Assembly: GCF_000974785.1 (NCBI RefSeq)
Contig: NZ_BBWV01000002.1
Coordinates: 372,001 to 436,000 of the forward strand
Source of the DNA: Flavihumibacter petaseus NBRC 106054
GTDB taxonomy: Bacteria > Bacteroidota > Bacteroidia > Chitinophagales > Chitinophagaceae
Length of the DNA: 64,000 nucleotides
Reading direction: 5' to 3'
The position numbers and the translations under genes were made by a program. Positions 1-64,000 of the stretch are shown in pieces. The notes below the pieces were generated by a model. It searched no databases, was not told where the DNA came from, and saw only the letters and a list, made by a program, of their open reading frames with translations. The number at the start of each line of letters is the position of its first letter. Position 1 is the stretch's first letter.

Positions 1-10
1 GGCTTCTTAC

Positions 11-621
11 AACAGGTTTTGCGTCAGCAGGGGGCGACGAATAGATCCTCACCAAAATTACTACTATCAGCTATATATCTGGCTGACCGAACACGGATGA
101 GCTATAGAATGTATTTTTCACCTTTTGTAACTTACATCGGCTGCAGTAATAAAAGAGTTTCTAAGCGCTTTAGAAGTAGCGGTTGAAAAAAAGAAAGTAT
201 CTCAAGTTCAGGCTGCGATTAAGAAAACAGTTACCACGCTCAATAAACTCAACCCGAAGAATAATAATTTTATAGAGACACTTGAAAGAGACGAATTGAT
301 TGACTTTATGACAAAGGCTGTTAGGCTAACAGGTTTTAAGATTGAAGAAGGTGCAGACATCACAGAAGATTGGAGGGAATGGTAAATAGTATAACGACAG
401 CTGACAGGGTATTACCGCAAGCCGGGCGGACGGAAGCTGTGTCGCATGACTTGGAATTTTTTTCAGCAGTAGGTCGGGCAGGACAGGTAACTTTAGCCGA
501 GTACTTATCTTCAACTTTATCTATATTTTCAACATCAGTTGGCCTGGCAGCGGAAAACTATTTCCCAGCCTGCGTTAATGCCTGATCGTTGTGTACTATG
601 CTCAATGACGCAAAACCGGTT
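11..621. repeat. 16-bp imperfect inverted repeat bounding a 611-bp AT-rich block
   Basis: Bases 11-26 and 606-621 are inverted copies matching at 15 of 16 positions (core TTTTGCGTCA / TGACGCAAAA). The block between them holds the broken gene at 131-385 and no intact gene. No transposase is visible and I could not identify target-site duplications. It could be a small non-autonomous element, a cassette-like unit, or chance; the match is better than expected by chance in a region this small, but only modestly. Confidence 0.4.
131..385 (+). pseudogene. C-terminal remnant of a small acidic protein, 5' end lost
   Basis: An open frame with protein-like composition runs from just after a stop codon at 128-130 to TAA at 383-385 (about 84 residues). 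It reads as two helices rich in Lys/Glu, then a segment like FIETLERDEL and a C-terminus ITEDWREW, a tail I associate with small uncharacterised proteins of accessory regions. No ATG, GTG or TTG occurs in the first half of the frame (the first ATG is at 308), so the N-terminal part appears to have been lost by deletion or frameshift. No function can be assigned. It sits inside the 16-bp inverted repeat, in DNA noticeably more AT-rich than the rest of the window. Confidence 0.4.
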
Positions 622-677
622 CAATAATTTAAGAGATGCATAGTTATCACCTTTTCACAAGCAATTTGGTTGAGTTT

Positions 678-1100
678 TCATGAACCCTTTCGCTTGCAAA
701 CAATCAATTCCTGATCGTGTTTATCTGATATTTCTGTTGGATGCAAACCATGAGGTGCGACCACTATCTTCAGCGAATCGCCGTTCAGCTCATAACCAAT
801 ACTCACAGGTGTGGGATTGTTAAGCGTGTCCTCTGACCGAACAATAAGCAACCTGGGGTTGGCGATAGTGTCCAGCTTGAAGGAATACTTCATCTCCTTC
901 CCGGTCTCGTCTGTGAAACTAAGTGTATCGCCTTTGAAGACATACAGGAAAGATACATCTTTTTTGATCCCGTTCAGGCTTTCTGTTAGCCCCATCCAGG
1001 CTCCTTGCATGTTTTCCTTGTCCGTAGATGTTGCCGCATCCCCGGCGTCACTACATGACAAAGCGCAAACGAGTACTAATATGATGAGGTAAATTTTCAT
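678..1100 (-). CDS. lipoprotein resembling the TIGR03067 family
   Basis: 140 residues. An N-terminal hydrophobic segment ends in a lipobox (ALSC, Cys16), so it should be a lipid-anchored envelope protein. The body follows the pattern I know from TIGR03067 proteins: a start near MQGAW, a middle block GDTLSFTDETGKEMKYSFKL, and a C-terminal block with NGDSLKIVVAP, then HPTEI and ending LIVCKRK. That family has no established biochemical role. It stands alone on the minus strand in the AT-rich left end, with no operon partner. The family call is by motif pattern only. Confidence 0.7.
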   Translation of the reverse strand: MKIYLIILVLVCALSCSDAGDAATSTDKENMQGAWMGLTESLNGIKKDVSFLYVFKGDTLSFTDETGKEMKYSFKLDTIANPRLLIVRSEDTLNNPTPVSIGYELNGDSLKIVVAPHGLHPTEISDKHDQELIVCKRKGS

Positions 1101-1438
1101 AATGTTTTATTTCTAAAACGCATAACTAAATGAAAGGTTACAAAATTGCTGTCTATCGATTATAATTATTATGCTCAGGAACAAACAACTCGCAAAATAA
1201 AAGAGAGAGAGGACACTACATAATACCCGACAACACAGCACACAACATTAGCTTTTTTGCAATTTTGGCGTGATCAGCAAACATCAACAAATCGCAAATC
1301 CAGGCTGTGGTTCGGCAGGACAAACAACTTTGAGCTTTAGTACTTAAATTCGACCTTATATTTTCAATCAGCAGTGGTTGTCGGCGTTGTATGCAATCTG
1401 AGAACTAACACCCTGAATTGGATAGTATAAAAGAGAAT
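1101..1438. other. long AT-rich spacer containing an inverted repeat
   Basis: No gene is seen in these 338 bases. An 8-bp perfect inverted repeat, CCGACAAC at 1227-1234 and GTTGTCGG at 1377-1384, is extended outward by an imperfect match (CATA at about 1219 against TATG at 1390-1393). The right arm is followed by GCGTTGTATGCAA. It resembles the spacer layout of cassette-like arrays that I associate with small accessory genes in Bacteroidota, but that link is inference. It must also hold the promoters of the two divergent flanking genes. Confidence 0.35.
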
Positions 1439-1807
1439 ATGGAAAATTACTTAGACGGATTTGTGCTTCCGGTTCCACGAATTTACCTGGATGAATACAA
1501 GCGTGTGGCTGAAAAAGTGGCTGAAATTTGGAAAGAATATGGAGCACTGGCTTACTTTGAGTATGTCGGGGAAGATTTGAAATTGGAAGGCACGCGTTCG
1601 TTCGTCGAATTAGTGGAATTGAAAGAAGATGAAGTAATAGTGTTTGGGTGGGTTGTTTTCCCTTCCAAAGAGGTTCGTGACAGGGCTAACAAGCAAGTTC
1701 CCTCTGATTCAAGAATGACGGAATTGGTTGCTCCATTAACCGACCCGAGAAGATTGATTTTTGATGCCGAAAGAATGGTGTATGGAGGTTTTAAACCACT
1801 CGTTTAG
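1439..1807 (+). CDS. DUF1428 family protein
   Basis: 122 residues from ATG at 1439; a TTG start at 1418 would add seven residues that the family does not have. The protein shows the DUF1428 signature along its whole length: YLDGFVLPVP at the start, KVAEIWKEYGALAYFEYVGEDL, the centre VFGWVVFPSKEVRDRAN, and the C-terminus FDAERMVYGGFKPLV. Family members are small cytoplasmic ferredoxin-like-fold proteins related to E. coli YbaA; their function is unknown. It lies alone between two spacers in the accessory left end and could be mobile cargo. Confidence 0.9.
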   Translation: MENYLDGFVLPVPRIYLDEYKRVAEKVAEIWKEYGALAYFEYVGEDLKLEGTRSFVELVELKEDEVIVFGWVVFPSKEVRDRANKQVPSDSRMTELVAPLTDPRRLIFDAERMVYGGFKPLV

Positions 1808-1872
1808 TCGAGTGCCAGTGAAGTTGGATAGACTACAGATTATAACCACCGTACTCTTTATACTACACAGTT

Positions 1873-2313
1873 ATGACATTTCGTAGGACTCAACTTTTTA
1901 TATTTATCAGCTTAATAGCTTGTAATCGCATCGAGACAGGAGACGCATTAAACATGTCTGACATAGCTCGAATGCAGAAACTAAACCTGCTTGACAACGA
2001 CGAAAAAGTTTATAGGTTCTACTCTGAATTTGGAAAAGAGGTAGCTGGCAACTTTTTTTCAGATAAGCGCATGGCCAAATATTGGATAGACAAAAAAGAC
2101 AAAACAAAAGACGAAGTTTCATTTGCCTTTTATCAAGATATCAAATCAATTGACACAGTTTACTATGCAGGTTTGGCGTACTGCCCATATATGTTGGTGA
2201 CAAAAAACGATAGTTCAAAATTCAAGGTTTGTGTTGACGGAGAACGAGAAGAAATAGGAGCTTTTTTTGAAGATGCACTTACAAATTGGAGACAAAGAAA
2301 AAGTGTAAAATGA
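1873..2313 (+). CDS. small lipoprotein of unknown function
   Basis: 146 residues. The N-terminus is a short basic stretch, a hydrophobic helix and a lipobox (LIAC, Cys17), so the mature protein should be lipidated. The rest is polar, rich in Lys/Asp/Phe, with no motif I recognise; a central stretch KDEVSFAFYQDIKSIDTVYYAGLAYCPYML is the most hydrophobic part. Its low GC matches the upstream accessory genes rather than the rest of the window. No partner gene is adjacent. Confidence 0.6.
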   Translation: MTFRRTQLFIFISLIACNRIETGDALNMSDIARMQKLNLLDNDEKVYRFYSEFGKEVAGNFFSDKRMAKYWIDKKDKTKDEVSFAFYQDIKSIDTVYYAGLAYCPYMLVTKNDSSKFKVCVDGEREEIGAFFEDALTNWRQRKSVK

Positions 2314-2491
2314 CTTATACAGTACAGTATTTCCGACCGGCATAATTAGCACGACTGCCCATTCGTACTGACCGTGACGATGTTTGCTCACGCAGGTTTC
2401 CAATAGCGAAATTCTTTATTGACTGGCAGGAAATTTATACGAATCCTGTATTTTTAGTAATTATCATGATATTTATCCGCAAAATTTTACA

Positions 2492-3637
2492 ATGAGACCA
2501 ATCAACGTTGCTGTGGTGGGTACAGGATTTATCGGTCCTGCCCATATCGAAGCCCTCCGCCGCCTGCCGAATATCCGCGTTGCTGCTTTATGCGAAGCAA
2601 CAGCTGAACTCGCCAGGGAAAAGGCAGATGCGCTCGGAATTGAACGCGCTTATGTATTTGAAGAATTGCTGAAGCAGGAAGATATTGAGGCGATACATAT
2701 CTGTACGCCGAATTTTCTCCATTATTCGCAATCCAAAGCTGCCCTGCTTGCCGGAAAACACGTGATCTGTGAGAAACCGCTTGCCACCAAAATCGAAGAG
2801 GCGGAAGAGTTGGTAAAACTGGCAAAGGAAAAAGGCCTGGTAAATGCAGTGCACTTCAACCTGAGATATTATCCGCTCGTCAGGCAGATGAAAACCATGC
2901 GGGAAAAAGGTGACCTCGGTGATATTTACGCTGTGATGGGCTCTTACCTGCAGGACTGGCTCTATTTTCAACACGATTACAACTGGCGCCTCGAGCCCGA
3001 CAAGTCCGGTGAATCACGGGCGATTGCCGATATCGGGTCCCACCTGCTGGACATTATCGAATATGTGACGGGGTTAAGGATCACGGAAGTGATGGCAGAT
3101 TTCTCCACCGTACATAAAACAAGGTTAAAACCCCTGAAGCGTATTGAGACGTATTCGCAGACAGCGCTCAGTGCAGCTGACTATGAAGAAGTTCCCATCA
3201 ATACAGAAGACCATGCGAACGTTTTGTTGCGCTTTGACAACGGTAATAAGGGTGTGGTAACGGTAAGCCAGGTGTCTGCAGGCCGTAAAAACAGGCTGAA
3301 TGTAGAAATCTCCGGGTCAAAAGCTAACCTGGAATGGAATTCTGAAAGACCCAACGAGATCTGGCTGGGAAAAAGGGAAGGGGCCAACCAGGTGCTGTTA
3401 AAGGATCCGTCGCTGGTTTACAGGGAATCCGCACAATTGATCAGCTTTCCGGGTGGACACAACGAAGGTTTTCCCGATACCTCCAAGCAGATGTTCAAGG
3501 AAGTGTATGCTGCCATTGAAGCGGGAAAACAGCCTGAGCATCCCAGTTATCCCGACTTTGCGGCAGGGCTGAGAGAACTGCTGATCTGCGAACGTATTAT
3601 AGAAAGTCATAAGAAACAGGCCTGGGTAAAAATTTAA
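2492..3637 (+). CDS. Gfo/Idh/MocA family NAD(P)-dependent oxidoreductase
   Basis: 381 residues, cytoplasmic (no signal peptide). Residues 5-120 form the Rossmann fold: dinucleotide motif GTGFIGPAH near the start, then the family hallmark CEKPLA (about residues 92-97). Residues 130-340 match the C-terminal alpha/beta domain, with the catalytic-region stretch ADIGSHLLDI in which the His is usually the catalytic residue. Such enzymes oxidise or reduce sugars, inositols or their derivatives; the substrate cannot be read from sequence. It marks the change from AT-rich accessory DNA to typical chromosomal composition and is followed by a terminator at 3701-3731, so it appears to be a single-gene unit. 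Confidence 0.92.
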   Translation: MRPINVAVVGTGFIGPAHIEALRRLPNIRVAALCEATAELAREKADALGIERAYVFEELLKQEDIEAIHICTPNFLHYSQSKAALLAGKHVICEKPLATKIEEAEELVKLAKEKGLVNAVHFNLRYYPLVRQMKTMREKGDLGDIYAVMGSYLQDWLYFQHDYNWRLEPDKSGESRAIADIGSHLLDIIEYVTGLRITEVMADFSTVHKTRLKPLKRIETYSQTALSAADYEEVPINTEDHANVLLRFDNGNKGVVTVSQVSAGRKNRLNVEISGSKANLEWNSERPNEIWLGKREGANQVLLKDPSLVYRESAQLISFPGGHNEGFPDTSKQMFKEVYAAIEAGKQPEHPSYPDFAAGLRELLICERIIESHKKQAWVKI

Positions 3638-3700
3638 CCAGGTTGTTAACAGGTACCTAAACCTGTTGCTTTAGCAGGCATACGGCAAACTTTTACAGAT

Positions 3701-3731
3701 AGGATTCGTCTATGAGACGGATCCTTTTTTT
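3701..3731 (+). terminator. rho-independent terminator after the oxidoreductase gene
   Basis: AGGAT-T-CGTCT, loop ATG, AGACG-G-ATCCT, then an uninterrupted run of Ts. A second, smaller inverted repeat (ACAGGT at 3649-3654 / ACCTGT at 3661-3666) lies upstream. The T run ends about 19 bases before the next start codon, so the next gene has almost no room for its own promoter downstream of it. Confidence 0.85.
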
Positions 3732-3749
3732 ATGCTTAAAAAGTTCTGT

Positions 3750-4469
3750 ATGAAGTCAACTTTGAAATTGTTTGCCGTTTTTTCACTGGTTGCTATCCTG
3801 GCAACTTCCTGTCTGAAATCTTCTGACAATCAACCGGCCACCCCGGTGGCAGGATTAATGGCGTTTAACCTGGCGCCCGACCAGAACAGTATGGGGATTC
3901 GCCTAAATGGGAATAACCTTACCAATCAGCCCCTTTCCTATACCAACTACACGGGAGCCTATCTTCCGATATATGTAGGAGACCGTTCGGCCTGGGCTTT
4001 TGACTATTCCAATGGTGCGCCGCTTACAGAAGAAACAAAGTTTTCCGCTGCAGCAGACCAGTATTATTCGCTTTTTGTGGTCGGTTCCGACAGCAGCTAT
4101 AAAACACTGGTGACCACTGATAACCTGGATAGCCTTCCTTTCACTGCCGGAAAGGCTTTTGTGCGGTATATCAACGCTATTGTCGATACGACCACTTCGC
4201 CTGAAGTAATCGTTGCAGGTGGCAGTACTTCCTATCAGCAGGAAGTGTCATTCGGGCAAGTAAGCGCTTTTCAACCCATCGACGCAGGAGATATCGCGGT
4301 ATCTGTGAAAGCAGGAACGACGATCGACAAGAGCCGTACTTTCCCGGTGGAAGCTAATAAGATCTATACCGTACTGCTGGTAGGTGAACCTGGTGCTGCA
4401 GGCAACAAAGCCGTTGATATCAAATATGTGGTAAACGGCACTATACAAGATTCGACAGCGCATCAATAA
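3750..4469 (+). CDS. DUF4397-like lipoprotein
   Basis: 239 residues from ATG at 3750. The upstream ATG at 3732 lies right after the terminator T tract and would add six charged residues before the signal, so the second Met is preferred. A signal helix ends in a lipobox (LATSC). The body has two repeated halves typical of DUF4397-type proteins: AGLMAFNLAPDQNSMGIRLNG in the first and KAFVRYINAIVDTTTSPEVIVAGG in the second, each likely a small beta-sandwich. These are surface or periplasmic lipoproteins of unknown role, common in this phylum. It lies 38 bp upstream of the GAPDH-like gene on the same strand and may be co-transcribed with it. Confidence 0.75.
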   Translation: MKSTLKLFAVFSLVAILATSCLKSSDNQPATPVAGLMAFNLAPDQNSMGIRLNGNNLTNQPLSYTNYTGAYLPIYVGDRSAWAFDYSNGAPLTEETKFSAAADQYYSLFVVGSDSSYKTLVTTDNLDSLPFTAGKAFVRYINAIVDTTTSPEVIVAGGSTSYQQEVSFGQVSAFQPIDAGDIAVSVKAGTTIDKSRTFPVEANKIYTVLLVGEPGAAGNKAVDIKYVVNGTIQDSTAHQ

Positions 4470-4507
4470 TTCTTTAATTGCCGATATTTGCGCAAAATTT
4501 TCAACGT

Positions 4508-5494
4508 ATGCGCATTGCCATCAACGGGATGGGAAGGATCGGGCGGTTGTTGTTCAGAAGATTGCTCGGAGAGCAGGATGTGGAACTTGTAGCGGTGAAT
4601 GATATCATGCCTTCAGATAACCTGGTTTACCTGCTGAAATATGATTCGCTCTACGGGCCAAATCCTGCTCCTTTGTTTTTGGAAGGGAATGCTATTGTTT
4701 CCGGTGATAAACGGATAATGGTATTCCAGGAAGATCATCCTGCTAAACTGAACTGGAAAGAACTCGGCGTGGACGTAGTGCTTGAATGTTCCGGGCGATT
4801 CCACCAGGCTGCGGGAGCAAAAGAACACCTGCAGGCAGGTGCGAAAGCCGTATTGTTGTCAACAACCGGTTCTGCTGATATCCCGTTGATGATCTATGGT
4901 TTCAATCAGCACCAGCTGACTAAGGAAACACAGGTAGTAAGTCCCGGTGGCTGCATGACCAACTGTTGTACCCATATCATTTATCTTCTGCAGTCAATCG
5001 GTATCGAGTCCATTCATTTCAATATCCTTCATTCTTATACATCACGACAGGAATTAGTGGATACCGCTCATAAACAATTCCGTCGCGGCCGTGCTGCCGC
5101 TGAGTCCATCATCCCTGTGGAAATCGACCTGGCCTCTTCCCTGGAACGATTGTTCCCCCTGAAAGACAGGATAGCTGCATTGTCCATCAGGGTGCCGGTC
5201 ACGAACGGTGCCATGACTGACGTAACCGTGACCTTAAAAACAGAAACTTCTGCGGCGGAGATCAATAACCTGTTCCGGCATGCCGCTACGGGTCCCTATA
5301 AGGGAATACTGGACTATACAGAAGAGCAACTGGTTTCTGCCGACATCAAGGGGAATACCCATTCTCTTGTGATCGATGGCAGCCTTACGTCGGTTGCAGG
5401 CCGCCAGGTCAAACTGATCGCCTGGTTCGATAACGAATACGGTTATACGAGCAGGATGATTGACTGGCTCAGGTACTGGCAAAAGATCCGGTGA
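4508..5494 (+). CDS. divergent glyceraldehyde-3-phosphate dehydrogenase-like protein
   Basis: 328 residues from ATG at 4508, where the classic N-terminus RIAINGMGRIGRLLFR begins. The NAD-binding half has ECSGRF and STTG; the catalytic cysteine is kept but in an unusual setting, SPGGCMTNC instead of the usual SNASCTTNC. The catalytic His is kept in LHSYTSRQ. The C-terminal half retains IRVPVTNGAMTDVTV and ends in WFDNEYGYTSRMIDWL. The expected reaction is phosphorylating oxidation of glyceraldehyde 3-phosphate, or of a related aldehyde such as erythrose 4-phosphate. The altered catalytic loop suggests a paralogue and not the main glycolytic enzyme. No other glycolysis gene is nearby. Confidence 0.85.
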   Translation: MRIAINGMGRIGRLLFRRLLGEQDVELVAVNDIMPSDNLVYLLKYDSLYGPNPAPLFLEGNAIVSGDKRIMVFQEDHPAKLNWKELGVDVVLECSGRFHQAAGAKEHLQAGAKAVLLSTTGSADIPLMIYGFNQHQLTKETQVVSPGGCMTNCCTHIIYLLQSIGIESIHFNILHSYTSRQELVDTAHKQFRRGRAAAESIIPVEIDLASSLERLFPLKDRIAALSIRVPVTNGAMTDVTVTLKTETSAAEINNLFRHAATGPYKGILDYTEEQLVSADIKGNTHSLVIDGSLTSVAGRQVKLIAWFDNEYGYTSRMIDWLRYWQKIR

Positions 5495-5506
5495 CCAGGC
5501 CGTGAC

Positions 5507-6196
5507 TCAGAAAGTTGACGGTACGAAGGCTGAATGTTTTCCTTCAAAATACCAGTGGGTGGCGATATATTTCTGAACATGGCCACGGCTTTCCTGTGGA
5601 AGGTATTGCTGCAATTCAAAGAAGTCGCGGCTTCCGGATTTTTTAATTGCCTTGTACACCGGCCCGGGACCGCAATTGTAGGCAGCGAGCGCCAGGAGCC
5701 AGTTGTCAAATTCTCCATAAAGGTCGCGTAAATACAAAGCGGCAGCTTTGGTGCTGAGCCGGGAGTTGAGGCGTTCGTCGATACTGTCGGAAACCTGCAG
5801 GCCGAGATCTCTTGCAGTTTCAGGCATCAGTTGCCACGTTCCAAGTGCACCGACCGGGCTGAGTGCTGTTGATTTGAGCTCAGATTCCACCACGGCGAGG
5901 TATTTCAGTTCAACGGGAAGTTTGTATTTGCGGAGGATTTTTTCCATCATGGAAAATGTACCGCGGCTGCTTTTACGGATGGCAACAAGTGCTTCTTCGT
6001 TGGAACGGAGATAAGCTTCCATTTTGCCATGTGTTTTCTTCCGGGCTTCAGTCTTGCTTTCCGCTTTCCCTTCAACGATACAAACCCGGAAGGTGTTGGC
6101 TGGAAGTGAACCCGTTCCTGCTGATGCCGACAGGAACAGAAATAGGTTGCATACGACGAGCATGCGGATTACTTGTGACCTGTACATTGTTTTCAT
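5507..6196 (-). CDS. lytic transglycosylase, SLT domain
   Basis: 229 residues. An N-terminal hydrophobic segment (about residues 11-27) acts as signal peptide or anchor. Residues 75-215 form the soluble lytic transglycosylase domain of the MltD/Slt type: catalytic Glu in VVESELKSTALSPVGALGTWQLMP, then LALAAYNCGPGPVYKAI. It cleaves the MurNAc-GlcNAc bond of peptidoglycan in the periplasm, forming 1,6-anhydro ends. No LysM domain is present, unlike MltD. It converges on the GAPDH-like gene, only 12 bases away, with no clear terminator between them. The start may alternatively be the fourth codon (6187). Confidence 0.9.
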   Translation of the reverse strand: MKTMYRSQVIRMLVVCNLFLFLSASAGTGSLPANTFRVCIVEGKAESKTEARKKTHGKMEAYLRSNEEALVAIRKSSRGTFSMMEKILRKYKLPVELKYLAVVESELKSTALSPVGALGTWQLMPETARDLGLQVSDSIDERLNSRLSTKAAALYLRDLYGEFDNWLLALAAYNCGPGPVYKAIKKSGSRDFFELQQYLPQESRGHVQKYIATHWYFEGKHSAFVPSTF

Positions 6197-6398
6197 TTTT
6201 TAAATGGTACAATGCCGAACCAGGTAGTGGATTAGATCAACAAGTTTTTGGCAGAGAATATTGGGAGGAAAAATAACCAACCGGTGTCGGACAAACAGGT
6301 TTTTCAATTGTCCGGGTGGCCATTTGGTCTAACAGCAACAAATCTAATACCAGCTTTTTTATCATCCTAAGGTGTTATACGTAGAAAATCTACTAAGT

Positions 6399-8783
6399 CT
6401 ATTCTGAACGCAATGATTTGACAGGGTTGGCTAATGCTGCCTTAAGTGCCTGGAAACCAACAGTTAACATGGCAACTATTGCCGCGGTGGCTGCCGCCAG
6501 CACAAACACCCACCAGTCTAACCCGGTACGGTAGGCGAAATTCTGAAGCCATTGACTCATAGCGTAATAGCCCAGCGGAATGGCTATGCAGGTTGCCAGT
6601 ACTACCGGTTTCATCAGATCCTTCGACAACAGTAGGATAATATTTGATTCGGATGAGCCCAGTACCTTCCGGACGCCTATTTCCTTGGTCCGCCTGGCAG
6701 CTGTAAACGAAGCCAGGCCGAATAGTCCAAGGCAGGCAATAAAAATGGCCAGGGCTGCAAAAATGGTCATGATCTGCTGCTGTTTCAGGTCGGTCTTGTA
6801 TAACTGGTCGAATTTTTCGTCGAGGAAATTATATTCAAAAGGAAATTGGGGTGCCGCGGCGCTGTACTGTTGTTTTACGGCTGCGATATTATCGGCTATC
6901 CTACCGCTTTTGAATTTCACCAGGGCCACGCGGTTGTCGTCAGACGGCGAGATGACCAGCGGGTTGACCTGTTGTTTCAGTGACTGGAAATTGTAGTCGG
7001 CCACCACGCCGATAATATGCCTTCTTTCTGTGTCACGGATCGTGTTTTTGATCCATTTGCCGATGGCCTGTTCTGGTTGCTGGCAACCGAGGGCCCGCGC
7101 TGCGGTTTCATTGATCAGGACTGATCCTGCGCTGTCTGTCGGGAACGAACGATCGAAATCCCGGCCGGCTATAACTTTCAGGTTAAGCGTTTTCACCATG
7201 TCAAAGTCGGTGAATTCCGTGCAGGACTTCAACACCTGGCCATCCATTCCTTCCGCCTCAAAGGTATGTGTGTCGAAAAAGCCGCCTGGTTCGCCAGAGA
7301 CTAGTGACACGCTGGCGATGCCGGATTGCCGTTCCAGTTCCTTTTTAAAATGGAAACGGTTATCGTAAAATTCATTGTTATCGATAGGGATGACGAGGGT
7401 CTGAGACTGGTCAAAGCCAAGTTCCCTGGAGCGTACGTAAGACATCTGTTTGGTGATAAAGATGGTTCCGATGATCAGCAGCACGGAAATCGAAAACTGC
7501 ACCACTACGAGTCCCTGCCTGAACCAGGAGCCTTCCCTGCCAAGATTCAACTTCCCTTTTAATGCCTGAATGGGCGAGTATGCGCTGAGGAAAATGGCAG
7601 GGTAGGTTCCGGCAAAAGCACCCACCAGGAGCACAACTGAACCGAGGAACCCGTAGATCGGAAACCTGGTCCATTCAATAGCCAGTGTATACCCCAGGAT
7701 ATGGTTGTAGAAGGGTAGCAGGATCAGGGTCAGCATCACCGCAAACAGGCAGGAGATCAGCGCCAGGAGTATCGATTCACCGATGAACTGGGCTACCAGG
7801 TGGTTACGGAGCGCCCCCATCACTTTACGCAGGCCGACCTCCTTGGAACGTTCTACTGCCCGCATGGTACTCAGGTTCATAAAGTTGATGCAGGCGATGA
7901 CCAGGATCAACACGGCAATGGACAAGAAAATATAAACAACCTTTTTATCGCCATGGCGAACAGCGTCAAAACGGGTTGCACTTTCAAAATAGATTTCATT
8001 CAGTGGATTCAGTGTCAGGCCGACCTTACTCTGGAACCGCTCCATTTCCTTGCCCATATACTTTTGCATAAAAGCCGGGAACTGTCTTTCCAGGCGGGCT
8101 GCCGAGCCTTCGTCTTTCAGCAGGGTATAGGTGAACATAGAATTGTTGATCCATACCTTAAACCATGGCCTGTTATAATAGTTGGACAACGGGGCGACCA
8201 TATCAAATTCGAGGTGGGAATTCGCCGGAATATCTTTAGCGACACCTGTAACCGTCAATTGAATTTCCTTGTCGAGTTCCAGTCTTTTTCCGATAGGGTT
8301 CTCCTCACCAAAGTATTTCCTGGCTGCTGTTTCTGTAAGCACGATGCTTCCCGGCTCTTTCAGAACAGTATTGGGATCGCCTTTCAGCAGGGGAAAAGAG
8401 AACATGCTGAAAAAAGGCTCGTCCGTCAGTATAAGTTTCTTTTCGTTGAAGGACCTGGTTCCGGAGGTGACCAGGGCGTTGGAAGGCATTACACGCACCG
8501 CAGAGACAATTTCACCCTGGAAGTCGTTCAGCAGGGCGGTGGCATAAGGACCGGATACATAAGGGACTTTTGCCGGCAGTTTATCCAGCTCCATCGTGCG
8601 CATTACCCGGTAGATCCTTTTGCCATCAGCATGGAACTTGTCAAAACTGAATTCATTCTGGATATAGAGAAAAATCAACAGGCATACCGTAATACCGATT
8701 GTGAGTCCTGAAATATTGATGAGGGAGAAAATTTTATTCTTCTTGAGGTTTCTCCAGGCGATTTTGAAATAGTTCGTAAACAT
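6399..8783 (-). CDS. FtsX/MacB-type ABC transporter permease
   Basis: About 794 residues from the ATG at 8783, the usual start MFTNYFKIAWRNL of this family; an ATG seven codons upstream is also possible. The order is: first transmembrane helix (about residues 17-38), MacB-type periplasmic domain, FtsX domain with three helices near the middle (VVYIFLSIAVLILVIACINFMN), then a second periplasmic domain and a second FtsX domain ending NPVKSLRSE. The repeated motif RTKEIGVRKVLG / RSKEVGLRKVMG marks both halves. Family members export peptides, lipoproteins or drugs with a separate ATPase. No ATPase is adjacent, the usual state for the many copies found in Chitinophagaceae. Confidence 0.93.
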   Translation of the reverse strand: MFTNYFKIAWRNLKKNKIFSLINISGLTIGITVCLLIFLYIQNEFSFDKFHADGKRIYRVMRTMELDKLPAKVPYVSGPYATALLNDFQGEIVSAVRVMPSNALVTSGTRSFNEKKLILTDEPFFSMFSFPLLKGDPNTVLKEPGSIVLTETAARKYFGEENPIGKRLELDKEIQLTVTGVAKDIPANSHLEFDMVAPLSNYYNRPWFKVWINNSMFTYTLLKDEGSAARLERQFPAFMQKYMGKEMERFQSKVGLTLNPLNEIYFESATRFDAVRHGDKKVVYIFLSIAVLILVIACINFMNLSTMRAVERSKEVGLRKVMGALRNHLVAQFIGESILLALISCLFAVMLTLILLPFYNHILGYTLAIEWTRFPIYGFLGSVVLLVGAFAGTYPAIFLSAYSPIQALKGKLNLGREGSWFRQGLVVVQFSISVLLIIGTIFITKQMSYVRSRELGFDQSQTLVIPIDNNEFYDNRFHFKKELERQSGIASVSLVSGEPGGFFDTHTFEAEGMDGQVLKSCTEFTDFDMVKTLNLKVIAGRDFDRSFPTDSAGSVLINETAARALGCQQPEQAIGKWIKNTIRDTERRHIIGVVADYNFQSLKQQVNPLVISPSDDNRVALVKFKSGRIADNIAAVKQQYSAAAPQFPFEYNFLDEKFDQLYKTDLKQQQIMTIFAALAIFIACLGLFGLASFTAARRTKEIGVRKVLGSSESNIILLLSKDLMKPVVLATCIAIPLGYYAMSQWLQNFAYRTGLDWWVFVLAAATAAIVAMLTVGFQALKAALANPVKSLRSE

Positions 8784-8945
8784 GCTTTCGGATTGATATA
8801 CCATGTAGTCAAGGGGCGTGCCTCTTTTTCAATGCTTTAATAATCAGTATTTTGAGCCCTCGCTACGGTTGTGGCTGTCCGGTATCGGACAGTTTTTTGT
8901 CCGGTTCCGGTCATGTCGTAGATTGCTGCCCAAATCTGAACAGCA

Positions 8946-9743
8946 TTGCCGGTTACTTCTTTTCCGTTAAGACAGGTGCAGGTGAATCGATATGTTACGC
9001 CGCTCAGGGAGGGTGGGTCATTGCCCGCGATTGCAGAGGCAGATGACGGGTTCCTGTATGTGCTGAAATTCAGGGGTGCCGGCCAGGGTGTAAAAGCTTT
9101 GATCGCTGAAGTGATCGGCGGCGAATTGGCCCGTGCAGCCGGACTGAAAGTGCCGGAGCTGGTACTGGCTACGCTGGATGAGGGCTTTGGCCGCACCGAA
9201 CCCGACGAGGAGATCCAGAACCTCCTCAAGGCCAGTATCGGGTTGAATATCGGTTTGCACTATCTCAGCGGATCGATAACCTTTGATCCGGTGTCTACGC
9301 AGGTTGGGGCAACGCTTGCCTCCAGGATTGTCTGGCTGGATGCTTTGCTCACCAATGTAGACAGGACAGCCCGGAATACCAACCTGTTGAGCTGGAACCG
9401 GGAATTATGGCTCATTGACCATGGCGCATCCCTTTATTTTCACCACAACTGGGCCCAGTGGCAGGAACAGGCAATCCGGCCATTCGCTGCCATAAAGGAC
9501 CATGTATTGCTGCCATTCGCTGAGGAACTGGAAGCAGCCGATACCTTTATGCAGGAACAGCTTACACCGGAACTGATCCGTGAAGTGGTACAGCAGGTGC
9601 CGGATAACTGGCTGCTGGCGTATCCCGATGAAGGCACGCCGGAAGAAAAGAAGCAGATTTACACCGATTTTCTGATCACCCGCAGGGCAAACGCACCTGT
9701 GTTTTTAAAAGCTGCAACTGATGCCCGGAAAGCACTTGTTTGA
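8946..9743 (+). CDS. HipA-like kinase domain protein
   Basis: Up to 265 residues. The sequence RYVTPLREGGSLPAIAEADDGFLYVLKFRGAGQG near the start, then ALIAEVIGGELARAAGLKVPEL, matches the HipA_2/HipA-like kinase family; the Lys of VLKF should bind ATP. Later NVDRTARNTNLL and LIDHGASLYFHH provide the HipA-type catalytic (D/N) and metal-binding Asp. It lacks the HipA N-terminal subdomain. The start is uncertain: TTG at 8946, or GTG at 8976 or 8982, the last close to where the family similarity begins. The final 23 bases overlap the DUF3037 gene, so the two are translated together. Whether it phosphorylates a protein, as HipA does, is unknown. Confidence 0.85.
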   Translation: MPVTSFPLRQVQVNRYVTPLREGGSLPAIAEADDGFLYVLKFRGAGQGVKALIAEVIGGELARAAGLKVPELVLATLDEGFGRTEPDEEIQNLLKASIGLNIGLHYLSGSITFDPVSTQVGATLASRIVWLDALLTNVDRTARNTNLLSWNRELWLIDHGASLYFHHNWAQWQEQAIRPFAAIKDHVLLPFAEELEAADTFMQEQLTPELIREVVQQVPDNWLLAYPDEGTPEEKKQIYTDFLITRRANAPVFLKAATDARKALV

Positions 9744-10104
9744 ATATGCCGTGATTCGTTTTGTTCCCAGGGTGGAGCGGGAAGAATTTGTGAACATCGG
9801 TGTAACGGTGTTCTGTAAACGCCCGGCCTTCCTGGGTACCAGGATCAATATGGATATGGACAAGCTCCTGCATTTTGCACCAGAACTTGACATTGAAATG
9901 CTTAAAGAGCATCTTTACGGGTATGAGAAAGTGTGCCGGGGAGGGCCGGAAGGCGGGCCTATCGGTCAGCTCGATCATGCTTCAAGGTTCCGGTGGCTGA
10001 CAGCGACCCGCAGTACTATTGTGCAGTGTTCCAGGGTGCACGCCGGGTTCAGTGACGATCTTGAGGCGACGTTGCATGCGTTGTTCCAGAAGCTGGTGTT
10101 GTAG
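9721..10104 (+). CDS. DUF3037 family protein
   Basis: 127 residues, within the usual family size. Hallmarks are the opening FEYAVIRFVPRVEREEFVNIGVTVFC, the central LL.F.PELDIEMLKEHL stretch, and the Arg/Ser-rich FRWLTATRSTIVQCSRVHAGF. DUF3037 proteins have no known activity but occur next to HipA-like kinase genes in many bacteria; here the two genes overlap by 23 bases in different frames, which supports one functional unit. It could act as a modulator or substrate of the kinase, which is inference. No third gene accompanies them. Confidence 0.88.
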   Translation: MPGKHLFEYAVIRFVPRVEREEFVNIGVTVFCKRPAFLGTRINMDMDKLLHFAPELDIEMLKEHLYGYEKVCRGGPEGGPIGQLDHASRFRWLTATRSTIVQCSRVHAGFSDDLEATLHALFQKLVL

Positions 10105-10519
10105 CGTTTCACGCAATTTTATTGGGTTTTTTGTGTTTGAGGCGCTGGCGCTTTTTGGGCCTGGTTGGGTTTTTTTTCACGCGGAGCTCGCAGAGGAGCA
10201 GAGGCGCAAAGCGGAAGGTATTGGTGTGGAAAATACTTTACTTTTCGACCTTCACGTTGCAGCAGAAGTAGAAGAAATTGGCATTGGATCAGCCAGTAAA
10301 TAAGGTTGCTCACGTAGCGATATAAACGCTATTCAAAATTTTTTCTTCTTTGCGCCATTGCACCTTAGCGTGCTTTGCGAGCAAAAACACGAGAAAAAAC
10401 GAGCGGGAAACAAAACGACCTTTCGAGAAAACTACAGCGCGCTTTGCTTTAAGGAAACTGTAACAAATAATCTTTTAACCTCGCGATGGTGCGACAGTCC
10501 TAATAGCAAATGATCCCAT
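10105..10519. other. gene-free spacer with GC-skewed dispersed-type repeats
   Basis: No gene is seen in these 415 bases. Bases 10178-10216 (CACGCGGAGCTCGCAGAGG... GCGCAAAG) and 10345-10390 (TTCTTTGCGCC... TTTGCGAGC) belong to the 'CTTTGCGCC / GGCGCAGAGG' low-complexity repeat type that litters intergenic DNA in Bacteroidota and cyanobacteria. The two copies point in opposite directions, with a perfect 9-bp inverted core at 10203-10211 and 10348-10356. A possible promoter for the next gene is TTTG at 10443 and TAATCTTT at 10468. Confidence 0.5.
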
Positions 10520-11068
10520 ATGAAAAAGCTATTCTACTCCATCGCATTGTTTGGTTTACTGCTTGTTGCCGCTAAATCCGAGGCGCAGGTACAGGTAGGT
10601 GTACAAGTGAATATCGGCGCCCAGCCGATGTGGGGACCTACCGGGTACGACTATGCGGAGTATTATTATCTCCCGGATATTGATGTTTATTACAATATTC
10701 CCCAACGGCAGTTTGTTTATCTTGATGGCGGCCGTTGGATCTTTGGGGCTTCCTTACCCTATCGCATGAGGCACTATGATCTCTACAGGGGGTACAAGGT
10801 TGTAGTCAATGCACCGACTCCCTACCTGCGTTGTGATTATTATCGCGGACAATACGGTCGTTACCGTGGATATACCGGCCATCAGGTAGTATTAAGGGAT
10901 GCACCTCCCCGCAGGGTGTACCGCGACTATGACAGGCGTGACCGGAGAGATGACCGTTATGATCACAGGGATCGCAGATACGATCGTTATGACAGAGATG
11001 GTCACTATGACAAACGCGACAAGCATGACAGGCATGATAATGGCCGCCACAACGGGCGTCATCATTAA
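10520..11068 (+). CDS. secreted protein with Asp/Arg/Tyr-rich C-terminal tail
   Basis: 182 residues. A signal peptide (MKKLFYSIALFGLLLVAAKSEAQ) is followed by a short hydrophobic beta-type region (VQVGVQVNIGAQP), a central Tyr-rich domain (residues 40-120, e.g. AEYYYLPDIDVYYNIP) and a C-terminal tail from about residue 130 made almost wholly of Asp, Arg, His and Tyr (YDRRDRRDDRYDHRDRRYDR). The tail is probably disordered and highly charged. Proteins of this build are common and unassigned in Bacteroidota. A strong terminator follows at 11113, so the gene is a single unit. Confidence 0.75.
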   Translation: MKKLFYSIALFGLLLVAAKSEAQVQVGVQVNIGAQPMWGPTGYDYAEYYYLPDIDVYYNIPQRQFVYLDGGRWIFGASLPYRMRHYDLYRGYKVVVNAPTPYLRCDYYRGQYGRYRGYTGHQVVLRDAPPRRVYRDYDRRDRRDDRYDHRDRRYDRYDRDGHYDKRDKHDRHDNGRHNGRHH

Positions 11069-11112
11069 TACAAAGTTCTATCCGTACGCTTTGAAGGATT
11101 GGTTGGCACCCT

Positions 11113-11144
11113 GAAGCAGCTCCCGAGAGCTGCTTCTTTATTTG
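11113..11144 (+). terminator. rho-independent terminator
   Basis: Perfect stem GAAGCAGCTC / GAGCTGCTTC with a four-base loop, followed by TTTATTT. It ends the secreted-protein transcript. Confidence 0.88.
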
Positions 11145-11158
11145 ATGCAATGGTTAGG

Positions 11159-11770
11159 TTAGTGATGTTTTTTAAGCCGGGTGGTATAAATGACATCGCG
11201 TTTGATCTGCGTATAGGTCTGAATGTCTTCGCTGAGATCCCTGGCCGTCAATACCAGCACGCTGTCGGGCTCCCAGCTGTAATGGTAGGTCTTGGCATAG
11301 GCGGGATAGAAGTATCCACCCGTAGCGGCAATCACAAAGTTGAACCCATCGAGATGTACCGAATCCTTTTGTTTCAGTTCCAGGGAGGCGGTAAGATCTT
11401 CTTTGCCAATAGCGGCATTGATATAGCCGATTGATTCAGGTAGTTCAACACCATTTAACGTTCCGGTTGTTTTCACTTCGGTATCCAGTACACGATAGGC
11501 CAGTCCGGCAACGCTCAGGTGCGCCTCATCAATCGTAACGACACCTTCGTTTGCCGTTGTCACGTAATCAAGGTGGCTTGTGGTCAGCGTTCTGTCAGAT
11601 TCATACTGATGGTCAGTATTGACAGTTCCTTTAATGGTAATTCCAAGAAAGTCATACTGCCCGTAAAGATGATTGGCTGACGGAGGTTGCTCCTCCTGTT
11701 TATCTTTTGAACAGCCTGACAGTACAGTGCAAAACAGCAATGCCCCGGTGGCATATATTAAATATTTCAT
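11159..11770 (-). CDS. lipoprotein, paralogue of the gene upstream
   Basis: 203 residues. Signal helix with lipobox (VLSGC), then a short polar linker and a beta-rich body beginning LYGQYDFLGITIKGTVNTDHQYES. It aligns by eye with the 222-residue product encoded just upstream: both have (Y/V)G.YDF....(I/V)KGT, a THLDY/AYLDY block, a GVVTIDE/GVLTLTE block, a GLAYRVLDTE/GLGYDVKQNI block, a D.....GFN block and a basic C-terminal VxYTTRLKK/MTVRYKKR strand. No known family is recognised. The two genes are 26 bp apart and surely form an operon created by tandem duplication. Confidence 0.65.
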   Translation of the reverse strand: MKYLIYATGALLFCTVLSGCSKDKQEEQPPSANHLYGQYDFLGITIKGTVNTDHQYESDRTLTTSHLDYVTTANEGVVTIDEAHLSVAGLAYRVLDTEVKTTGTLNGVELPESIGYINAAIGKEDLTASLELKQKDSVHLDGFNFVIAATGGYFYPAYAKTYHYSWEPDSVLVLTARDLSEDIQTYTQIKRDVIYTTRLKKHH

Positions 11771-11796
11771 GCAAAGTTGTTATAGGAATTTTAGAA

Positions 11797-12465
11797 TCAG
11801 GGGCGCTTTTTGTATCGTACGGTCATTTTAATGTCTACGCTGACAGTTACCGACGGATCAGGACTATTGGAGTCGATATAAGCATCATTTAAAATCAGGA
11901 TATCGCCATCCCAACGATACTTCATAGTGGTGTTGGTTTTTCCTTCCAAACCGGAAGCGTTGACAGGTGGGTTGATGTTAAATCCTGTAAACTTAATGGA
12001 ATCAGCTCCTTTCAGCACATAATCACCTTCGGCGTCTGAAGGAGGAAAGCTTTCATCCATGGGGAAGTCCAGGGGAACTGTTCCCGGAATACCTACCACC
12101 TGTGATTCTATACGAATGTTCTGTTTAACATCATAGCCAAGGCCTTTTGAGGTGACCTTGTTTTCAGTGAGTGTAAGCACGCCTTTGTTATTGATGGAAG
12201 TGTAGTCAAGGTAGGCGGTGCTCCGCATTGTCATCCCACCGGTTCTTGATTCCGTTTTGGTAGTTCCTTTAACGGCCATATCTATAAAGTCATACACGCC
12301 AACAAGGTTGCCGCCGCCGCCGGGTTGGTTGGGGTCATCCGGGTCATTTGGGTTGGCCGGGTTGTTAGGGCTGGCATTCGGCGTTTCAAAGCTGATTTCT
12401 TTCTGGCAGGCGGGGAGAATAAAAAATGAGATGGCGACCAATAGGGCCGTAGTAAGTTGTTTCAT
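11797..12465 (-). CDS. lipoprotein, first of a tandem paralogous pair
   Basis: 222 residues. Signal helix with lipobox (ILPAC, then QKEISFE), then an Asn/Pro/Asp/Gly-rich linker (about residues 30-55, NPANPNDPDDPNQPGGGG) that probably lifts the domain off the membrane, then the same beta-rich domain as the downstream gene, starting LVGVYDFIDMAVKGTTKTES. Function unknown. It is likely exposed on the outer membrane or in the periplasm. Its promoter should lie in the 229-bp region shared with the divergent gene at 12695. Confidence 0.65.
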   Translation of the reverse strand: MKQLTTALLVAISFFILPACQKEISFETPNASPNNPANPNDPDDPNQPGGGGNLVGVYDFIDMAVKGTTKTESRTGGMTMRSTAYLDYTSINNKGVLTLTENKVTSKGLGYDVKQNIRIESQVVGIPGTVPLDFPMDESFPPSDAEGDYVLKGADSIKFTGFNINPPVNASGLEGKTNTTMKYRWDGDILILNDAYIDSNSPDPSVTVSVDIKMTVRYKKRP

Positions 12466-12694
12466 GGTGTAACGATAAGGTTTGGAGTTAGCAAGATTAG
12501 TTTACAGGGGGGCAAAATACATAAAAGTTATTGATTAAGCGATAAGGTGCAGTTTACGTCGTGGGCAAAAAGATCAACGGTGCGGGATTTGACATTAAAT
12601 TAAGCTGAGCTGGTCCGGAACAGGGTGTTTCTGGCACCATTTTGGTCGTAAAACCCTTGTTGTTACCTAATCATCAATTATAAAATTGTTCGTT

Positions 12695-13045
12695 ATGAAA
12701 AAGTTACTGGTATTGAGTTTATTCCTGGGATTTCTCACCATGAATGCAATCGCCCAGGATCACAAAATGGACAAATCAGAATGGCACAAGAAGGTAAAGG
12801 ATGAATTGAAACTGACACCGGAACAGGTGACCAAGTACGATGCGCTGACCACCGAATATGATCCTAAGTTTGATGCGATCAAGAATAATTCATCGCTCAC
12901 CAAAGATCAGATGAAGGAACAAAAAATGGCGCTCATGAAAGAAAAGGATGTCAAGCTGAATGAATTCCTTACCCCCGAGCAACAGACCAAATACAAGGAA
13001 ATGATAGAAAAGAAGATGAAGGACATGAAAGATCATAAACAATAG
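12695..13045 (+). CDS. small Spy/CpxP-like periplasmic protein
   Basis: 116 residues from ATG at 12695; a TTG three codons earlier is less likely. After a signal peptide ending AIAQ, the mature chain is all helical and very rich in Lys, Met and Glu, with two LTPEQ motifs (LKLTPEQVTKYDAL and EFLTPEQQTKYKEM). LTxxQ repeats are the hallmark of the Spy/CpxP family of periplasmic chaperones and metal or stress sensors. Bacteroidota encode many such small proteins without known partners. It is a single-gene unit with a strong terminator 40 bp downstream. Confidence 0.7.
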   Translation: MKKLLVLSLFLGFLTMNAIAQDHKMDKSEWHKKVKDELKLTPEQVTKYDALTTEYDPKFDAIKNNSSLTKDQMKEQKMALMKEKDVKLNEFLTPEQQTKYKEMIEKKMKDMKDHKQ

Positions 13046-13084
13046 CGATCGCGCTTACTGTATTTGAATACCATTTTCAAGCAT

Positions 13085-13116
13085 AAAAAATGCCCCTGCA
13101 ATGCAAGGGCATTTTT
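13085..13116. terminator. bidirectional rho-independent terminator
   Basis: AAAAATGCCC..., loop around GCAATGC, ...GGGCATTTTT: A-rich on one side and T-rich on the other, so it can stop transcription of the Spy-like gene from the left and of the small membrane protein gene from the right. Confidence 0.85.
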
Positions 13117-13141
13117 GTTGAAATAGGTTATCAGGGTTCGG

Positions 13142-13342
13142 TCAGACACCCAGGTTGACGGTTTTCCTGTTTGTTCTTACCACAAAATGTAAAAGGATCA
13201 GTGCTGCGCCAAGGGAATAGCCGGCAATCAGCTGGCTTTTATCTTCCCGGCCGATCATCCAGGTGATCGCCACTTGAGAAAGGCCCCAGACAAGCAAAAC
13301 CTGCCTGATAGCCGCAATGAGGAACCTGCGGATAGTTAACAT
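13142..13342 (-). CDS. small membrane protein, two helices
   Basis: 66 residues from ATG at 13342. Two hydrophobic helices (about residues 7-31 and 38-55) are separated by a short polar loop (GREDKSQ), with a basic C-terminus (RTNRKTVNLGV). The frame stays open further upstream, but that part runs into the end of the helicase gene and reads as non-coding, so the short form is chosen. It is the last gene before the shared terminator, 97 bases downstream of the helicase stop and on the same strand. Function unknown. Confidence 0.55.
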   Translation of the reverse strand: MLTIRRFLIAAIRQVLLVWGLSQVAITWMIGREDKSQLIAGYSLGAALILLHFVVRTNRKTVNLGV

Positions 13343-13439
13343 AGGGATAAATTTTGATGTAAGTATAACCATCTGGCCCCTGAAAAATTGTATCAATGCC
13401 CCGGATTTCGACGATTGACCCCGCAGAAACGATGAATGG

Positions 13440-15356
13440 CTAGTCATACAGGTAGGTCCATGCGCTTTCATGGGCTCCTGATTCCCCGGCAAAATGGATA
13501 AAATCACTGTAAAAGGGGTATTGCGACAGGGTAGCGCTGTCGCCAATGATGACGAGCTTTTTTTTGGCTCTTGTAACAGCCACATTCATTCTTCTCACAT
13601 CTGCGAGAAAACCGATAGTGCCTTCGGTGTTGCTTCTGGCCAGGCTGATATAGATAATATCCCTTTCCTGACCCTGAAAACTGTCAATCGTATTTGCCGT
13701 AACTAAACTCCGCGGGTAAAACTCCGGTCCCTGTTCCTCCAGCTTGTCCTGCAGTATCTCGACCTGCAACCGGTAAGGAGAAATAATGCCGATATCGGGC
13801 AATTGGTTTCCCGGAAATTTCGAACGGATCTGGTCAACCAGCTGACGCAGGTGAAGCATCAGAAAATCAGCTTCTTCGGGATTGCAGATTCCGGTTCCTT
13901 CCCGCTTTTCTTCATATCCACATCCCGCCGTGTCAACAAAGGAAAGGGGAAGTTGGTCGTCAGGCAAAGTTCGTGTGGCCACTGCGGGGGCGGCAACGAG
14001 ATGGCCGTTATAGAACTGCCGGGACGGAAATTCCATGATCAGCTGATGCATGCGGTACTGCATACTGAGCAGAAAAACCTGTTGCGGCAATGCTGCCGCC
14101 ATCTTTTGCAAAAGTGTTTCTGACAAGCCGCCGTTGGCAGCGTCAGCAGATTTTACAGTTGGGGACAGCTGATGGTGGTCACCGGCCATAATCAGTTTAC
14201 GGGTTTTCAGTACCGGAATCCAGGCGGCGGGTTCCAGTGCCTGGCCGGCTTCATCCATCACCACCATTGCAAACGATCTGTTGTTCAGCGTTGTATTGGC
14301 AGCGCCTACGAGGGTTGCAGTAATCACCTGCGCCCGCTCAAGTATATCCCCGGCAATATAATTTTCTGTTGCCATCACTTCCTTCATGATCTTACCCGCT
14401 TCATCAAACAATGCCTTCCGCTGATCCCGTTCTGCTTTTCCGAAACTGCGTTTGTATTTATGGGCCAGGTTGCGGTACTCGCTGGCCTGCCGCCGGAGTG
14501 CTTTGATCTGCTTCATCTGGGGATGGGCGCTCATCTGGTAATCGAGCGTCAGGTTGAGCTGTTTTTCGGCAACACGCGCCGGGTTTCCGATGCGCACCAC
14601 CTTCAATCCCGCCACGGAAAGCCGTTCGCTGAGCAGGTCGACTGCGGCGTTACTGGGAGCAACCACTAATACCTGTTCGCCGGCCCTTAAATGACCGGAA
14701 AATGCAGCTTTCAGCAGGGCAACCAGGGTAATGGTCTTGCCGGTTCCGGGAGGTCCGTGAAGGATCGCTAATTCTTTGGCTTCCAGTGCAGCCTGCGCCG
14801 CAGCAGCCTGGGCCGGATTCAATCCCGTAAATTGAAATGGCGGGAGTGGAGCAGCGGGGGAAACTTCACCGGTCTTCGTAAGAATACGGATAAGTGTACC
14901 GTCTTCCCGGTGATCAAGTCTTTTTGAAGCCTGTTGCAATGCCGACCGCATTTCATCATAGCTGTTTTCGTCAAACAGCAGGTCCACACCCAGTTTACCT
15001 TCACGGGTCCAGCGGGGCAATTCGTCAACAGACAGGGATAATTTAAGTGTGTTCCCACTTAACCAGGTGATGATGCCATCCAGCCGGTCTGTTTCTGGGT
15101 CGTGTTGCGAAAACAGGGATGCGGGCATCCCGGAGCGGAATTGATGGACTGTATCCGTATGGGTGGTTCGTTCGATCTCAATGGTAATGTAATCGCCGCG
15201 GCCGATTTCAGTTCCCTTAATCGCAATGGGATACCAGCTCATGCCATTTGCCCGCCTTTCACTAACGGGGTTCTCATGTGTCAGCCGTCGCCAGGTTTCC
15301 CTGTCCTCTTTTCGTTCTGTTTCCAGGAGGGAAAGTAATCTGCTGAAATAATCCAT
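13440..15356 (-). CDS. SF1 (Upf1-like) DNA/RNA helicase
   Basis: 638 residues from ATG at 15356; longer starts at 15389 or 15449 are possible but add sequence lacking helicase features. An N-terminal beta-barrel-like region (residues 1-170) precedes the ATPase core: Walker A GPPGTGKT, motif Ia VVAPSNAAVD, Walker B MDEAGQALEP, motif III AGDHHQLSP, motif IV QYRMH, motif V TANTIDSFQGQERD and motif VI NVAVTRAKKKL. This set defines the IGHMBP2/Upf1 branch (AAA_11 plus AAA_12), 5'-3' helicases of nucleic acids. Bacterial members are widespread and their cellular role is poorly known. It is divergent from the RiPP precursor gene. Confidence 0.93.
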   Translation of the reverse strand: MDYFSRLLSLLETERKEDRETWRRLTHENPVSERRANGMSWYPIAIKGTEIGRGDYITIEIERTTHTDTVHQFRSGMPASLFSQHDPETDRLDGIITWLSGNTLKLSLSVDELPRWTREGKLGVDLLFDENSYDEMRSALQQASKRLDHREDGTLIRILTKTGEVSPAAPLPPFQFTGLNPAQAAAAQAALEAKELAILHGPPGTGKTITLVALLKAAFSGHLRAGEQVLVVAPSNAAVDLLSERLSVAGLKVVRIGNPARVAEKQLNLTLDYQMSAHPQMKQIKALRRQASEYRNLAHKYKRSFGKAERDQRKALFDEAGKIMKEVMATENYIAGDILERAQVITATLVGAANTTLNNRSFAMVVMDEAGQALEPAAWIPVLKTRKLIMAGDHHQLSPTVKSADAANGGLSETLLQKMAAALPQQVFLLSMQYRMHQLIMEFPSRQFYNGHLVAAPAVATRTLPDDQLPLSFVDTAGCGYEEKREGTGICNPEEADFLMLHLRQLVDQIRSKFPGNQLPDIGIISPYRLQVEILQDKLEEQGPEFYPRSLVTANTIDSFQGQERDIIYISLARSNTEGTIGFLADVRRMNVAVTRAKKKLVIIGDSATLSQYPFYSDFIHFAGESGAHESAWTYLYD

Positions 15357-15462
15357 GTGGGCAAAATTGCTTAAATAAAATGATTTCATCAGCGGGGCAA
15401 CGGTATGGAAAGGATATCTGTCAGCATCCTTGTAACCGGACTGTGCCATAAAACCTTAAGAC

Positions 15463-15639
15463 ATGAAACTGCCAAAATCCCTCCTCAGCGCTCTTGTGAT
15501 CGGAATAGCCGTTCAGGCCGTTCCTGCCTGTACCAAAACCAAAGAATCTCCGTCACAAAAGGCAAAGAAAGACGCCAAAGAGAAGGAAACAGAGAAGACC
15601 TCAATTCCGTTTAACTGCCCGGCTTGTGGAATGGGATGA
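15463..15639 (+). CDS. RiPP precursor peptide of the MNIO class (C-terminal CPACGMG)
   Basis: 58 residues. The leader starts MKLPKSLLSALVIGIAVQ and forms a hydrophobic helix ending in a lipobox-like VPAC (Cys23); a charged linker rich in Lys and Glu follows (residues 24-47); the C-terminus is NCPACGMG with Cys52 and Cys55. This layout matches the Bacteroidota precursor family that accompanies DUF692 enzymes related to ChrH of the Chryseobacterium 'chryseobasin' pathway. Its stop codon overlaps the start of the DUF692 gene (ATGA at 15636-15639), so enzyme and substrate are translationally coupled. The core is predicted to be modified at the cysteines; the final product, and whether it binds metal or is exported as a lipoprotein, are unknown. 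Confidence 0.88.
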   Translation: MKLPKSLLSALVIGIAVQAVPACTKTKESPSQKAKKDAKEKETEKTSIPFNCPACGMG

Positions 15640-16769
15640 CAACATTAGCCGCAGTTGCCCTTAATCCTGACAGTAATTTGCTCACTGCAGCATTACCGCT
15701 GCTGGAGGAAGAAATGGTGGATGCTATCGAATGGTCATTCGATGCGGTAGATACCACCGGAAGGTTGCCTGCATACTTTCACGATCTCCTGCAATTTTAC
15801 GCGAGCCACCATCGCCTTATCGGGCATGGGATCTATTTCTCGGCTTTTTCCGGGAAGTGGACACCAGACCAGCAGGAATGGCTTTCAAGGCTTGCGGCAG
15901 TTTGCCGCCAGTTTCCGCTGGAACAGGTCACTGAACATTTCGGTTTCATGACCGGAAAGGACTTTCACAAAGGGGCGCCGCTCAATATTCCCCGGAATGC
16001 GGCAACGCTCGCAATCGGGCGTGACCGGCTTGCAAGGATCAGACAGGCTTGTAATTGTCCGGTCGGCCTGGAAAACCTGGCTTTCAGTTATTCCCTTGAA
16101 GAAACCAGGCACCATGGGGCTTTTCTTGCTGAACTGGTTGAACCTGTAAACGGGTTTATCATACTGGACCTTCACAACTGTTACTGTCAGGCGATGAACT
16201 TTTCGGTTGATGCTGATCGTTTGCTGGATACCTATCCGCTTCACCTTGTAAGAGAGATCCATATCAGCGGGGGCAGTTGGGAACCTTTTCCGGATGCGCC
16301 GGGAGGAATGGTCAGGCGGGACACTCATGATGATAGTGTGCCACAGGAAGTTTTTGACCTGTTACAGCTGGCATTGCGCCGTTGCCCCAACGTCCGGTAT
16401 GTTACCCTCGAACAGTTGAGTACGGCATTGGAAACAACATCTGCACAGGAGCAATTCTGCAAAGATTTCCGGCGGATGCGTGGAATGATGGCAATACCGG
16501 AAGGTGAAAGACAGCAAGCGGCATCCGGGGTGCCCCAGGTTGATTTCCATAGACCCATTCCCCTGTTAACCGGTCAGATTCCGGTTGAAGATATGCTGCT
16601 GTATCAGCAACAACGGGAACTTGCGGGTATTCTGGAATCTTCAGAGGACCTGGCGACAGCCCAAAAATTACTGCGCAATTCTTCGCTGGCGGCATCGGAC
16701 TGGAAGATAGAAAACTGGGCGCCCTATATGGTGGAGACCGCGCGGCAGATTGCCCGGAAATGGAAATAA
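15636..16769 (+). CDS. MNIO-family RiPP-modifying enzyme (DUF692, MbnB/TglH/ChrH-like)
   Basis: 377 residues. The TIM-barrel DUF692 fold occupies about residues 5-285, and the metal ligands of multinuclear non-heme iron oxidases are in order: His in LIGHGIYFS, Glu-His in VTEHFGF, Glu-Asn in GLENLAF, Asp-His-Asn in LDLHNCYCQ, His in REIHISGG, Asp-x-His in RRDTHDDS and Glu in VTLEQ. Known members (MbnB, TglH, ChrH) use two or three irons and O2 to oxidise cysteine or other residues of a precursor peptide. The usual separate partner protein is not found; instead a C-terminal extension of about 90 residues (QVDFHRPIPLLTGQ to the end) is present and may fill that role. Start ATG overlaps the precursor stop codon. 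Confidence 0.92.
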   Translation: MTTLAAVALNPDSNLLTAALPLLEEEMVDAIEWSFDAVDTTGRLPAYFHDLLQFYASHHRLIGHGIYFSAFSGKWTPDQQEWLSRLAAVCRQFPLEQVTEHFGFMTGKDFHKGAPLNIPRNAATLAIGRDRLARIRQACNCPVGLENLAFSYSLEETRHHGAFLAELVEPVNGFIILDLHNCYCQAMNFSVDADRLLDTYPLHLVREIHISGGSWEPFPDAPGGMVRRDTHDDSVPQEVFDLLQLALRRCPNVRYVTLEQLSTALETTSAQEQFCKDFRRMRGMMAIPEGERQQAASGVPQVDFHRPIPLLTGQIPVEDMLLYQQQRELAGILESSEDLATAQKLLRNSSLAASDWKIENWAPYMVETARQIARKWK

Positions 16770-16784
16770 ATTATCTTGCCGCTC

Positions 16785-17741
16785 ATGAATTTTCTGCGTG
16801 TGTCGGCATTGTCGGTTAATTACCGCGAGGTTCCCATTTTACAGGATGTGAGTTTTCACCAGGAACCCCTGGAACGACTGGCCATCGCAGGAGAAACAGG
16901 ATCCGGTAAAACCACCCTGCTGAAAGCAATCGGAGGACTGGTAACTCCTGCTGCCGGTGCTGTCCATTTTGAAGGCGAAAAGGTCCTGGGACCCCTGGAA
17001 AGGCTAATTCCCGGCCATCCGCACATCGCCTATCTTTCCCAGCATTTCGAATTACGCAATAATTACAGTGTATATGACATCCTGGAGTATACGAACCGGC
17101 TGAGTGATGACTGGCTTCCGCGGATCATTGAAATATGCCGTGTGGAGCATCTCCTGAAGCGGCGAACGGACCAGTTGTCGGGAGGTGAAAGACAACGGGT
17201 TGCCCTTGCGCGGCAATTGTTGACCAAACCCCGTTTGCTGTTGCTGGATGAACCATTCTCTAACCTTGATGGTAGTCACCGGGATCAGTTGCGGCTGGTG
17301 ATAGATGAAATGGAAGCTGCATTGGGGGTGACCTGTCTCATGGTGTCGCATGACCCCTATGACAGTCTCAGCTGGGCTTCTCAACTTCTGGTAATGGAGC
17401 GAGGGTACCTTGTGCAACGGGGACGGCCAGCCGAAATATACGAACGGCCGGCGAACCGGTATGCAGCGCGGTTGTTCGGAAAGTTTAATCTTTTGCCTGC
17501 AGGCGGCAGGTTGCGGTTTCTGCGTCCTGAGCACATGCAGCTTACCGATCAGCAGGATGACGCGCTGCCAGGCAGGGTTGTACAGGCCAGGTATTACGGT
17601 TCGTTTTGGGAGTGGGAGGTGGAAACAACTGCCGGCCGGTTGCTGGTGCAGACAGGTAAACCTGATCCGGGCAAGGGAACAGGGATCCATATCCGCATTG
17701 ATCCCCAGGCGCCGCATCACCTTGTTTCATCAGATTTCTAA
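16785..17741 (+). CDS. ABC transporter ATPase with C-terminal regulatory-type domain
   Basis: 318 residues from ATG at 16785, 15 bases after the MNIO gene. The ATPase domain has Walker A GETGSGKTT, Q-loop at YLSQHFELR, signature LSGGERQR, Walker B LLLLDEP and the switch His in MVSHDP. Residues 235-318 resemble the TOBE domain of CysA/PotA/FbpC-type importers (RFLRPEHMQL, GRVVQARYYGSFWEWEV). That architecture is usual for importers of anions, iron or polyamines. No permease or binding protein is adjacent, so it must work with proteins encoded elsewhere or have another role. Its place in the RiPP operon suggests involvement in uptake, export or immunity, which is inference. Confidence 0.9.
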   Translation: MNFLRVSALSVNYREVPILQDVSFHQEPLERLAIAGETGSGKTTLLKAIGGLVTPAAGAVHFEGEKVLGPLERLIPGHPHIAYLSQHFELRNNYSVYDILEYTNRLSDDWLPRIIEICRVEHLLKRRTDQLSGGERQRVALARQLLTKPRLLLLDEPFSNLDGSHRDQLRLVIDEMEAALGVTCLMVSHDPYDSLSWASQLLVMERGYLVQRGRPAEIYERPANRYAARLFGKFNLLPAGGRLRFLRPEHMQLTDQQDDALPGRVVQARYYGSFWEWEVETTAGRLLVQTGKPDPGKGTGIHIRIDPQAPHHLVSSDF

Positions 17742-17771
17742 CGTACATTTCAAATCCGAAATAATTTGCCA

Positions 17772-19730
17772 ATGAAAAATTTGCTTCTTCCGGTATTGCT
17801 GTTCGCCGGCATCACAACAATTGCGCAGCCCAGGCTTCCAGAAATTTTTGGAGACAATATGGTGTTACAGCGGGAACGCGCGCTGACCATATGGGGCTGG
17901 GCGGGCAAAAATGAAAAGATCACGGTCAGTTTTCACGATCAGAAACAAACGACAAAAGCTGATAAGCAAGGCAAATGGTCAGTTGAACTGTCACCTGAAG
18001 TTGCCGGCGGACCTTTTGAACTGGTTGTATCCGGGAAAGGGGAAAGAAGGATCAAAAATATTCTGTTGGGCGATGTGTGGCTTTGCAGCGGACAATCAAA
18101 TATGGAATGGAATGTACGCAGTTCCAATAATGCTGAACAGGTCATTGCGGGTTCTGCCAATGACCGGATCAGGCATTTTGCGGTCGCCAAAACTATTTCA
18201 GATAAACCGTTGGATAATGTAAAGGCGGCCGCGTGGGAGATCGCAGGACCTGCTACCACCGGGAACTTTACCGCAGTCGGGTATTTTTTTGCAAAAACCC
18301 TGGAGAAGGAGTTAGGCGTTCCCGTCGGACTCGTGCACAGCTCCTGGGGTGGAACCGATGTGGAAACCTGGACTAGCCGCGAAGCCCTTGCAGACAGCAA
18401 GGAGTTTCACGACCTGATGACCGGTTTACCGAAACTGAACCTTGATTCATTGGCAGCTAAAAAAAATGCAGAAGCTGCTGCAGTGGTAACCCAATTGCAG
18501 GGTAAACTACCCGATGCGGCTACTGTTGCCAGATTTCCATCAGTTGAATTCGATCAGCGTTCCTGGCCGGAGATGCAACTACCTGAATTATGGGAAACAC
18601 AACAGCTTAAGAATTTTGATGGTGTAGTATGGTTCAGAAAGACCATTCAGCTGACCAAAGAACAGGCTGCACAGGCGGCTACTTTGTTGTTGGGAACAAT
18701 AGATGATTCAGATGACACCTATGTGAATGGTAAAAAGGTGGGAGCTACCATGAACTCTTATAATGTTGAACGCCGGTATGTTATCCCTGCCGGATTGTTG
18801 AAAGAGGGGGTCAATGTGATCGCCATACGGGTGGAGGATACAGGCGGCGGTGGTGGTGTTTACGGCGGTGCCGACCGGCTCCAGCTGACGCTGGGAGACC
18901 AGCATTTGCCGCTGGCAGGGAAATGGGCCTTACAGGTAGAGCGCCTTGCTGCCACTGCCACTTCGGTTGGACCGAACAGTTATCCATCGCTGCTTTATAA
19001 CGGCATGATCCATCCGCTATTGAAGTTTCCTATAAAAGGTGCTATCTGGTACCAGGGTGAGAATAATGCCGGGCGCGCAGCGCAATATGCAACAGCCTTC
19101 CCTGTGATGATCAATGACTGGCGCAAAGGCTGGGAGGAAGGGAACTTTCCTTTTTACTTTGTTCAGCTGTCCAGTTTTATTGCCGGTGATGGCGACAGCA
19201 GGAAAGGAAGTGCATGGGCTGAATTACGGGAAGCCCAGACCCAGACACTGGTACTTCCCCAGACGGGGATGGCGGTGACGATTGATGTTGGCGAAAGGAA
19301 CGATATCCACCCCCGTAACAAACAGGATGTGGGTTATCGCCTTGCTTTGCAGGCTTTGAAAAAAACTTATGGTAAAGGCGTTGTTGCCGATGGTCCTGTT
19401 TTTTCAAACATGGAGATCGACGGCAACGAGGTCCGCCTCGGCTTTGCCAATGCGGATGGTCTAATGGCCAAAGGCAGTGACGGTGTTGTATTGGGCTTTG
19501 ATGTTGCCGGGGCTGACCGGAAATTCTACCCGGTAACAGGCAAAATTGAAAACGGCAAGGTAGTGTTGCAGGGAGATGCCGCTCAAAAACCGGTTGCGGT
19601 AAGGTATGCATGGGCGGATGATGCCGGTAAAGCTAACCTGTTCAATGGTGCCGGGTTACCGGCGCAGCCTTTCCGGACGGACCACTGGGAAGGGATTACA
19701 GAAAAAAATAAATACCAGGGAGGAAACTAA
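17772..19730 (+). CDS. sialate O-acetylesterase (SGNH)
   Basis: 652 residues from ATG at 17772, with a signal peptide ending TIAQ. The catalytic Ser is in LCSGQSNMEWNV (about residue 110); the middle holds an inserted beta domain (LLLGTIDDSDDTYVNGKKVG, a galactose-binding-like fold); the second half has IWYQGENNAG and the Asp-His of NDIHPRNKQDVGYRLA. The family removes acetyl groups from O-acetylated sialic acids and, in Bacteroidota, from other glycans such as xylan-derived sugars. It should act in the periplasm or at the surface. It starts 30 bases after the ABC ATPase and may share its transcript, although its role is unrelated. Confidence 0.93.
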   Translation: MKNLLLPVLLFAGITTIAQPRLPEIFGDNMVLQRERALTIWGWAGKNEKITVSFHDQKQTTKADKQGKWSVELSPEVAGGPFELVVSGKGERRIKNILLGDVWLCSGQSNMEWNVRSSNNAEQVIAGSANDRIRHFAVAKTISDKPLDNVKAAAWEIAGPATTGNFTAVGYFFAKTLEKELGVPVGLVHSSWGGTDVETWTSREALADSKEFHDLMTGLPKLNLDSLAAKKNAEAAAVVTQLQGKLPDAATVARFPSVEFDQRSWPEMQLPELWETQQLKNFDGVVWFRKTIQLTKEQAAQAATLLLGTIDDSDDTYVNGKKVGATMNSYNVERRYVIPAGLLKEGVNVIAIRVEDTGGGGGVYGGADRLQLTLGDQHLPLAGKWALQVERLAATATSVGPNSYPSLLYNGMIHPLLKFPIKGAIWYQGENNAGRAAQYATAFPVMINDWRKGWEEGNFPFYFVQLSSFIAGDGDSRKGSAWAELREAQTQTLVLPQTGMAVTIDVGERNDIHPRNKQDVGYRLALQALKKTYGKGVVADGPVFSNMEIDGNEVRLGFANADGLMAKGSDGVVLGFDVAGADRKFYPVTGKIENGKVVLQGDAAQKPVAVRYAWADDAGKANLFNGAGLPAQPFRTDHWEGITEKNKYQGGN

Positions 19731-19735
19731 AACGA

Positions 19736-19763
19736 AAATGCCCCGCAAGGGGCATTTTACTGA
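19736..19763. terminator. rho-independent terminator
   Basis: AAAATGCCCC, loop GCAA, GGGGCATTTT: a perfect ten-pair stem just after the esterase stop. It probably ends the whole transcript that starts at the RiPP precursor. Its core resembles that of the terminator at 13085 (ATGCCCC / GGGCAT). Confidence 0.85.
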
Positions 19764-19914
19764 GTAGGGTAGGGATCAAAATAGAGACATCCATGTAACA
19801 ACCAAACCGTCTCTGAATCATTTTGGTATAACAAAGATGCAAAGCGTTTAGGTGCTCCTGAAATTGATTCTGCAAATGATCCCAAACCTTCGGTAACTGG
19901 ACAGATTTGCCCGA

Positions 19915-21345
19915 TTAGCGGGATAAGCTGAATAGTATTTTCATTAGTACCCTGTTCTGTTCCGGGTTGTCAAACGTAGCGGATAGCTCCTGGTTGGTAT
20001 GGTGCTCATAATCGATATCATTATGACCCATATTAAAATAGACCATCCGGTAATGTTTGTTGGCCCAGATCACAGGGTAATATCCATCATGCCAGATTTC
20101 GTGAGGTTTCGGGCCGGTTCCCAGGGGGAAGGAAGTGCTGTCAATTGCATAAAGAATCCGGATAGCGCTGTCCCTGGTCAGATCGCGCTCCCAGCTGTAC
20201 CATTCATTCGGAGAGGTTTTGAACTGGTCAGGAAGACCGGCTGAAACCGGAAGAACATTACCTGACTTTTGCAGAATGGCCGAAGTGGGCCGCCAGGTAT
20301 TTCCCTTATAGGATCCGGCTCCCAGGAATGTATTGTGATACCAGTCCCAGTTTTGAGGATAGGCTGAAGGTGTAAGGGCAAACCCGGCAAAATGGAAGCC
20401 CATCCATGCTCCTCCGGATTCCATGTATTGCTGAAATGCGGCTCTTTGTTCAGATGTTTCGGGACGCGTATCCAGAAACAGCACTACCTTATATTCCGAC
20501 AGATACTCCAGGTTAAGATTATTCCAGTTCGATGTGGTATCATATTGAAAATGATACAAGCCGGCCATCCGGGCCAGGTACTGGTTCGCTTCCCGTACAA
20601 AACTGATATGTGCCTGGTCGTGGTTGCCGGTAAAGAAAGCAACAACTTTCAGGTTTTTTGCCATGTTCGCAGCATCCGGAAGCAGGGAGTAAGCGCTGGT
20701 GTCGATATTTTTCCCCCTTGTTCCCCGCCACCTTTTCCAGAAATTTTCCCTTTTGTTTATCGGAGTGAACCCTGCCACCTGCTTTCCGGTAAAATCAATT
20801 ACCGGGTCTTTCATGTCAGGCTCAAGCGCTGCCAGCTTGTCGGTTACAAATGGAATAATGGAAACAGTCGGTTCAACTTTTTTTCGGACATACCGGGTCA
20901 GCAGTTTTGTTTGAAAGGGATCTGATGCCAGTGCGATCCGGTTGAAGCCAAGGGTCTTTGCCAGGCGATAGCCATAATAGATATTTTCCGTGCTGTGTTC
21001 AGCTTTTGCTTCTGTAAAAATGTGTGTAGCCGGAATGCCCAGTGCGATGGCATATTCCCGCATCACTACAGCTTCTGTATAGGGAGTGTAGACAGCCCCT
21101 CCGGAAAACATGATGTTTTTAACGATCCCCTGGTCATACAGGTATTTTGCCCAGTAAATCCTGCCCTTCATAGTGCGGCTCCAGGATCCATTCTCGAGCG
21201 GCACCCCCGGCGCTACAGCAACATCAAAAGGCCCGTTGTTTCTTGCTTCCTGCAACAACCTGCGGGAAGTTTTTGAGGAGTAGGAACAGCCGGTAAATAA
21301 CCCGGTGAGTAGTAACAGGTAAGTTGTAAGCTTGCAGATGCTCAT
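19915..21345 (-). CDS. DUF218 (ElyC/SanA/YdcF)-ThuA fusion lipoprotein
   Basis: 476 residues. Lipobox LFTGC at Cys20. Residues 38-210 match DUF218: VAVAPGVPLENGSWS, then IMFSGGAVYTPYTEAVVMREYAIALGIPATHIFTEAKAEHSTENIYYG and RIALASDPFQTKLLTRYVRKK, the features of the YdcF/SanA/ElyC group linked to envelope or undecaprenyl-phosphate metabolism. Residues 230-476 match ThuA (trehalose utilisation, class I glutamine amidotransferase-like): VVAFFTGNHDQAHISFVREAN, GGAWMGFHFAG, VIWANKHYRMVYFNMGHND. ThuA relatives act on keto-disaccharides or bind sugars. The fusion is unusual. It overlaps the upstream gene by four bases (ATGA), so both are one unit. Confidence 0.88.
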   Translation of the reverse strand: MSICKLTTYLLLLTGLFTGCSYSSKTSRRLLQEARNNGPFDVAVAPGVPLENGSWSRTMKGRIYWAKYLYDQGIVKNIMFSGGAVYTPYTEAVVMREYAIALGIPATHIFTEAKAEHSTENIYYGYRLAKTLGFNRIALASDPFQTKLLTRYVRKKVEPTVSIIPFVTDKLAALEPDMKDPVIDFTGKQVAGFTPINKRENFWKRWRGTRGKNIDTSAYSLLPDAANMAKNLKVVAFFTGNHDQAHISFVREANQYLARMAGLYHFQYDTTSNWNNLNLEYLSEYKVVLFLDTRPETSEQRAAFQQYMESGGAWMGFHFAGFALTPSAYPQNWDWYHNTFLGAGSYKGNTWRPTSAILQKSGNVLPVSAGLPDQFKTSPNEWYSWERDLTRDSAIRILYAIDSTSFPLGTGPKPHEIWHDGYYPVIWANKHYRMVYFNMGHNDIDYEHHTNQELSATFDNPEQNRVLMKILFSLSR

Positions 21346-21728
21346 GTTCCGGAAAGTTCCAGGATCAATCCATTTTCTTCAAAACTGCAGCGGGTAACCT
21401 GCAAATGCTGCAACATATTGGTGAGTTGCGGCACCTTGCGTAAATCAACTTCCAGCTGGCGCTGATCTTCCAGCCATGAAACTGGGGGTACTTTTTCAAG
21501 CTCCTTTTTGATTGCGCCACGCATTCCGGAAATCATCATCGATACAATTCCAGATGTATGGTAATTCAACAAAACGCCATGGGGGTAAACTTTATTAACG
21601 GACAGGGAAACATTTGCCATAAAGTTTACCTCAAGCTTGTGATTTCCTTCATATCTGAGGCTGATTGGTTTTTTGGACAGCTCTCTGATCAGTAATTCCA
21701 GTTCCGGGTAAGGTATTTCCAGTTTCAT
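21342..21728 (-). CDS. conserved hypothetical protein, cytoplasmic
   Basis: 128 residues from ATG at 21728 (KLEIPYPELELLIREL); an ATG eight codons upstream is less likely. No signal peptide or membrane segment. The chain alternates beta and helix, with a conserved-looking centre KLEVNFMANVSLSVNKVYPHGVLLNYHTSGIVSMMISGMRGAIKKEL. I do not recognise a family. Its stop overlaps the start of the DUF218-ThuA gene (ATGA at 21342-21345), which implies co-translation, though one product is cytoplasmic and the other a lipoprotein. Confidence 0.6.
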   Translation of the reverse strand: MKLEIPYPELELLIRELSKKPISLRYEGNHKLEVNFMANVSLSVNKVYPHGVLLNYHTSGIVSMMISGMRGAIKKELEKVPPVSWLEDQRQLEVDLRKVPQLTNMLQHLQVTRCSFEENGLILELSGT

Positions 21729-21807
21729 GCGATAAAAATAGCCAAAAATCATGCGACGGATAGGGGTAAAAGCAACCTGGGTTGTCGGATAGCAAAACTA
21801 TTTTACG

Positions 21808-22434
21808 ATGAACCCGATTCGTGTTATGATTTCAGCCGTGTTCTGCCTCATTGGGGCAACAACGCTTGCTCAGCAAAACCAGACAATTTTTGGCGACAAA
21901 GGCATTCATGGTTCAACCGGATATGGCGCCGCCGGTAATAAATTCACCAGTATCAACGGCCATTATGCCAATATGCCTGAAATATATGGCGGCTGGTTTG
22001 TCAACCATCGTTTTATGATCGGACTGGAAATGGCCGCAACGACCAACCGAATTCCTGTTCCGGCGGCCAATCAGATCGTTCCGGATCCCGACCGGTGTTA
22101 CCAGTATGGCCAGTTTGGCCTGATGACCGAATATGTATTTGCCTCGAAAAAGAGTTTTCATGTTGCCGTTAACCTGATGACAGGCAGCGGCTTCATGTTG
22201 CAGTATTACAGGGGAAATAAATACGACTGGCATTATGATAGTGAGGTTTACGATGAGAACTTCTTTTTCGTAATGGAACCCGGCGTACAGCTTGAGGTAA
22301 ACCTGTTGCAATGGTTGCGGTTTAGTCCCGGCATTTCCTACCGGCGGGCATTCGGGAGCAGCAGCAAGGGACTGACCGATGATGATATCAGCAGCCTGTC
22401 CGGAAATCTGACCCTCAAGTTCGGCAGGTTCTGA
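21808..22434 (+). CDS. outer-membrane beta-barrel-like protein
   Basis: 208 residues with a signal peptide ending TLAQ. The mature chain shows alternating amphipathic strands with aromatic girdles (YGGWFVNHRFMIGLEMAA, GLMTEYVF, FHVAVNLMTGSGFML, FFFVMEPGVQLEVNLLQWLRFSPGISYRRAF) and ends in a Phe (LTLKFGRF), the usual end of outer-membrane barrels. It is probably an eight-strand barrel. Function unknown; no partner is evident. Confidence 0.7.
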   Translation: MNPIRVMISAVFCLIGATTLAQQNQTIFGDKGIHGSTGYGAAGNKFTSINGHYANMPEIYGGWFVNHRFMIGLEMAATTNRIPVPAANQIVPDPDRCYQYGQFGLMTEYVFASKKSFHVAVNLMTGSGFMLQYYRGNKYDWHYDSEVYDENFFFVMEPGVQLEVNLLQWLRFSPGISYRRAFGSSSKGLTDDDISSLSGNLTLKFGRF

Positions 22435-22574
22435 CCGGAACTGTTCAGTTTCATGCAACAGGATGTATCGTAACCGAACACAGACTGAAGGATCGGGATT
22501 GCCAATTGGTTATTTATCAGTGGGTTAATTTATGGCATACGCTTGGCGTTGAAAAAGGTACATAATTAACCATC

Positions 22575-23618
22575 ATGAAAATATTGCTAACATTCCTGTC
22601 GGTACTGACTGTTGCAGGTCTGGTTCAGGCACAGGACAATGCACAGAAACCTTACCAGGTAAAAAAACTATCCGGCAGCGATCAGATCAGTGCTGCGCGC
22701 ATGGAAACTTCGGGTGGTAACCTGACGGTGACCGGCGTAGACAGTGATCCCAGGCTGGAGGTGTATGTTCGGCCCAATAATAACCGTGACCGCAGCATTT
22801 CCGATGCGGAAATAAAAGAGCGGCTTGAGCGCGATTTTGATTTGTCTGTTTCTGTGACCGGGGGTAAGCTGGTGGCAATTGCCAGGCAAAAACGCAATAT
22901 CCGTGACTGGGATAAAACTGTTAGTATTTCGTTCAGGTTATATGCACCCCGCCAGGTGTCTACCGATCTCACCACCAGCGGCGGGAATATCAGCCTCGAA
23001 GGCATTACCGGGGGCTCACAGGACTTTACTACAAGTGGTGGCAACCTCGACGTAAAGTCGGTGTCAGGTAAGATAAAAGGGGTGACTTCAGGGGGTAATG
23101 TTCACCTGGAGAACTGCAGCGATAAAATTGATATGGCTACCAGTGGTGGTAATATTACTGCATCCGGCAGCAAGGGGAATCTTCGTCTGACCACATCAGG
23201 CGGAAATGTGAACCTGAATGACCTGGATGGTCAGGTTCTGGCAACTACAAGCGGTGGGAATGTGAAGGGTGATAATATCGGTGGAGAACTGGAAGCTTCC
23301 ACCAGTGGTGGCAGCGTGCGGCTGGACAATCTTCGTTGCAGCCTGGAAGCCTCTACCAGCGGCGGTAATATTTCCGTCAACATGAAAGAGCTGGGCAAAT
23401 ATGTCAAGCTCGATAATTCCGGTGGCAATATCGACCTTGAAATCCCTTCCGGAAAGGGGCTTGACCTCGCGCTCCGCGGTGACAAGATCAAAACTTCCAC
23501 CCTGAATAATTTCAAAGGTGACGTTGATGACAACTCCATTAAAGGATCCATTAATGGTGGAGGAATTCCTGTAGATATCCGGGCAAGCAGTGGCAGAATA
23601 ACATTGACCATGCGGTGA
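22575..23618 (+). CDS. DUF4097-like secreted beta-helix protein with SGGN repeats
   Basis: 347 residues with a signal peptide ending VQAQ. From about residue 45 to 290 the chain is built of ten copies of a short repeat centred on T-S-G-G-N (TTSGGNISLEG, TTSGGNLDVKS, VTSGGNVHLEN and so on), each likely one turn of a right-handed beta-helix. This matches the DUF4097 / putative auto-transporter adhesin family common in Bacteroidota. The family is secreted and often linked to envelope stress responses or adhesion; no activity is proven. A terminator follows directly, so it is a single gene unit. Confidence 0.85.
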   Translation: MKILLTFLSVLTVAGLVQAQDNAQKPYQVKKLSGSDQISAARMETSGGNLTVTGVDSDPRLEVYVRPNNNRDRSISDAEIKERLERDFDLSVSVTGGKLVAIARQKRNIRDWDKTVSISFRLYAPRQVSTDLTTSGGNISLEGITGGSQDFTTSGGNLDVKSVSGKIKGVTSGGNVHLENCSDKIDMATSGGNITASGSKGNLRLTTSGGNVNLNDLDGQVLATTSGGNVKGDNIGGELEASTSGGSVRLDNLRCSLEASTSGGNISVNMKELGKYVKLDNSGGNIDLEIPSGKGLDLALRGDKIKTSTLNNFKGDVDDNSIKGSINGGGIPVDIRASSGRITLTMR

Positions 23619-23649
23619 TTACCGTAGCGGTCAGCAACCTTATCCACAG

Positions 23650-23680
23650 TGCCGCAGCATTTTAGCTGCGGCATCTTTTT
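23650..23680 (+). terminator. rho-independent terminator
   Basis: TGCCGCAGC, loop ATTTTA, GCTGCGGCA, then TCTTTTT. It ends the DUF4097-like gene. Confidence 0.88.
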
Positions 23681-23783
23681 GTACTTTATTTTTACCGTTT
23701 ACCGGTATTTTTTTTGCCTTCTGCTGTACCCGTTACAGAATTCGTGAGCCAATTCATCAGAATGCGGTAAATTAATCGCCTAT

Positions 23784-24383
23784 ATGAAAAAGCTAACGAT
23801 ACTGCTGACACTCAGTCTCTTCATGACTGCAGGGTTCTCGCAAAAGAAAAAGAAACTCTTCAACGGAAAAGATCTCTCCGGGTGGAATGTTCATGGTACG
23901 GAGAAATGGTATGTCGATAATGGTGAACTGGTTTGCGAAAGCGGGCCGGACAAGCAATACGGCTATCTCAGTACTGACAAGCATTACAAGAATTTTATCC
24001 TTACGTTGAAATTCAAACTGGAAGCCAACGGCAACAGCGGTGTTTTTATCCGTTCCGGGATCGAAGGCACCAAGATCAGTGGCTGGCAGGTAGAGGTTGC
24101 TCCTCCCGACATGCACACCGGCGGCATTTATGAATCTTATGGAAGAGGCTGGCTGATCCAGCCAAAGCCGGAAGACGAAAAGGCACTGAAGGCAACAGAA
24201 TGGAATGAAATGAAGATTGAAGTGAAGGGTGATGAAGTAACCTCCTGGCTGAATGGTACACAAATGGTGCACCTTAAAGATGAGAAGATCGGAGCAGGAG
24301 ACGGATTCATTGCCTTGCAGATCCACGATGGCGGCGGCATTAAAGTGCGCTGGAAAGATATCAGGATCCAGGAACTCAAATAA
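23784..24383 (+). CDS. DUF1080 (3-keto-disaccharide hydrolase-type) secreted protein
   Basis: 199 residues with a signal peptide (FMTAGFSQ). The rest is one concanavalin-like DUF1080 domain: KKLFNGKDLSGWNVHG at the start, DNGELVCESGPDKQYGYLST, the hallmark NGNSGVFIRSGIEGTKISGWQVEV, and a C-terminal GFIALQIHDGGGIKVRWKDIRI. The family includes 3-keto-glycoside hydrolases or lyases acting on 3-oxidised sugars. It is the first gene of a four-gene operon with a Gfo/Idh/MocA enzyme 24 bp downstream that could supply the 3-keto substrate. Confidence 0.9.
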   Translation: MKKLTILLTLSLFMTAGFSQKKKKLFNGKDLSGWNVHGTEKWYVDNGELVCESGPDKQYGYLSTDKHYKNFILTLKFKLEANGNSGVFIRSGIEGTKISGWQVEVAPPDMHTGGIYESYGRGWLIQPKPEDEKALKATEWNEMKIEVKGDEVTSWLNGTQMVHLKDEKIGAGDGFIALQIHDGGGIKVRWKDIRIQELK

Positions 24384-24407
24384 TTCACAATCCCTTAAAC
24401 AGCATCA

Positions 24408-25778
24408 ATGGATAAGAATCACGAAGCATCCCGCCGGAGGTTTCTCCGGCACCTTGCGGCAGGCACAGCCGCAGTCGCAGCAGGCTCAAATGTTTTTGCA
24501 GCAGGCGAAGAGCGCCGCATTTTCCAGGAGAACCTCATCCGTAAACCATTTGCCGCCAATGACCAGATCAACATTGCATTGATTGGTGCGGGGGGGATGG
24601 GGGTACAGGATACCATCACGGCACTCGGTGTACCTGGTGCAAAGCTCGTAGCCGTCTGCGATTTATACGACGGCAGGCTGAAAGATGCCAAGGCCAAATG
24701 GGGAAATGACCTGTTCACCACCCGCAGCTATAAAGAGTTGCTATCCAGAAAAGATATCGACGCCGTAATTGTTGCCACACCTGATCATTGGCATCAGCAA
24801 ATTTCTATTGATGCCATGAGGGCAGGCAAACATGTATACTGTGAAAAACCGATGGTGCACAGTATCACTGAAGGACCTGCGGTGATCAAAGCGCAGAAAG
24901 AAACCGGGAAGGTATTCCAGGTTGGCAGCCAGGGGGTTTCTTCACTGGGTAATGAGAAGGCAAAGGAACTTTTGAAAGAAGGCGCTATCGGTACTTTGAA
25001 TTATGCCGAAGGATTCTGGGCAAGGTTTTCACCTACAGGAGCGTGGCAATACCCGATCCCTTCGGATGCTTCACCGGCGACCGTAGACTGGGATACTTTT
25101 GTAAGCAATACCACTAAAAGGGCATTCGATGCCACCCGGTTTTTCCGTTGGCGGAACTATACCGATTATGGTACCGGCATGTCAGGCGACCTGTTCGTAC
25201 ACCTGTTCAGCAGCCTCCATTTCATTACCAACTCCTTCGGACCTGAAAAGGTTTATGCTTCCGGCGGATTGCGCTACTGGAAGGACGGCAGGGAAGTACC
25301 CGATGTATTACTGGGTACATTTGACTATCCGCAAACCAATGTTCATCCGGCATTCAATCTTTCACTGCGTTGCAATTTCGTTGACGGCACCAGTGGCACC
25401 ACTTACCTGAAGCTCGTGGGAAGTGAAGGATCCATGGATGTTACCTGGGATTCGGTGACGCTGAAAAGGAATAAGACCATTGCATCGGATGATCCGTTTT
25501 ATATCGAGCAGCTGAAGAAAGCCGGCAAACCCATATCAGATCGCAAAAGAATCCTGGGGCCGGATGAATATACCTTCGAAGCTGAAAAAGGATACCTGGG
25601 CGGACCACACGACCACTTTGTCAATTTCTTCACAGCGATCCGGAATGGCGGCACTGTTGCAGAAGATGCAACGTTCGGATACCGCGCAGCAGCCCCGGCA
25701 TTATTGTGCAATGACAGTTACAACCAGGATACTGCCATCCGGTGGAACCCTGAAAAAATGCAATTGATTAAAAAATAA
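24408..25778 (+). CDS. Tat-exported Gfo/Idh/MocA oxidoreductase
   Basis: 456 residues. The N-terminus carries a twin-arginine signal (ASRRRFLRHLAAGTAAVAAG), so the folded enzyme with bound NAD(P) is exported to the periplasm. The Rossmann part has IALIGAGGMGVQDT, VVCDLYDG-like acidic loop (VCDLYDGRL), ATPDHWHQ and CEKPMVH. The C-terminal domain includes TDYGTGMSGDLFVHLFSSLHFI with the catalytic-region His. It likely oxidises or reduces C3 of glycosides using tightly bound cofactor. Position between two DUF1080 genes supports a 3-keto-glycoside pathway. Confidence 0.92.
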   Translation: MDKNHEASRRRFLRHLAAGTAAVAAGSNVFAAGEERRIFQENLIRKPFAANDQINIALIGAGGMGVQDTITALGVPGAKLVAVCDLYDGRLKDAKAKWGNDLFTTRSYKELLSRKDIDAVIVATPDHWHQQISIDAMRAGKHVYCEKPMVHSITEGPAVIKAQKETGKVFQVGSQGVSSLGNEKAKELLKEGAIGTLNYAEGFWARFSPTGAWQYPIPSDASPATVDWDTFVSNTTKRAFDATRFFRWRNYTDYGTGMSGDLFVHLFSSLHFITNSFGPEKVYASGGLRYWKDGREVPDVLLGTFDYPQTNVHPAFNLSLRCNFVDGTSGTTYLKLVGSEGSMDVTWDSVTLKRNKTIASDDPFYIEQLKKAGKPISDRKRILGPDEYTFEAEKGYLGGPHDHFVNFFTAIRNGGTVAEDATFGYRAAAPALLCNDSYNQDTAIRWNPEKMQLIKK

Positions 25779-25789
25779 ATAGCTTTAAC

Positions 25790-26551
25790 ATGACGATCAC
25801 CTGGAAAAAACAAATTCCGGCAGTTGCGCTTATGGCACTGGTGGCCTGTAACAACGCCGGCAGCAATCAGGAAACAACAACAGGCAGTACGGTGACAGCA
25901 ACAGACACCACTGCAGCAACTTCAGCTCCAGCCGCACAACCGGAGACCCTGTTCGATGGCAAATCCCTGGCTGGCTGGCATGGCTTCAATAAAACCGGCG
26001 AAGTAAAGAACTGGGAAATTGAAGATGGCGCGCTTGTTTGCCTTGGAGCGGCCAAAGGCGACTCCGGTGGCGATATTGTAACTGACAAGGAATACACCAA
26101 TTTCGAATTGAGCTGGGACTGGAAGATAACCAAAGGTGGAAACAGCGGTGTGATGTACCATGTGGTGGAGACTGCAAAATATCATGCCCCATATGAAACT
26201 GGTCCGGAATACCAGCTGATTGATGATGCCGGCTGGCCGGACAAACTGGAGGAATGGCAGAAAACCGGTGCTGACTATGCCATGAACCTTGCTGGTCCCA
26301 ATAAGAAACTCAACCCGACGGGCGAATGGAACAACAGCAAAATTGTATTTAACAACGGGCATGTTGAACATTGGCTGAATGGGGAGAAGATCGTTGAGTT
26401 CCAGGCATGGGATGAAAAGTGGGAAAAAGAAAAGAAAGAAGGAAAGTGGAAGGATTATCCTGACTACGGTACGGCAAAATCCGGCAGAATTGCGCTTCAG
26501 GACCATGGCCATAAAGCGTATTTCAAGAATATTGTGATCAAACCCCTCTGA
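25790..26551 (+). CDS. DUF1080 lipoprotein
   Basis: 253 residues. Lipobox LVAC (Cys20), a Thr/Ala-rich linker to about residue 50, then a DUF1080 domain: ETLFDGKSLAGWHGFN, IEDGALVCLGAAKGDSGGDIVTDKEYTNFELSWDWKITKGGNSGVMYHV, and C-terminal GRIALQDHGHKAYFKNIVIKPL. Its longer insert with EYQLIDDAGWPD differs from the first DUF1080 protein in the operon, so the two probably act on different substrates or steps. It starts 11 bp after the oxidoreductase gene. Confidence 0.9.
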   Translation: MTITWKKQIPAVALMALVACNNAGSNQETTTGSTVTATDTTAATSAPAAQPETLFDGKSLAGWHGFNKTGEVKNWEIEDGALVCLGAAKGDSGGDIVTDKEYTNFELSWDWKITKGGNSGVMYHVVETAKYHAPYETGPEYQLIDDAGWPDKLEEWQKTGADYAMNLAGPNKKLNPTGEWNNSKIVFNNGHVEHWLNGEKIVEFQAWDEKWEKEKKEGKWKDYPDYGTAKSGRIALQDHGHKAYFKNIVIKPL

Positions 26552-26556
26552 GTATT

Positions 26557-27246
26557 ATGAAACGCGTGCTGATTTCCGGAGCCAACGGAGCATTGGGCAG
26601 TATTACAACGCAGTATTTCCTGGACAAGGGATATGCCGTAATTGCAATTGTGTCGGACATCAATAGCCGATCGCACCTGCCTGAACATCCAAACCTGGAA
26701 ATTGCAGCAGTTGATCTCCGGGAGGAGAAAGCGACTGCAACGCTTATAACGGAACTGGTCACACGAAATAATAAGATTGACGGGGCATTGTTGCTCGCTG
26801 GTGGTTTCGCGGCCGGCGGCCTGGAATCCATTTCAGGTGATGCCATCCAGGAACAACTGCAGCTGAACTTTATGACTGCATTCCATGTTGCCCGCCCTGT
26901 ATTTTCTCATTTTCTGCTGAACGGCAGTGGCAGGCTGGTGCTTATCGGCGCCCGGCCCGCCCTGCTTCCTTCAGCAGGAAAAGATATGATGGCCTATGCG
27001 CTGTCGAAATCCCTGCTTTTTAATTTTGCGGAACAACTCAATGCCACAGCCAAAGGCAAAGACATTACGGCCACTGTGCTTGTACCCAGCACCATTGACA
27101 CGCCGGCCAACCGGAAATCAATGCCGGATGCAGACGCAGCCAAATGGGTTGACCCCGTAAAACTTGCCGCGATCATGGAGTGGCTCTTCAGTGCTCCCGC
27201 TGATGTGCTGCGGGAAACAGTACTGAAGGTTTACAACAACGCCTGA
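26557..27246 (+). CDS. short-chain dehydrogenase/reductase (SDR)
   Basis: 229 residues, cytoplasmic. Classic SDR features: glycine motif SGANGALGSI near the start, Asp at AAVDLRE, LLLAGGFAAGG in place of NNAG, and the catalytic Tyr-x-x-x-Lys in AYALSKS. The Ser of the triad may lie in RLVLIGARPAL, where the usual Ser is replaced or shifted; I cannot place it with certainty. Five bases after the DUF1080 lipoprotein gene, so it belongs to the same operon and may reduce a keto-sugar after uptake. The gene ends two bases before the convergent GH3 gene. Confidence 0.85.
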   Translation: MKRVLISGANGALGSITTQYFLDKGYAVIAIVSDINSRSHLPEHPNLEIAAVDLREEKATATLITELVTRNNKIDGALLLAGGFAAGGLESISGDAIQEQLQLNFMTAFHVARPVFSHFLLNGSGRLVLIGARPALLPSAGKDMMAYALSKSLLFNFAEQLNATAKGKDITATVLVPSTIDTPANRKSMPDADAAKWVDPVKLAAIMEWLFSAPADVLRETVLKVYNNA

Positions 27247-27248
27247 CT

Positions 27249-29894
27249 TTATTTTACCGTGATAATGGCTTCCTGCCTGATATCACGGGAAGATGCACCG
27301 ATCATCAATCTGAACTGACCCGGCTCAACCACCCGCTTCATTTCCCTGTTCAGCAGCTGTAATGTTTTTGGCCCGATAACGAAGTGCAGTTCCTTTTTTT
27401 CTCCGGGATCAAGTTTTACTTTCTGAAAACCGTGAAGTTCCAGCACCGGCCTGGTTACGCTCGACAACAAATCATTTACATACAACTGGACCACTTCTTC
27501 GCCGGTACGCTTGCCTGTATTGGTCAACGTAAAATGCAGGTCTATAGAGTCATCCGGCGCAATTTCGCTTTTGTTCATCGTTAATGGACCATAACTGAAC
27601 TGTGTATAACTCAGGCCGTAGCCGAAGGGGAAAAGCGGCAGGCCTGACAGATTATGATAGTCATCACCACGGCCTGTCGGGTGATGGTTATATACCAGCG
27701 GGAGCTGCGATTCGTGCACCGGGAAAGTGATCGGGAGCCGACCTCCCGGATCCCTGTCGCCAAATAATACTGCGGCGATGGCTTCGCCACCGGCTTCGCC
27801 AGGATACCAGCAGTGTATCACAGCCTGTACTTTATCCAGCCAACGTTGCATGGTGATAGCGCTTCCGCCGGTAAGTAATACAACCACCGGCTTGCCGGTT
27901 GCCGCTACTGCAAGAATGAGGTCCTCCTGGTGTCCGGGTAGTGAAAGGTATGCCCGGTCCTGGAATTCGCCTTCATGAATGCCTGCTGCTATAATTGCAA
28001 TGTCAGACCGCCGTGCCAGTGCTACGGCGCTGTCGATTGCTGCCTTCCAGGCCTGCAGTGCCCTGGGAGCCCAGATCAACCGTATGTGAGCGTTGCCAAC
28101 CGGCTCATAAAATTCAACCCGGATATTATAGGCTTTCCCTTTTTCGAACAGGTATTTTTTCAACCGGCTGGAATACGAAGTTTTTGACCATTGATCAATG
28201 TGCAGGGCATTGTTGATATATAACCTGAAACCGTCGTTTCCTTCCAGCCCGATAGCAAATTCTCCGCTTTGCGGCATGGTGATCTGACCTTCCCACCGGA
28301 TGCTGTATCGATCAGTGGTCAGGTCTCCAGTAGGGCGGGACAGCGTCCAGGAGAAGTCTACCTGCCCATCGGTCTTTTCCATTACCGGTTTACCTGTCAG
28401 GCTGGTATTGCTCCAGATACTGGTCTTTAATCCGGGTTTACCATCGTTACTTAGAAAGCTCGCAGGAACAGTTTCTGTTTCCTTATCAAATACACCGGCA
28501 CCCCGAATATATTTTACGTTGGCCGTGTATTTCCGGATACCTTCAAGGATACTGATCTTACCGTTGCCGGTACCGCTATATCCGCCGAGCCTGGCAGTAA
28601 TCGCCTCTTCGCCGATCAGCGCAATGTTGCGTGCCGGAGATGTAACTGGCAGTAATGCACCGTTGTTTTTCAACAAAACCAGCGCAGAAGCAGCAGCTTC
28701 AGCCGCAATTTTCTTATGCGGAAGCTCCTGCTGCTGACGAATGATCGCAGCTTCATCCATATAGGGTTGTTCAAATAACCCCAATTCAAATTTTGCTGTC
28801 AGGACCCTGCTCACGGCGTCGTCAATACGCGCCTGTGGAATGCTGCCATCCAGAAACGGGGGAATAAAAAGTTTGTAGTGATTGTATTCCGTCTGAAAAA
28901 TTACATCCAGCCCGTTGGTGATGGCATTTTTTCCTGCTTCTGCATAATCCTTTGCTGTATGGTGCAACACAACTTCTCCGCCGACTGCATTGGCATCAGA
29001 GATGACAAATCCTTTAAATTCCCATTCTTTCTTCAGTTTCTGCATCAGCAGCCAGTTGTTGCTGGAACTGGCCGTTCCGTCAACAGCATTATAGGCGGTC
29101 ATGATGGATCTGGAACCTCCCTGCTTCACGCAGGATATGAAAGGCGGAAAGAATACCTGTTCAAGCTGACGGTCGTTCCAGAAAATGGGATAACTGTCCC
29201 TGCCACCATCACCCACATTGGCTACAAAATGTTTGGGCGTGGTGACGATGCCACGATCTTCGAAGGCCTTGACGAAGGCAACACCCATGGCGCTGCTGAG
29301 CAGCGGATCTTCACCATAAGTTTCTTCCGTCCTTCCCCAGCGCACATCACTGGCAATATTGACCACCGGTGTCAGGATATCGCGGATGCCACGGGCGCGG
29401 GTTTCTTCAGCAATTGCTCCGGCTACCCTGTTCATCAATGTGGTATCCCAGGTTGCTGCCAGCGCGATGGCCTGCGGAAAGGACGTAGCACCTTCGCGGA
29501 CAAGTCCGTGAAGGGCTTCATCAAATGCGATGATTGGGATACCCAGCCTGGTCTTTTCCACGAAGAATTTCTGGATGGCATTGATCTTTCTCAGCAACAC
29601 CAGCCCGTTTTCACGGGTATTGTAGGAGAGCAGCTGGCCACCCGCGTCTCCTTTTGAAGCCGCACTGACCTGCAGGCCGAATATTCCCTGTGTGTATTGA
29701 CCGGGCTGAACATTGTCGAGATCGCCGGGGATCATGAACAACTGCCAGAACTTTTCTTCCGGAGTCATGCGGGAAAGCAGGTCTTTCACTCTTTCCGGAA
29801 CCGGAAGTGCAGGGTTCCTGTATGGAGCGGTATTTTGTGCGGTTGATAAAAAGGAGGTAAATAATAATAGTATCAGCGTAGGGGCAAATTTCAC
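27249..29894 (-). CDS. beta-glucosidase-like glycoside hydrolase family 3 with PA14 domain
   Basis: 881 residues with a signal peptide (SFLSTAQ). The GH3 barrel domain (about 30-370) has IPIIAFDEALHGLVREGATSFPQ, TPKHFVANVG and the nucleophile Asp of GFVISDANAVGG. The second GH3 domain starts near residue 400 (ALVLLKNNGALLPV) and is interrupted at about 455-600 by a PA14 domain (LKTSIWSNTSLTGKP, FAIGLEGNDGFRLYINN), a common insertion that narrows substrate choice. It resumes with IIAAGIHEGEFQDRAYLSLPG and ends in a fibronectin-like domain. It removes terminal beta-linked glucose or similar sugars in the periplasm. Single gene, convergent with the SDR gene. Confidence 0.93.
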   Translation of the reverse strand: MKFAPTLILLLFTSFLSTAQNTAPYRNPALPVPERVKDLLSRMTPEEKFWQLFMIPGDLDNVQPGQYTQGIFGLQVSAASKGDAGGQLLSYNTRENGLVLLRKINAIQKFFVEKTRLGIPIIAFDEALHGLVREGATSFPQAIALAATWDTTLMNRVAGAIAEETRARGIRDILTPVVNIASDVRWGRTEETYGEDPLLSSAMGVAFVKAFEDRGIVTTPKHFVANVGDGGRDSYPIFWNDRQLEQVFFPPFISCVKQGGSRSIMTAYNAVDGTASSSNNWLLMQKLKKEWEFKGFVISDANAVGGEVVLHHTAKDYAEAGKNAITNGLDVIFQTEYNHYKLFIPPFLDGSIPQARIDDAVSRVLTAKFELGLFEQPYMDEAAIIRQQQELPHKKIAAEAAASALVLLKNNGALLPVTSPARNIALIGEEAITARLGGYSGTGNGKISILEGIRKYTANVKYIRGAGVFDKETETVPASFLSNDGKPGLKTSIWSNTSLTGKPVMEKTDGQVDFSWTLSRPTGDLTTDRYSIRWEGQITMPQSGEFAIGLEGNDGFRLYINNALHIDQWSKTSYSSRLKKYLFEKGKAYNIRVEFYEPVGNAHIRLIWAPRALQAWKAAIDSAVALARRSDIAIIAAGIHEGEFQDRAYLSLPGHQEDLILAVAATGKPVVVLLTGGSAITMQRWLDKVQAVIHCWYPGEAGGEAIAAVLFGDRDPGGRLPITFPVHESQLPLVYNHHPTGRGDDYHNLSGLPLFPFGYGLSYTQFSYGPLTMNKSEIAPDDSIDLHFTLTNTGKRTGEEVVQLYVNDLLSSVTRPVLELHGFQKVKLDPGEKKELHFVIGPKTLQLLNREMKRVVEPGQFRLMIGASSRDIRQEAIITVK

Positions 29895-29992
29895 GATTGG
29901 TTATTTTAGCCGTATAAAGCTACAGTGCCAGGCGGCAACGTAATGCCTGAAAATTGCCTTTTCCTGTCGCGGCACTTCTAAAATCAGACGAT

Positions 29993-31462
29993 ATGCTGAA
30001 GCAACTATTGACAGCGGGATTATTCGCCCTGCCCTTAACGGGGCTGCTGGCGCAGGAACACAACATGTCACGGGATTATGTAAAGCCGGAAGATCCGCAG
30101 GTGCAGCAAAAACTTGCTGCCTGGCAGGACCTGAAGTTCGGACTGTTCATGCATTGGGGAACTTACAGCCAGTGGGGTATCGTGGAAAGCTGGAGTATTT
30201 GTCCTGAAGACGAAGGATGGACCCAGCGGAGAGGGCCGTATGCTGCCAGTTACAACGAATACATAAAAGCTTATGAAAACCTGCAGACGACTTTTAATCC
30301 GGTCAGATTCGATCCTTCCAAATGGGCCAATGCCGCTGAAGATGCAGGAATGAAATACGTAGTGTTTACAACGAAACACCACGATGGCTTCTGCATGTTT
30401 GATACCAAACAGACAGATTATAAGATCACTGATGTCAAAACGCCGTTTTCGTCCAACCCGAAAAGTAATGTTGCCAAAGAGATCTTCAACACATTTCGTG
30501 ATAAGGGTTTTATGATCGGTGCATATTTCTCCAAGCCTGACTGGCATTCAAAAGATTATTGGTGGCCATATTTTCCGCCAAAGGACAGGAATGTGAACTA
30601 TGATCCTGCTAAATACCCGGAACGCTGGAACGCTTTCAAAACCTATACTGCCAACCAGATCGGCGAGCTGATGAGCAATTACGGCAAGATGGATATCCTG
30701 TGGCTGGATGGCGGCTGGGTACGCCCCAAGGCCAGCATTGATCCTTCAGTGGACTGGCAAAAGTCCATCACCTTTAACCAGGATATAGATATGGCATCTA
30801 TTGCAGCAGCCTCAAGGAAATTGCAACCGGGTCTGCTGGTGGTAGACCGCACTGTTGGAGGGCCGTATGAAAACTATGTTACACCGGAACAGACTATTCC
30901 CAGGCAGCCGCTTGATCATCCCTGGGAAAGCTGTATTACCATGGGCAACTCCTGGAGCTATGTTCCCAATGATCATTACAAGTCAGCCAACCAGATTATC
31001 CATATGCTGTTGCGTATTGTATCCAGGGGTGGCAGCTTGTTGCTGAATATCGGACCATCACCTGAAGGTGATTTCAGTGATACCGCTTATGCCAGGCTGA
31101 AAGATATCGGCGGGTGGATGAAGATCCATGGCAATGCGGTTTACGGCACCTCACCACTGGCACCCTATGAAGAAGGCCAGGCCGTTTACCTGCAATCAAA
31201 GGACAGGTCCCGGTACATTATTCACTACCTGAGCAATGAGCAGCAGCAGATGAATGTTCCCGAAACTATCGTATTGCCGGATTGGGAAAATGTTGATAAA
31301 AACACCGTTGTTACCAGTCCTGATCTCCCTGGCAAAAAGCTGAAGTTGCAGCAAGAGAATGGTAAATGGGGAATTGTTGTGCCGAAAGCGTTGCGTGAAG
31401 GAATGAATCTCCGGGCATATGCGATTACCTTTATAGTTGCGCCTTCAAAAAGTCGCAAATAA
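29993..31462 (+). CDS. alpha-L-fucosidase-like glycoside hydrolase family 29
   Basis: 489 residues from ATG at 29993, where a signal peptide (LTAGLFALPLTGLLAQ) begins; an earlier ATG at 29954 would bury it. The GH29 core includes FGLFMHWGTYSQWG, KYVVFTTKHHDGFCMFDTKQTDY, and MDILWLDGGWV, whose Asp is the catalytic nucleophile. The C-terminal beta domain follows SLLLNIGPSPEGDFS. It releases alpha-L-fucose (or galactose in some members) from glycans. Its last 32 bases overlap the end of the convergent esterase gene. Confidence 0.92.
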   Translation: MLKQLLTAGLFALPLTGLLAQEHNMSRDYVKPEDPQVQQKLAAWQDLKFGLFMHWGTYSQWGIVESWSICPEDEGWTQRRGPYAASYNEYIKAYENLQTTFNPVRFDPSKWANAAEDAGMKYVVFTTKHHDGFCMFDTKQTDYKITDVKTPFSSNPKSNVAKEIFNTFRDKGFMIGAYFSKPDWHSKDYWWPYFPPKDRNVNYDPAKYPERWNAFKTYTANQIGELMSNYGKMDILWLDGGWVRPKASIDPSVDWQKSITFNQDIDMASIAAASRKLQPGLLVVDRTVGGPYENYVTPEQTIPRQPLDHPWESCITMGNSWSYVPNDHYKSANQIIHMLLRIVSRGGSLLLNIGPSPEGDFSDTAYARLKDIGGWMKIHGNAVYGTSPLAPYEEGQAVYLQSKDRSRYIIHYLSNEQQQMNVPETIVLPDWENVDKNTVVTSPDLPGKKLKLQQENGKWGIVVPKALREGMNLRAYAITFIVAPSKSRK

Positions 31463-32282
31463 AGGCGCCTGCCTGCTTCCATCTTTTTTTCGCACCAAAC
31501 CCGGCGAAGAGCGGATTGAAGTGCCGGTGAAGTTCATGTCCGCAGCGTTCAAAAGGGAGTACACTGTTTATTAGTTGTATCCTGTTTGCTTCCCGGTGGA
31601 TGCTGGCGCTTCCGAATATAGCTTCACCGGAAACATCAGGAGGAACGACCCTGTCCCTCGTGCCATAAACACTGACAATGGGTACGGAAGACCGCTCTAT
31701 CCAGAGCGTGTCAAAAATCGCGCCCCAGCAGTTTGCGATTGCGCGAACGGGTTGTGCCGGAATGTGGTTGCTGAAAACATATTGCAGCGCTACCATGGCG
31801 CCAGCTGAATTGCCGGCGAGAAAGATCCGGTTGGTATCTATCCGCAACTCATCGGCGTGTGCTTTAAAATAACGTATGGCTTTATCCAGGTCTTCAGTTG
31901 CATCAAAGCAGGCTTCCCTGAGGTCTTTCTCAAATTTCAATGGACGTTTCCGGCTCTTGCGGTAATTGATGGATGCTGTGACAAACCCAGCCCGGGCATA
32001 TGTCCTGCTGAAAAAAGGCGTGCTTGCGCCGGATTTGTTCCCGATCTTGAATCCGCCGCCATGAAGGTTGATCAGCAATGGTCTTTTACTGCGCTGATCG
32101 CCTTTCCCTTCATACCAGTCATACCGGTAAAATTTTTGTTTTTCATCTTTCCCGGCCTCATAGTACTCCAGTTGTTTTGTTACAGAAAGCTTACTGAAAG
32201 TTGTATCGCCGGCGACCGCCTGCAATGAAGAGAATAGCATTACAATGCAGCTGGTTAGCATATGCGCCGTTTTTTTTGCCAT
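31431..32282 (-). CDS. secreted alpha/beta-hydrolase, carboxylesterase type
   Basis: 283 residues with a signal peptide (CIVMLFSSLQAVAG). Oxyanion motif LINLHGGGFKIGN, nucleophile Ser in LAGNSAGAMVAL, acid Asp in VYGTRDRVVPPD and His in ERCGHELHRH form a complete triad. This is the BD-FAE/lipase-3 type of esterase that removes acyl or feruloyl groups from glycans or small esters. Located between GH29 and GH20 genes, it may de-esterify the same glycans; that is inference. It shares only 51 bases with the divergent GH20 gene. Confidence 0.88.
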   Translation of the reverse strand: MAKKTAHMLTSCIVMLFSSLQAVAGDTTFSKLSVTKQLEYYEAGKDEKQKFYRYDWYEGKGDQRSKRPLLINLHGGGFKIGNKSGASTPFFSRTYARAGFVTASINYRKSRKRPLKFEKDLREACFDATEDLDKAIRYFKAHADELRIDTNRIFLAGNSAGAMVALQYVFSNHIPAQPVRAIANCWGAIFDTLWIERSSVPIVSVYGTRDRVVPPDVSGEAIFGSASIHREANRIQLINSVLPFERCGHELHRHFNPLFAGFGAKKRWKQAGAFICDFLKAQL

Positions 32283-32333
32283 ACCTTCAATGTTACAAAA
32301 TCGGATTTGAATACACCATTAATAAATCTTTGC

Positions 32334-34871
32334 ATGAGGATGTTTATTTTGCTGCTGACGCTGATTACGCTGAACATTGAGCTGAATGCCCAGAAAGGCA
32401 GTAGCTATGATCTGAAAAAATTGTCCATTGAATGGCAGTTGACTACCAACCGGTATGAAGATGGTTCCAGGGCACTGAATACGCTGATCATAACCAATAC
32501 CGATAAGCGCCCGTTTCCAGCTTCCGGTTGGATCATTTATTTCTCGTCTGCAAGGGAAATGTTGCCATCGTCTCCATCGAACGGTCTTTCCTGCACCCAT
32601 GTAAATGGCGATATCTATCAGCTGGTACCGCAACCGGGTTTCACGGGAATTGAACCGGGTAAGTCTATCCGGACAAACTATATTACTAATGGGTTTTCCT
32701 ACAACAAGTCCGGAGCGCCAACCGGGATGTACCTGGTTTGGGGCAATCAGCCGGAGAAAGGGATTCCGCTTGACAATTACCGCATTGGCAATAACCTGGA
32801 TACTACACAGGTATATAAAACGCCGGAAGCAATATTTACCCGGAATACACTTTATTCAGCACCTGATCCTGCCCGGTTGTCACCGGTTTTCCCGACTCCC
32901 GAATCCTTTGAAAGGGGAACCGGCAATTTCGAACTGACCAGTGAAGTAGCCATCCTGTGCGGTAATGAATACCGGAAAGAAGCTGAATTCCTGGCAACGG
33001 CCTTGCAGCGGGTGACGGGTAAACAACCGGTTATCGCAACAGCATTTATCAGGCCGGTCCGATCGATCCAGTTTTTGCCAGCCACACTTCCGGATGAAAG
33101 TTATTCGCTTATGGTAGATACTGGCCAGGTGACGATACAGGCCGGTTCCGCCTCCGGGTTTTTTTATGGCGTTCAATCACTGCTAACGATGATGCCGGGT
33201 GAAACAACAGCCGGCCGGTCAGTTTCACTGCCCGTTTGCCGGATCACTGATAAACCCCGTTTTGGATACAGGAGCCTGATGGTGGATATCGGCAGGAATT
33301 TTCAGACAAAGGCAGAATTGAAAAAAATGCTGGACTTGATGGCCTTGTATAAGCTCAATACGCTTCACCTCCACTTCAGTGAAGACGAAGGCTGGCGCAT
33401 CGAAATGCCTTCCCTGCCGGAACTGACTGCAGTTGGGGCGCAGCGGGGGCATCCACTCGATAGTAAAAAGAATCTGCCGCCCTCCTTCGGCGCTGGTCCG
33501 CTCACCGGAAAAATGCCTGCCAGTGGTTACTATTCACGAAATGATTTCATAGAGATACTCCGGTATGCCAGTGCGCGGCATATCCGCATTATTCCTGAAG
33601 TAGAGACTCCGGGACATGCAAGGGCAGCGATCAAGGCCATGGATGCCCGATACGATGCATTCAGTAAATCCGGTAACATGACTGGTGCACTGCAGTATCT
33701 CCTGAGGGATACGGCTGATCAGTCCCGCTACAGTACCGCCCAGGCATGGACGGATAACGTGATGTGTGTAGCCCTGCCATCCGTATACAGTTTTATCGAA
33801 AGAGTGGTTGACGATTTCAGGGATATGTACCGCGAAGCGGGCGTGCCCCTTAAAACGATCCATATGGGAGGCGATGAGGTTCCGGATGGTGCATGGGAAA
33901 AATCACCTGCCTGCCTGGCTTTGCTGAAGCAGGATTCCTCGCTCACAGAAATCAATGATCTCTGGTATTACTACTACACCCGTGTGGCTGAAATTCTCCG
34001 CAAAAGGAATATTGAAATGGCAGGATGGGAAGAAGTAGGCATGCGGAAAACGAAACTGGCAGGTGTGAAGAAACTGATAGTTAACCCGCGGCTGGCCAAT
34101 GAAGGTTACCAGTTGCATGTTTGGAACAATATGGTCGGATGGGGAAATGAGGACCTTCCTTATCGCCTGGCCAATGCTGGTTACAAAGTGATCCTGAGCC
34201 CGGTCAGCAACAACTATTTTGATATGTCCTATTACAAACATCCCGACGAGCCCGGATTTTACTGGGGAGGTTTTACGGATGTGGACAAGCCTTTTTATTT
34301 CATCCCATTTGATTATTTCAGGAATACCACGGAGAATGCCAATGGTGACGCTGTGCGGGCAGATGCTTTTGTCGGAAAAGACCTGTTGACAGACTACGGA
34401 AAGTCCAATATTATCGGGCTGGAAGGGTTGATCTGGTCGGAGACCATCAGGAGTGAAGCTAACCTCGAATATATGGTGCTGCCGAAACTGCTGGGTCTTG
34501 CGGAGAGGGCATGGGCGCCGGATCCTGCGTGGGCAAATGAAAAAGATACGGCTAAAATGAATATTGCTTACCGGAAGGCCTGGTCTGATTTTGCTTACAG
34601 GATAGGGGTGATGGAATTACCGCGGTTGTCCACCTGGTTTGGTGGCTACCGGTACCGCATACCCGCACCTGGTTTGGTGGTTGACGCAGCAGGCGTGCAG
34701 GCAAATCTTCAGCTGCCGGGCTTTACGTTGCGCTATTCAACAGATGGGTCTGAGCCGGATCTGAAATCAAGGATCTTCACTGGTGTGATCAGGGAAAAGG
34801 GAGTAATCCGGATAAAAGCCTTTGACAAAACCGGCAGGGGCGGAAGATCAGTTTCTGTGACGGTAAAATAG
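32334..34871 (+). CDS. beta-N-acetylhexosaminidase, glycoside hydrolase family 20
   Basis: 845 residues from ATG at 32334, the start of the signal peptide (MFILLLTLITLNIELNAQ); the frame is open further upstream but overlaps the divergent gene. N-terminal beta-sandwich like the chitobiase CHB_HEX domain (LSIEWQLTTNRYEDGSRALNTLIITN), GH20b domain (residues 190-320), then the GH20 barrel: YRSLMVDIGRNF, LNTLHLHFSEDEGWRIEM, catalytic Asp-Glu in HMGGDEVPDGAW, and LIWSETI. A C-terminal beta domain (LRYSTDGSEPDLKS) matches chitobiase. It trims terminal GlcNAc or GalNAc from chitin- or glycoprotein-type chains. Confidence 0.94.
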   Translation: MRMFILLLTLITLNIELNAQKGSSYDLKKLSIEWQLTTNRYEDGSRALNTLIITNTDKRPFPASGWIIYFSSAREMLPSSPSNGLSCTHVNGDIYQLVPQPGFTGIEPGKSIRTNYITNGFSYNKSGAPTGMYLVWGNQPEKGIPLDNYRIGNNLDTTQVYKTPEAIFTRNTLYSAPDPARLSPVFPTPESFERGTGNFELTSEVAILCGNEYRKEAEFLATALQRVTGKQPVIATAFIRPVRSIQFLPATLPDESYSLMVDTGQVTIQAGSASGFFYGVQSLLTMMPGETTAGRSVSLPVCRITDKPRFGYRSLMVDIGRNFQTKAELKKMLDLMALYKLNTLHLHFSEDEGWRIEMPSLPELTAVGAQRGHPLDSKKNLPPSFGAGPLTGKMPASGYYSRNDFIEILRYASARHIRIIPEVETPGHARAAIKAMDARYDAFSKSGNMTGALQYLLRDTADQSRYSTAQAWTDNVMCVALPSVYSFIERVVDDFRDMYREAGVPLKTIHMGGDEVPDGAWEKSPACLALLKQDSSLTEINDLWYYYYTRVAEILRKRNIEMAGWEEVGMRKTKLAGVKKLIVNPRLANEGYQLHVWNNMVGWGNEDLPYRLANAGYKVILSPVSNNYFDMSYYKHPDEPGFYWGGFTDVDKPFYFIPFDYFRNTTENANGDAVRADAFVGKDLLTDYGKSNIIGLEGLIWSETIRSEANLEYMVLPKLLGLAERAWAPDPAWANEKDTAKMNIAYRKAWSDFAYRIGVMELPRLSTWFGGYRYRIPAPGLVVDAAGVQANLQLPGFTLRYSTDGSEPDLKSRIFTGVIREKGVIRIKAFDKTGRGGRSVSVTVK

Positions 34872-34877
34872 CAGGTA

Positions 34878-36779
34878 CTATTCCTGCTCACGTCCCGCAT
34901 CTGCGGGAGTGCTTTGTGTGACTACATCGAAATCGAACTGCATGTCGTTCAGCCTGCGGTACAGGCCGTCGGTTGCCATCAATTCTGCATGGGTACCTTG
35001 TTCGAGAACGATGCCCTTATCGATCACGACGATCCGGTCGGCATTGCGGATGGTAGACAACCGGTGGGCGATCACGAATGAAGTACGCCCCTGCATCAGG
35101 TTTTCCAGTGCTTCCTGTACGAGTTGTTCAGATTCACTGTCGAGGCTGGAGGTTGCTTCATCAAGAATCAGGATCGCAGGATCTTTCAGGATCGCGCGGG
35201 CAATGGCTATCCGTTGCCGCTGCCCCCCGCTGAGTTTGATGCCTCTTTCTCCCACAATGGTCTGGTACCTTTCGGGGAATGCGTCTATAAACCCGTGAGC
35301 GTTTGCTTTTTTTGCGGCATTTTCCACTGCCTCATCAGTAGCCTCCGGGTGTCCATAGGCAATGTTTTCGCGGATAGAACCGCCGAAAAGGATTACTTCC
35401 TGGGGCACAAAAGCAAGTTGATGCCGCAATACGGATATTGGGAAACGGGATGGTGCCTTGCCATCGTAAAGAATTTCACCTGATTCCGGCTGATAGAATT
35501 GCAATAACAGTGAAGCGACAGTTGTTTTGCCTGCTCCGCTGGGTCCGACGAGCGCGATCTGTTCGCCGGGTCGCGCTTCCAGACTGAGTTGGCGTAATAC
35601 CGGGATGTCGGGCCGGGATGGATAACGGAAGGCTACATGGTCAAAACGGACGCTTCCCGATAACCGGTGTTCCGGCTCGATGGTTACCGGGTGCAGGGCT
35701 ACCGGTTCTCCTTCACCCCGCAGGATCTCCCGAATGCTTTCTGTAGCACCAAGGGTTTTTTGAAGTTGTGAAAAAAGGTCGGCGAAGCCGGCAAAAGTGC
35801 CGCCCACAAACATGGAAAAGATCACGAACATGGTCAGCGCACCGATGGTGAGACTGCCGTCCTGGATCATCCTTACGCCGTACCACATCACAAATGCCAT
35901 GGCGCCAAAAACACTGAAGATCATAAAGGAAACAAATGCTCCCCTGTAGCGCGCATTGGTGATGGATGTATCCACAACAGCATAAACAGTCTGCAGGTAA
36001 CGTTTTATTTCCCACCATTCACTTGTAAAAGCTTTTACCACCGTAATGCCATGAAAAGTTTCCTGCACAATATTGCTGCTGTCAGCCAGCTGGTCCTGAA
36101 CCTTTCGTGCCAGCCTGCGGATAAACCTGCCGAAAAAAACAGCCACCAGGGCAATTACCGGTACTACGGATAGCATGATCAATGCCAGCTTCGGCTGAAT
36201 CCAGAAGATGAAACACAAGCCGATAATCAGGGTAAAAATTCCCCGGAGAAATTCGGCTAATGAAAAGGAAACCGCGTCCTGGATCTGTGACAGGTCCGAA
36301 GAGATACGGCTGCTGAGTTCGCCCACTCTTTTCTCTGTAAAGAAAGTCATCGGCATGGTAAGCAACCGCGTATACACATCCTTTCGCATATCCGCCAGAG
36401 ACTTTTCACCTACCTCGGTGAGCAGGTAAACCCGGAGGAAAGAAAAAATGGTCTGTACGCCCAGCTGGACAAAAATAAGCATCAGGGTAGTGTTGAGGCT
36501 CCAATGGACATGCCGCAGTTTTTCACCCAGAGACATAAATGTACCCATGGATGGAGCAGGGTTGCCTGCAGCAGTTGTACCCGCCACTGTGGCGGCATCG
36601 ATCATTTTGCCCAGGAATAATGGAAACAAACTTGTCGTGAAAGCCGACAATGCAATACAAACCAGTGCGGCAATAAACCTGAGCCGATAAGGGCGTACGT
36701 AGGCAAAAAGGACAAAAGCTTCTCTTAGCCTTTCACGCGTTATCTTTATCCGGGGCTTCCGATTTTCTGCCGATGCCAT
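34878..36779 (-). CDS. MsbA-type ABC exporter, fused permease and ATPase
   Basis: 633 residues from ATG at 36779 (ASAENRKPRIKITRERLREAF); the frame extends 59 codons upstream with no sensible sequence and overlaps the amidohydrolase gene. Six transmembrane helices span about residues 25-340. The ATPase domain has Walker A GPSGAGKTT, Q-loop VPQEVILFGG, signature LSGGQRQR, Walker B ILILDEATSSLDSESE and the switch His in AHRLSTI. Works as a homodimer or heterodimer in the inner membrane, exporting lipids, peptides or drugs. A small hairpin (AGCAGG / CCTGCT at 34870-34888) separates it from the convergent GH20 gene. Confidence 0.92.
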   Translation of the reverse strand: MASAENRKPRIKITRERLREAFVLFAYVRPYRLRFIAALVCIALSAFTTSLFPLFLGKMIDAATVAGTTAAGNPAPSMGTFMSLGEKLRHVHWSLNTTLMLIFVQLGVQTIFSFLRVYLLTEVGEKSLADMRKDVYTRLLTMPMTFFTEKRVGELSSRISSDLSQIQDAVSFSLAEFLRGIFTLIIGLCFIFWIQPKLALIMLSVVPVIALVAVFFGRFIRRLARKVQDQLADSSNIVQETFHGITVVKAFTSEWWEIKRYLQTVYAVVDTSITNARYRGAFVSFMIFSVFGAMAFVMWYGVRMIQDGSLTIGALTMFVIFSMFVGGTFAGFADLFSQLQKTLGATESIREILRGEGEPVALHPVTIEPEHRLSGSVRFDHVAFRYPSRPDIPVLRQLSLEARPGEQIALVGPSGAGKTTVASLLLQFYQPESGEILYDGKAPSRFPISVLRHQLAFVPQEVILFGGSIRENIAYGHPEATDEAVENAAKKANAHGFIDAFPERYQTIVGERGIKLSGGQRQRIAIARAILKDPAILILDEATSSLDSESEQLVQEALENLMQGRTSFVIAHRLSTIRNADRIVVIDKGIVLEQGTHAELMATDGLYRRLNDMQFDFDVVTQSTPADAGREQE

Positions 36780-36828
36780 GCTGCAATGAATTAGGCTGCA
36801 AGTTAACGCCCCTTTATCAATCACCCGA

Positions 36829-37962
36829 ATGATGAACAAATTGAACGTGAAGACCCTTCTGGGAGGCATACTGCTAACCGGAAACACCTTCCTGGTAACC
36901 AGCATCGCTGCGCAGGAAACCTCCATAACGTACGACCGGTATGACCCGGTTTCCACGCTGGTAGTTACTGGTCATGAAGTAAAGCGGGCAAGATACCCGT
37001 TTATTGATGTGCATAACCACCAGGGAAGCATGAATGCAACGCATTTACGGGAACTGGTTGCTGATATGGATCAACTGAATATGCGGGTGATGGTAAACCT
37101 GAGCGGCGGGTCAGGAAACTCCCTGAAACAGTCCGTTATCTCCATCCGGGAGCACTACCCCGGCCGGTTCCTCGTTTTTGCCAATATCGACTTTAGCGGC
37201 GTTGGCGATCCGGGTTGGGGAGAAAAGGCAGCAGCTCAACTGGAAGCCGACGTGAAAAATGGAGCCAGCGGATTGAAGATATTCAAGAATCTTGGTTTTT
37301 CGGTTACGGATAGAAGTGGTAAACGCGTGCCGGTAGATGATCCCCGCCTGGACCCGATCTGGGAAAAATGTGCCGCATTGAAGATTCCCGTCCTGATACA
37401 TACTGCTGACCCGAAGTCCTTCTGGGATCCACTGGATGAACATAACGAAAGGCTGATGGAGCTGCAAACCCATCCGGGACGGCAGAGAGGCGACAATAAC
37501 CCTGAACCCTGGGCTGACCTTATCGATGAGCAACACAGGATGTTCGCCAGGCATCCGCGTACGACGTTTATTGCGGCCCACTTTGGCTGGTACCCCAATG
37601 ATCTTGCGAAACTTGATCAGTTACTGACCCGTCTGCCTAATGTGGTGGTGGAATTCGGGGCAGTGATCGCTGAACTGGGGAGGCAGCCCCTTACCGCATC
37701 GCAATTCTTCAGTAAATACCAGAACAGGATCCTGTTCGGAAAGGACAGCTGGGTACCCGCTGAATACGCCACTTATTTCCGGGTGCTTGAAACCAAAGAC
37801 GAATACTTCCCCTATCATAAGCGCTATCACGCCTTTTGGCGGATGTACGGGATGGGGCTTTCCGATGAAATACTAAAGAAAATCTACTACCGGAATGCGC
37901 TGCGGTTATTCCCCTCACTTGACCCCGCAGCGTTCGAACAGGTGTCCGTTAGTGGTAGGTGA
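36829..37962 (+). CDS. secreted amidohydrolase-2 family metal-dependent hydrolase
   Basis: 377 residues with a signal peptide ending SIAAQ. TIM-barrel metal ligands: FIDVHNHQGS (His-x-His), LIHTADP, FIAAHFGW and LFGKDSW (Asp). This is the pattern of the amidohydrolase_2 group, which includes decarboxylases such as ACMSD and lactonases. Segment GASGLKIFKNLGFSVTDRSGKRVPVDDPRLDPIWEKCAAL is well conserved among Bacteroidota and Planctomycetes relatives found with Gfo/Idh/MocA genes. Substrate unknown. Divergent from the ABC exporter with about 50 bp between them. Confidence 0.88.
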   Translation: MMNKLNVKTLLGGILLTGNTFLVTSIAAQETSITYDRYDPVSTLVVTGHEVKRARYPFIDVHNHQGSMNATHLRELVADMDQLNMRVMVNLSGGSGNSLKQSVISIREHYPGRFLVFANIDFSGVGDPGWGEKAAAQLEADVKNGASGLKIFKNLGFSVTDRSGKRVPVDDPRLDPIWEKCAALKIPVLIHTADPKSFWDPLDEHNERLMELQTHPGRQRGDNNPEPWADLIDEQHRMFARHPRTTFIAAHFGWYPNDLAKLDQLLTRLPNVVVEFGAVIAELGRQPLTASQFFSKYQNRILFGKDSWVPAEYATYFRVLETKDEYFPYHKRYHAFWRMYGMGLSDEILKKIYYRNALRLFPSLDPAAFEQVSVSGR

Positions 37963-38286
37963 GTTGTCTATTTTTTTACTCAATTACGACATATAATCGA
38001 ATTTTACAATTTTAATTTGACTTTCTGAATTTCATTTATTTTCTTTGCTACCGGCTATTTTAGCCAATGGTTTAGCCACTGCTTACACCGCCTACCTGTC
38101 CTCTGTAACATACAATTCCTATAAAACCATAAGATCGAAACTGCCTGGACTCTAAACCCGCCAGGTTAACACGTGGAAAGATCCCCAACAGGGATTATCA
38201 TATTCGTGACTTACATGCCTATGAATGCCTGGAGTGTCTGACTAACTGCAACGCTCATCGTACCCGGCATTTAAACCCGAGAAATC
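37963..38286. other. gene-free spacer before the lyase-like protein
   Basis: 324 bases. The first half is AT-rich (TTTTTTTACTCAATTACGACATATAATCG, split here only for description) and may hold the promoter of the next gene; the second half has normal GC and no frame longer than about ten codons. I found no convincing consensus promoter, terminator or repeat. Confidence 0.3.
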
Positions 38287-41229
38287 ATGAAGGCCAGTAG
38301 AATCTTCAGGCGCCTTTGTTGCTGGTTGTTGGTGAGCAATATCATTGCTGTTCAGGAACTCGCTGCGCAGAGCAATACTATTTTATATTCGGATTTTGAG
38401 GGTCCCAACATTTCGTTGGGATGGGATGGGATGGAAACATGCTGTTCCTATTCCATGACTACGAGCACCACGTATAAACGAACCGGAAAACAGTCGCTCC
38501 GGCTGGAACTCCGTAAAACGGATACAGAGATCTACGGCAATAAAAGAGCGGAACTGGCAGACAACAGTTACCCGATACCGCATGAAACAAACCGTCGCTG
38601 GTGGGGATTCAGTACTTTTTTCCCGCCTGATTTTCAAAAAGATTCCGTTCATGAAATATTCGCACAGTGGCATTACCGCGCCACAAGTTCCAATATTTCC
38701 GCATCTCCGCCACTTTCCCTGCAGGTGTATAAGGGTGACTGGATTCTCGAAATACGGTATGACTCGGTTGATATCAATACGGACAAGGGCAGCAACATAA
38801 AGCTGGTATCCATTAACCTCGGTCCGTGGACGAAAAGTGCGTGGACAGATTGGGTGTTCAATTATAATTACTCACCGAATGACGACGGGTCGCTGAAGGT
38901 GTGGAAGAACGGTCAGTTGGTGGTGGATTATAAAGGAAAATGTTATTACAAGGGATCTTATGACCCCTTCTTCAAGATCGGTATTTACCGATGGGTTTGG
39001 GGCGCCACCTGGCCTTCCGTACTTGAACAGTCTGTTTTGAATACGCGGGTGTATTATGTCGATAATGTGCGCATTGGCAATAAACAATCCATTTTGCAGG
39101 ACTTTTTGCTCCCCGCTTCATTGCCCACGAATGTAACTCCTGTGGCAACCGCCGGGGACGATCAGAGTATGCCGGTTCCGTATTATACAGCAACCCTGAA
39201 AAGCACGGGAACATTTGATCCTGACGGAACAATTGCCGGTTACCAATGGAACCAGGAATCGGGACCAAATATTCCCACATTGGCAGATCCCAAAGCTGCG
39301 GACCTGAAGATTTCCGGAATGAAACAGGGAAGCTACCGGTTTCGGTTAACCGTTACCGATAACCAGGGGGCTAAATCCTCCAGTACTGCTGAGGTAACAG
39401 TTACGGGTACAGCTGCCATCAATCAGCCACCCATAGCCTTCGCCGGAAATACGAAAATACTCACCCTGCCGACTAATGCTGTTACATTGTCCGGAACCGG
39501 ATCAACAGATCCTGATGGGCAGATAGCCAGTTATACCTGGTCGCAGGAGTCTGGGCCATATACCGCACAGATTTTAAATCCGAAAAGCGGCAGCACAACG
39601 GTTTCCGCATTACAGAAGGGTTCGTATTATTTTAAACTGGTGGTAGCAGACAACAGTGGGGCAATCGCAACAGACTACGTACAGGTTTATGTGGATGGTG
39701 TTGCTGCGATGCCCAATGTAGCGCCCGTAGCAGCTGCCGGTAATGCACAGACGATCACCTTGCCGGTGAACAGCGTCACGCTGTCGGGGTCAGCATCATA
39801 TGATTCAGACGGGAGCATCTCCGCCTACAGGTGGACGCAGTTGTCCGGTCCATCAACAGCTACGCTGGGCAATGCAGCAACGGCTACTGCAACCGCAGGT
39901 TCCCTCGTGGCGGGCACCTATGTGTTCTCGTTACAGGTTACAGATAATTCCGGTGCAACAGATACTGCCCAGGTAGCTGCAGTGGTGAATCCTGTTCCGG
40001 CCGGCGTTAATGTACCTCCTGTAGCCAATGCAGGAACCAATCAGACTTTTCCTTACTACTATAATACGATCACGTTAAGAGGTACCGGCTCTTATGATCC
40101 TGATGGTACCGTGGTGGCTTATCAGTGGAGCCAGGATTCCGGACCGGCTGTGTTGCTGTCAACCCCTGATTCAGTGAGCACGCTTGCGAGAAATGTGACG
40201 GTATCCGGAACTTATGTTTTCCGGTTAAGAGTAACCGACAATAAAGGGTTGACCAGTTCGGGCACCGTGACCGTTGTGCTGACACCTGCTGTGGACGGCG
40301 TGAGTGGCATACCTTCCCCGAACACATTGCCGGTGGCCCGCCCCGGCTCTAATGCCAGTTATCAGAATATGTACAATACGATTACCCTTAATGGTAATCA
40401 GTCGACAGATAGTGACGGTTTGATCGTCAAATACAAATGGGTGCAGGAATCCGGTCCTTCGATCCAGCTGGCTACACCGGATTCCTTTTACTGCCTCGCC
40501 CGGAATCCACAGGTGGCCACTTATGTATTCCGCCTTATTGTGACAGACAATAAGGGTGGCGTGTCTTCTGCTCCGGTTACCTACAACCTTCTGCCGGTGA
40601 ATGTGAAACCGGTTGCCAATGCCGGGTCGTCGCAAACTTTTCAGATCATGTACACCACCATTACACTCAATGGCGGCCTCTCTGCCGACAGCGATGGTGT
40701 GATCTCAAAATACAGGTGGGATAAAGAATCGGGACCATCTGCAGGGACATCTTCCACCCCTGATTCTGTAGTGAATGTTGTAAGAGGAATTGCGGTAGGA
40801 ACCTATGTATTCCGACTGGTTGTAACGGATGACGACGGTGCTGCAGATACCGCCAGGGTAACCATCAATGTTTTGCCCATTACAACAACGGCAAGGGTAA
40901 CAGGAGGTACTGAAACTATTGCTGCTGAGCCAACGGCATTCAGGAGAAGCGGGGACGTCTGGAAATGGGGACAATTGCAGGCGGTGACCTATCCCAATCC
41001 TGTACGCAATCAGCTGCAGCTGGAAATGAACAGTAAGGACCAGGGCCGCGTTGTTGTCAGGTTGTTTGATCTGCACGGTGCACTGATCTGGCAGGACCGC
41101 TTTGAAAAGAACGGCGCCAGGGTGAACCGGACTTTGTATCTTAGTGGCGTGCCGGCCGGAATCTATCTGCTGAAGGTTACCCAGGGAGACAGGTCAATTC
41201 TGAGCAAGCAGGTCAGCAAACTCGAATAA
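38287..41229 (+). CDS. T9SS-secreted polysaccharide-lyase-like protein with six PKD-type domains
   Basis: 980 residues. Signal peptide (about 1-28), then a beta-jelly-roll domain at 30-265 of the heparin-lyase/PF14099 type: LYSDFEGPNISLGW, KRTGKQSLRLELRK, RRWWGFSTFFPPDF, EIFAQWH, FKIGIYRW. Six PKD/K319-like immunoglobulin domains follow (about 275-885), each with a PVA.AG...T....TL.G..S.DPDG.I..Y.W..ESGP pattern. The C-terminus (YPNPVRNQLQLEMN... GIYLLKVTQGDRSILSKQVSK) is a type A sorting domain for type IX secretion. It probably cleaves or binds an acidic or glucan polysaccharide at the cell surface; PL20-like glucuronan lyases share this fold. Confidence 0.87.
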   Translation: MKASRIFRRLCCWLLVSNIIAVQELAAQSNTILYSDFEGPNISLGWDGMETCCSYSMTTSTTYKRTGKQSLRLELRKTDTEIYGNKRAELADNSYPIPHETNRRWWGFSTFFPPDFQKDSVHEIFAQWHYRATSSNISASPPLSLQVYKGDWILEIRYDSVDINTDKGSNIKLVSINLGPWTKSAWTDWVFNYNYSPNDDGSLKVWKNGQLVVDYKGKCYYKGSYDPFFKIGIYRWVWGATWPSVLEQSVLNTRVYYVDNVRIGNKQSILQDFLLPASLPTNVTPVATAGDDQSMPVPYYTATLKSTGTFDPDGTIAGYQWNQESGPNIPTLADPKAADLKISGMKQGSYRFRLTVTDNQGAKSSSTAEVTVTGTAAINQPPIAFAGNTKILTLPTNAVTLSGTGSTDPDGQIASYTWSQESGPYTAQILNPKSGSTTVSALQKGSYYFKLVVADNSGAIATDYVQVYVDGVAAMPNVAPVAAAGNAQTITLPVNSVTLSGSASYDSDGSISAYRWTQLSGPSTATLGNAATATATAGSLVAGTYVFSLQVTDNSGATDTAQVAAVVNPVPAGVNVPPVANAGTNQTFPYYYNTITLRGTGSYDPDGTVVAYQWSQDSGPAVLLSTPDSVSTLARNVTVSGTYVFRLRVTDNKGLTSSGTVTVVLTPAVDGVSGIPSPNTLPVARPGSNASYQNMYNTITLNGNQSTDSDGLIVKYKWVQESGPSIQLATPDSFYCLARNPQVATYVFRLIVTDNKGGVSSAPVTYNLLPVNVKPVANAGSSQTFQIMYTTITLNGGLSADSDGVISKYRWDKESGPSAGTSSTPDSVVNVVRGIAVGTYVFRLVVTDDDGAADTARVTINVLPITTTARVTGGTETIAAEPTAFRRSGDVWKWGQLQAVTYPNPVRNQLQLEMNSKDQGRVVVRLFDLHGALIWQDRFEKNGARVNRTLYLSGVPAGIYLLKVTQGDRSILSKQVSKLE

Positions 41230-41243
41230 TCGTCAAAGAGCGG

Positions 41244-42332
41244 ATGGAAAAAGGTAAGCAAGAAGTATTCAGCGCGGTATTACATATTGGTGAAGATCAT
41301 GTGCATTTCAGGGGAGGGATCGGGGCCGTGCTGGCTACCTATAAAAAATTCTTTCCCGCTTTCAGGGCAATCGGCACCCAGCGCAGGATCTCAAACATCG
41401 GAAAGGTCTTTTATTTCGCTCAGAATTATATCAGGATGTGGTGGACCCTGCTTACCCGTCCGGAGATCAAACTCCTGCATATACATGGTTCGTTTGGGCA
41501 AAGCGTATACCGGAAAGCAGTAGTCGCGTTTACTGCAAAATCAATCTTCAGGAAGAAGTTTATCTATCATATTCATTCTTCCGAATACATTCTTAAATAT
41601 GATGCCGGATCGGGGCTGTACAAAAAATTCTGCCATTATCTTCTGGATCATGCTGATGTAGTCGGCTGCCTGACCCCTAAATGGGAGGAACAATACCGGC
41701 AGAAATTCGGACTCACCAATACCAGGGTAATGTACAACCTGATCGCGCCACCGGCAGCGATCGATTTCCCCCGGGCGCATAAAGACCCCGCGGAACCGCT
41801 GAAGCTGCTTTTTCTCGGGCTTATTGACGAGAAGAAGGGCGTCTTCGATATGGTTGAAATGGCGAGAAGGCACCGTGCTGCACTGGAAGGGAAACTCACT
41901 ATATTCCTGGGCGGTGTTGGTAAAACAGACAGGCTGAAAGAAGAGATCAGCCGGGATTCCCTGGAGAATATCCTGGATTACCGTGGATGGATCAATGAAA
42001 CTGGTAAAAATCAGTACTTCCGGAATGTTGATGGATTTATACTTCCTTCCTATAATGAAGGGTTACCCATCTGCATCCTCGAGGCCATGAGTTACGGACT
42101 ACCGGTAATGGCCAGCCGTGTGGGTGGAATTCCGGAGATCATGGAAGACAGGGTGAATGGATTCCTCTTTGAGAGGGGAGACCAGGAGGCCATGTTTGCT
42201 GCAATCAACCAGTATGTGGAGAATAACTACCTGCTGGAACAGCACAGTAAAGAGTCATTGCGGCTGATTCGTCATTTCTACCCGGAAGAAGTTGTTCCGC
42301 AGATGGAAGCGCTATACAGAAGCCTGCTATAA
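41244..42332 (+). CDS. GT4-type glycosyltransferase
   Basis: 362 residues, cytoplasmic. GT-B fold: N-terminal domain with HFRGGIGAVLATYKKFF and LLHIHGSFGQS; C-terminal domain with LLFLGLIDEKKGVFDMVE and the nucleotide-sugar motif FILPSYNEGLPICILEAMSYGLPVMASRVGGIPEIM, whose two Glu residues form the EX7E signature. It transfers a sugar from a nucleotide donor, likely for exopolysaccharide or lipid-linked glycan. It starts 14 bp after the T9SS lyase-like gene, an odd partnership: a lyase-like secreted protein co-transcribed with a transferase, as seen for polysaccharide production loci with a built-in trimming enzyme. Confidence 0.9.
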   Translation: MEKGKQEVFSAVLHIGEDHVHFRGGIGAVLATYKKFFPAFRAIGTQRRISNIGKVFYFAQNYIRMWWTLLTRPEIKLLHIHGSFGQSVYRKAVVAFTAKSIFRKKFIYHIHSSEYILKYDAGSGLYKKFCHYLLDHADVVGCLTPKWEEQYRQKFGLTNTRVMYNLIAPPAAIDFPRAHKDPAEPLKLLFLGLIDEKKGVFDMVEMARRHRAALEGKLTIFLGGVGKTDRLKEEISRDSLENILDYRGWINETGKNQYFRNVDGFILPSYNEGLPICILEAMSYGLPVMASRVGGIPEIMEDRVNGFLFERGDQEAMFAAINQYVENNYLLEQHSKESLRLIRHFYPEEVVPQMEALYRSLL

Positions 42333-42344
42333 TTATCCCGTTAA

Positions 42345-43244
42345 TCAGATAAATACCCTCGTGCCGGCACCAACCGCATTGTAATTTTCCCTGAATTCTT
42401 TCGGAGTACAGCCTTTCTTCTTCTTGAAAACCCTGTTGAAGTTCGACATGTTATTGAAGCCGCAGCGATAGGCGATTTCACCGATGGAGTTGGTGGTGTC
42501 GATCAGCATGCGGGATGCATGGCCCAGCCGTATATCGATCAGGCTGTCGATAAAATTGTTGCCCGTGCGGGTTTTAAAAAAACGGGAGAAAGCAACATCA
42601 CTCATACTTACCAGCCGGGCAACATCAGACAGGGAGATTTGCTTATCGAAATTGGCGTTCATGTATTCCAGTGACTTTTCTATCCTCCGGCTGTTATAAG
42701 TGAATTGTTCAATATTATTGAAGGTTGCATCTGAAAGTATGCGCATATTCCTGGAAATGCTCAGATCGTGCAGGATTGAAAACAACTCCAGTACGGAATC
42801 GAAACCATGTTTCTGATTGAGGTTGAGGATGCGGGGCGCTAGTAGCCGGGTGGTTTCAGGGGAAAAAAGGATGCCACGCAGCGATTTTTCCAGCATGGCG
42901 CGGATGAAACTCAGCTGGTTTCTGCGCAACATTTTTTCATCAAAAAGGTCTTTGTGAAACTGGATCGTTACTTCACGGATCTCACCGGACTGACATTTGT
43001 GGGTGAACCAGCCATGCTGCAGGTTGGAACCTACCAGCACCAGTTCCATGTCGTCGATCTCTTCCATATGATCACCCACCACCCGCCGTGCAGCCCTGGC
43101 ATTCTGGATAAAATTGAGCTCGAATTCTTCGTGCATATGCAATGGGAAATCAAAGGCAGTCTTCGATCTGCTGAAAATGGTGAAACAATCACTCTGGGTT
43201 AACGGGGTAATTTCCCGTAGTATTTTTTCATTTTCCCTCTTCAT
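42345..43244 (-). CDS. AraC-family transcriptional regulator
   Basis: 299 residues from ATG at 43244; a TTG three codons earlier is less likely. The N-terminal cupin-like sensor has FPLHMHEEFELNFI. The C-terminal double helix-turn-helix (about 205-295) has ISLSDVARLVSMSDVAFSRFFKTRTG and the second unit IGEIAYRCGFNNMSNFNRVFKKKKGCTPKEFRENY, a strong AraC/XylS signature. It is divergent from the mannan-utilisation operon at 43559 and is the natural candidate for its regulator, with a mannobiose-type ligand (inference). Its 3' end lies 12 bases from the convergent glycosyltransferase gene. Confidence 0.93.
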   Translation of the reverse strand: MKRENEKILREITPLTQSDCFTIFSRSKTAFDFPLHMHEEFELNFIQNARAARRVVGDHMEEIDDMELVLVGSNLQHGWFTHKCQSGEIREVTIQFHKDLFDEKMLRRNQLSFIRAMLEKSLRGILFSPETTRLLAPRILNLNQKHGFDSVLELFSILHDLSISRNMRILSDATFNNIEQFTYNSRRIEKSLEYMNANFDKQISLSDVARLVSMSDVAFSRFFKTRTGNNFIDSLIDIRLGHASRMLIDTTNSIGEIAYRCGFNNMSNFNRVFKKKKGCTPKEFRENYNAVGAGTRVFI

Positions 43245-43558
43245 GAGCTGCAATAAAAGTATTATTAACGGATCGGGCTATGTTTATTGTAAACTGGTGA
43301 CATTCAGAACCTTAAAACAATGCTCCTCCAAAAATAAATAATCTGCCATATAAAAGTATAGTCTATTGATAATATAGTATCAGGATTCGGCTGGATTAGA
43401 ATATATTTTTGATAAAACGAATTTGCCATAACTAACCGCATTTTTATACGGACTTACCTGTGTTCAAAGATCTTAGCAGTCGTAATGATGGCAGCAAGCC
43501 TTCTGTGTCTACAATCGGCTTCACTGCCATTTCTTAATTTATCAATCGAAAATTCCCC
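43245..43558. promoter_or_regulatory. divergent regulatory region between araC-type gene and mannan operon
   Basis: 314 bases without a gene. It contains a direct repeat TATAGT at 43357-43362 and 43373-43378 (16-base spacing) in an AT-rich stretch, possible half-sites for the AraC regulator. The first 100 bases upstream of 43559 are of normal composition. No terminator is seen. The assignment of the repeat as an operator is inference. Confidence 0.3.
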
Positions 43559-45391
43559 ATGAAGCTGCAATGGATTGACTGGTCTATCATCGCTGCCTAT
43601 TTACTGCTGATGGTCTTATTGGGGTTCTGGTTCAGAAAAAAAGCCAGGCAGAATCAACAGTCCTATCTCCTGGGTGGAAAATCCCTCCCCTGGTATATGC
43701 TGGGACTTAGTGATGCCTCTGATATGTTTGACATCAGCGGCACCATGTGGATGGTGGCTTTATGTTTTGTTTATGGAATGAAAAGTATCTGGATCCCCTG
43801 GTTATGGCCGGTGTTTAACCAGGTATTCATGATGATGTTCCTGTCTAAGTGGCTGCGGCGTTCCAATGCTGATACCGGAGCAGCCTGGCTGACGACGAGA
43901 TTCGGGCATGCCGGAAAAGGAGTAAGAGGCTCGCACAATGTAGTGGTGGCATTTGCATTGCTCAGTTGCTTCGGATTTCTTGCCTATGGTTTCATTGGCC
44001 TCGGAAAATTCATCGAGATTTTTGTTCCCTGGCACCTGGTGCAGCAATATATTCCTTTCAGCGTATCGCCTCAATATGTTCCGCATTTCTATGGGATCAT
44101 TTTTACGCTGTTTGCTATGTTCTACTCAATCCTTGGAGGCATGCACAGCATCGTGCTGGGTGATTTTATCAAGTACCTGATCATGACGGTCGCCTGCATT
44201 GCTGTGGCCATCATTGCCATAAAGCACCTGCACCGGCCGGGCATTCAGCTGCATACGCCAAAAGGCTGGACAAATCCCTTTTTCGGATGGAAACTGGACC
44301 TGGACTGGAATGCCATTGCGCCTGCAGCAAATGACAAGATCAGGGGAGATGGTTATGGTTTGTTCGGCATCTTTTTTATGATGATGCTTTTTAAGGGTTA
44401 TTTCGCCAGCCTGGCGGGCCCGGCGCCCAACTACGATATGCAGAAAGTGCTGAGCACCAGGTCGCCGAAGGACGCCAGTAAAATGAGCGGGTTCGTCTCG
44501 ATCATCCTGCTTCCCGTTCGTTATTCCCTGATCATTGGGCTCACCGTACTGGCCTTGCTATATTATAACCAGTTACCCCTGCAGGGCGCGGATGGTATTA
44601 CAGATTTCGAAAGGATTCTGCCCGCGGCCATCAATAGTTTCCTCCCCACCGGTATACTTGGCCTCGTGCTGACAGGTTTGCTGGGAGCCTTCATGGGTAC
44701 CTTTTCCGGCACCCTGAATGCCGCACAGGCGTACATCGTGAATGACATCTACCTGAAATACATTAACCCCGGTGCACCAACCCGCACCATCATCCGCACC
44801 AACTATATCGTTGGGGTCATCGTCGTTTCTATCGGTGTGATACTGGGATTTTTTGCAAAGGATGTAAACACCGTACTTCAAATTATCGTAGGGGCACTGT
44901 ATGGGGGATACATCGCCGCAAATGTTCTGAAATGGTATTGGTGGCGCTTTAATGCGCATGGGTTTTTCTGGGGAATGCTTTCGGGTATCCTAGCAGGCCT
45001 CGTTTGCAGCATGGTGTATACGGGGTTATCGCTGTATTATTTCCCGGCATTGCTCGTGATCTCGCTGGCCGGTGCCGTTGCCGGAACCTATACAGCCCCT
45101 CCAACTGAAGAAGCTGTACTGATAAATTTTTATAAAACGGTCAGGCCCTGGGGATGGTGGGAACCGGTGCGGAAAAAAGTGCTGGCTGAGGACCCCGCAT
45201 TTCCGGTGAACCGGAATTTCAGGCTTGATATGTTCAATGTAGTGCTGGGAATTATTGCGCAGTGCTGCCTTACGATTTTGCCCATGTACCTCGTGTTGTG
45301 GTTAAAGACCCCGCTGATGATTACCATCGGGATACTGGCGGTGATCATCTTTATTCTGAAAAAAACCTGGTGGAACAAATTGGAAAACTAA
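43559..45391 (+). CDS. sodium:solute symporter (SSS family), probable mannobiose/mannosyl-glucose uptake
   Basis: 610 residues with about 14 transmembrane helices; family hallmarks include [30 protein letters not shown] near the N-terminus and [30 protein letters not shown] in the middle. SSS transporters take up sugars or acids with sodium. The order symporter, GH130 phosphorylase, cellobiose 2-epimerase is the same set of functions as the described Bacteroides fragilis beta-mannan pathway, so the substrate is most likely mannobiose. First gene of the operon; 17 bases separate it from the phosphorylase. Confidence 0.92.
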
Positions 45392-45408
45392 CGCCAAAAA
45401 ATCTTGTG

Positions 45409-46596
45409 ATGAAACAGAACTATAACCGCAGATTGGAAAAGTTGCAGGAAGAACACCGGAGATTGCTGGAAAGGGAAAATTTCCCGCAAAAGGAAAGCAA
45501 CGGCATCATTCAACGGTATCAATACCCCGTATTGACTGCGGAACATACTCCGTTATTCTGGCGATATGACCTCCGGTATGAATCAAATCCACACCTGATG
45601 GAGCGGTTCGGCATCAATGCTGTGTTCAATGCCGGTGCTATCAAATTCAATGACCGGTATTGCCTGGTGGCAAGGGTGGAAGGTGCGGACCGGAAATCAT
45701 TCTTTGCCATCGCGGAAAGTCCCAACGGTATCGATAATTTCAGATTCCATGACTACCCGGTACGCCTGCCGGAAACCGCAATACCGGATACGAATGTTTA
45801 TGATATGCGGCTCGTGGCACATGAAGATGGATGGATCTATGGCCTCTTTTGCACGGAACGCAGGGATCAGTCGGTTGGGGAGGCAGATCAGTCCGCCGCC
45901 ATTGCCCAGTGCGGCATAGCCCGCACAAAAGATCTGGAAAGCTGGGAAAGACTTCCTGACCTGGTAACAGCCTCACCGCAGCAACGAAATGTAGTGCTGC
46001 ATCCCGAATTTGTTCAGGGTAAATATGCATTCTATACAAGGCCCCAGGATGGATTTATCGATGCCGGAAGTGGAGGTGGAATCGGCTTCGGACTTTGTGA
46101 TGATATTTCCCGTGCGGTGATCCATAAAGAAGTTATTGTTGACCGCAAGCGTTATCATACAGTGTATGAATCCAAGAATGGTCTCGGCCCGGCGCCAATA
46201 AAAACTTCGGAAGGCTGGTTGCATCTTGCCCATGGGGTTAGAAACACAGCAGCGGGTCTCCGATATGTTTTGTATCTTTTTCTCACCGACCTGGCCCAAC
46301 CTGAAAAAGTTATTGCGAAACCGGCAGGTTATTTCATGGCTCCTGAAGGTGAAGAACGGACCGGTGATGTTTCCAATGTATTGTTCAGCAACGGCTGGAT
46401 AGTGGAGGAGGATGGTACCGTACTGATCTATTACGCAGCTTCGGATTCGCGGATGCACGTGGCCGTGAGCAGTATCGCCCTGTTACTGGAATATGTAAGG
46501 CAGACTGCACCGGACGGATATACGTCCGCAACATCCGTAGATACACTTTGCCGGATCATCGATAGCAACCTGCAGGTAGCCGCGCAGGTCGGTTAA
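45409..46596 (+). CDS. GH130 glycoside phosphorylase, 4-O-beta-D-mannosyl-D-glucose phosphorylase type
   Basis: 395 residues from ATG at 45409; the frame is open further upstream only because it overlaps the symporter gene. Five-bladed propeller typical of GH130: [32 protein letters not shown] (the Asp is the likely catalytic acid), [27 protein letters not shown], and [29 protein letters not shown]. The helical N-terminus ([21 protein letters not shown]) and length fit subfamily 1. The reaction is mannosyl-glucose plus phosphate giving mannose 1-phosphate and glucose, in the cytoplasm. The adjacent epimerase makes its substrate. Confidence 0.93.
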
Positions 46597-46608
46597 ACCG
46601 AAACCAAT

Positions 46609-47823
46609 ATGCTGTTTCAACGATTGCAGCGGGAACTCCTTAATGAACTGGAAGCTATCCTGCAGTATTGGGCCATGCACATGCCAGACAACCGGTACGG
46701 TGGTTTTTATGGCCGAATTGATGAAAACAACTATGTCGTGCAGGGAGCTCCCAAAGGCGCCGTACTCAACGCCAGGATTTGCTGGACTTTCGCGGCTGCC
46801 CACCGGATCCGGCCGAACAAGGAGTGGCTCGCGCTTTCACAACGGGCTTACCATTATCTCAACCGTTTTTTTATCGACCCGGTATATGGTGGGGTTTGCT
46901 GGACAGTTGATCACACCGGGAGACCACTGGATACCAAAAAGCAGGTTTATGCCATTGCGTTTGTGCTCTATGCCTGCGCAGCGTATTACCGGGCATCTGA
47001 GGATGAACAGGCATTAACGGATGCCTGGAGCCTTTACCAGCAACTGGAGCAGTATTGTCTTGACCAGGAATACGGCGGTTACGGCGAAGCGTGGTCGCGT
47101 GAATGGGGCCGGCTCGACGACCTCCGCCTGAGTAAAAAGGATGCCAACGAAGCGAAAAGCATGAACACGCATCTGCATGTGTTAGAGGCATATGCAGCAC
47201 TCTATCAGTGCCGGCCTGATCCCCGGTTGAAACAATCCATTGTTTCCCTGCTCAACCTGTTTGATCAGCATATCATTGACAGGGCTACGGGTCACCTGCA
47301 CCTGTTCTTTGCTGCCAACTGGGAATTGCGGTCTTCCACCATCTCATACGGGCATGATATTGAAGCAGGCTGGCTGCTGCTTGAAGCAGCAACCATTACC
47401 GGCGATGCCGGCCTTGTCGAAATTTTCCGCCGCCGCGCCGTAAAGCTCACGAATGCTGCTTTGCGGGGAATGGATGCTGATGGTGGATTATGGTATGAGT
47501 ATGAACCTTCCACCCAGCATCTTGTACAGGAAAAGCACTGGTGGCCCCAGGCAGAAGCACTCGTCGGACTGTTTAATGCCTGGCAGGTGACACTGGATGA
47601 ATCTTACCTGCAACAGGTACTTGCCACCTGGAAATTCATCCAGCAGAAAATAAAAGACAAAGTGCATGGCGAATGGTTCTGGGGTGTTGATGCCAATGGA
47701 CTTCCATTGCCCAACCAGGACAAAGCAGGTCTCTGGAAATGTCCCTACCACAATGGCCGGGCCTGCATCGAACTGCTCGAACGGATTCAAACCGGAATTG
47801 TTCACACACCAGTTGCCTCCTAA
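46609..47823 (+). CDS. cellobiose 2-epimerase
   Basis: 404 residues, (alpha/alpha)6 barrel of the N-acylglucosamine 2-epimerase superfamily. The N-terminal GGFYGRIDENNYVVQGAPKGAVLNARICWTFAAAHR is characteristic of cellobiose 2-epimerases. The conserved His residues needed for epimerisation appear in MNTHLHVLEAYAAL, SYGHDIEAGWLLLEA and near the C-terminus (KCPYHNGRACIE). The enzyme converts beta-1,4-mannobiose to mannosyl-glucose, the substrate of the preceding GH130 enzyme. It starts 12 bp after that gene. Confidence 0.94.
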   Translation: MLFQRLQRELLNELEAILQYWAMHMPDNRYGGFYGRIDENNYVVQGAPKGAVLNARICWTFAAAHRIRPNKEWLALSQRAYHYLNRFFIDPVYGGVCWTVDHTGRPLDTKKQVYAIAFVLYACAAYYRASEDEQALTDAWSLYQQLEQYCLDQEYGGYGEAWSREWGRLDDLRLSKKDANEAKSMNTHLHVLEAYAALYQCRPDPRLKQSIVSLLNLFDQHIIDRATGHLHLFFAANWELRSSTISYGHDIEAGWLLLEAATITGDAGLVEIFRRRAVKLTNAALRGMDADGGLWYEYEPSTQHLVQEKHWWPQAEALVGLFNAWQVTLDESYLQQVLATWKFIQQKIKDKVHGEWFWGVDANGLPLPNQDKAGLWKCPYHNGRACIELLERIQTGIVHTPVAS

Positions 47824-47853
47824 CCCCTTATATTTACGTTCCATTTGTATAGT

Positions 47854-48525
47854 ATGAAATATGCTTTGATGATGCTTTGCGCATCGGTTCTGGTAGCCAT
47901 GTCTCTTCCCGCAAGAAAAAAGAAAGTGATTTTTTTCGGTGATTCCATCACACAGGCTGGTGTGGAAAAAGGAGGGTATATCACCCGCATCGGAGAAAAC
48001 CTGCAGAAGCAGGGAAAAGGCGCAGACTACGAACTGATTGGCTCGGGAATCGGTGGAAATAAAGTGTATGATCTGTATCTCCGCATGGACAGTGACGTGC
48101 TGGCGAAAAAGCCGGACATAGTTTTCGTATATGTAGGAGTGAACGATGTGTGGCATAAAACCCTGCTGGGAACAGGTACTGATCTGGACAAGTTCACCAG
48201 GTTCTATTCGGCGCTCCTACGCAAAATCAAAGCAGCAAATGCGAAAGTGATCATGGTGACTCCTGCTGTAATCGGTGAAAAGAAGGATGGTGACAATGCG
48301 CAGGATAAAGACCTGGACATTTACAGCCAGGCGCTGCGGGATCTCGCAGCACAGGAGCAATGCCCGCTGGTGGATCTCAGGAAAATCTTCCTGGATTTCA
48401 ATATACAGCACAATACAGGCAACGAGGCAAAAGGTATCCTGACTACCGATGGCGTTCACCTGAATGACACCGGTAACCAGCTGGTAGCGGATAAAATGAC
48501 TGAATCACTCTTAAACCTGAAGTAA
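47854..48525 (+). CDS. secreted SGNH/GDSL hydrolase
   Basis: 223 residues from ATG at 47854 with a short signal peptide (MMLCASVLVAMSLPA). Block I IFFGDSITQAG (Ser), block III VYVGVNDVWHK (Asn) and block V DGVHLNDTGN (Asp/His) make a complete SGNH set. Such enzymes remove acetyl groups from polysaccharides or act on other esters; in a mannan operon a mannan acetylesterase is plausible (inference). A TATATTTA element at 47829-47836 resembles a -7 box, but no matching -33 box was found at the right distance, so it is probably read from the operon promoter. Confidence 0.88.
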   Translation: MKYALMMLCASVLVAMSLPARKKKVIFFGDSITQAGVEKGGYITRIGENLQKQGKGADYELIGSGIGGNKVYDLYLRMDSDVLAKKPDIVFVYVGVNDVWHKTLLGTGTDLDKFTRFYSALLRKIKAANAKVIMVTPAVIGEKKDGDNAQDKDLDIYSQALRDLAAQEQCPLVDLRKIFLDFNIQHNTGNEAKGILTTDGVHLNDTGNQLVADKMTESLLNLK

Positions 48526-48529
48526 CCAG

Positions 48530-49543
48530 ATGTATACGCCCTCACCTCACCGGTACCAGAACATAAGTTATCGTCGATGTGGAAACAGTGGCCTGTTGCT
48601 GCCGCCAATTTCACTTGGACTGTGGCATAATTTCGGCGGAGTAGACGTTTTTGAACAGGGGCGTGCGATCATTCGCGCAGCCTTTGACAATGGCATAACC
48701 CATATCGATCTTGCCAATAATTACGGGCCGCCGCCAGGTTCAGCCGAATCCAATTTCGGAGAGATTCTGAAAAAAGATTTTACTGGCTACCTGCGCGATG
48801 AGTTAATCATCTCCACCAAAGCAGGTTATACTATGTGGGAAGGTCCTTACGGCGATTGGGGTTCCAGGAAATACCTGGTCTCCAGCCTGGACCAGAGCCT
48901 GAAACGCATGGGCCTGGAATACGTGGACATTTTCTATTCACACCGGCCTGATCCCAACACCCCGCTGGAAGAGACCATGATGGCCCTCGATCAGATTGTA
49001 CGAAGCGGTAAAGCCCTTTATGCCGGTATTTCCAATTACAATGCCGATCAATCCGCCAGGGCAATGGCAATTCTGCGGGAACTGGGAACACCCTGTCTTA
49101 TCCACCAGGCCCGGTATTCTTTATTTGACCGGTGGGTGGAAGACGGGCTGCTGGAAGTGCTGAAAGAGCAGGGGGCAGGCTGTATAGCATTTTCTCCGCT
49201 TGCACAGGGGCTACTGACCGACAAATACCTGAAAGAAATTCCTGTCGATTCCAGGATGGCAAAATCACATGGTCACCTGCAGCAATCTGCGCTTACTCCC
49301 GCAACGCACACCGCCATACGCGCACTTCATGCGCTGGCAGTTTCACGGGGACAAACACTGTCGCAACTGGCGCTGGCCTGGTTGCTGCACGATCAGCGGC
49401 TGACCTCTGTGATTATTGGCGTCAGCTCTGTTACCCAGTTACATCAGAACCTGGCAACGCTTGAGCATACGGCATTTGATGAAGAAACGCTACGGGCGAT
49501 CGAGAACATTCTGAATGAAAGGAAAAAAGAAACCGCTGCCTGA
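48530..49543 (+). CDS. aldo/keto reductase, YghZ-like
   Basis: 337 residues, cytoplasmic. The AKR tetrad is visible: Asp and Tyr in HIDLANNYGPPPGSAE, Lys in IISTKAGYTMWEGPYGDWGS, and His in IFYSHRPDPNTP. The GPYGDWGSRKYL segment and the C-terminal SVIIGVSSVTQLHQNL fit the YghZ (L-glyceraldehyde 3-phosphate reductase) group of the Kvbeta-like branch. Substrates are aldehydes or sugars with NADPH. It starts four bases after the SGNH gene, so it is part of the same operon, but its role in mannan use is unclear. Its last bases lie in the terminator of the convergent gene. Confidence 0.92.
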   Translation: MYTPSPHRYQNISYRRCGNSGLLLPPISLGLWHNFGGVDVFEQGRAIIRAAFDNGITHIDLANNYGPPPGSAESNFGEILKKDFTGYLRDELIISTKAGYTMWEGPYGDWGSRKYLVSSLDQSLKRMGLEYVDIFYSHRPDPNTPLEETMMALDQIVRSGKALYAGISNYNADQSARAMAILRELGTPCLIHQARYSLFDRWVEDGLLEVLKEQGAGCIAFSPLAQGLLTDKYLKEIPVDSRMAKSHGHLQQSALTPATHTAIRALHALAVSRGQTLSQLALAWLLHDQRLTSVIIGVSSVTQLHQNLATLEHTAFDEETLRAIENILNERKKETAA

Positions 49544-49562
49544 TCTGAACAGGACAGCGGTT
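49524..49562 (-). terminator. rho-independent terminator of the GH109 operon
   Basis: On the minus strand a stem AACCGCTG...CCTG / CAGG...CAGCGGTT (one bulged base) is followed by TTTCTTTTTTCC. It overlaps the last codons and stop of the convergent aldo/keto reductase gene and may also slow transcription arriving from the left. Confidence 0.8.
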
Positions 49563-49583
49563 GTACATGATAAACCAACTTAT

Positions 49584-51017
49584 TTATAGCTGCTTGCTGG
49601 CTTCTTTTTTGCGGACCGTCGTTGTACCACCGCCATCGAGCGTGAGGTTGACGGGCTGATTGGTTTTCCAGTTTCCGCGGGTGAAATCCGGCACATCCAC
49701 TGAACGGCTTCTTTTAGCCACAGATGCTTCTGATAATGGTGCCACGGCGCTCCAGAGCGCTGCATCGTAAACGTCCTGATCCAGCGGGAGTCCGTTGCGC
49801 AGGCAGTCGATCAGGCGCCAGTCCATGATGAAATCCATACCGCCGTGACCGCCAACGGATTTTGCAATATTGCCAATATGTTTCACAATGGGAAGGGTAT
49901 ATTTTTCTTCCAGTGACTTCATTTCCGATTCATTCACCCATTCATCGTTGAAGGCAATTTTCGCAGGGTCGGGCCATTTCTGTGCCATGCCTTTTGTTCC
50001 GCTCAGGAGATGAATGCGGGAGTATGGGCGGGGAGAAGTGACGTCATGCTGTACCATGATGGTTTTGCCTTTCATGGTACGGATAAGCGTCGTATTCATA
50101 TTCCCCCTGAATTTCTGCGTGGTAAACTCGTTGTAAAAGGGGTCTTTGGCAGCCAGTTCCTTTGCATGGGCCTGCATCTGGAAATCATTGCTGCTCATGG
50201 CCACGAGGTGATCCATCTGATCACCGCGGTTGATATTCATGCATTGTGCGATCGGTCCAAGGCCATGGGTGGGATAGAGATTGCCGTTCCTTTTGCCGTT
50301 TTCGCGGAGGCGCCACATGTCCGCATATCCCTTTTTATTGAAATTCAGGTCGAGCAGGTTGTGGATATATGCCCCTTCTGCATGCACCAATTCTCCGAAC
50401 AGCCCATTTCTGGCCATATTCAGGGTAAGGAGCTCAAAGAAATCATAACAGCAGTTCTCGAGCATCATGCAATGCTTGCGCGTCTTTTCAGAAGTTTCTA
50501 CCAGCTGCCAGCATTCATCAAGGGTAACTGCAGCAGGAACTTCGGATGCAGCATGTTTGCCATGATTCATTGCATATACAGCAATCGGCGTATGCAGGAT
50601 CCAGGGAGTCGTGATATAAATCAGGTCAATATCAGCACTCTCGCACATTGCTTTGTAACCCTCTTCACCGGAGTATTCCCTGGCTTCGGGAAGCCCCGCT
50701 TTGGTGAGGATGTTCTGCGCTTTCTTTACGCGGTCAGGATACTTGTCGCAAAGCGCCTTGATCTCCACGCCTTCAATAAAACTCATGCGTTCAACCGCCC
50801 CTGGTCCACGCATACCGAGTCCTACAAACCCGATACGTACCTTATCCAGTTTCGGTGCCGCATAGCCGCACATGTTGAATCTGCCAGCCCGGGCTACTGC
50901 TTCACGGGATGCCAGTTCCATGGCGTCACTTTCATTCGCCCAGGATGGAAGGCCACTGATCAGGGCGCCGGTGCCCAGGGTGATATCACGCAGGAAATGT
51001 CTGCGGTTCGAGCTCAT
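49584..51017 (-). CDS. GH109-type alpha-N-acetylgalactosaminidase (Gfo/Idh/MocA fold, Tat-exported)
   Basis: 477 residues. Twin-arginine signal NRRHFLRDITLGTGAL, so exported folded with NAD. The Rossmann part has VRIGFVGLGMRGPGAVERM and the GH109 signatures ASEVPAAVTLDECWQLVETSEKTRKHCMMLENCCYDFFELLTLNMA, AEGAYIHNLLDLNFN and NGNLYPTHGLGPIAQCMNINRGDQMDHLVAM. GH109 enzymes cleave terminal alpha-GalNAc by an NAD-dependent oxidation/elimination mechanism. Its start overlaps the end of the upstream NahK-like kinase gene by four bases (ATGA), which suits a salvage pathway: release of GalNAc outside, phosphorylation inside. Confidence 0.92.
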   Translation of the reverse strand: MSSNRRHFLRDITLGTGALISGLPSWANESDAMELASREAVARAGRFNMCGYAAPKLDKVRIGFVGLGMRGPGAVERMSFIEGVEIKALCDKYPDRVKKAQNILTKAGLPEAREYSGEEGYKAMCESADIDLIYITTPWILHTPIAVYAMNHGKHAASEVPAAVTLDECWQLVETSEKTRKHCMMLENCCYDFFELLTLNMARNGLFGELVHAEGAYIHNLLDLNFNKKGYADMWRLRENGKRNGNLYPTHGLGPIAQCMNINRGDQMDHLVAMSSNDFQMQAHAKELAAKDPFYNEFTTQKFRGNMNTTLIRTMKGKTIMVQHDVTSPRPYSRIHLLSGTKGMAQKWPDPAKIAFNDEWVNESEMKSLEEKYTLPIVKHIGNIAKSVGGHGGMDFIMDWRLIDCLRNGLPLDQDVYDAALWSAVAPLSEASVAKRSRSVDVPDFTRGNWKTNQPVNLTLDGGGTTTVRKKEASKQL

Positions 51018-52105
51018 TTGTTTGTATTTATGTGTTGATGCAATATTTTTTCCAGTTCGGGTTCTTCCCGCTGTAATTTCTTCAGCAGGTCAATCTGGTT
51101 GAGCGCCCTGTAGTAATTATGACCCGGGTAGCGGGCACCATAATAAATATCGTCATTAAAGTGATCAGCAAGAAAACGGATCGCCTGCATGTAGATCATG
51201 ATCTTTCCGGCAAATATGAACGAACGTTTTTCCGCCATGGTCAGTTCATCCCGCATTTCCACCAGGTAACCTTTTACAATGGCTTCAAAGATCTCCTTAC
51301 GGATATGATTTAAACTCAGATCGGTCTCTTCCTCACTCACTGGTGAAAGATACGTGCGGAGCATGTCGCCGGCATCACTGAAAAAATGGCCGGGCATCAT
51401 GGTGTCGAGATCGATCACACACATGCCTTTGTTGTTTCTGTCGAGCAATACATTACTGATCTTGGTATCATGATGCATCACCCGGATTTTGTATGCCGGA
51501 TCATTACAAATGCTGTCGTAGCCACTTACAATGAACGTAAATGCTTCAATGTCCTCGATGGCTTTCCCTGACGCTGCGATCCTTTCGCGGTTTCCTTTAA
51601 TGAGCGATTGCCGGAACTGGTCGTACCGCAATCGAAGGTTATGAAAGTCGGGGATCGTAATGTGCAGCGCACTTGGATTCAGTTCACTCAGCCTGGCCGC
51701 AAAACGGCCGAACTGAAGGGCTGCTTCGTAGGCCTCATCCGGGTTTTCCACCACATCCAGTGAAGTAGAGCCTTTTACAAACGGGCTCAACCGGTAATAA
51801 CCCATTCCTTCCACAAATGCCAGTTCCTGGCGTGATTTTGTCTGAATAGGCAATACAAAGGGGTAATCCGGATGGTTTTTGCGGAGATAGTCGCCGATCT
51901 TCCTCACATTATCTGCAATTTTCTGGGGATCACGGAATACCTGCTGATTGATTCGCTGGAGTATATAATCCTGGCTCCCGGTAAAAACGCGCCAGGTGGT
52001 GTTGATGAGGCCGGAACCATATGGTTCAGTTCTTCCATCGGTAAGGTTAATGGCAAATTCCGGTAAGACGGATGTAACCAAATCTGATTGTTCTATTGAT
52101 ATCAT
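51014..52105 (-). CDS. NahK-like N-acetylhexosamine 1-kinase (APH fold)
   Basis: 363 residues, cytoplasmic, aminoglycoside phosphotransferase fold. Features: YGSGLINTTWRVF and YILQRINQQVFRDPQKIADNVRKIGDYL at the N-terminus (the NahK signature), MHHDTKISNVLLDRNNKGMCVIDLDTMMPGHFFSDAGDMLRTYLSP with the catalytic Asp and metal-binding Asp. NahK makes GlcNAc-1-P or GalNAc-1-P from the free sugars and ATP. The stop overlaps the GH109 start; the kinase gene comes first. A divergent-looking gap of 81 bp separates it from the next gene, also on the minus strand. Confidence 0.88.
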   Translation of the reverse strand: MISIEQSDLVTSVLPEFAINLTDGRTEPYGSGLINTTWRVFTGSQDYILQRINQQVFRDPQKIADNVRKIGDYLRKNHPDYPFVLPIQTKSRQELAFVEGMGYYRLSPFVKGSTSLDVVENPDEAYEAALQFGRFAARLSELNPSALHITIPDFHNLRLRYDQFRQSLIKGNRERIAASGKAIEDIEAFTFIVSGYDSICNDPAYKIRVMHHDTKISNVLLDRNNKGMCVIDLDTMMPGHFFSDAGDMLRTYLSPVSEEETDLSLNHIRKEIFEAIVKGYLVEMRDELTMAEKRSFIFAGKIMIYMQAIRFLADHFNDDIYYGARYPGHNYYRALNQIDLLKKLQREEPELEKILHQHINTNK

Positions 52106-52186
52106 TCTGCGACTAACTTAGAATTTAGTCATCAGGTTTTGGTATGCAACCGTTTGCCCAAAAATGAATATCCCGTCGCAGGAGAT

Positions 52187-53857
52187 TTACTCAATCGTTT
52201 GCTTATGTAATCTGGCTGCTGCAATGCCCTTTTCCGCATAGGGGTTTCCGGGGTTGATGCGCAGGTCTTCCCTGAAGACAGTTTCCGCTTCTTTGAATTT
52301 TTTGCTCTTCAGCAGCAGGTTCCCCCACCAGTGCCGGGCGGGAAGTAACCAGTCTCTCGGCTCGTCATAAATCATGGCATCTTCCGCTTTTGCCGCTGCC
52401 TCATAGGTTTTCAGTGCCGCTTTAGTATTCTTTTCGTTTTCTTCTATAGCTCCCTTAAGGATGAGCAACCCTACCCGCGAGCCGCTGGCCGGGGCATTGA
52501 TGGGGCCGAGGGGCGCATAAAGGCCACTATCCTTTTTCAGGATCGCTTCAGCGCTTTCCAGTTCCTGCCTTGCTTCTTTGGTCCGTTGTGTGTTGGCATA
52601 AGCCACCCCTTTGCTAAAATGCTGTAACAGCCTGGCATAGGTGAGGCTGTCTGACATGTCGGGCTGGTCCAGGATCTCGTCCCAGCGCTGGAAGGCTACC
52701 CGGATAAACTCGGGAGTCATGTAGATATACTGCATGTAATAGCCGAATACCGGCATGGCGAGATATTCGTAGGGAATCGCTGCCTGACAGTCTTTTCCGT
52801 AACGGAGCGCAGTGGTATAATCATTCTGATTGATCGCGCAGGCTGCCTGCATATGCCTGTTGTGATATTCGTACAGGTCTGCCTTGTTAACGACATCAGG
52901 AAAGAGACCTTTATAGTGCAGGTAGGCTTTGACTGCGGTATCGTTAACTTTTATGCCTTCCTGGTACCGGCCTGTCCTTACATAGATGTGGGAAGGCATG
53001 TGAAGCATGTGGGAGAGGGCGGGTGTCAGGGTTCCCAGGCGATCGGCGCTGGGTGCAGCGTGTTCGGGATGCGGGGATGCCTCAACCACATGGATATAAT
53101 AGTGATTCAGCCCCGGATGCATCGGCGCATCTTTGAGCGAGCTTTCGAGCAGTTTGACCAATGCCGGCGTCCAGGCGCGGGGATTGCCATCGGTTGTCCA
53201 GAAATCCCAGGGATGCAATAACATGTACGCGTCTACCGTCAATGCATTAACGTCGGCGACAGGAAATTTTTTGCTGAGTGCCTCCATGGCTTTGGCATAG
53301 GTCTCATTTAACTGCGCCTGGTTGGCACTGCTGTCGCCGGTATATCTTGTATCCATCGCTGAAATCAATGCCTTTTCGGTCTCACTGGCATTGTCAAGAT
53401 GCCGTTTGGCTTTCTGAACAGCCTGCCAGGCATCATGGGAAGCTACGTAGCCAAAATCATTGATGTTTGGGCCAAGTGCCAGCGCTTCACCCCAGTACAG
53501 CATCGCACAGGCAGAATCGAATTGCTGCGCTTTCCGGAATGAGGGGACGGATTCAATGATATGGAAACCGTAATAACAATTGATTCCCTGGTTAAAATAA
53601 AACTGGGCGCTGTCGCTGGTGGTGGAGATTTTCCATTTCCAGATGCCGCTGCCCGGTAACGGTATCATTACATCGGCAAGTTCTTCAATGTTCAGTGTGC
53701 GCCAGTCAGGAGTGCAGGAGATTGCCGTAAGGGCTACTTTTTTGCGCGCTTTTTCAATTTCATCGGAAGGTTTGGTGGCTGAGCTTTCCGGGAACAGCGG
53801 AAATGATACCAGTAGTGTGCTGTACACCATGAAAGCCCAGATCATAAGAGGGTTCAT
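52187..53857 (-). CDS. secreted tetratricopeptide-repeat protein
   Basis: 556 residues. An N-terminal hydrophobic segment (MIWAFMVYSTLLVSFPLFP) acts as signal peptide. The rest is helical with TPR-like units: AQFYFNQGINCYYGFHIIESVPSFRKAQQFDSACAMLYWGEALALGPN, a middle block with HPGLNHYYIHVVEASPHPEHA and LSHMLHMPSHIYVRTGRYQEGI, and C-terminal KNTKAALKTYEAAAKAEDAM and KFKEAETVFREDLRINPGN. The His-rich central block is typical of a large family of unassigned secreted TPR proteins in Bacteroidota and Proteobacteria. No function known. Confidence 0.85.
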   Translation of the reverse strand: MNPLMIWAFMVYSTLLVSFPLFPESSATKPSDEIEKARKKVALTAISCTPDWRTLNIEELADVMIPLPGSGIWKWKISTTSDSAQFYFNQGINCYYGFHIIESVPSFRKAQQFDSACAMLYWGEALALGPNINDFGYVASHDAWQAVQKAKRHLDNASETEKALISAMDTRYTGDSSANQAQLNETYAKAMEALSKKFPVADVNALTVDAYMLLHPWDFWTTDGNPRAWTPALVKLLESSLKDAPMHPGLNHYYIHVVEASPHPEHAAPSADRLGTLTPALSHMLHMPSHIYVRTGRYQEGIKVNDTAVKAYLHYKGLFPDVVNKADLYEYHNRHMQAACAINQNDYTTALRYGKDCQAAIPYEYLAMPVFGYYMQYIYMTPEFIRVAFQRWDEILDQPDMSDSLTYARLLQHFSKGVAYANTQRTKEARQELESAEAILKKDSGLYAPLGPINAPASGSRVGLLILKGAIEENEKNTKAALKTYEAAAKAEDAMIYDEPRDWLLPARHWWGNLLLKSKKFKEAETVFREDLRINPGNPYAEKGIAAARLHKQTIE

Positions 53858-53900
53858 GAAAAGTTAGTTTCCGGATAAGATACAAAAATCAGCCGGTTTA

Positions 53901-54440
53901 CTACCCCTGTTTTTTCCATTGTTTTTTCTGGTGAGCCAGGTACCGGTCCAACAGAACAAGGGCCAGCACGATGTTAACCAGGATGAAAATATTGATATAG
54001 GTGTTATTGAAGATCCTTTCCAGGTGAAGGTCTTCTACTTTGAAGGGAATCCGGGTTCCGGAATCTGCTATTGTCCAGTTAATCTGTCCAAAGGCGTAAA
54101 CCAGGAAACCCACGATCAAAAGCAGAAAGAAACCGCCAATGCCAAAGATGATCTTCTTATTGATATAGGAACCGGTTGCAGGAGCAATATGGTGGCGCAT
54201 GATCTCTTCCATCACATTCCTGTTGAAACGGAGGGATGGTTCTTCCAGCGAGATGTCTTCCCCGAGGGAAACGCTGAATTGCAGCAGGTCTTCATATTTC
54301 TGCTTCCATTCCTTATCGTTGGCGATCAGGTTTTCGACGGTGGAACGCTCTGCAGCACTCAGGTGCCCGTCAATATATTCCCAAAGGAGGGAATCCATGG
54401 ATGGATGTTCGTTCATATAAATCGTTTTAGCGCTCATCAT
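53901..54440 (-). CDS. anti-sigma factor-like membrane protein
   Basis: 179 residues. The N-terminal part (residues 14-85) resembles the cytoplasmic anti-sigma domain: LLWEYIDGHLSAAERSTVENLIANDKEWKQKYEDLLQF, a zinc-free version lacking the His-x3-Cys-x2-Cys set. Two hydrophobic helices follow (about 97-117 and 148-166), so unlike most anti-sigma factors it crosses the membrane twice. Its start overlaps the end of the sigma factor gene (54437-54440), the standard order for an ECF sigma and its inhibitor. The signal sensed is unknown. Confidence 0.85.
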   Translation of the reverse strand: MMSAKTIYMNEHPSMDSLLWEYIDGHLSAAERSTVENLIANDKEWKQKYEDLLQFSVSLGEDISLEEPSLRFNRNVMEEIMRHHIAPATGSYINKKIIFGIGGFFLLLIVGFLVYAFGQINWTIADSGTRIPFKVEDLHLERIFNNTYINIFILVNIVLALVLLDRYLAHQKKQWKKQG

Positions 54441-55027
54441 GATGCGAGGTCACGCACCTCGGAAGCAAAATGTTTTTCCATTTTTTCTTTCAGCCTTTGC
54501 CTTGCCCGGAACAGGCGGACCTTGATGTTATTGGGTTCCTGACCCATAATCTGTGCAATTTCTTCCAGCGACTGTTCTCCTTTATAAAAGAGCGTAATCA
54601 CCTGGGCATCGTCCGGACTCAGCATCGCGATTGCCTTATTGACCATTGCTGAGCGGGATTTTTGTTCCACCAGGTTTGCCGCCATGCCACTGTCAAGATT
54701 TTCTGCCTGGGCCAGCACTTTTTCGTTGTCCAGCGAATGGACTTCCAGCTTTTTCTTCCGCAGGAAGGTAATGCAGGTGGTTGTGGTAATGGTATACAAC
54801 CAGGTGCTGAACTTACTATCCCCCCGGAAATCCCCGAGGCTCCGGTAGGCCTTGACGAATACATCCTGGGCCACTTCTTCGGCGTCTTCCCGGACTGGTA
54901 AATAGCGAAGCACTATGGTAAATACGAATCCCTGGTACTTTTTGACCAGTTCCGCATAGGCGCTTTGCTCGCCCCGCCGGACAAGACGGATGATATCGTT
55001 ATCTGAAATCCCTATTTGCATCGACAA
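54437..55027 (-). CDS. ECF RNA polymerase sigma factor
   Basis: 196 residues. Region 2 includes AYAELVKKYQGFVFTIVLRYLPVREDAEEVAQDVFVKAYRSLGDFRGDSKFSTWLYTIT, and region 4 has AIAMLSPDDAQVITLFYKGEQSLEEIAQIMGQEPNNIKVRLFRARQRLKEKM, a helix-turn-helix for -35 recognition. A typical extracytoplasmic-function sigma factor, likely held inactive by the membrane anti-sigma protein encoded immediately downstream. Such factors usually recognise their own promoter; a candidate lies in the 140-bp region before 55027 but I could not define it. Confidence 0.94.
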   Translation of the reverse strand: MSMQIGISDNDIIRLVRRGEQSAYAELVKKYQGFVFTIVLRYLPVREDAEEVAQDVFVKAYRSLGDFRGDSKFSTWLYTITTTTCITFLRKKKLEVHSLDNEKVLAQAENLDSGMAANLVEQKSRSAMVNKAIAMLSPDDAQVITLFYKGEQSLEEIAQIMGQEPNNIKVRLFRARQRLKEKMEKHFASEVRDLAS

Positions 55028-55167
55028 GCATATGACTACAACAGTATGAATCCGGTTACAGCAAATACAATTTACCCAAATTTTTGCCCTGGCTGTAACC
55101 TGACACTTCCAGCCGTAGTCAGATATTCCAGAAACAACAACAACTGAATATTTTAAATTAAACCTTT

Positions 55168-55506
55168 ATGGACTCCGATGCACTGATTCTTGGAATTGTA
55201 TTTCTTGGTTTTTTTACCATGATTTTTGGTCTTGTTTACCTGCGCAGCAGGGAAAATATGGCGATGATCGACCGCGGCATGAATCCCAAAGATGTAAAAC
55301 CCCGGCCGGCCCCTTATAATAACCTTAAATATGGCCTGCTTCTGCTCGGATCAGGTATAGGGCTGGCGCTGGCCTACGTCATCACGCAGCATATGTTAAA
55401 TACCGAAAACCCGGCACTCTGGTTTGCCTTTATCGCCATCGGCGGCGGTGCCGGCCTGATCGTTTCCTACAGGATTGAAAAGAAGGAAGTGCTGGATAAG
55501 CAATAG
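55168..55506 (+). CDS. DUF6249 membrane protein
   Basis: 112 residues. First helix at about residues 6-24 (ALILGIVFLGFFTMIFGLVYL), then the conserved cytoplasmic loop RSRENMAMIDRGMNPKDVKPRP, then two more helices (LKYGLLLLGSGIGLALAYVI and ALWFAFIAIGGGAGLIVSY). This R..E.MAMI..G loop with three helices is the DUF6249 pattern. These genes often sit beside ECF sigma/anti-sigma genes, as here, divergent across 140 bp. Function unknown. Confidence 0.85.
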   Translation: MDSDALILGIVFLGFFTMIFGLVYLRSRENMAMIDRGMNPKDVKPRPAPYNNLKYGLLLLGSGIGLALAYVITQHMLNTENPALWFAFIAIGGGAGLIVSYRIEKKEVLDKQ

Positions 55507-55529
55507 ACCTTACACTAAAAACCTTGTCC

Positions 55530-55557
55530 AAAGCCCCGGTTCGGGGCTTTTATTTTT
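55530..55557. terminator. rho-independent terminator between convergent genes
   Basis: AAAGCCCC, loop GGTTC, GGGGCTTT, then TATTTTTTAT. It lies between the DUF6249 gene and the convergent protease gene and overlaps the last codons of the latter. Confidence 0.88.
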
Positions 55558-57160
55558 TATTGCCGATCACTTCCACTGCTTTTTCGATAGCCCTGTCGCC
55601 GTCGTTCATCACTTCAAAAAAGCCTTCGGAGCGCCATACATACCTGGCAATCAGTGCTTTCATCCGCTGGTTCAGGAAATAGCGGTCTTTTTCTGTAAGG
55701 CTGGCTACCGGTATTCCGGATTGTTTGGCAAAACGAAGGAAATCCTGCCAGTCCTTATCCGTCCACTGAAAATCCCTGACAAAACGCTGGGGTTGTTGGT
55801 AAGCTTTCAGCTTGTCTGCATTCGCCAGGTAGTAGAAGTAAGTAAAATTGTTGATCACATTGTTCTGGTAAAGTACCGTCACAATATTGCCGATGGCGGA
55901 GGTATCTGCGGCAACGAAATAATCGGGGGTAATACCGCCGCCGCCGTATACTGTTTTGCCACCATTTGTCTTATAAGCTTTGCCGTGTTCAGCGTGATTG
56001 CTGTCGGCATTTACCATTTCACCATGTTCATAACGCCGCACCAGGTCATTGTCGTAGTCATCCACGCCTTTGTCGTAGGGCTTCTGAATACTCCTTCCCG
56101 AAGGGGTATAATACCTGGCCACAGTCAGCCGCAGGGCAGATCCGTCACTGAGATCATACTGTTCCTGTACCAGTCCTTTTCCGAAGCTGCGCCGCCCTAC
56201 AATTTCTGCACGATCCCAGTCCTGCAATGCACCAGCCAGTACCTCGCTGGCTGATGCGGATGCCTCATCGATGAGCAGCACTACTTTTCCTTTTTCAAAA
56301 AGTCCCGGACGTTTCGCACGGTATTCCTGGCGGGACACATGATTCCCCTCCGTATATACGATCAGTTTGTCGTCACTCAGAAACTCATCTGCCATATCAA
56401 CCGCCTCACCCAGGATCCCCCCGCCATTGCTGCGGATATCCAGCACCAGGTCTTTCATCCCCATACCCTGGAGTTTCTCCAGCGACGCCATGAATTCCTC
56501 ATAGGTTGTTTCCGCGAATTTGCTGATGCGGATATAGCCGGTTGAAGGTGTCAGCAGGTAGGCTGCATCCAAAGAAGGAAGAGGAATCAATCCTCTTGTT
56601 ATGGTGAAGGGAAGTTTCTCTTTACCCCTTAAGATTTCCACCTGAACCGTTGAACCGCCGGGACCGCGTAATAATTTCTTAATACCCTCGGACGTGATCT
56701 TTCCGGCAACAGCTGAATCACCCACTTTCAGAAACTTGTCACCAATCATGAGGCCGGCTTTGGCACTGGGTCCGTCCGGCACCACGTTCATCACATTGAC
56801 AGTATCATGGAAAATCTGGAATTCAATTCCGATGCCCTGAAAATTTCCCTGGAGATCTTCATTGATATCGGTGAGTCTTCTTGCCGGGATAAAACTGCTG
56901 TGAGGATCCAGCTTGGACAGCATGTCCTGAATGGCGTCATTGCCCAGTGTATCGGTGTCTACCTTGTCAACATATTTGAGCATCACCAGATCGAGCACTT
57001 CCTGCAGGGGCGACCGCTTCTTGCTGAACTGGAAAATACTGGTCGCGGTAATGGTGTTTTCCTTCAGTTTGTATCCCAATACCATGCCCAGCACCATTAT
57101 GATGGAGAATAGAAAAGGTAGCCAAACCTGCAGTTTCTTTTTTTCGGGCATAGATTCCAT
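55550..57160 (-). CDS. C-terminal processing protease, S41 family (CtpA-like)
   Basis: 536 residues. A transmembrane helix at about 12-30 anchors the enzyme. Then the S41 N-terminal helices (LDLVMLKYVDKVDTDTLGNDAIQDMLSKLDPHSSFIPA), a PDZ domain (about 100-185, VVPDGPSAKAGLMIGDKFLKVGDSAVAGK) and the catalytic domain: LVLDIRSNGGGILGEAVDMADEFL, VLLIDEASASASEVLAGALQD with the nucleophile Ser, and GRRSFGKGLVQ with the Lys. The dyad is complete. It trims C-termini of periplasmic proteins. The last 150 residues form a tail not found in the shortest family members. Start may be the first or fourth codon. Confidence 0.92.
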   Translation of the reverse strand: MESMPEKKKLQVWLPFLFSIIMVLGMVLGYKLKENTITATSIFQFSKKRSPLQEVLDLVMLKYVDKVDTDTLGNDAIQDMLSKLDPHSSFIPARRLTDINEDLQGNFQGIGIEFQIFHDTVNVMNVVPDGPSAKAGLMIGDKFLKVGDSAVAGKITSEGIKKLLRGPGGSTVQVEILRGKEKLPFTITRGLIPLPSLDAAYLLTPSTGYIRISKFAETTYEEFMASLEKLQGMGMKDLVLDIRSNGGGILGEAVDMADEFLSDDKLIVYTEGNHVSRQEYRAKRPGLFEKGKVVLLIDEASASASEVLAGALQDWDRAEIVGRRSFGKGLVQEQYDLSDGSALRLTVARYYTPSGRSIQKPYDKGVDDYDNDLVRRYEHGEMVNADSNHAEHGKAYKTNGGKTVYGGGGITPDYFVAADTSAIGNIVTVLYQNNVINNFTYFYYLANADKLKAYQQPQRFVRDFQWTDKDWQDFLRFAKQSGIPVASLTEKDRYFLNQRMKALIARYVWRSEGFFEVMNDGDRAIEKAVEVIGNKK

Positions 57161-57216
57161 TGTTCCGCAAATTACGCAACATAGTTTTATTTTCGTTTCA
57201 CCATTAATGTAATAGT

Positions 57217-58059
57217 ATGCCGATCCTGATAGCAGATAGCGGGGCGACCAAGTGTGAATGGTGTGTGGTAGAGAAGGGAAAACTGAAAAAGACAGTATTT
57301 ACACTGGGAATCAGTCCCTATTTTCTCGATGGCACCCAGATTGAGGAATTGATCAGGAGAGACCTGGTGCCCGAAATCAGAAAGTTTTCGCTGGATGCCG
57401 TCTTTTATTATGGGACCGGTTGTAAAAATCCAGCCAACCGTAAAATGATCAGCAAAGCCCTGGGAAGGGTTTTTACAGAAGCTGCAATTGAAGTGGATCA
57501 TGACCTGATGGGCGCTGCAAGGGGCCTTTGCCAGGCGTCCAAAGGTATTGCCTGTATCCTGGGGACCGGTAGCAACAGCTGTTATTTTAATGGTAAGAAA
57601 ATTGTTAAAAACAGTCCGGGGTTGGGGTACGTACTCGGTGACGAGGGCAGCGGTGCCTACCTTGGGAAAAAAGTGCTTCAGTATTATCTCTACCAGACAT
57701 TTGATGAGGAACTCCGGTACCGTTTCGATCAGAAGTTTGCGCTTTCCGAAATGGAAATTCTCGATAAGATCTACAAGCAGCCCTTGCCGAACAGGTTCCT
57801 GGCGTCATTTGCGTTATTCCTGGCCGAAAACAGGGGGCACTTTATGGTGGAGAACATTATTGAAGATGGCCTGAATGACTTTTTCTTTAATCATCTTTGC
57901 AAATACAGTGAAAGCTGGAAACTGCCCGTGCACTTTGTGGGAGGGATAGCGTTTGGTTTCCGCGACGTTATCGCCGAACTTTGCGGAAGTTACGAACTGG
58001 AACTAGGATCGATCCTGCAGCATCCGATGCAGGGGCTGATCGATTACCATGGTCAATAA
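57217..58059 (+). CDS. BadF/BadG-type sugar kinase (N-acetylglucosamine or N-acetylmuramate kinase)
   Basis: 280 residues, cytoplasmic, ASKHA fold. Phosphate 1 motif LIADSGATKCEWCVV, connect region IACILGTGSNSCYFNGKKI, then GLGYVLGDEGSGAYLGKKVL, typical of GlcNAc kinases. The gene lies six bases upstream of murQ, whose product acts on MurNAc 6-phosphate. By context it is therefore likely a MurNAc/GlcNAc kinase for cell-wall sugar salvage, but kinase specificity cannot be decided from sequence alone. Confidence 0.9.
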   Translation: MPILIADSGATKCEWCVVEKGKLKKTVFTLGISPYFLDGTQIEELIRRDLVPEIRKFSLDAVFYYGTGCKNPANRKMISKALGRVFTEAAIEVDHDLMGAARGLCQASKGIACILGTGSNSCYFNGKKIVKNSPGLGYVLGDEGSGAYLGKKVLQYYLYQTFDEELRYRFDQKFALSEMEILDKIYKQPLPNRFLASFALFLAENRGHFMVENIIEDGLNDFFFNHLCKYSESWKLPVHFVGGIAFGFRDVIAELCGSYELELGSILQHPMQGLIDYHGQ

Positions 58060-58065
58060 ATCAAT

Positions 58066-58887
58066 ATGAAGGATTTCGTGAAAGTTACCGAACAGGATAG
58101 TCCCTATCGTCACCTGGATAAAATGCCTGTCGGGGAATTGCTTGAGCATATCAACGCAGAAGACAGGCAGGTACCTGATGCGGTGGCGAAAGCGATCCCG
58201 CAGATCGAAAAACTGGTGGTAGCGATCAGCGACAAAATGCTGGCGGGCGGAAGGCTTTTTTATATCGGCGCCGGCACCAGCGGTCGCCTGGGGATACTGG
58301 ACGCCAGTGAAATTCCTCCCACCTACGGAATGCCCTATGGCCTGGTGATCGGGCTGATTGCCGGCGGTGAAGTGGCTATCCAGAAAGCCGTTGAAAATGC
58401 GGAAGACGACGTAGATCAGGGCTGGAAAGACCTGGAAAAGTATTTTATTTCAGATAATGATGTAGTGGTAGGCATTGCGGCAAGCGGTACCACACCATAT
58501 GTTATTGGTGCGTTGAAACACTGCCGCGAAAAAGGCATTACCACAGGATCCATTTCCTGTAACCCACAATCGCCGGTCAGTGAGCAGGCCGATTTTCCCA
58601 TTGAAGTGGTGGTCGGTCCGGAAGTGGTGACCGGAAGCACCCGGATGAAAAGCGGCACCGCACAGAAACTGGTTTTGAACATGATCTCTACTGCCGTAAT
58701 GATTCAGATCGGAAGGGTGGAGGACAACAAGATGGTCAATATGCAGCTCAGCAATGAGAAAATTGTTGACCGTGGTACCCGGATGGTGATGTCGCGTCTG
58801 CGGCTGGAAGATTATGAAACTGCACGGCAACTGCTCCTGAAATGGGGAAGCGTGAAGAAAGCGATTGAAAGTCATGCACAACATTGA
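58066..58887 (+). CDS. murQ: N-acetylmuramic acid 6-phosphate etherase
   Basis: 273 residues. MurQ hallmarks in the SIS domain: LFYIGAGTSGRLGILDASEIPPTYG, VVVGIAASGTTPYVIGALKHCREKG, GPEVVTGSTRMKSGTAQKLVLNMIST, and a C-terminal helix bundle. The enzyme removes the lactyl ether from MurNAc-6-P to give GlcNAc-6-P and lactate. Together with the preceding kinase it completes MurNAc recycling. It overlaps the following gene by 14 bases. Confidence 0.96.
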   Translation: MKDFVKVTEQDSPYRHLDKMPVGELLEHINAEDRQVPDAVAKAIPQIEKLVVAISDKMLAGGRLFYIGAGTSGRLGILDASEIPPTYGMPYGLVIGLIAGGEVAIQKAVENAEDDVDQGWKDLEKYFISDNDVVVGIAASGTTPYVIGALKHCREKGITTGSISCNPQSPVSEQADFPIEVVVGPEVVTGSTRMKSGTAQKLVLNMISTAVMIQIGRVEDNKMVNMQLSNEKIVDRGTRMVMSRLRLEDYETARQLLLKWGSVKKAIESHAQH

Positions 58888-59437
58888 GCCATTTTATAAC
58901 TGGCGCCACATTTATGTGAGTGAAGAGGATGAGCGATCGCCTTTCTATGGCAGGGTGTATTCCGAGTTCGAGTTTTCCCAGACCATTTACAATTATTATA
59001 TCCATCCGCAATGGGATGAATTCGGCTCAAGAACACTTTACCTGAAAGTGATCATGGCCGACTATGAAGAGGGATATGCCATTATCGAACTGATCGGCGA
59101 ATGGAATGATGCCATTGAAAATGATATCATGAGCCTGAAAAGGGAAGTGATCGATAAATTCGAAGAATATGGCATCTACAAGTTCATCTTAATTGCCGAA
59201 AACGTATTGAATTTTCACAGCAGTGATCGCGAATACTATGAAGAGTGGTATGAAGAAATGATGGATAATGATGGTTGGGTCGTGTTGCTGAATATGCCTG
59301 AACAAACCCAGTATGAATTCCGAAAAGCCAAGCTGAACCGCTATCTGGAACTCGTTGAGCTCGATAACTGGCGCATCTTCAAGCCATATCATCTCTTCAA
59401 GAAAATTGATGAGGAACAACGCAAAAGACTGGCGTGA
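58874..59437 (+). CDS. conserved hypothetical protein of Bacteroidota
   Basis: 187 residues from ATG at 58874, inside the end of murQ; a TTG three codons earlier is less likely. No signal peptide. Acidic and rich in Tyr/Trp/Glu: MHNIEPFYNWRHIYVSEEDERSPFYGRVYSEFEFSQTIYNYYIHPQWDEFGS, a central LYLKVIMADYEEGYAIIELIGEWNDAIENDIMSLKREVIDKF, and a C-terminal helix. I do not recognise a domain but the composition is that of a real, well-conserved protein. Overlap with murQ suggests co-transcription. It is followed by the aromatic leader region. Confidence 0.8.
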   Translation: MHNIEPFYNWRHIYVSEEDERSPFYGRVYSEFEFSQTIYNYYIHPQWDEFGSRTLYLKVIMADYEEGYAIIELIGEWNDAIENDIMSLKREVIDKFEEYGIYKFILIAENVLNFHSSDREYYEEWYEEMMDNDGWVVLLNMPEQTQYEFRKAKLNRYLELVELDNWRIFKPYHLFKKIDEEQRKRLA

Positions 59438-59507
59438 AGCCAAAAAAACTAACATTCGTAAGGAAAAAATCTTTTTGAAGTTGTTTGCGAATGATTATTT
59501 TTACCAC

Positions 59508-59603
59508 ATGATGAATCACAACGCATTTGGCCGATTTTATTTTTACTTCTACTTTTTTACCAGCAGAAGGCCGGCGATGCTTTGTGTTCGATCAGCAAAC
59601 TAA
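59508..59603 (+). CDS. Phe/Tyr-rich leader peptide of the aromatic amino acid operon
   Basis: 31 codons (ATG ATG at 59508 and 59511, stop TAA at 59601-59603). Residues 10-17 are FYFYFYFF; in all there are six Phe and three Tyr in 31 residues. This is the classic attenuator leader composition for a pathway that makes Phe and Tyr. A terminator follows 20 bases after its stop codon, then pheA. When charged tRNA-Phe or tRNA-Tyr is scarce, ribosomes should stall on this run and favour read-through (known mechanism; the local folding here is inferred). The frame has no sensible coding function otherwise. The second ATG is equally possible as start. Confidence 0.85.
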   Translation: MMNHNAFGRFYFYFYFFTSRRPAMLCVRSAN

Positions 59604-59622
59604 GATCTAAACAAACAACATA

Positions 59623-59657
59623 AAGAGTCCCGGCAGAAAGCCGGGACTCTTGTTTTT
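59623..59657 (+). promoter_or_regulatory. attenuator terminator before pheA
   Basis: Eleven-pair perfect stem AGAGTCCCGGC / GCCGGGACTCT (59624-59634 and 59640-59650) with loop AGAAA, then TGTTTTTT. The T tract touches the pheA start codon at 59659, so terminated transcripts end just before AUG and no separate ribosome-binding site fits. GCCGG at 59570-59574, just after the Phe/Tyr codons, can pair with CCGGC at 59630-59634 and could act in an antiterminator, though a ribosome stalled at the last Phe codons may partly cover it. Confidence 0.82.
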
Positions 59658-59658
59658 T

Positions 59659-60486
59659 ATGGCAACAAGAGTATCGATACAAGGTTACGAAGGCAGCTTC
59701 CACCAGGTGGCAGCGCAGCAATTCTTCGGGAAACAGGTGGAGGTGATCCCCTGCGATAATTTCAGGGATGTAGTCAAAATTGCCGGCAATCCCCGTGAAA
59801 GCGATGGCGGGGTAATGGCGATTGAGAACTCCATTGCCGGCAGCATTCTTCCTAATTACAACCTGCTGCAGAGAAGCAATCTCCAGGTGATCGGTGAAGT
59901 TTATCTCCAGATCCGGCAGAACCTGCTGGTGAATCCCGGTGTAAAGCTGGAAGATATCCGCGAAGTACATTCCCATCCAATGGCCATTCTCCAGTGTATC
60001 GACTACCTGGAAAAATATAGCTGGAAACTGGTTGAAACGGAAGACACGGCATTGAGTGCCAAACACATTCACCAGAAACGACACAAACATGCTGCTGCCA
60101 TCGCCAGCAAACTGGCAGCCGAGCTCTTCGAACTGGATGTACTTGCTCCAAACATCCACACCATGAAAAACAATTACACCCGCTTCCTGGTGTTGCAGCC
60201 TAAAAAGGAGGCGCTTGCCATCGAAGGCGCCAACAAGGCGTCAGTGAATTTCCACACCGACCACTCCCGCGGAAGCCTCGCCCGCGTACTGTCTTCCATC
60301 GCGGAAGGCGGCATCAACCTCAGCAAACTGCAAAGCTTCCCCATCCCCGGCACCGACTGGGAATACAGCTTTCATGCAGACATGGAATTCGACAATATTG
60401 AACAATTGCAGCATATCCTGGAAGTCATCAAACCATTGACTGTTTCCCTTCAGGTATATGGCATCTATAAAAACGGCAGAAAATGA
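59659..60486 (+). CDS. pheA: prephenate dehydratase with ACT domain
   Basis: 275 residues from ATG at 59659. The periplasmic-binding-like catalytic fold has IQGYEGSFHQVAAQQFF, VMAIENSIAGSILPNYNLL, VHSHPMAILQC and the hallmark NNYTRFLVL (Thr-Arg-Phe). A C-terminal ACT domain (about 200-275) should sense Phe, but its usual GAL and ESRP motifs read GSLARVL and LQSFPIPGTDWEY, so Phe feedback may be altered. Converts prephenate to phenylpyruvate. First gene of the operon; it has no Shine-Dalgarno site because the attenuator hairpin fills the upstream bases. Overlaps the aminotransferase gene by four bases (ATGA). Confidence 0.95.
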   Translation: MATRVSIQGYEGSFHQVAAQQFFGKQVEVIPCDNFRDVVKIAGNPRESDGGVMAIENSIAGSILPNYNLLQRSNLQVIGEVYLQIRQNLLVNPGVKLEDIREVHSHPMAILQCIDYLEKYSWKLVETEDTALSAKHIHQKRHKHAAAIASKLAAELFELDVLAPNIHTMKNNYTRFLVLQPKKEALAIEGANKASVNFHTDHSRGSLARVLSSIAEGGINLSKLQSFPIPGTDWEYSFHADMEFDNIEQLQHILEVIKPLTVSLQVYGIYKNGRK

Positions 60487-61658
60487 AGATCAACACCGCA
60501 AAGCGCCTGGATGGCATCGGAGAATATTATTTTTCCACCAAGCTCAGGGAGATTGATGCCTTGAACCAGGCAGGCAAGGCCATTATCAACCTTGGCATCG
60601 GCAGTCCTGATCTCCCGCCGCATCCCGATGTCATCAGGGTGCTTGCAGAAGAAGCTGCAAAACCGTCAACGCATGCTTACCAGAATTATAAAGGCGCTCC
60701 GGCATTAAGGGAAGCCATTCGCGACTGGTACCAAAACTGGTATGGGGTTGACCTGGATCCTGCTACAGAGATCCTCCCCCTGATCGGCAGCAAGGAAGGT
60801 ATCATGCACATCTGCATGACCTATCTGAATGAAGGTGATAAAGCACTGATTCCCAATCCGGGTTATCCCACTTACAGCAGTGCCGTAAAACTTGCAGGTG
60901 GAATCCCGGTGCCCTACGAGTTGAAACCTGATCTTCACGGCGAGCCCGATCTTGATGCCCTGGCAGCCGGCGATCTTAGTGCCGTTAAGCTGATGTGGGT
61001 GAATTATCCGCATATGCCTACCGGCCAGTTGCCTTCCAAAAACTTCTTTGAAAAACTCGTGGCATTCGGAAAAAAGAACGGGATCCTCATCTGTCACGAT
61101 AATCCCTACAGTTTTATACTGAACGATAACCCCGTCAGCCTCCTGGCTGTTCCGGGAGCGAAGGAAGTGGTACTGGAGCTGAACTCCCTCAGCAAAAGCC
61201 AGAATATGGCGGGCTGGCGGGTAGGTATGCTGGCCGGTGCCAAAGAAAGGATCGATGAAGTACTGCGTTTTAAAAGCAATATGGACAGCGGCATGTTCCT
61301 TCCTGTGCAACTGGCTGCTGCTCATGCACTGCGGCTGGGAAAGGACTGGTACGACAGTGTAAACGCCATTTATTCCCGGCGCCGTGAAAAAGTATTCAGG
61401 CTGCTCGATCTCCTGGGTTGCACTTATGACCGCAACCAGGTCGGTATGTTTGTGTGGGCACCGGTACCGGATAGCTACCAGGATGGCTTCGCCCTGAGTG
61501 ATGCGGTGCTGTACAATGCCAACGTATTCATTACTCCAGGCGGCATCTTTGGTTCGGCCGGAAACGGATTTATCCGGATTAGCCTTTGTTGTACCGAAGA
61601 AAAACTCCAGCAGGCACTTGACAGGGTGCAACACTCACTCACCACCGTTAATGCGTAA
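60483..61658 (+). CDS. class I/II aminotransferase, probable aromatic amino acid transaminase
   Basis: 391 residues, PLP fold type I. Features: INLGIGSPDLPPHPDVIRVLAEEA, YPHMPTGQLPSK, the PLP Lys in ELNSLSKSQNMAGWRVGMLAG, and C-terminal FVWAPVPDSYQDGF and ITPGGIFGSAGNGFIRISLC. In this operon between pheA and tyrA it likely transaminates phenylpyruvate and hydroxyphenylpyruvate to Phe and Tyr (inference from context). It starts within the last bases of pheA. Confidence 0.92.
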   Translation: MKINTAKRLDGIGEYYFSTKLREIDALNQAGKAIINLGIGSPDLPPHPDVIRVLAEEAAKPSTHAYQNYKGAPALREAIRDWYQNWYGVDLDPATEILPLIGSKEGIMHICMTYLNEGDKALIPNPGYPTYSSAVKLAGGIPVPYELKPDLHGEPDLDALAAGDLSAVKLMWVNYPHMPTGQLPSKNFFEKLVAFGKKNGILICHDNPYSFILNDNPVSLLAVPGAKEVVLELNSLSKSQNMAGWRVGMLAGAKERIDEVLRFKSNMDSGMFLPVQLAAAHALRLGKDWYDSVNAIYSRRREKVFRLLDLLGCTYDRNQVGMFVWAPVPDSYQDGFALSDAVLYNANVFITPGGIFGSAGNGFIRISLCCTEEKLQQALDRVQHSLTTVNA

Positions 61659-61670
61659 GCGAACAATAAA

Positions 61671-62519
61671 ATGGAAAGAAAGAAGATTTGTATCGTTGGG
61701 GTAGGACTGATCGGCGGATCAATGGCGCTACAGCTCAATGAGAAAGGACTTGCAGCCGGACTGATCGGCGTGGAGAGCAGTGAAATTCACGCCAGCCGTG
61801 CCCTGGAGCTGGGACTGGTAGATGAGATCCTGCCATTGGACCAGGCAATCAGAAACAGTGAAGCCATCGTGCTCGCCATCCCGGTCGATACACTCACGGG
61901 CCTCCTGCCGCAGATACTGGACCAGGTGACCAACCAGATCGTCTTTGATGCTGGTTCCACCAAGGAGCAACTGATCGAAGCAGTAAAAGACCATCCCAAA
62001 AGAGGGCGGTTCGTTGCCACTCACCCAATGTGGGGTACGGAATACAGCGGCCCCGCTGCTGCAGTTAAGCATGCTTTTGAAAATAAGGCCGTGGTCATCT
62101 GCAATGCAACGGACAGCGATGAAGATGCCGTTGAATGGGTAAAACAAGTTTACCGGAAGATCGGTATGCACCTTCTCGAAATGGATGCGGTATCCCATGA
62201 CCTGCATGCTGCCTATGTGAGCCATATTTCGCACATCACCTCTTTTGCACTCGCCAATACTGTTCTCGAAAAGGAACGGGAAGACGAAGCCATATTCGAA
62301 ATGGCCAGCGCTGGTTTCGAAAGTACCGTCCGCCTCGCCAAGAGTAACCCTGCCATGTGGGTGCCCATTTTCAAGCAGAACAGGGAAAATGTACTCGATG
62401 TGCTGAATGAACATATCGCGCAGCTGCGCAAGTTCAAATCGTGCCTGGAGAAAGAGAACTACGACTATCTGCAGGAACTTATTGAAAATGCCAACCGGAT
62501 CCGCAGGATCCTTAAATAG
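61671..62519 (+). CDS. tyrA: prephenate dehydrogenase
   Basis: 282 residues. NAD-binding start ICIVGVGLIGGSMALQL; catalytic region with VFDAGSTKEQLIEAV and RFVATHPMWGTEYSGPAAAVKHAFENKAVVIC, where the His of ATHPM is the catalytic base; C-terminal helices with AAYVSHISHITSFALANTVL. The family oxidatively decarboxylates prephenate to 4-hydroxyphenylpyruvate for Tyr. No ACT domain is present, so it should not be regulated by that route. Twelve bases after the aminotransferase gene. Confidence 0.95.
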   Translation: MERKKICIVGVGLIGGSMALQLNEKGLAAGLIGVESSEIHASRALELGLVDEILPLDQAIRNSEAIVLAIPVDTLTGLLPQILDQVTNQIVFDAGSTKEQLIEAVKDHPKRGRFVATHPMWGTEYSGPAAAVKHAFENKAVVICNATDSDEDAVEWVKQVYRKIGMHLLEMDAVSHDLHAAYVSHISHITSFALANTVLEKEREDEAIFEMASAGFESTVRLAKSNPAMWVPIFKQNRENVLDVLNEHIAQLRKFKSCLEKENYDYLQELIENANRIRRILK

Positions 62520-62529
62520 TAATGATTTT

Positions 62530-62557
62530 TTGACTTTTTAATTATAATCTACCTTTA
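62530..62557 (+). promoter_or_regulatory. possible internal promoter before the DAHP synthase gene
   Basis: TTG at 62530-62532 and TACCTTTA at 62550-62557 are separated by 17 bases, close to the Bacteroidota -33 TTG / -7 TAnnTTTG pattern. A start site a few bases downstream would lie past the ATGs at 62559 and 62562, so this promoter would need the ATG at 62586. Weak evidence; the gene may simply be read from the operon. Confidence 0.35.
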
Positions 62558-62558
62558 C

Positions 62559-63653
62559 ATGATGCAAGCAACCGATAACAAAACCATGAAACAAGTAACA
62601 CAGGAAGCATGGGCAAAACGCCCCCTGATCATTTCAGGTCCCTGTAGTGCAGAGACTGAAGAGCAGGTGCTCGAAACCGCACAGCGGCTGGCCAATACGG
62701 GAAAAGTAGATGTGCTTCGCGCCGGTATCTGGAAGCCACGTACCCGTCCCGGGTCTTTTGAAGGCATTGGCACGAAGGGACTTCCCTGGTTGCAGCAGGC
62801 GAAAAAACTCACTGGCCTTCCCGTTGCTGTTGAGGTAGCTACCGCAAAACAGGTGGAAGATGCTTTGCATTTTGATGTGGACATCCTCTGGGTGGGTGCA
62901 AGAACAACTGTGAACCCCTTCAGTGTTCAGGAAGTGGCAGACGCCCTGCGTGGTGTTGATGTGCCCGTGCTGATCAAGAATCCCATCAATCCCGACCTGG
63001 AACTCTGGCTCGGAGCGGTTGAACGTGTTGCCAAAGCAGGTATCAACCAGATCGGCCTGATCCACCGTGGTTTCTCTTCTTACGGTAATACCGAATTCCG
63101 CAATGCGCCGATGTGGCACCTTGCTATCGAAATGAAGCGCCGGAATCCGGAACTGATGATCATCAATGACCCTTCCCATATCTGCGGTCGCCGCGATATC
63201 CTGATCGATGTTGCCCAGAAGGCCATTGACCTTGACTTCGACGGTCTCATGATCGAAAGTCATATTGATCCCGATAAAGCATGGAGCGATGCCAAACAGC
63301 AGGTGACACCGGAAAGACTGGCAGAAATGCTCGACAGCATTGCCTGGAGAAAAGAAGATGTCGATTCAGCAGCTTTTCATGCTGCCCTGGAAAAATTGCG
63401 TCAGCAGATCAATCACCTGGATGACGAACTGATGCAGATCCTCGGCCAGCGAATGAAAGTAGCTGAACAAATCGGTACTTATAAAAAGAACAACGGCATC
63501 ACTATCCTGCAGACAAACCGCTGGAATGAAATTCTGGAACGTGCCTATGTAAAAGGCGACAAGCTGGGTCTGAGCAAAGAATTCATCACCCGCTATTTCG
63601 ACGCCGTTCACATGGAAAGCATCAATCACCAGAATAAAATCATGAACAGCTAA
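62559..63653 (+). CDS. DAHP synthase fused to chorismate mutase (AroQ type)
   Basis: 364 residues. The first part (about 20-265) is 3-deoxy-7-phosphoheptulonate synthase: RPLIISGPCSAETEEQVL, VDVLRAGIWKPRTRPGSFEGIGTKGLPWLQ, VGARTTVNPFSVQEVADAL, GLIHRGFSSYG and MIINDPSHICGRRD. The last 85 residues are an all-helical type II chorismate mutase (LEKLRQQINHLDDELMQILGQRMKVAEQIGTYKKNN). It makes DAHP from PEP and erythrose 4-phosphate and rearranges chorismate to prephenate, so it feeds both ends of the pathway. Alternative starts are 62562 and 62586. Confidence 0.95.
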   Translation: MMQATDNKTMKQVTQEAWAKRPLIISGPCSAETEEQVLETAQRLANTGKVDVLRAGIWKPRTRPGSFEGIGTKGLPWLQQAKKLTGLPVAVEVATAKQVEDALHFDVDILWVGARTTVNPFSVQEVADALRGVDVPVLIKNPINPDLELWLGAVERVAKAGINQIGLIHRGFSSYGNTEFRNAPMWHLAIEMKRRNPELMIINDPSHICGRRDILIDVAQKAIDLDFDGLMIESHIDPDKAWSDAKQQVTPERLAEMLDSIAWRKEDVDSAAFHAALEKLRQQINHLDDELMQILGQRMKVAEQIGTYKKNNGITILQTNRWNEILERAYVKGDKLGLSKEFITRYFDAVHMESINHQNKIMNS

Positions 63654-63668
63654 GGCTGCAATACAGGA

Positions 63669-64000
63669 ATGGAAAAAAAATCTATCCGGATAGGGCAGGC
63701 TGTTACAGACTATTATTTTGGTGGCGGGCTAAAGCAACTCGCAACGGTGACGGATAAACGCCATACCGTTGTACTGACCGATGAAAACCTTTATGGCATT
63801 TACGAAAAGCAGCTGAAAGGCTGGAAGACCATCGTGCTGCCGCCGGGCGAAGCGCACAAGCAGCAAAGCACGGTAGACGGTGTGATGAACCAGTTGATCG
63901 GGGCAGAGGCAGACAGAAAGTCTACGCTGGTGGGGCTAGGTGGTGGCGTGATCACCGATCTCGCCGGATATATCGGCGCCACCTATCTGCGGGGTATCAG
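63669..64000 (+). CDS. aroB: 3-dehydroquinate synthase, cut by the window end
   Basis: The first 110 residues from ATG at 63669. They match the N-terminal NAD-binding half of AroB: VVLTDENLYGIY, KTIVLPPGEAHKQQSTVDGVMNQLI and RKSTLVGLGGGVITDLAGYIGATYLRGI, the last being the signature of the family. It converts DAHP, the product of the preceding gene, to 3-dehydroquinate. It starts 15 bases after the DAHP synthase-chorismate mutase gene; the catalytic half lies outside the window. Confidence 0.93.
   Translation, partial: MEKKSIRIGQAVTDYYFGGGLKQLATVTDKRHTVVLTDENLYGIYEKQLKGWKTIVLPPGEAHKQQSTVDGVMNQLIGAEADRKSTLVGLGGGVITDLAGYIGATYLRGI

Follow-up and report, generated by a model that had tools for sequence, protein, structure and literature searches.

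The window, by which we mean the whole stretch of 64,000 nucleotides that was analysed, holds a gene for a peptide of 58 residues that runs by its last bases into the gene of an MNIO (DUF692) enzyme, and the question raised by this locus is whether the two constitute a RiPP pathway and, if so, to which of the related systems it would belong and what its product could be. A sequence-only reading had proposed a compact MNIO-class RiPP locus, related to the chryseobasin pathways and with an unknown product. The class is supported by the match of the peptide to NF050125, by the iron ligands of the enzyme and by the precursors found beside the enzyme in relatives; as to the product, its structure becomes predictable, as a lipidated, unmethylated macrocycle, because close homologues, one of them from Chitinophaga sancti, are described as characterised in a 2025 preprint (PMC12636315). 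Our analysis indicates that this is very probably a minimal RiPP cassette of the DybAH/ChsAH type.

The precursor gene and its enzyme

The features of the locus are the following:

15463..15639, + strand: precursor peptide, DybA/ChsA type, 58 aa (NCBIfam NF050125, 80.4 bits, cut-off 40; sequence)
15463..15528, + strand: lipoprotein-type signal peptide, residues 1-22, MKLPKSLLSALVIGIAVQAVPA (sequence; first part conserved in relatives)
15529..15531, + strand: predicted lipidated Cys23, in a lipobox-like VPAC, residues 20-23 (sequence; precursors of relatives)
15532..15615, + strand: linker, charged, unconserved (19.5% identity across 30 loci)
15616..15636, + strand: core CPACGMG, predicted site of the macrocycle and hydantoin (sequence; modified motif of DybA as described in PMC12636315)
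15636..15639, + strand: ATGA shared by the stop of the precursor and the start of the enzyme (sequence)
15636..16769, + strand: MNIO (DUF692) maturase, 377 aa, TIM barrel and C-terminal helical part (PF05114, NF050165, AlphaFold)
16437..16766, + strand: helical part at the C-terminus of the MNIO, approximately residues 268-377 (AlphaFold model)

The ORF at 15463-15639 (+) begins with MKLPKSLLSALVIGIAVQAVPAC, continues with the charged linker and ends in CPACGMG followed by TGA, so that the position, the length of 58 residues and the layout of hydrophobic leader, charged linker and core had been read correctly, as had the ATGA overlap with the enzyme gene. The comparison with MNIO-precursor profiles that had been suggested as a check gave a match along residues 1-58 to NF050125 ("chryseobasin-related MNIO class RiPP peptide"; 80.4 bits against a curated cut-off of 40, E 1.2e-22), while a Pfam search with the 58-residue precursor gave no match at E up to 1. 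A ChrH-related (DybAH-type) locus of NF050125 would be recognised by a precursor above the cut-off that ends in CPxCGxG and has a lipobox with a conserved third Cys, by an adjoining MNIO that has its iron ligands and a C-terminal helical domain, and by a -4 Da product with macrocycle and hydantoin; here the precursor ends in CPACGMG and a stop, and the MNIO adjoins it through the overlap.

The enzyme reaches 106 bits against Pfam PF05114 (cut-off 25), its genome containing this one PF05114 gene, and 361 bits against NCBIfam NF050165 (MNIO_ChrH), which lies under the cut-off of 600. The iron ligands of TglH are given as H71, H107, E151, D184, N187, H216, D229, H231 and E258 (PMC10880893). In a phmmer alignment E151, D184, N187, H216, D229 and H231 correspond to E146, D178, N181, H209, D229 and H231 of the window enzyme, and H71, H107 and E258, which fall outside that alignment, were paired by hand, through motif and spacing, with H64, H101 and E259. 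All nine window residues are invariant in 81 aligned enzymes. The claim that the enzyme keeps the expected metal ligands therefore stands, and their loss, which had been named as a ground for abandoning the proposal, is not what the nine out of nine matched TglH ligands display. The AlphaFold model (mean pLDDT 89, pTM 0.89) has TglH, MbnB and a DUF692 structure as its best PDB matches, with TM-scores of 0.52-0.58 over the whole query in the first nine rows. After the barrel it places helices at residues 268-284, 289-295, 320-335, 339-347 and 363-376, and these make up the C-terminal helical domain, likened by description only to the linked helical bundle of about 7.8 kDa that PMC12636315 reports for the ChrH subfamily.

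Co-occurrence of precursor and enzyme in relatives

Among 147 genomes of the family, the enzyme was found at E up to 1e-40 in eight, and the DNA pattern for C-P-[AG]-C-G-[LMV]-G with TRR directly after it (TRR reads as a stop or as TGG; 9/9 of the matches found end in a stop) occurred in the identical eight genomes, its reversed control being found in 0/147. Since the peptide also matches NF050125, the 58-residue ORF is not a product of chance. In its own genome the pattern has one match; substrates acting in trans were considered and set aside, as there is no second match to this pattern in that genome.

Named genomes yielded 273 confirmed relatives; the best 80 of them were used, and the statements below therefore refer to the closest relatives. 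In 79 of these 80 loci the enzyme is preceded, on its own strand, by a precursor that ends at most 633 bp from the mechanically called enzyme start. The earlier proposal had staked itself on related genomes having a small CPACGMG peptide upstream of the DUF692 gene, and in these 79 loci of the best 80 a homologous precursor is there. The sole miss among them is L049, where a ChrH-type enzyme (L049:6688-7818) sits on an 8 kb contig with no recognisable CPxCGxG precursor. Nine of the best 80 loci have two precursors, eight by script and the ninth, L060, with a second precursor that the start rule removed although its lipobox Cys is there; this rule asked for K, R, N or E as the second residue and for a Cys where one is expected, and it removed 1/88 candidates. 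The resulting set of 88 precursors comprises 87 from 79 loci and that of the window. The constancy of the core in this set is partly by construction, because precursors were picked by their C-terminal pattern (CP.CG. or C..CGMG before a stop). In two species of one genus (g2; L007:901-1138 and L008) the tandem second precursors have longer and different linkers, and that of L007 ends in a variant core, CPPCGRG.

Conservation of the signal peptide

What had been described as a hydrophobic leader looks like a lipoprotein-type signal ending in a lipobox-like VPAC, and not only like a RiPP leader. The VPAC has the Cys and a small residue at -1, but Pro at -2, which recurs in 3/88 precursors. The usual lipobox pattern does not list Pro at this position, and lipidation is on this account less certain in the window than in DybA.

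The first part of this signal is strongly conserved. Counted from the Met, residues 2-17 have a mean pairwise identity of 51.5% in 30 loci, hand-picked from the best 80 after the sequences had been seen (one per named genus and several MAGs); in these same loci identity is 58.5% for the enzymes and 19.5% for the linkers. In the ten precursors taken as Chitinophagales, residues 2-17 reach 60.4%. For residues 2-17 of two orthologous lipoproteins used as controls, with loci left out where the script detected no lipobox, the values are 13.3% for GldH across the class (24/30 loci usable) and 11.9% for GldD across the class (21/30 loci) or 11.8% within the family (25/30), rising to 23-27% when the best shift is allowed, and the contrast is tempered by the lower overall conservation of the controls (45-55% in the mature part). 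Shuffled precursor signal peptides gave 12.7%, the highest of 200 being 14.1%. When 16 residues are counted back from the Cys the identity is only 23% in precursors against 18-19% in controls, and the constraint thus sits in the first part of the signal and not in the lipobox. In the 88 precursors from the window and the best 80 of the 273 relatives, K2 is found in 81, S or P at position 4 in 87, K5 in 71, L or I at position 8 in 88 and A10 in 83. Synonymous codons vary at the conserved positions in the 30 loci and the window, which argues for a constraint acting on the protein. In the ChrA-type leaders of L193 and L194, 2/16 positions each match the leader consensus, so that chryseobasin proper does not have the motif in register.

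The preprint suggests relaxed selection in the signal peptide (PMC12636315); its sequence logo may itself show how conserved the leader is. Relaxed selection may be true of a comparison across phyla, but these Bacteroidota do not conform to it. On the role of the leader, two results of that source point in opposite directions and neither settles the matter: GFP to which the heptad alone had been attached was a substrate of DybH in E. coli, against a role in catalysis, and lipidated DybA from E. coli was partly unmodified (its figure 5f), in favour of a role in timing. We would tentatively entertain, as possible though rather doubtful, the idea that MK(L/I)(S/P)K-x-L-L-x-A is a second, specifically recognised element and not a free signal peptide, either for a cytoplasmic hold or as a released-peptide signal. 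In the former case some factor, perhaps the C-terminal helical domain of the enzyme, may keep the peptide cytoplasmic until its core has been modified, just as chaperones do with Tat substrates; in the latter, the signal peptide, once released, may act as a signal in its own right. If this were true, substrate recognition in the native host would extend beyond the C-terminal heptad.

After the lipobox Cys, 39/88 precursors have at least two acidic residues between +2 and +6, and 42/88, the window included, have Lys at +3. These features are somewhat like Bacteroidota surface-export signals; as the window has only one acidic residue at +2 to +6, we make no claim of surface display. A degenerate pattern for the leader by itself gave 27 matches in the 147 family genomes against four for its reversed control, seven of the 27 being CPxCGxG precursors; this pattern misses the precursor of the enzyme-positive G119, one of the eight, and the second precursors of G001 and G101. 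The remaining matches, considered as leaders without a core, were judged by eye to be unrelated, several being other lipoprotein-like ORFs (L174, L175, L178, L183), of which L178 is one of 66 residues with a different C-terminus.

Flanking genes and the extent of the unit

A profile scan of the immediate neighbours found a helicase, an ABC ATPase and a SASA-type esterase-like protein, and among these immediate neighbours no chrI, chrE or chrP, the genes that the published cluster of ChrAH contains (PMC10214503). The ABC ATPase (16785-17741) lies on the same strand, 15 bases past the enzyme stop codon. At E up to 1e-40 the enzyme has no match in G008 and G108, two genomes of the same genus. In G108 the helicase and ABC ATPase genes are direct neighbours and point away from each other, across a gap that we read from the start codons as about 50 bases, and the same kind of esterase-like gene then follows (matched by eye), so that its locus L105, set against window positions 13440-19730, has the three genes together without the pair, as an empty site. 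The flanking genes are thus independent of the pair. In G008 the best matches to helicase and ABC ATPase are about 21 kb apart on one contig. The patchy distribution in 8/147 genomes fits gain as well as loss and does not distinguish the two; a helicase that clusters with that of the window being also near the pair in L045, L065 and L083, the balance would lean towards inheritance and a loss in G108.

Shared partners were sought in 81 loci (the 80 and the window) among ORFs of at least 80 aa lying up to 9 kb from the enzyme, listing clusters present in at least six loci; the counts are lower bounds, as 14 of the 80 loci are shorter than 19 kb. The enzyme cluster itself was recovered in 79/81 loci, L043 and L092 having dropped out when ORFs were called mechanically. 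Of the other clusters, the largest, with a median of 1059 aa and SusC-like by reading, is present in 22/81 loci and the next in 15/81, and a MacB-like permease and a C39-type ABC transporter-like ORF, labelled by eye, are in 7/81 and 6/81; a shared functional partner was set aside on these counts. Within the best 80 of the 273 relatives an ORF grouping with the window ATPase is present only in L045, where it lies some 4.7 kb past the enzyme.

Two species of one genus have a ChaN-like gene beside the pair, recognised by eye (L003:2602-3558, L004:448-1485). A scan of 15200-17800 for promoters and terminators gave one promoter-like and 0 terminator-like sites, not above shuffles, the sigma-70 consensus being poorly suited to Bacteroidota. 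Farther away in the window, an ORF of 347 aa at 22575-23618 with many TSGGN-type repeats has, by eye, the look of a repetitive, beta-structured secreted protein.

Proposed pathway and alternative explanations

We infer the chemistry and the lipidation of the window pair from its close homologues. With the enzyme of D. crusticola DSM 16708, which from the strain name would be DybH and whose precursor ends in CPACGMG, the window enzyme shares 54% identity. According to PMC12636315, the product of DybH is 4 Da lighter and contains, besides a macrocycle, a hydantoin with a free thiol, the mass shift of ChsAH from Chitinophaga sancti is that of DybH, HymH likewise gives -4 Da, and DybA is triacylated at its lipobox Cys in E. 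coli. By analogy, the MNIO, with a multinuclear iron centre and without a partner protein, would carry out a four-electron oxidation (-4 Da) of the C-terminal CPACGMG while the peptide is in the cytoplasm, and so form a thioaminal-linked macrocycle together with a hydantoin that has a free thiol; the signal peptide would then take the modified peptide into the lipoprotein pathway, where Cys23 would be modified with diacylglycerol and signal peptidase II would cut before it. The product would be a lipopeptide anchored in the membrane and ending, at its C-terminus, in the macrocycle.

The alternative closest to this pathway is that of a true chryseobasin, in which the enzyme would also S-methylate the core (+10 Da), as ChrH does. 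The core CPACGMG is the same, the enzyme is 39% identical to that of L193, which we take as Chryseobacterium-like because it is above the ChrH cut-off, and a characterised homologue, ArlAH, gave both products, -4 Da and +10 Da, according to PMC12636315. However, the profiles of chryseobasin proper stay below their cut-offs, NF050165 with 361 of 600 bits and NF050124 (ChrA) with 19.6 of 50, two enzymes of another family reaching 686 and 707 bits against NF050165; the window precursor has a lipobox-like Cys that two ChrA-type peptides lack; the neighbours are not ChrI, ChrE and ChrP; and the products reported for DybH, ChsH and HymH have the -4 Da shift. On the identities of 54% and 39% the locus would belong with DybAH, and methylation of this core appears improbable.

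A role for the adjacent ABC ATPase as exporter of the pathway would be suggested by its strand and by the 15 bases that separate it from the enzyme, but a congener has it together with the helicase and esterase-like genes in the absence of the pair, and only L045 among the best 80 of the 273 relatives has its like, so that a dedicated exporter of this kind is disfavoured and, in our judgement, very improbable. Least credible of all would be an ordinary small lipoprotein, next to an enzyme that acts on something else: the lipoprotein-type signal is in accordance with it, but the peptide accompanies the enzyme in 79 of the best 80 loci and in the same eight of 147 genomes, and in homologues this motif is, as described in PMC12636315, a proven substrate. 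The DybAH-like cassette, a unit of two genes with a strong protein-level constraint on the first part of the signal peptide, therefore remains our preferred reading, and it raises the questions by what means the peptide is modified before it is exported and whether the leader is recognised.

Comparison with known systems

Chryseobasins are listed among the known products of MNIOs (PMC12452194), and PMC12636315 describes, in Dyadobacter, Chitinophaga and Hymenobacter, a subfamily with a conserved CPxCGxG, minimal two-gene clusters and no partner protein. DybA/DybH and ChsA/ChsH, the DAG-RiPPs of that description, are like the window pair in the short precursor ending in CPACGMG, in the adjacent MNIO with a C-terminal helical part, and in the minimal cluster of two genes without a partner protein; in the window, the linker differs from that of D. 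crusticola and the place of their lipobox is taken by the lipobox-like VPAC, with its Pro at -2. ChrA and ChrH of Chryseobacterium share with it the core and the enzyme subfamily, at 39% identity to a homologue of ChrH level, but differ in the two ChrA-type peptides without a lipobox Cys and in the S-methylation by ChrH (PMC10214503). TglH and MbnB resemble the window enzyme in predicted fold and iron ligands, and differ in having other substrates, separate partner proteins and, as described, no added C-terminal helical domain. The window pair is thus a further member of a known family and not new in kind, adding to the recently described group of lipidated RiPPs; what is new here are the flanks without the pair in a congener and a leader whose first part has 52% identity against 12-13% in control lipoproteins.
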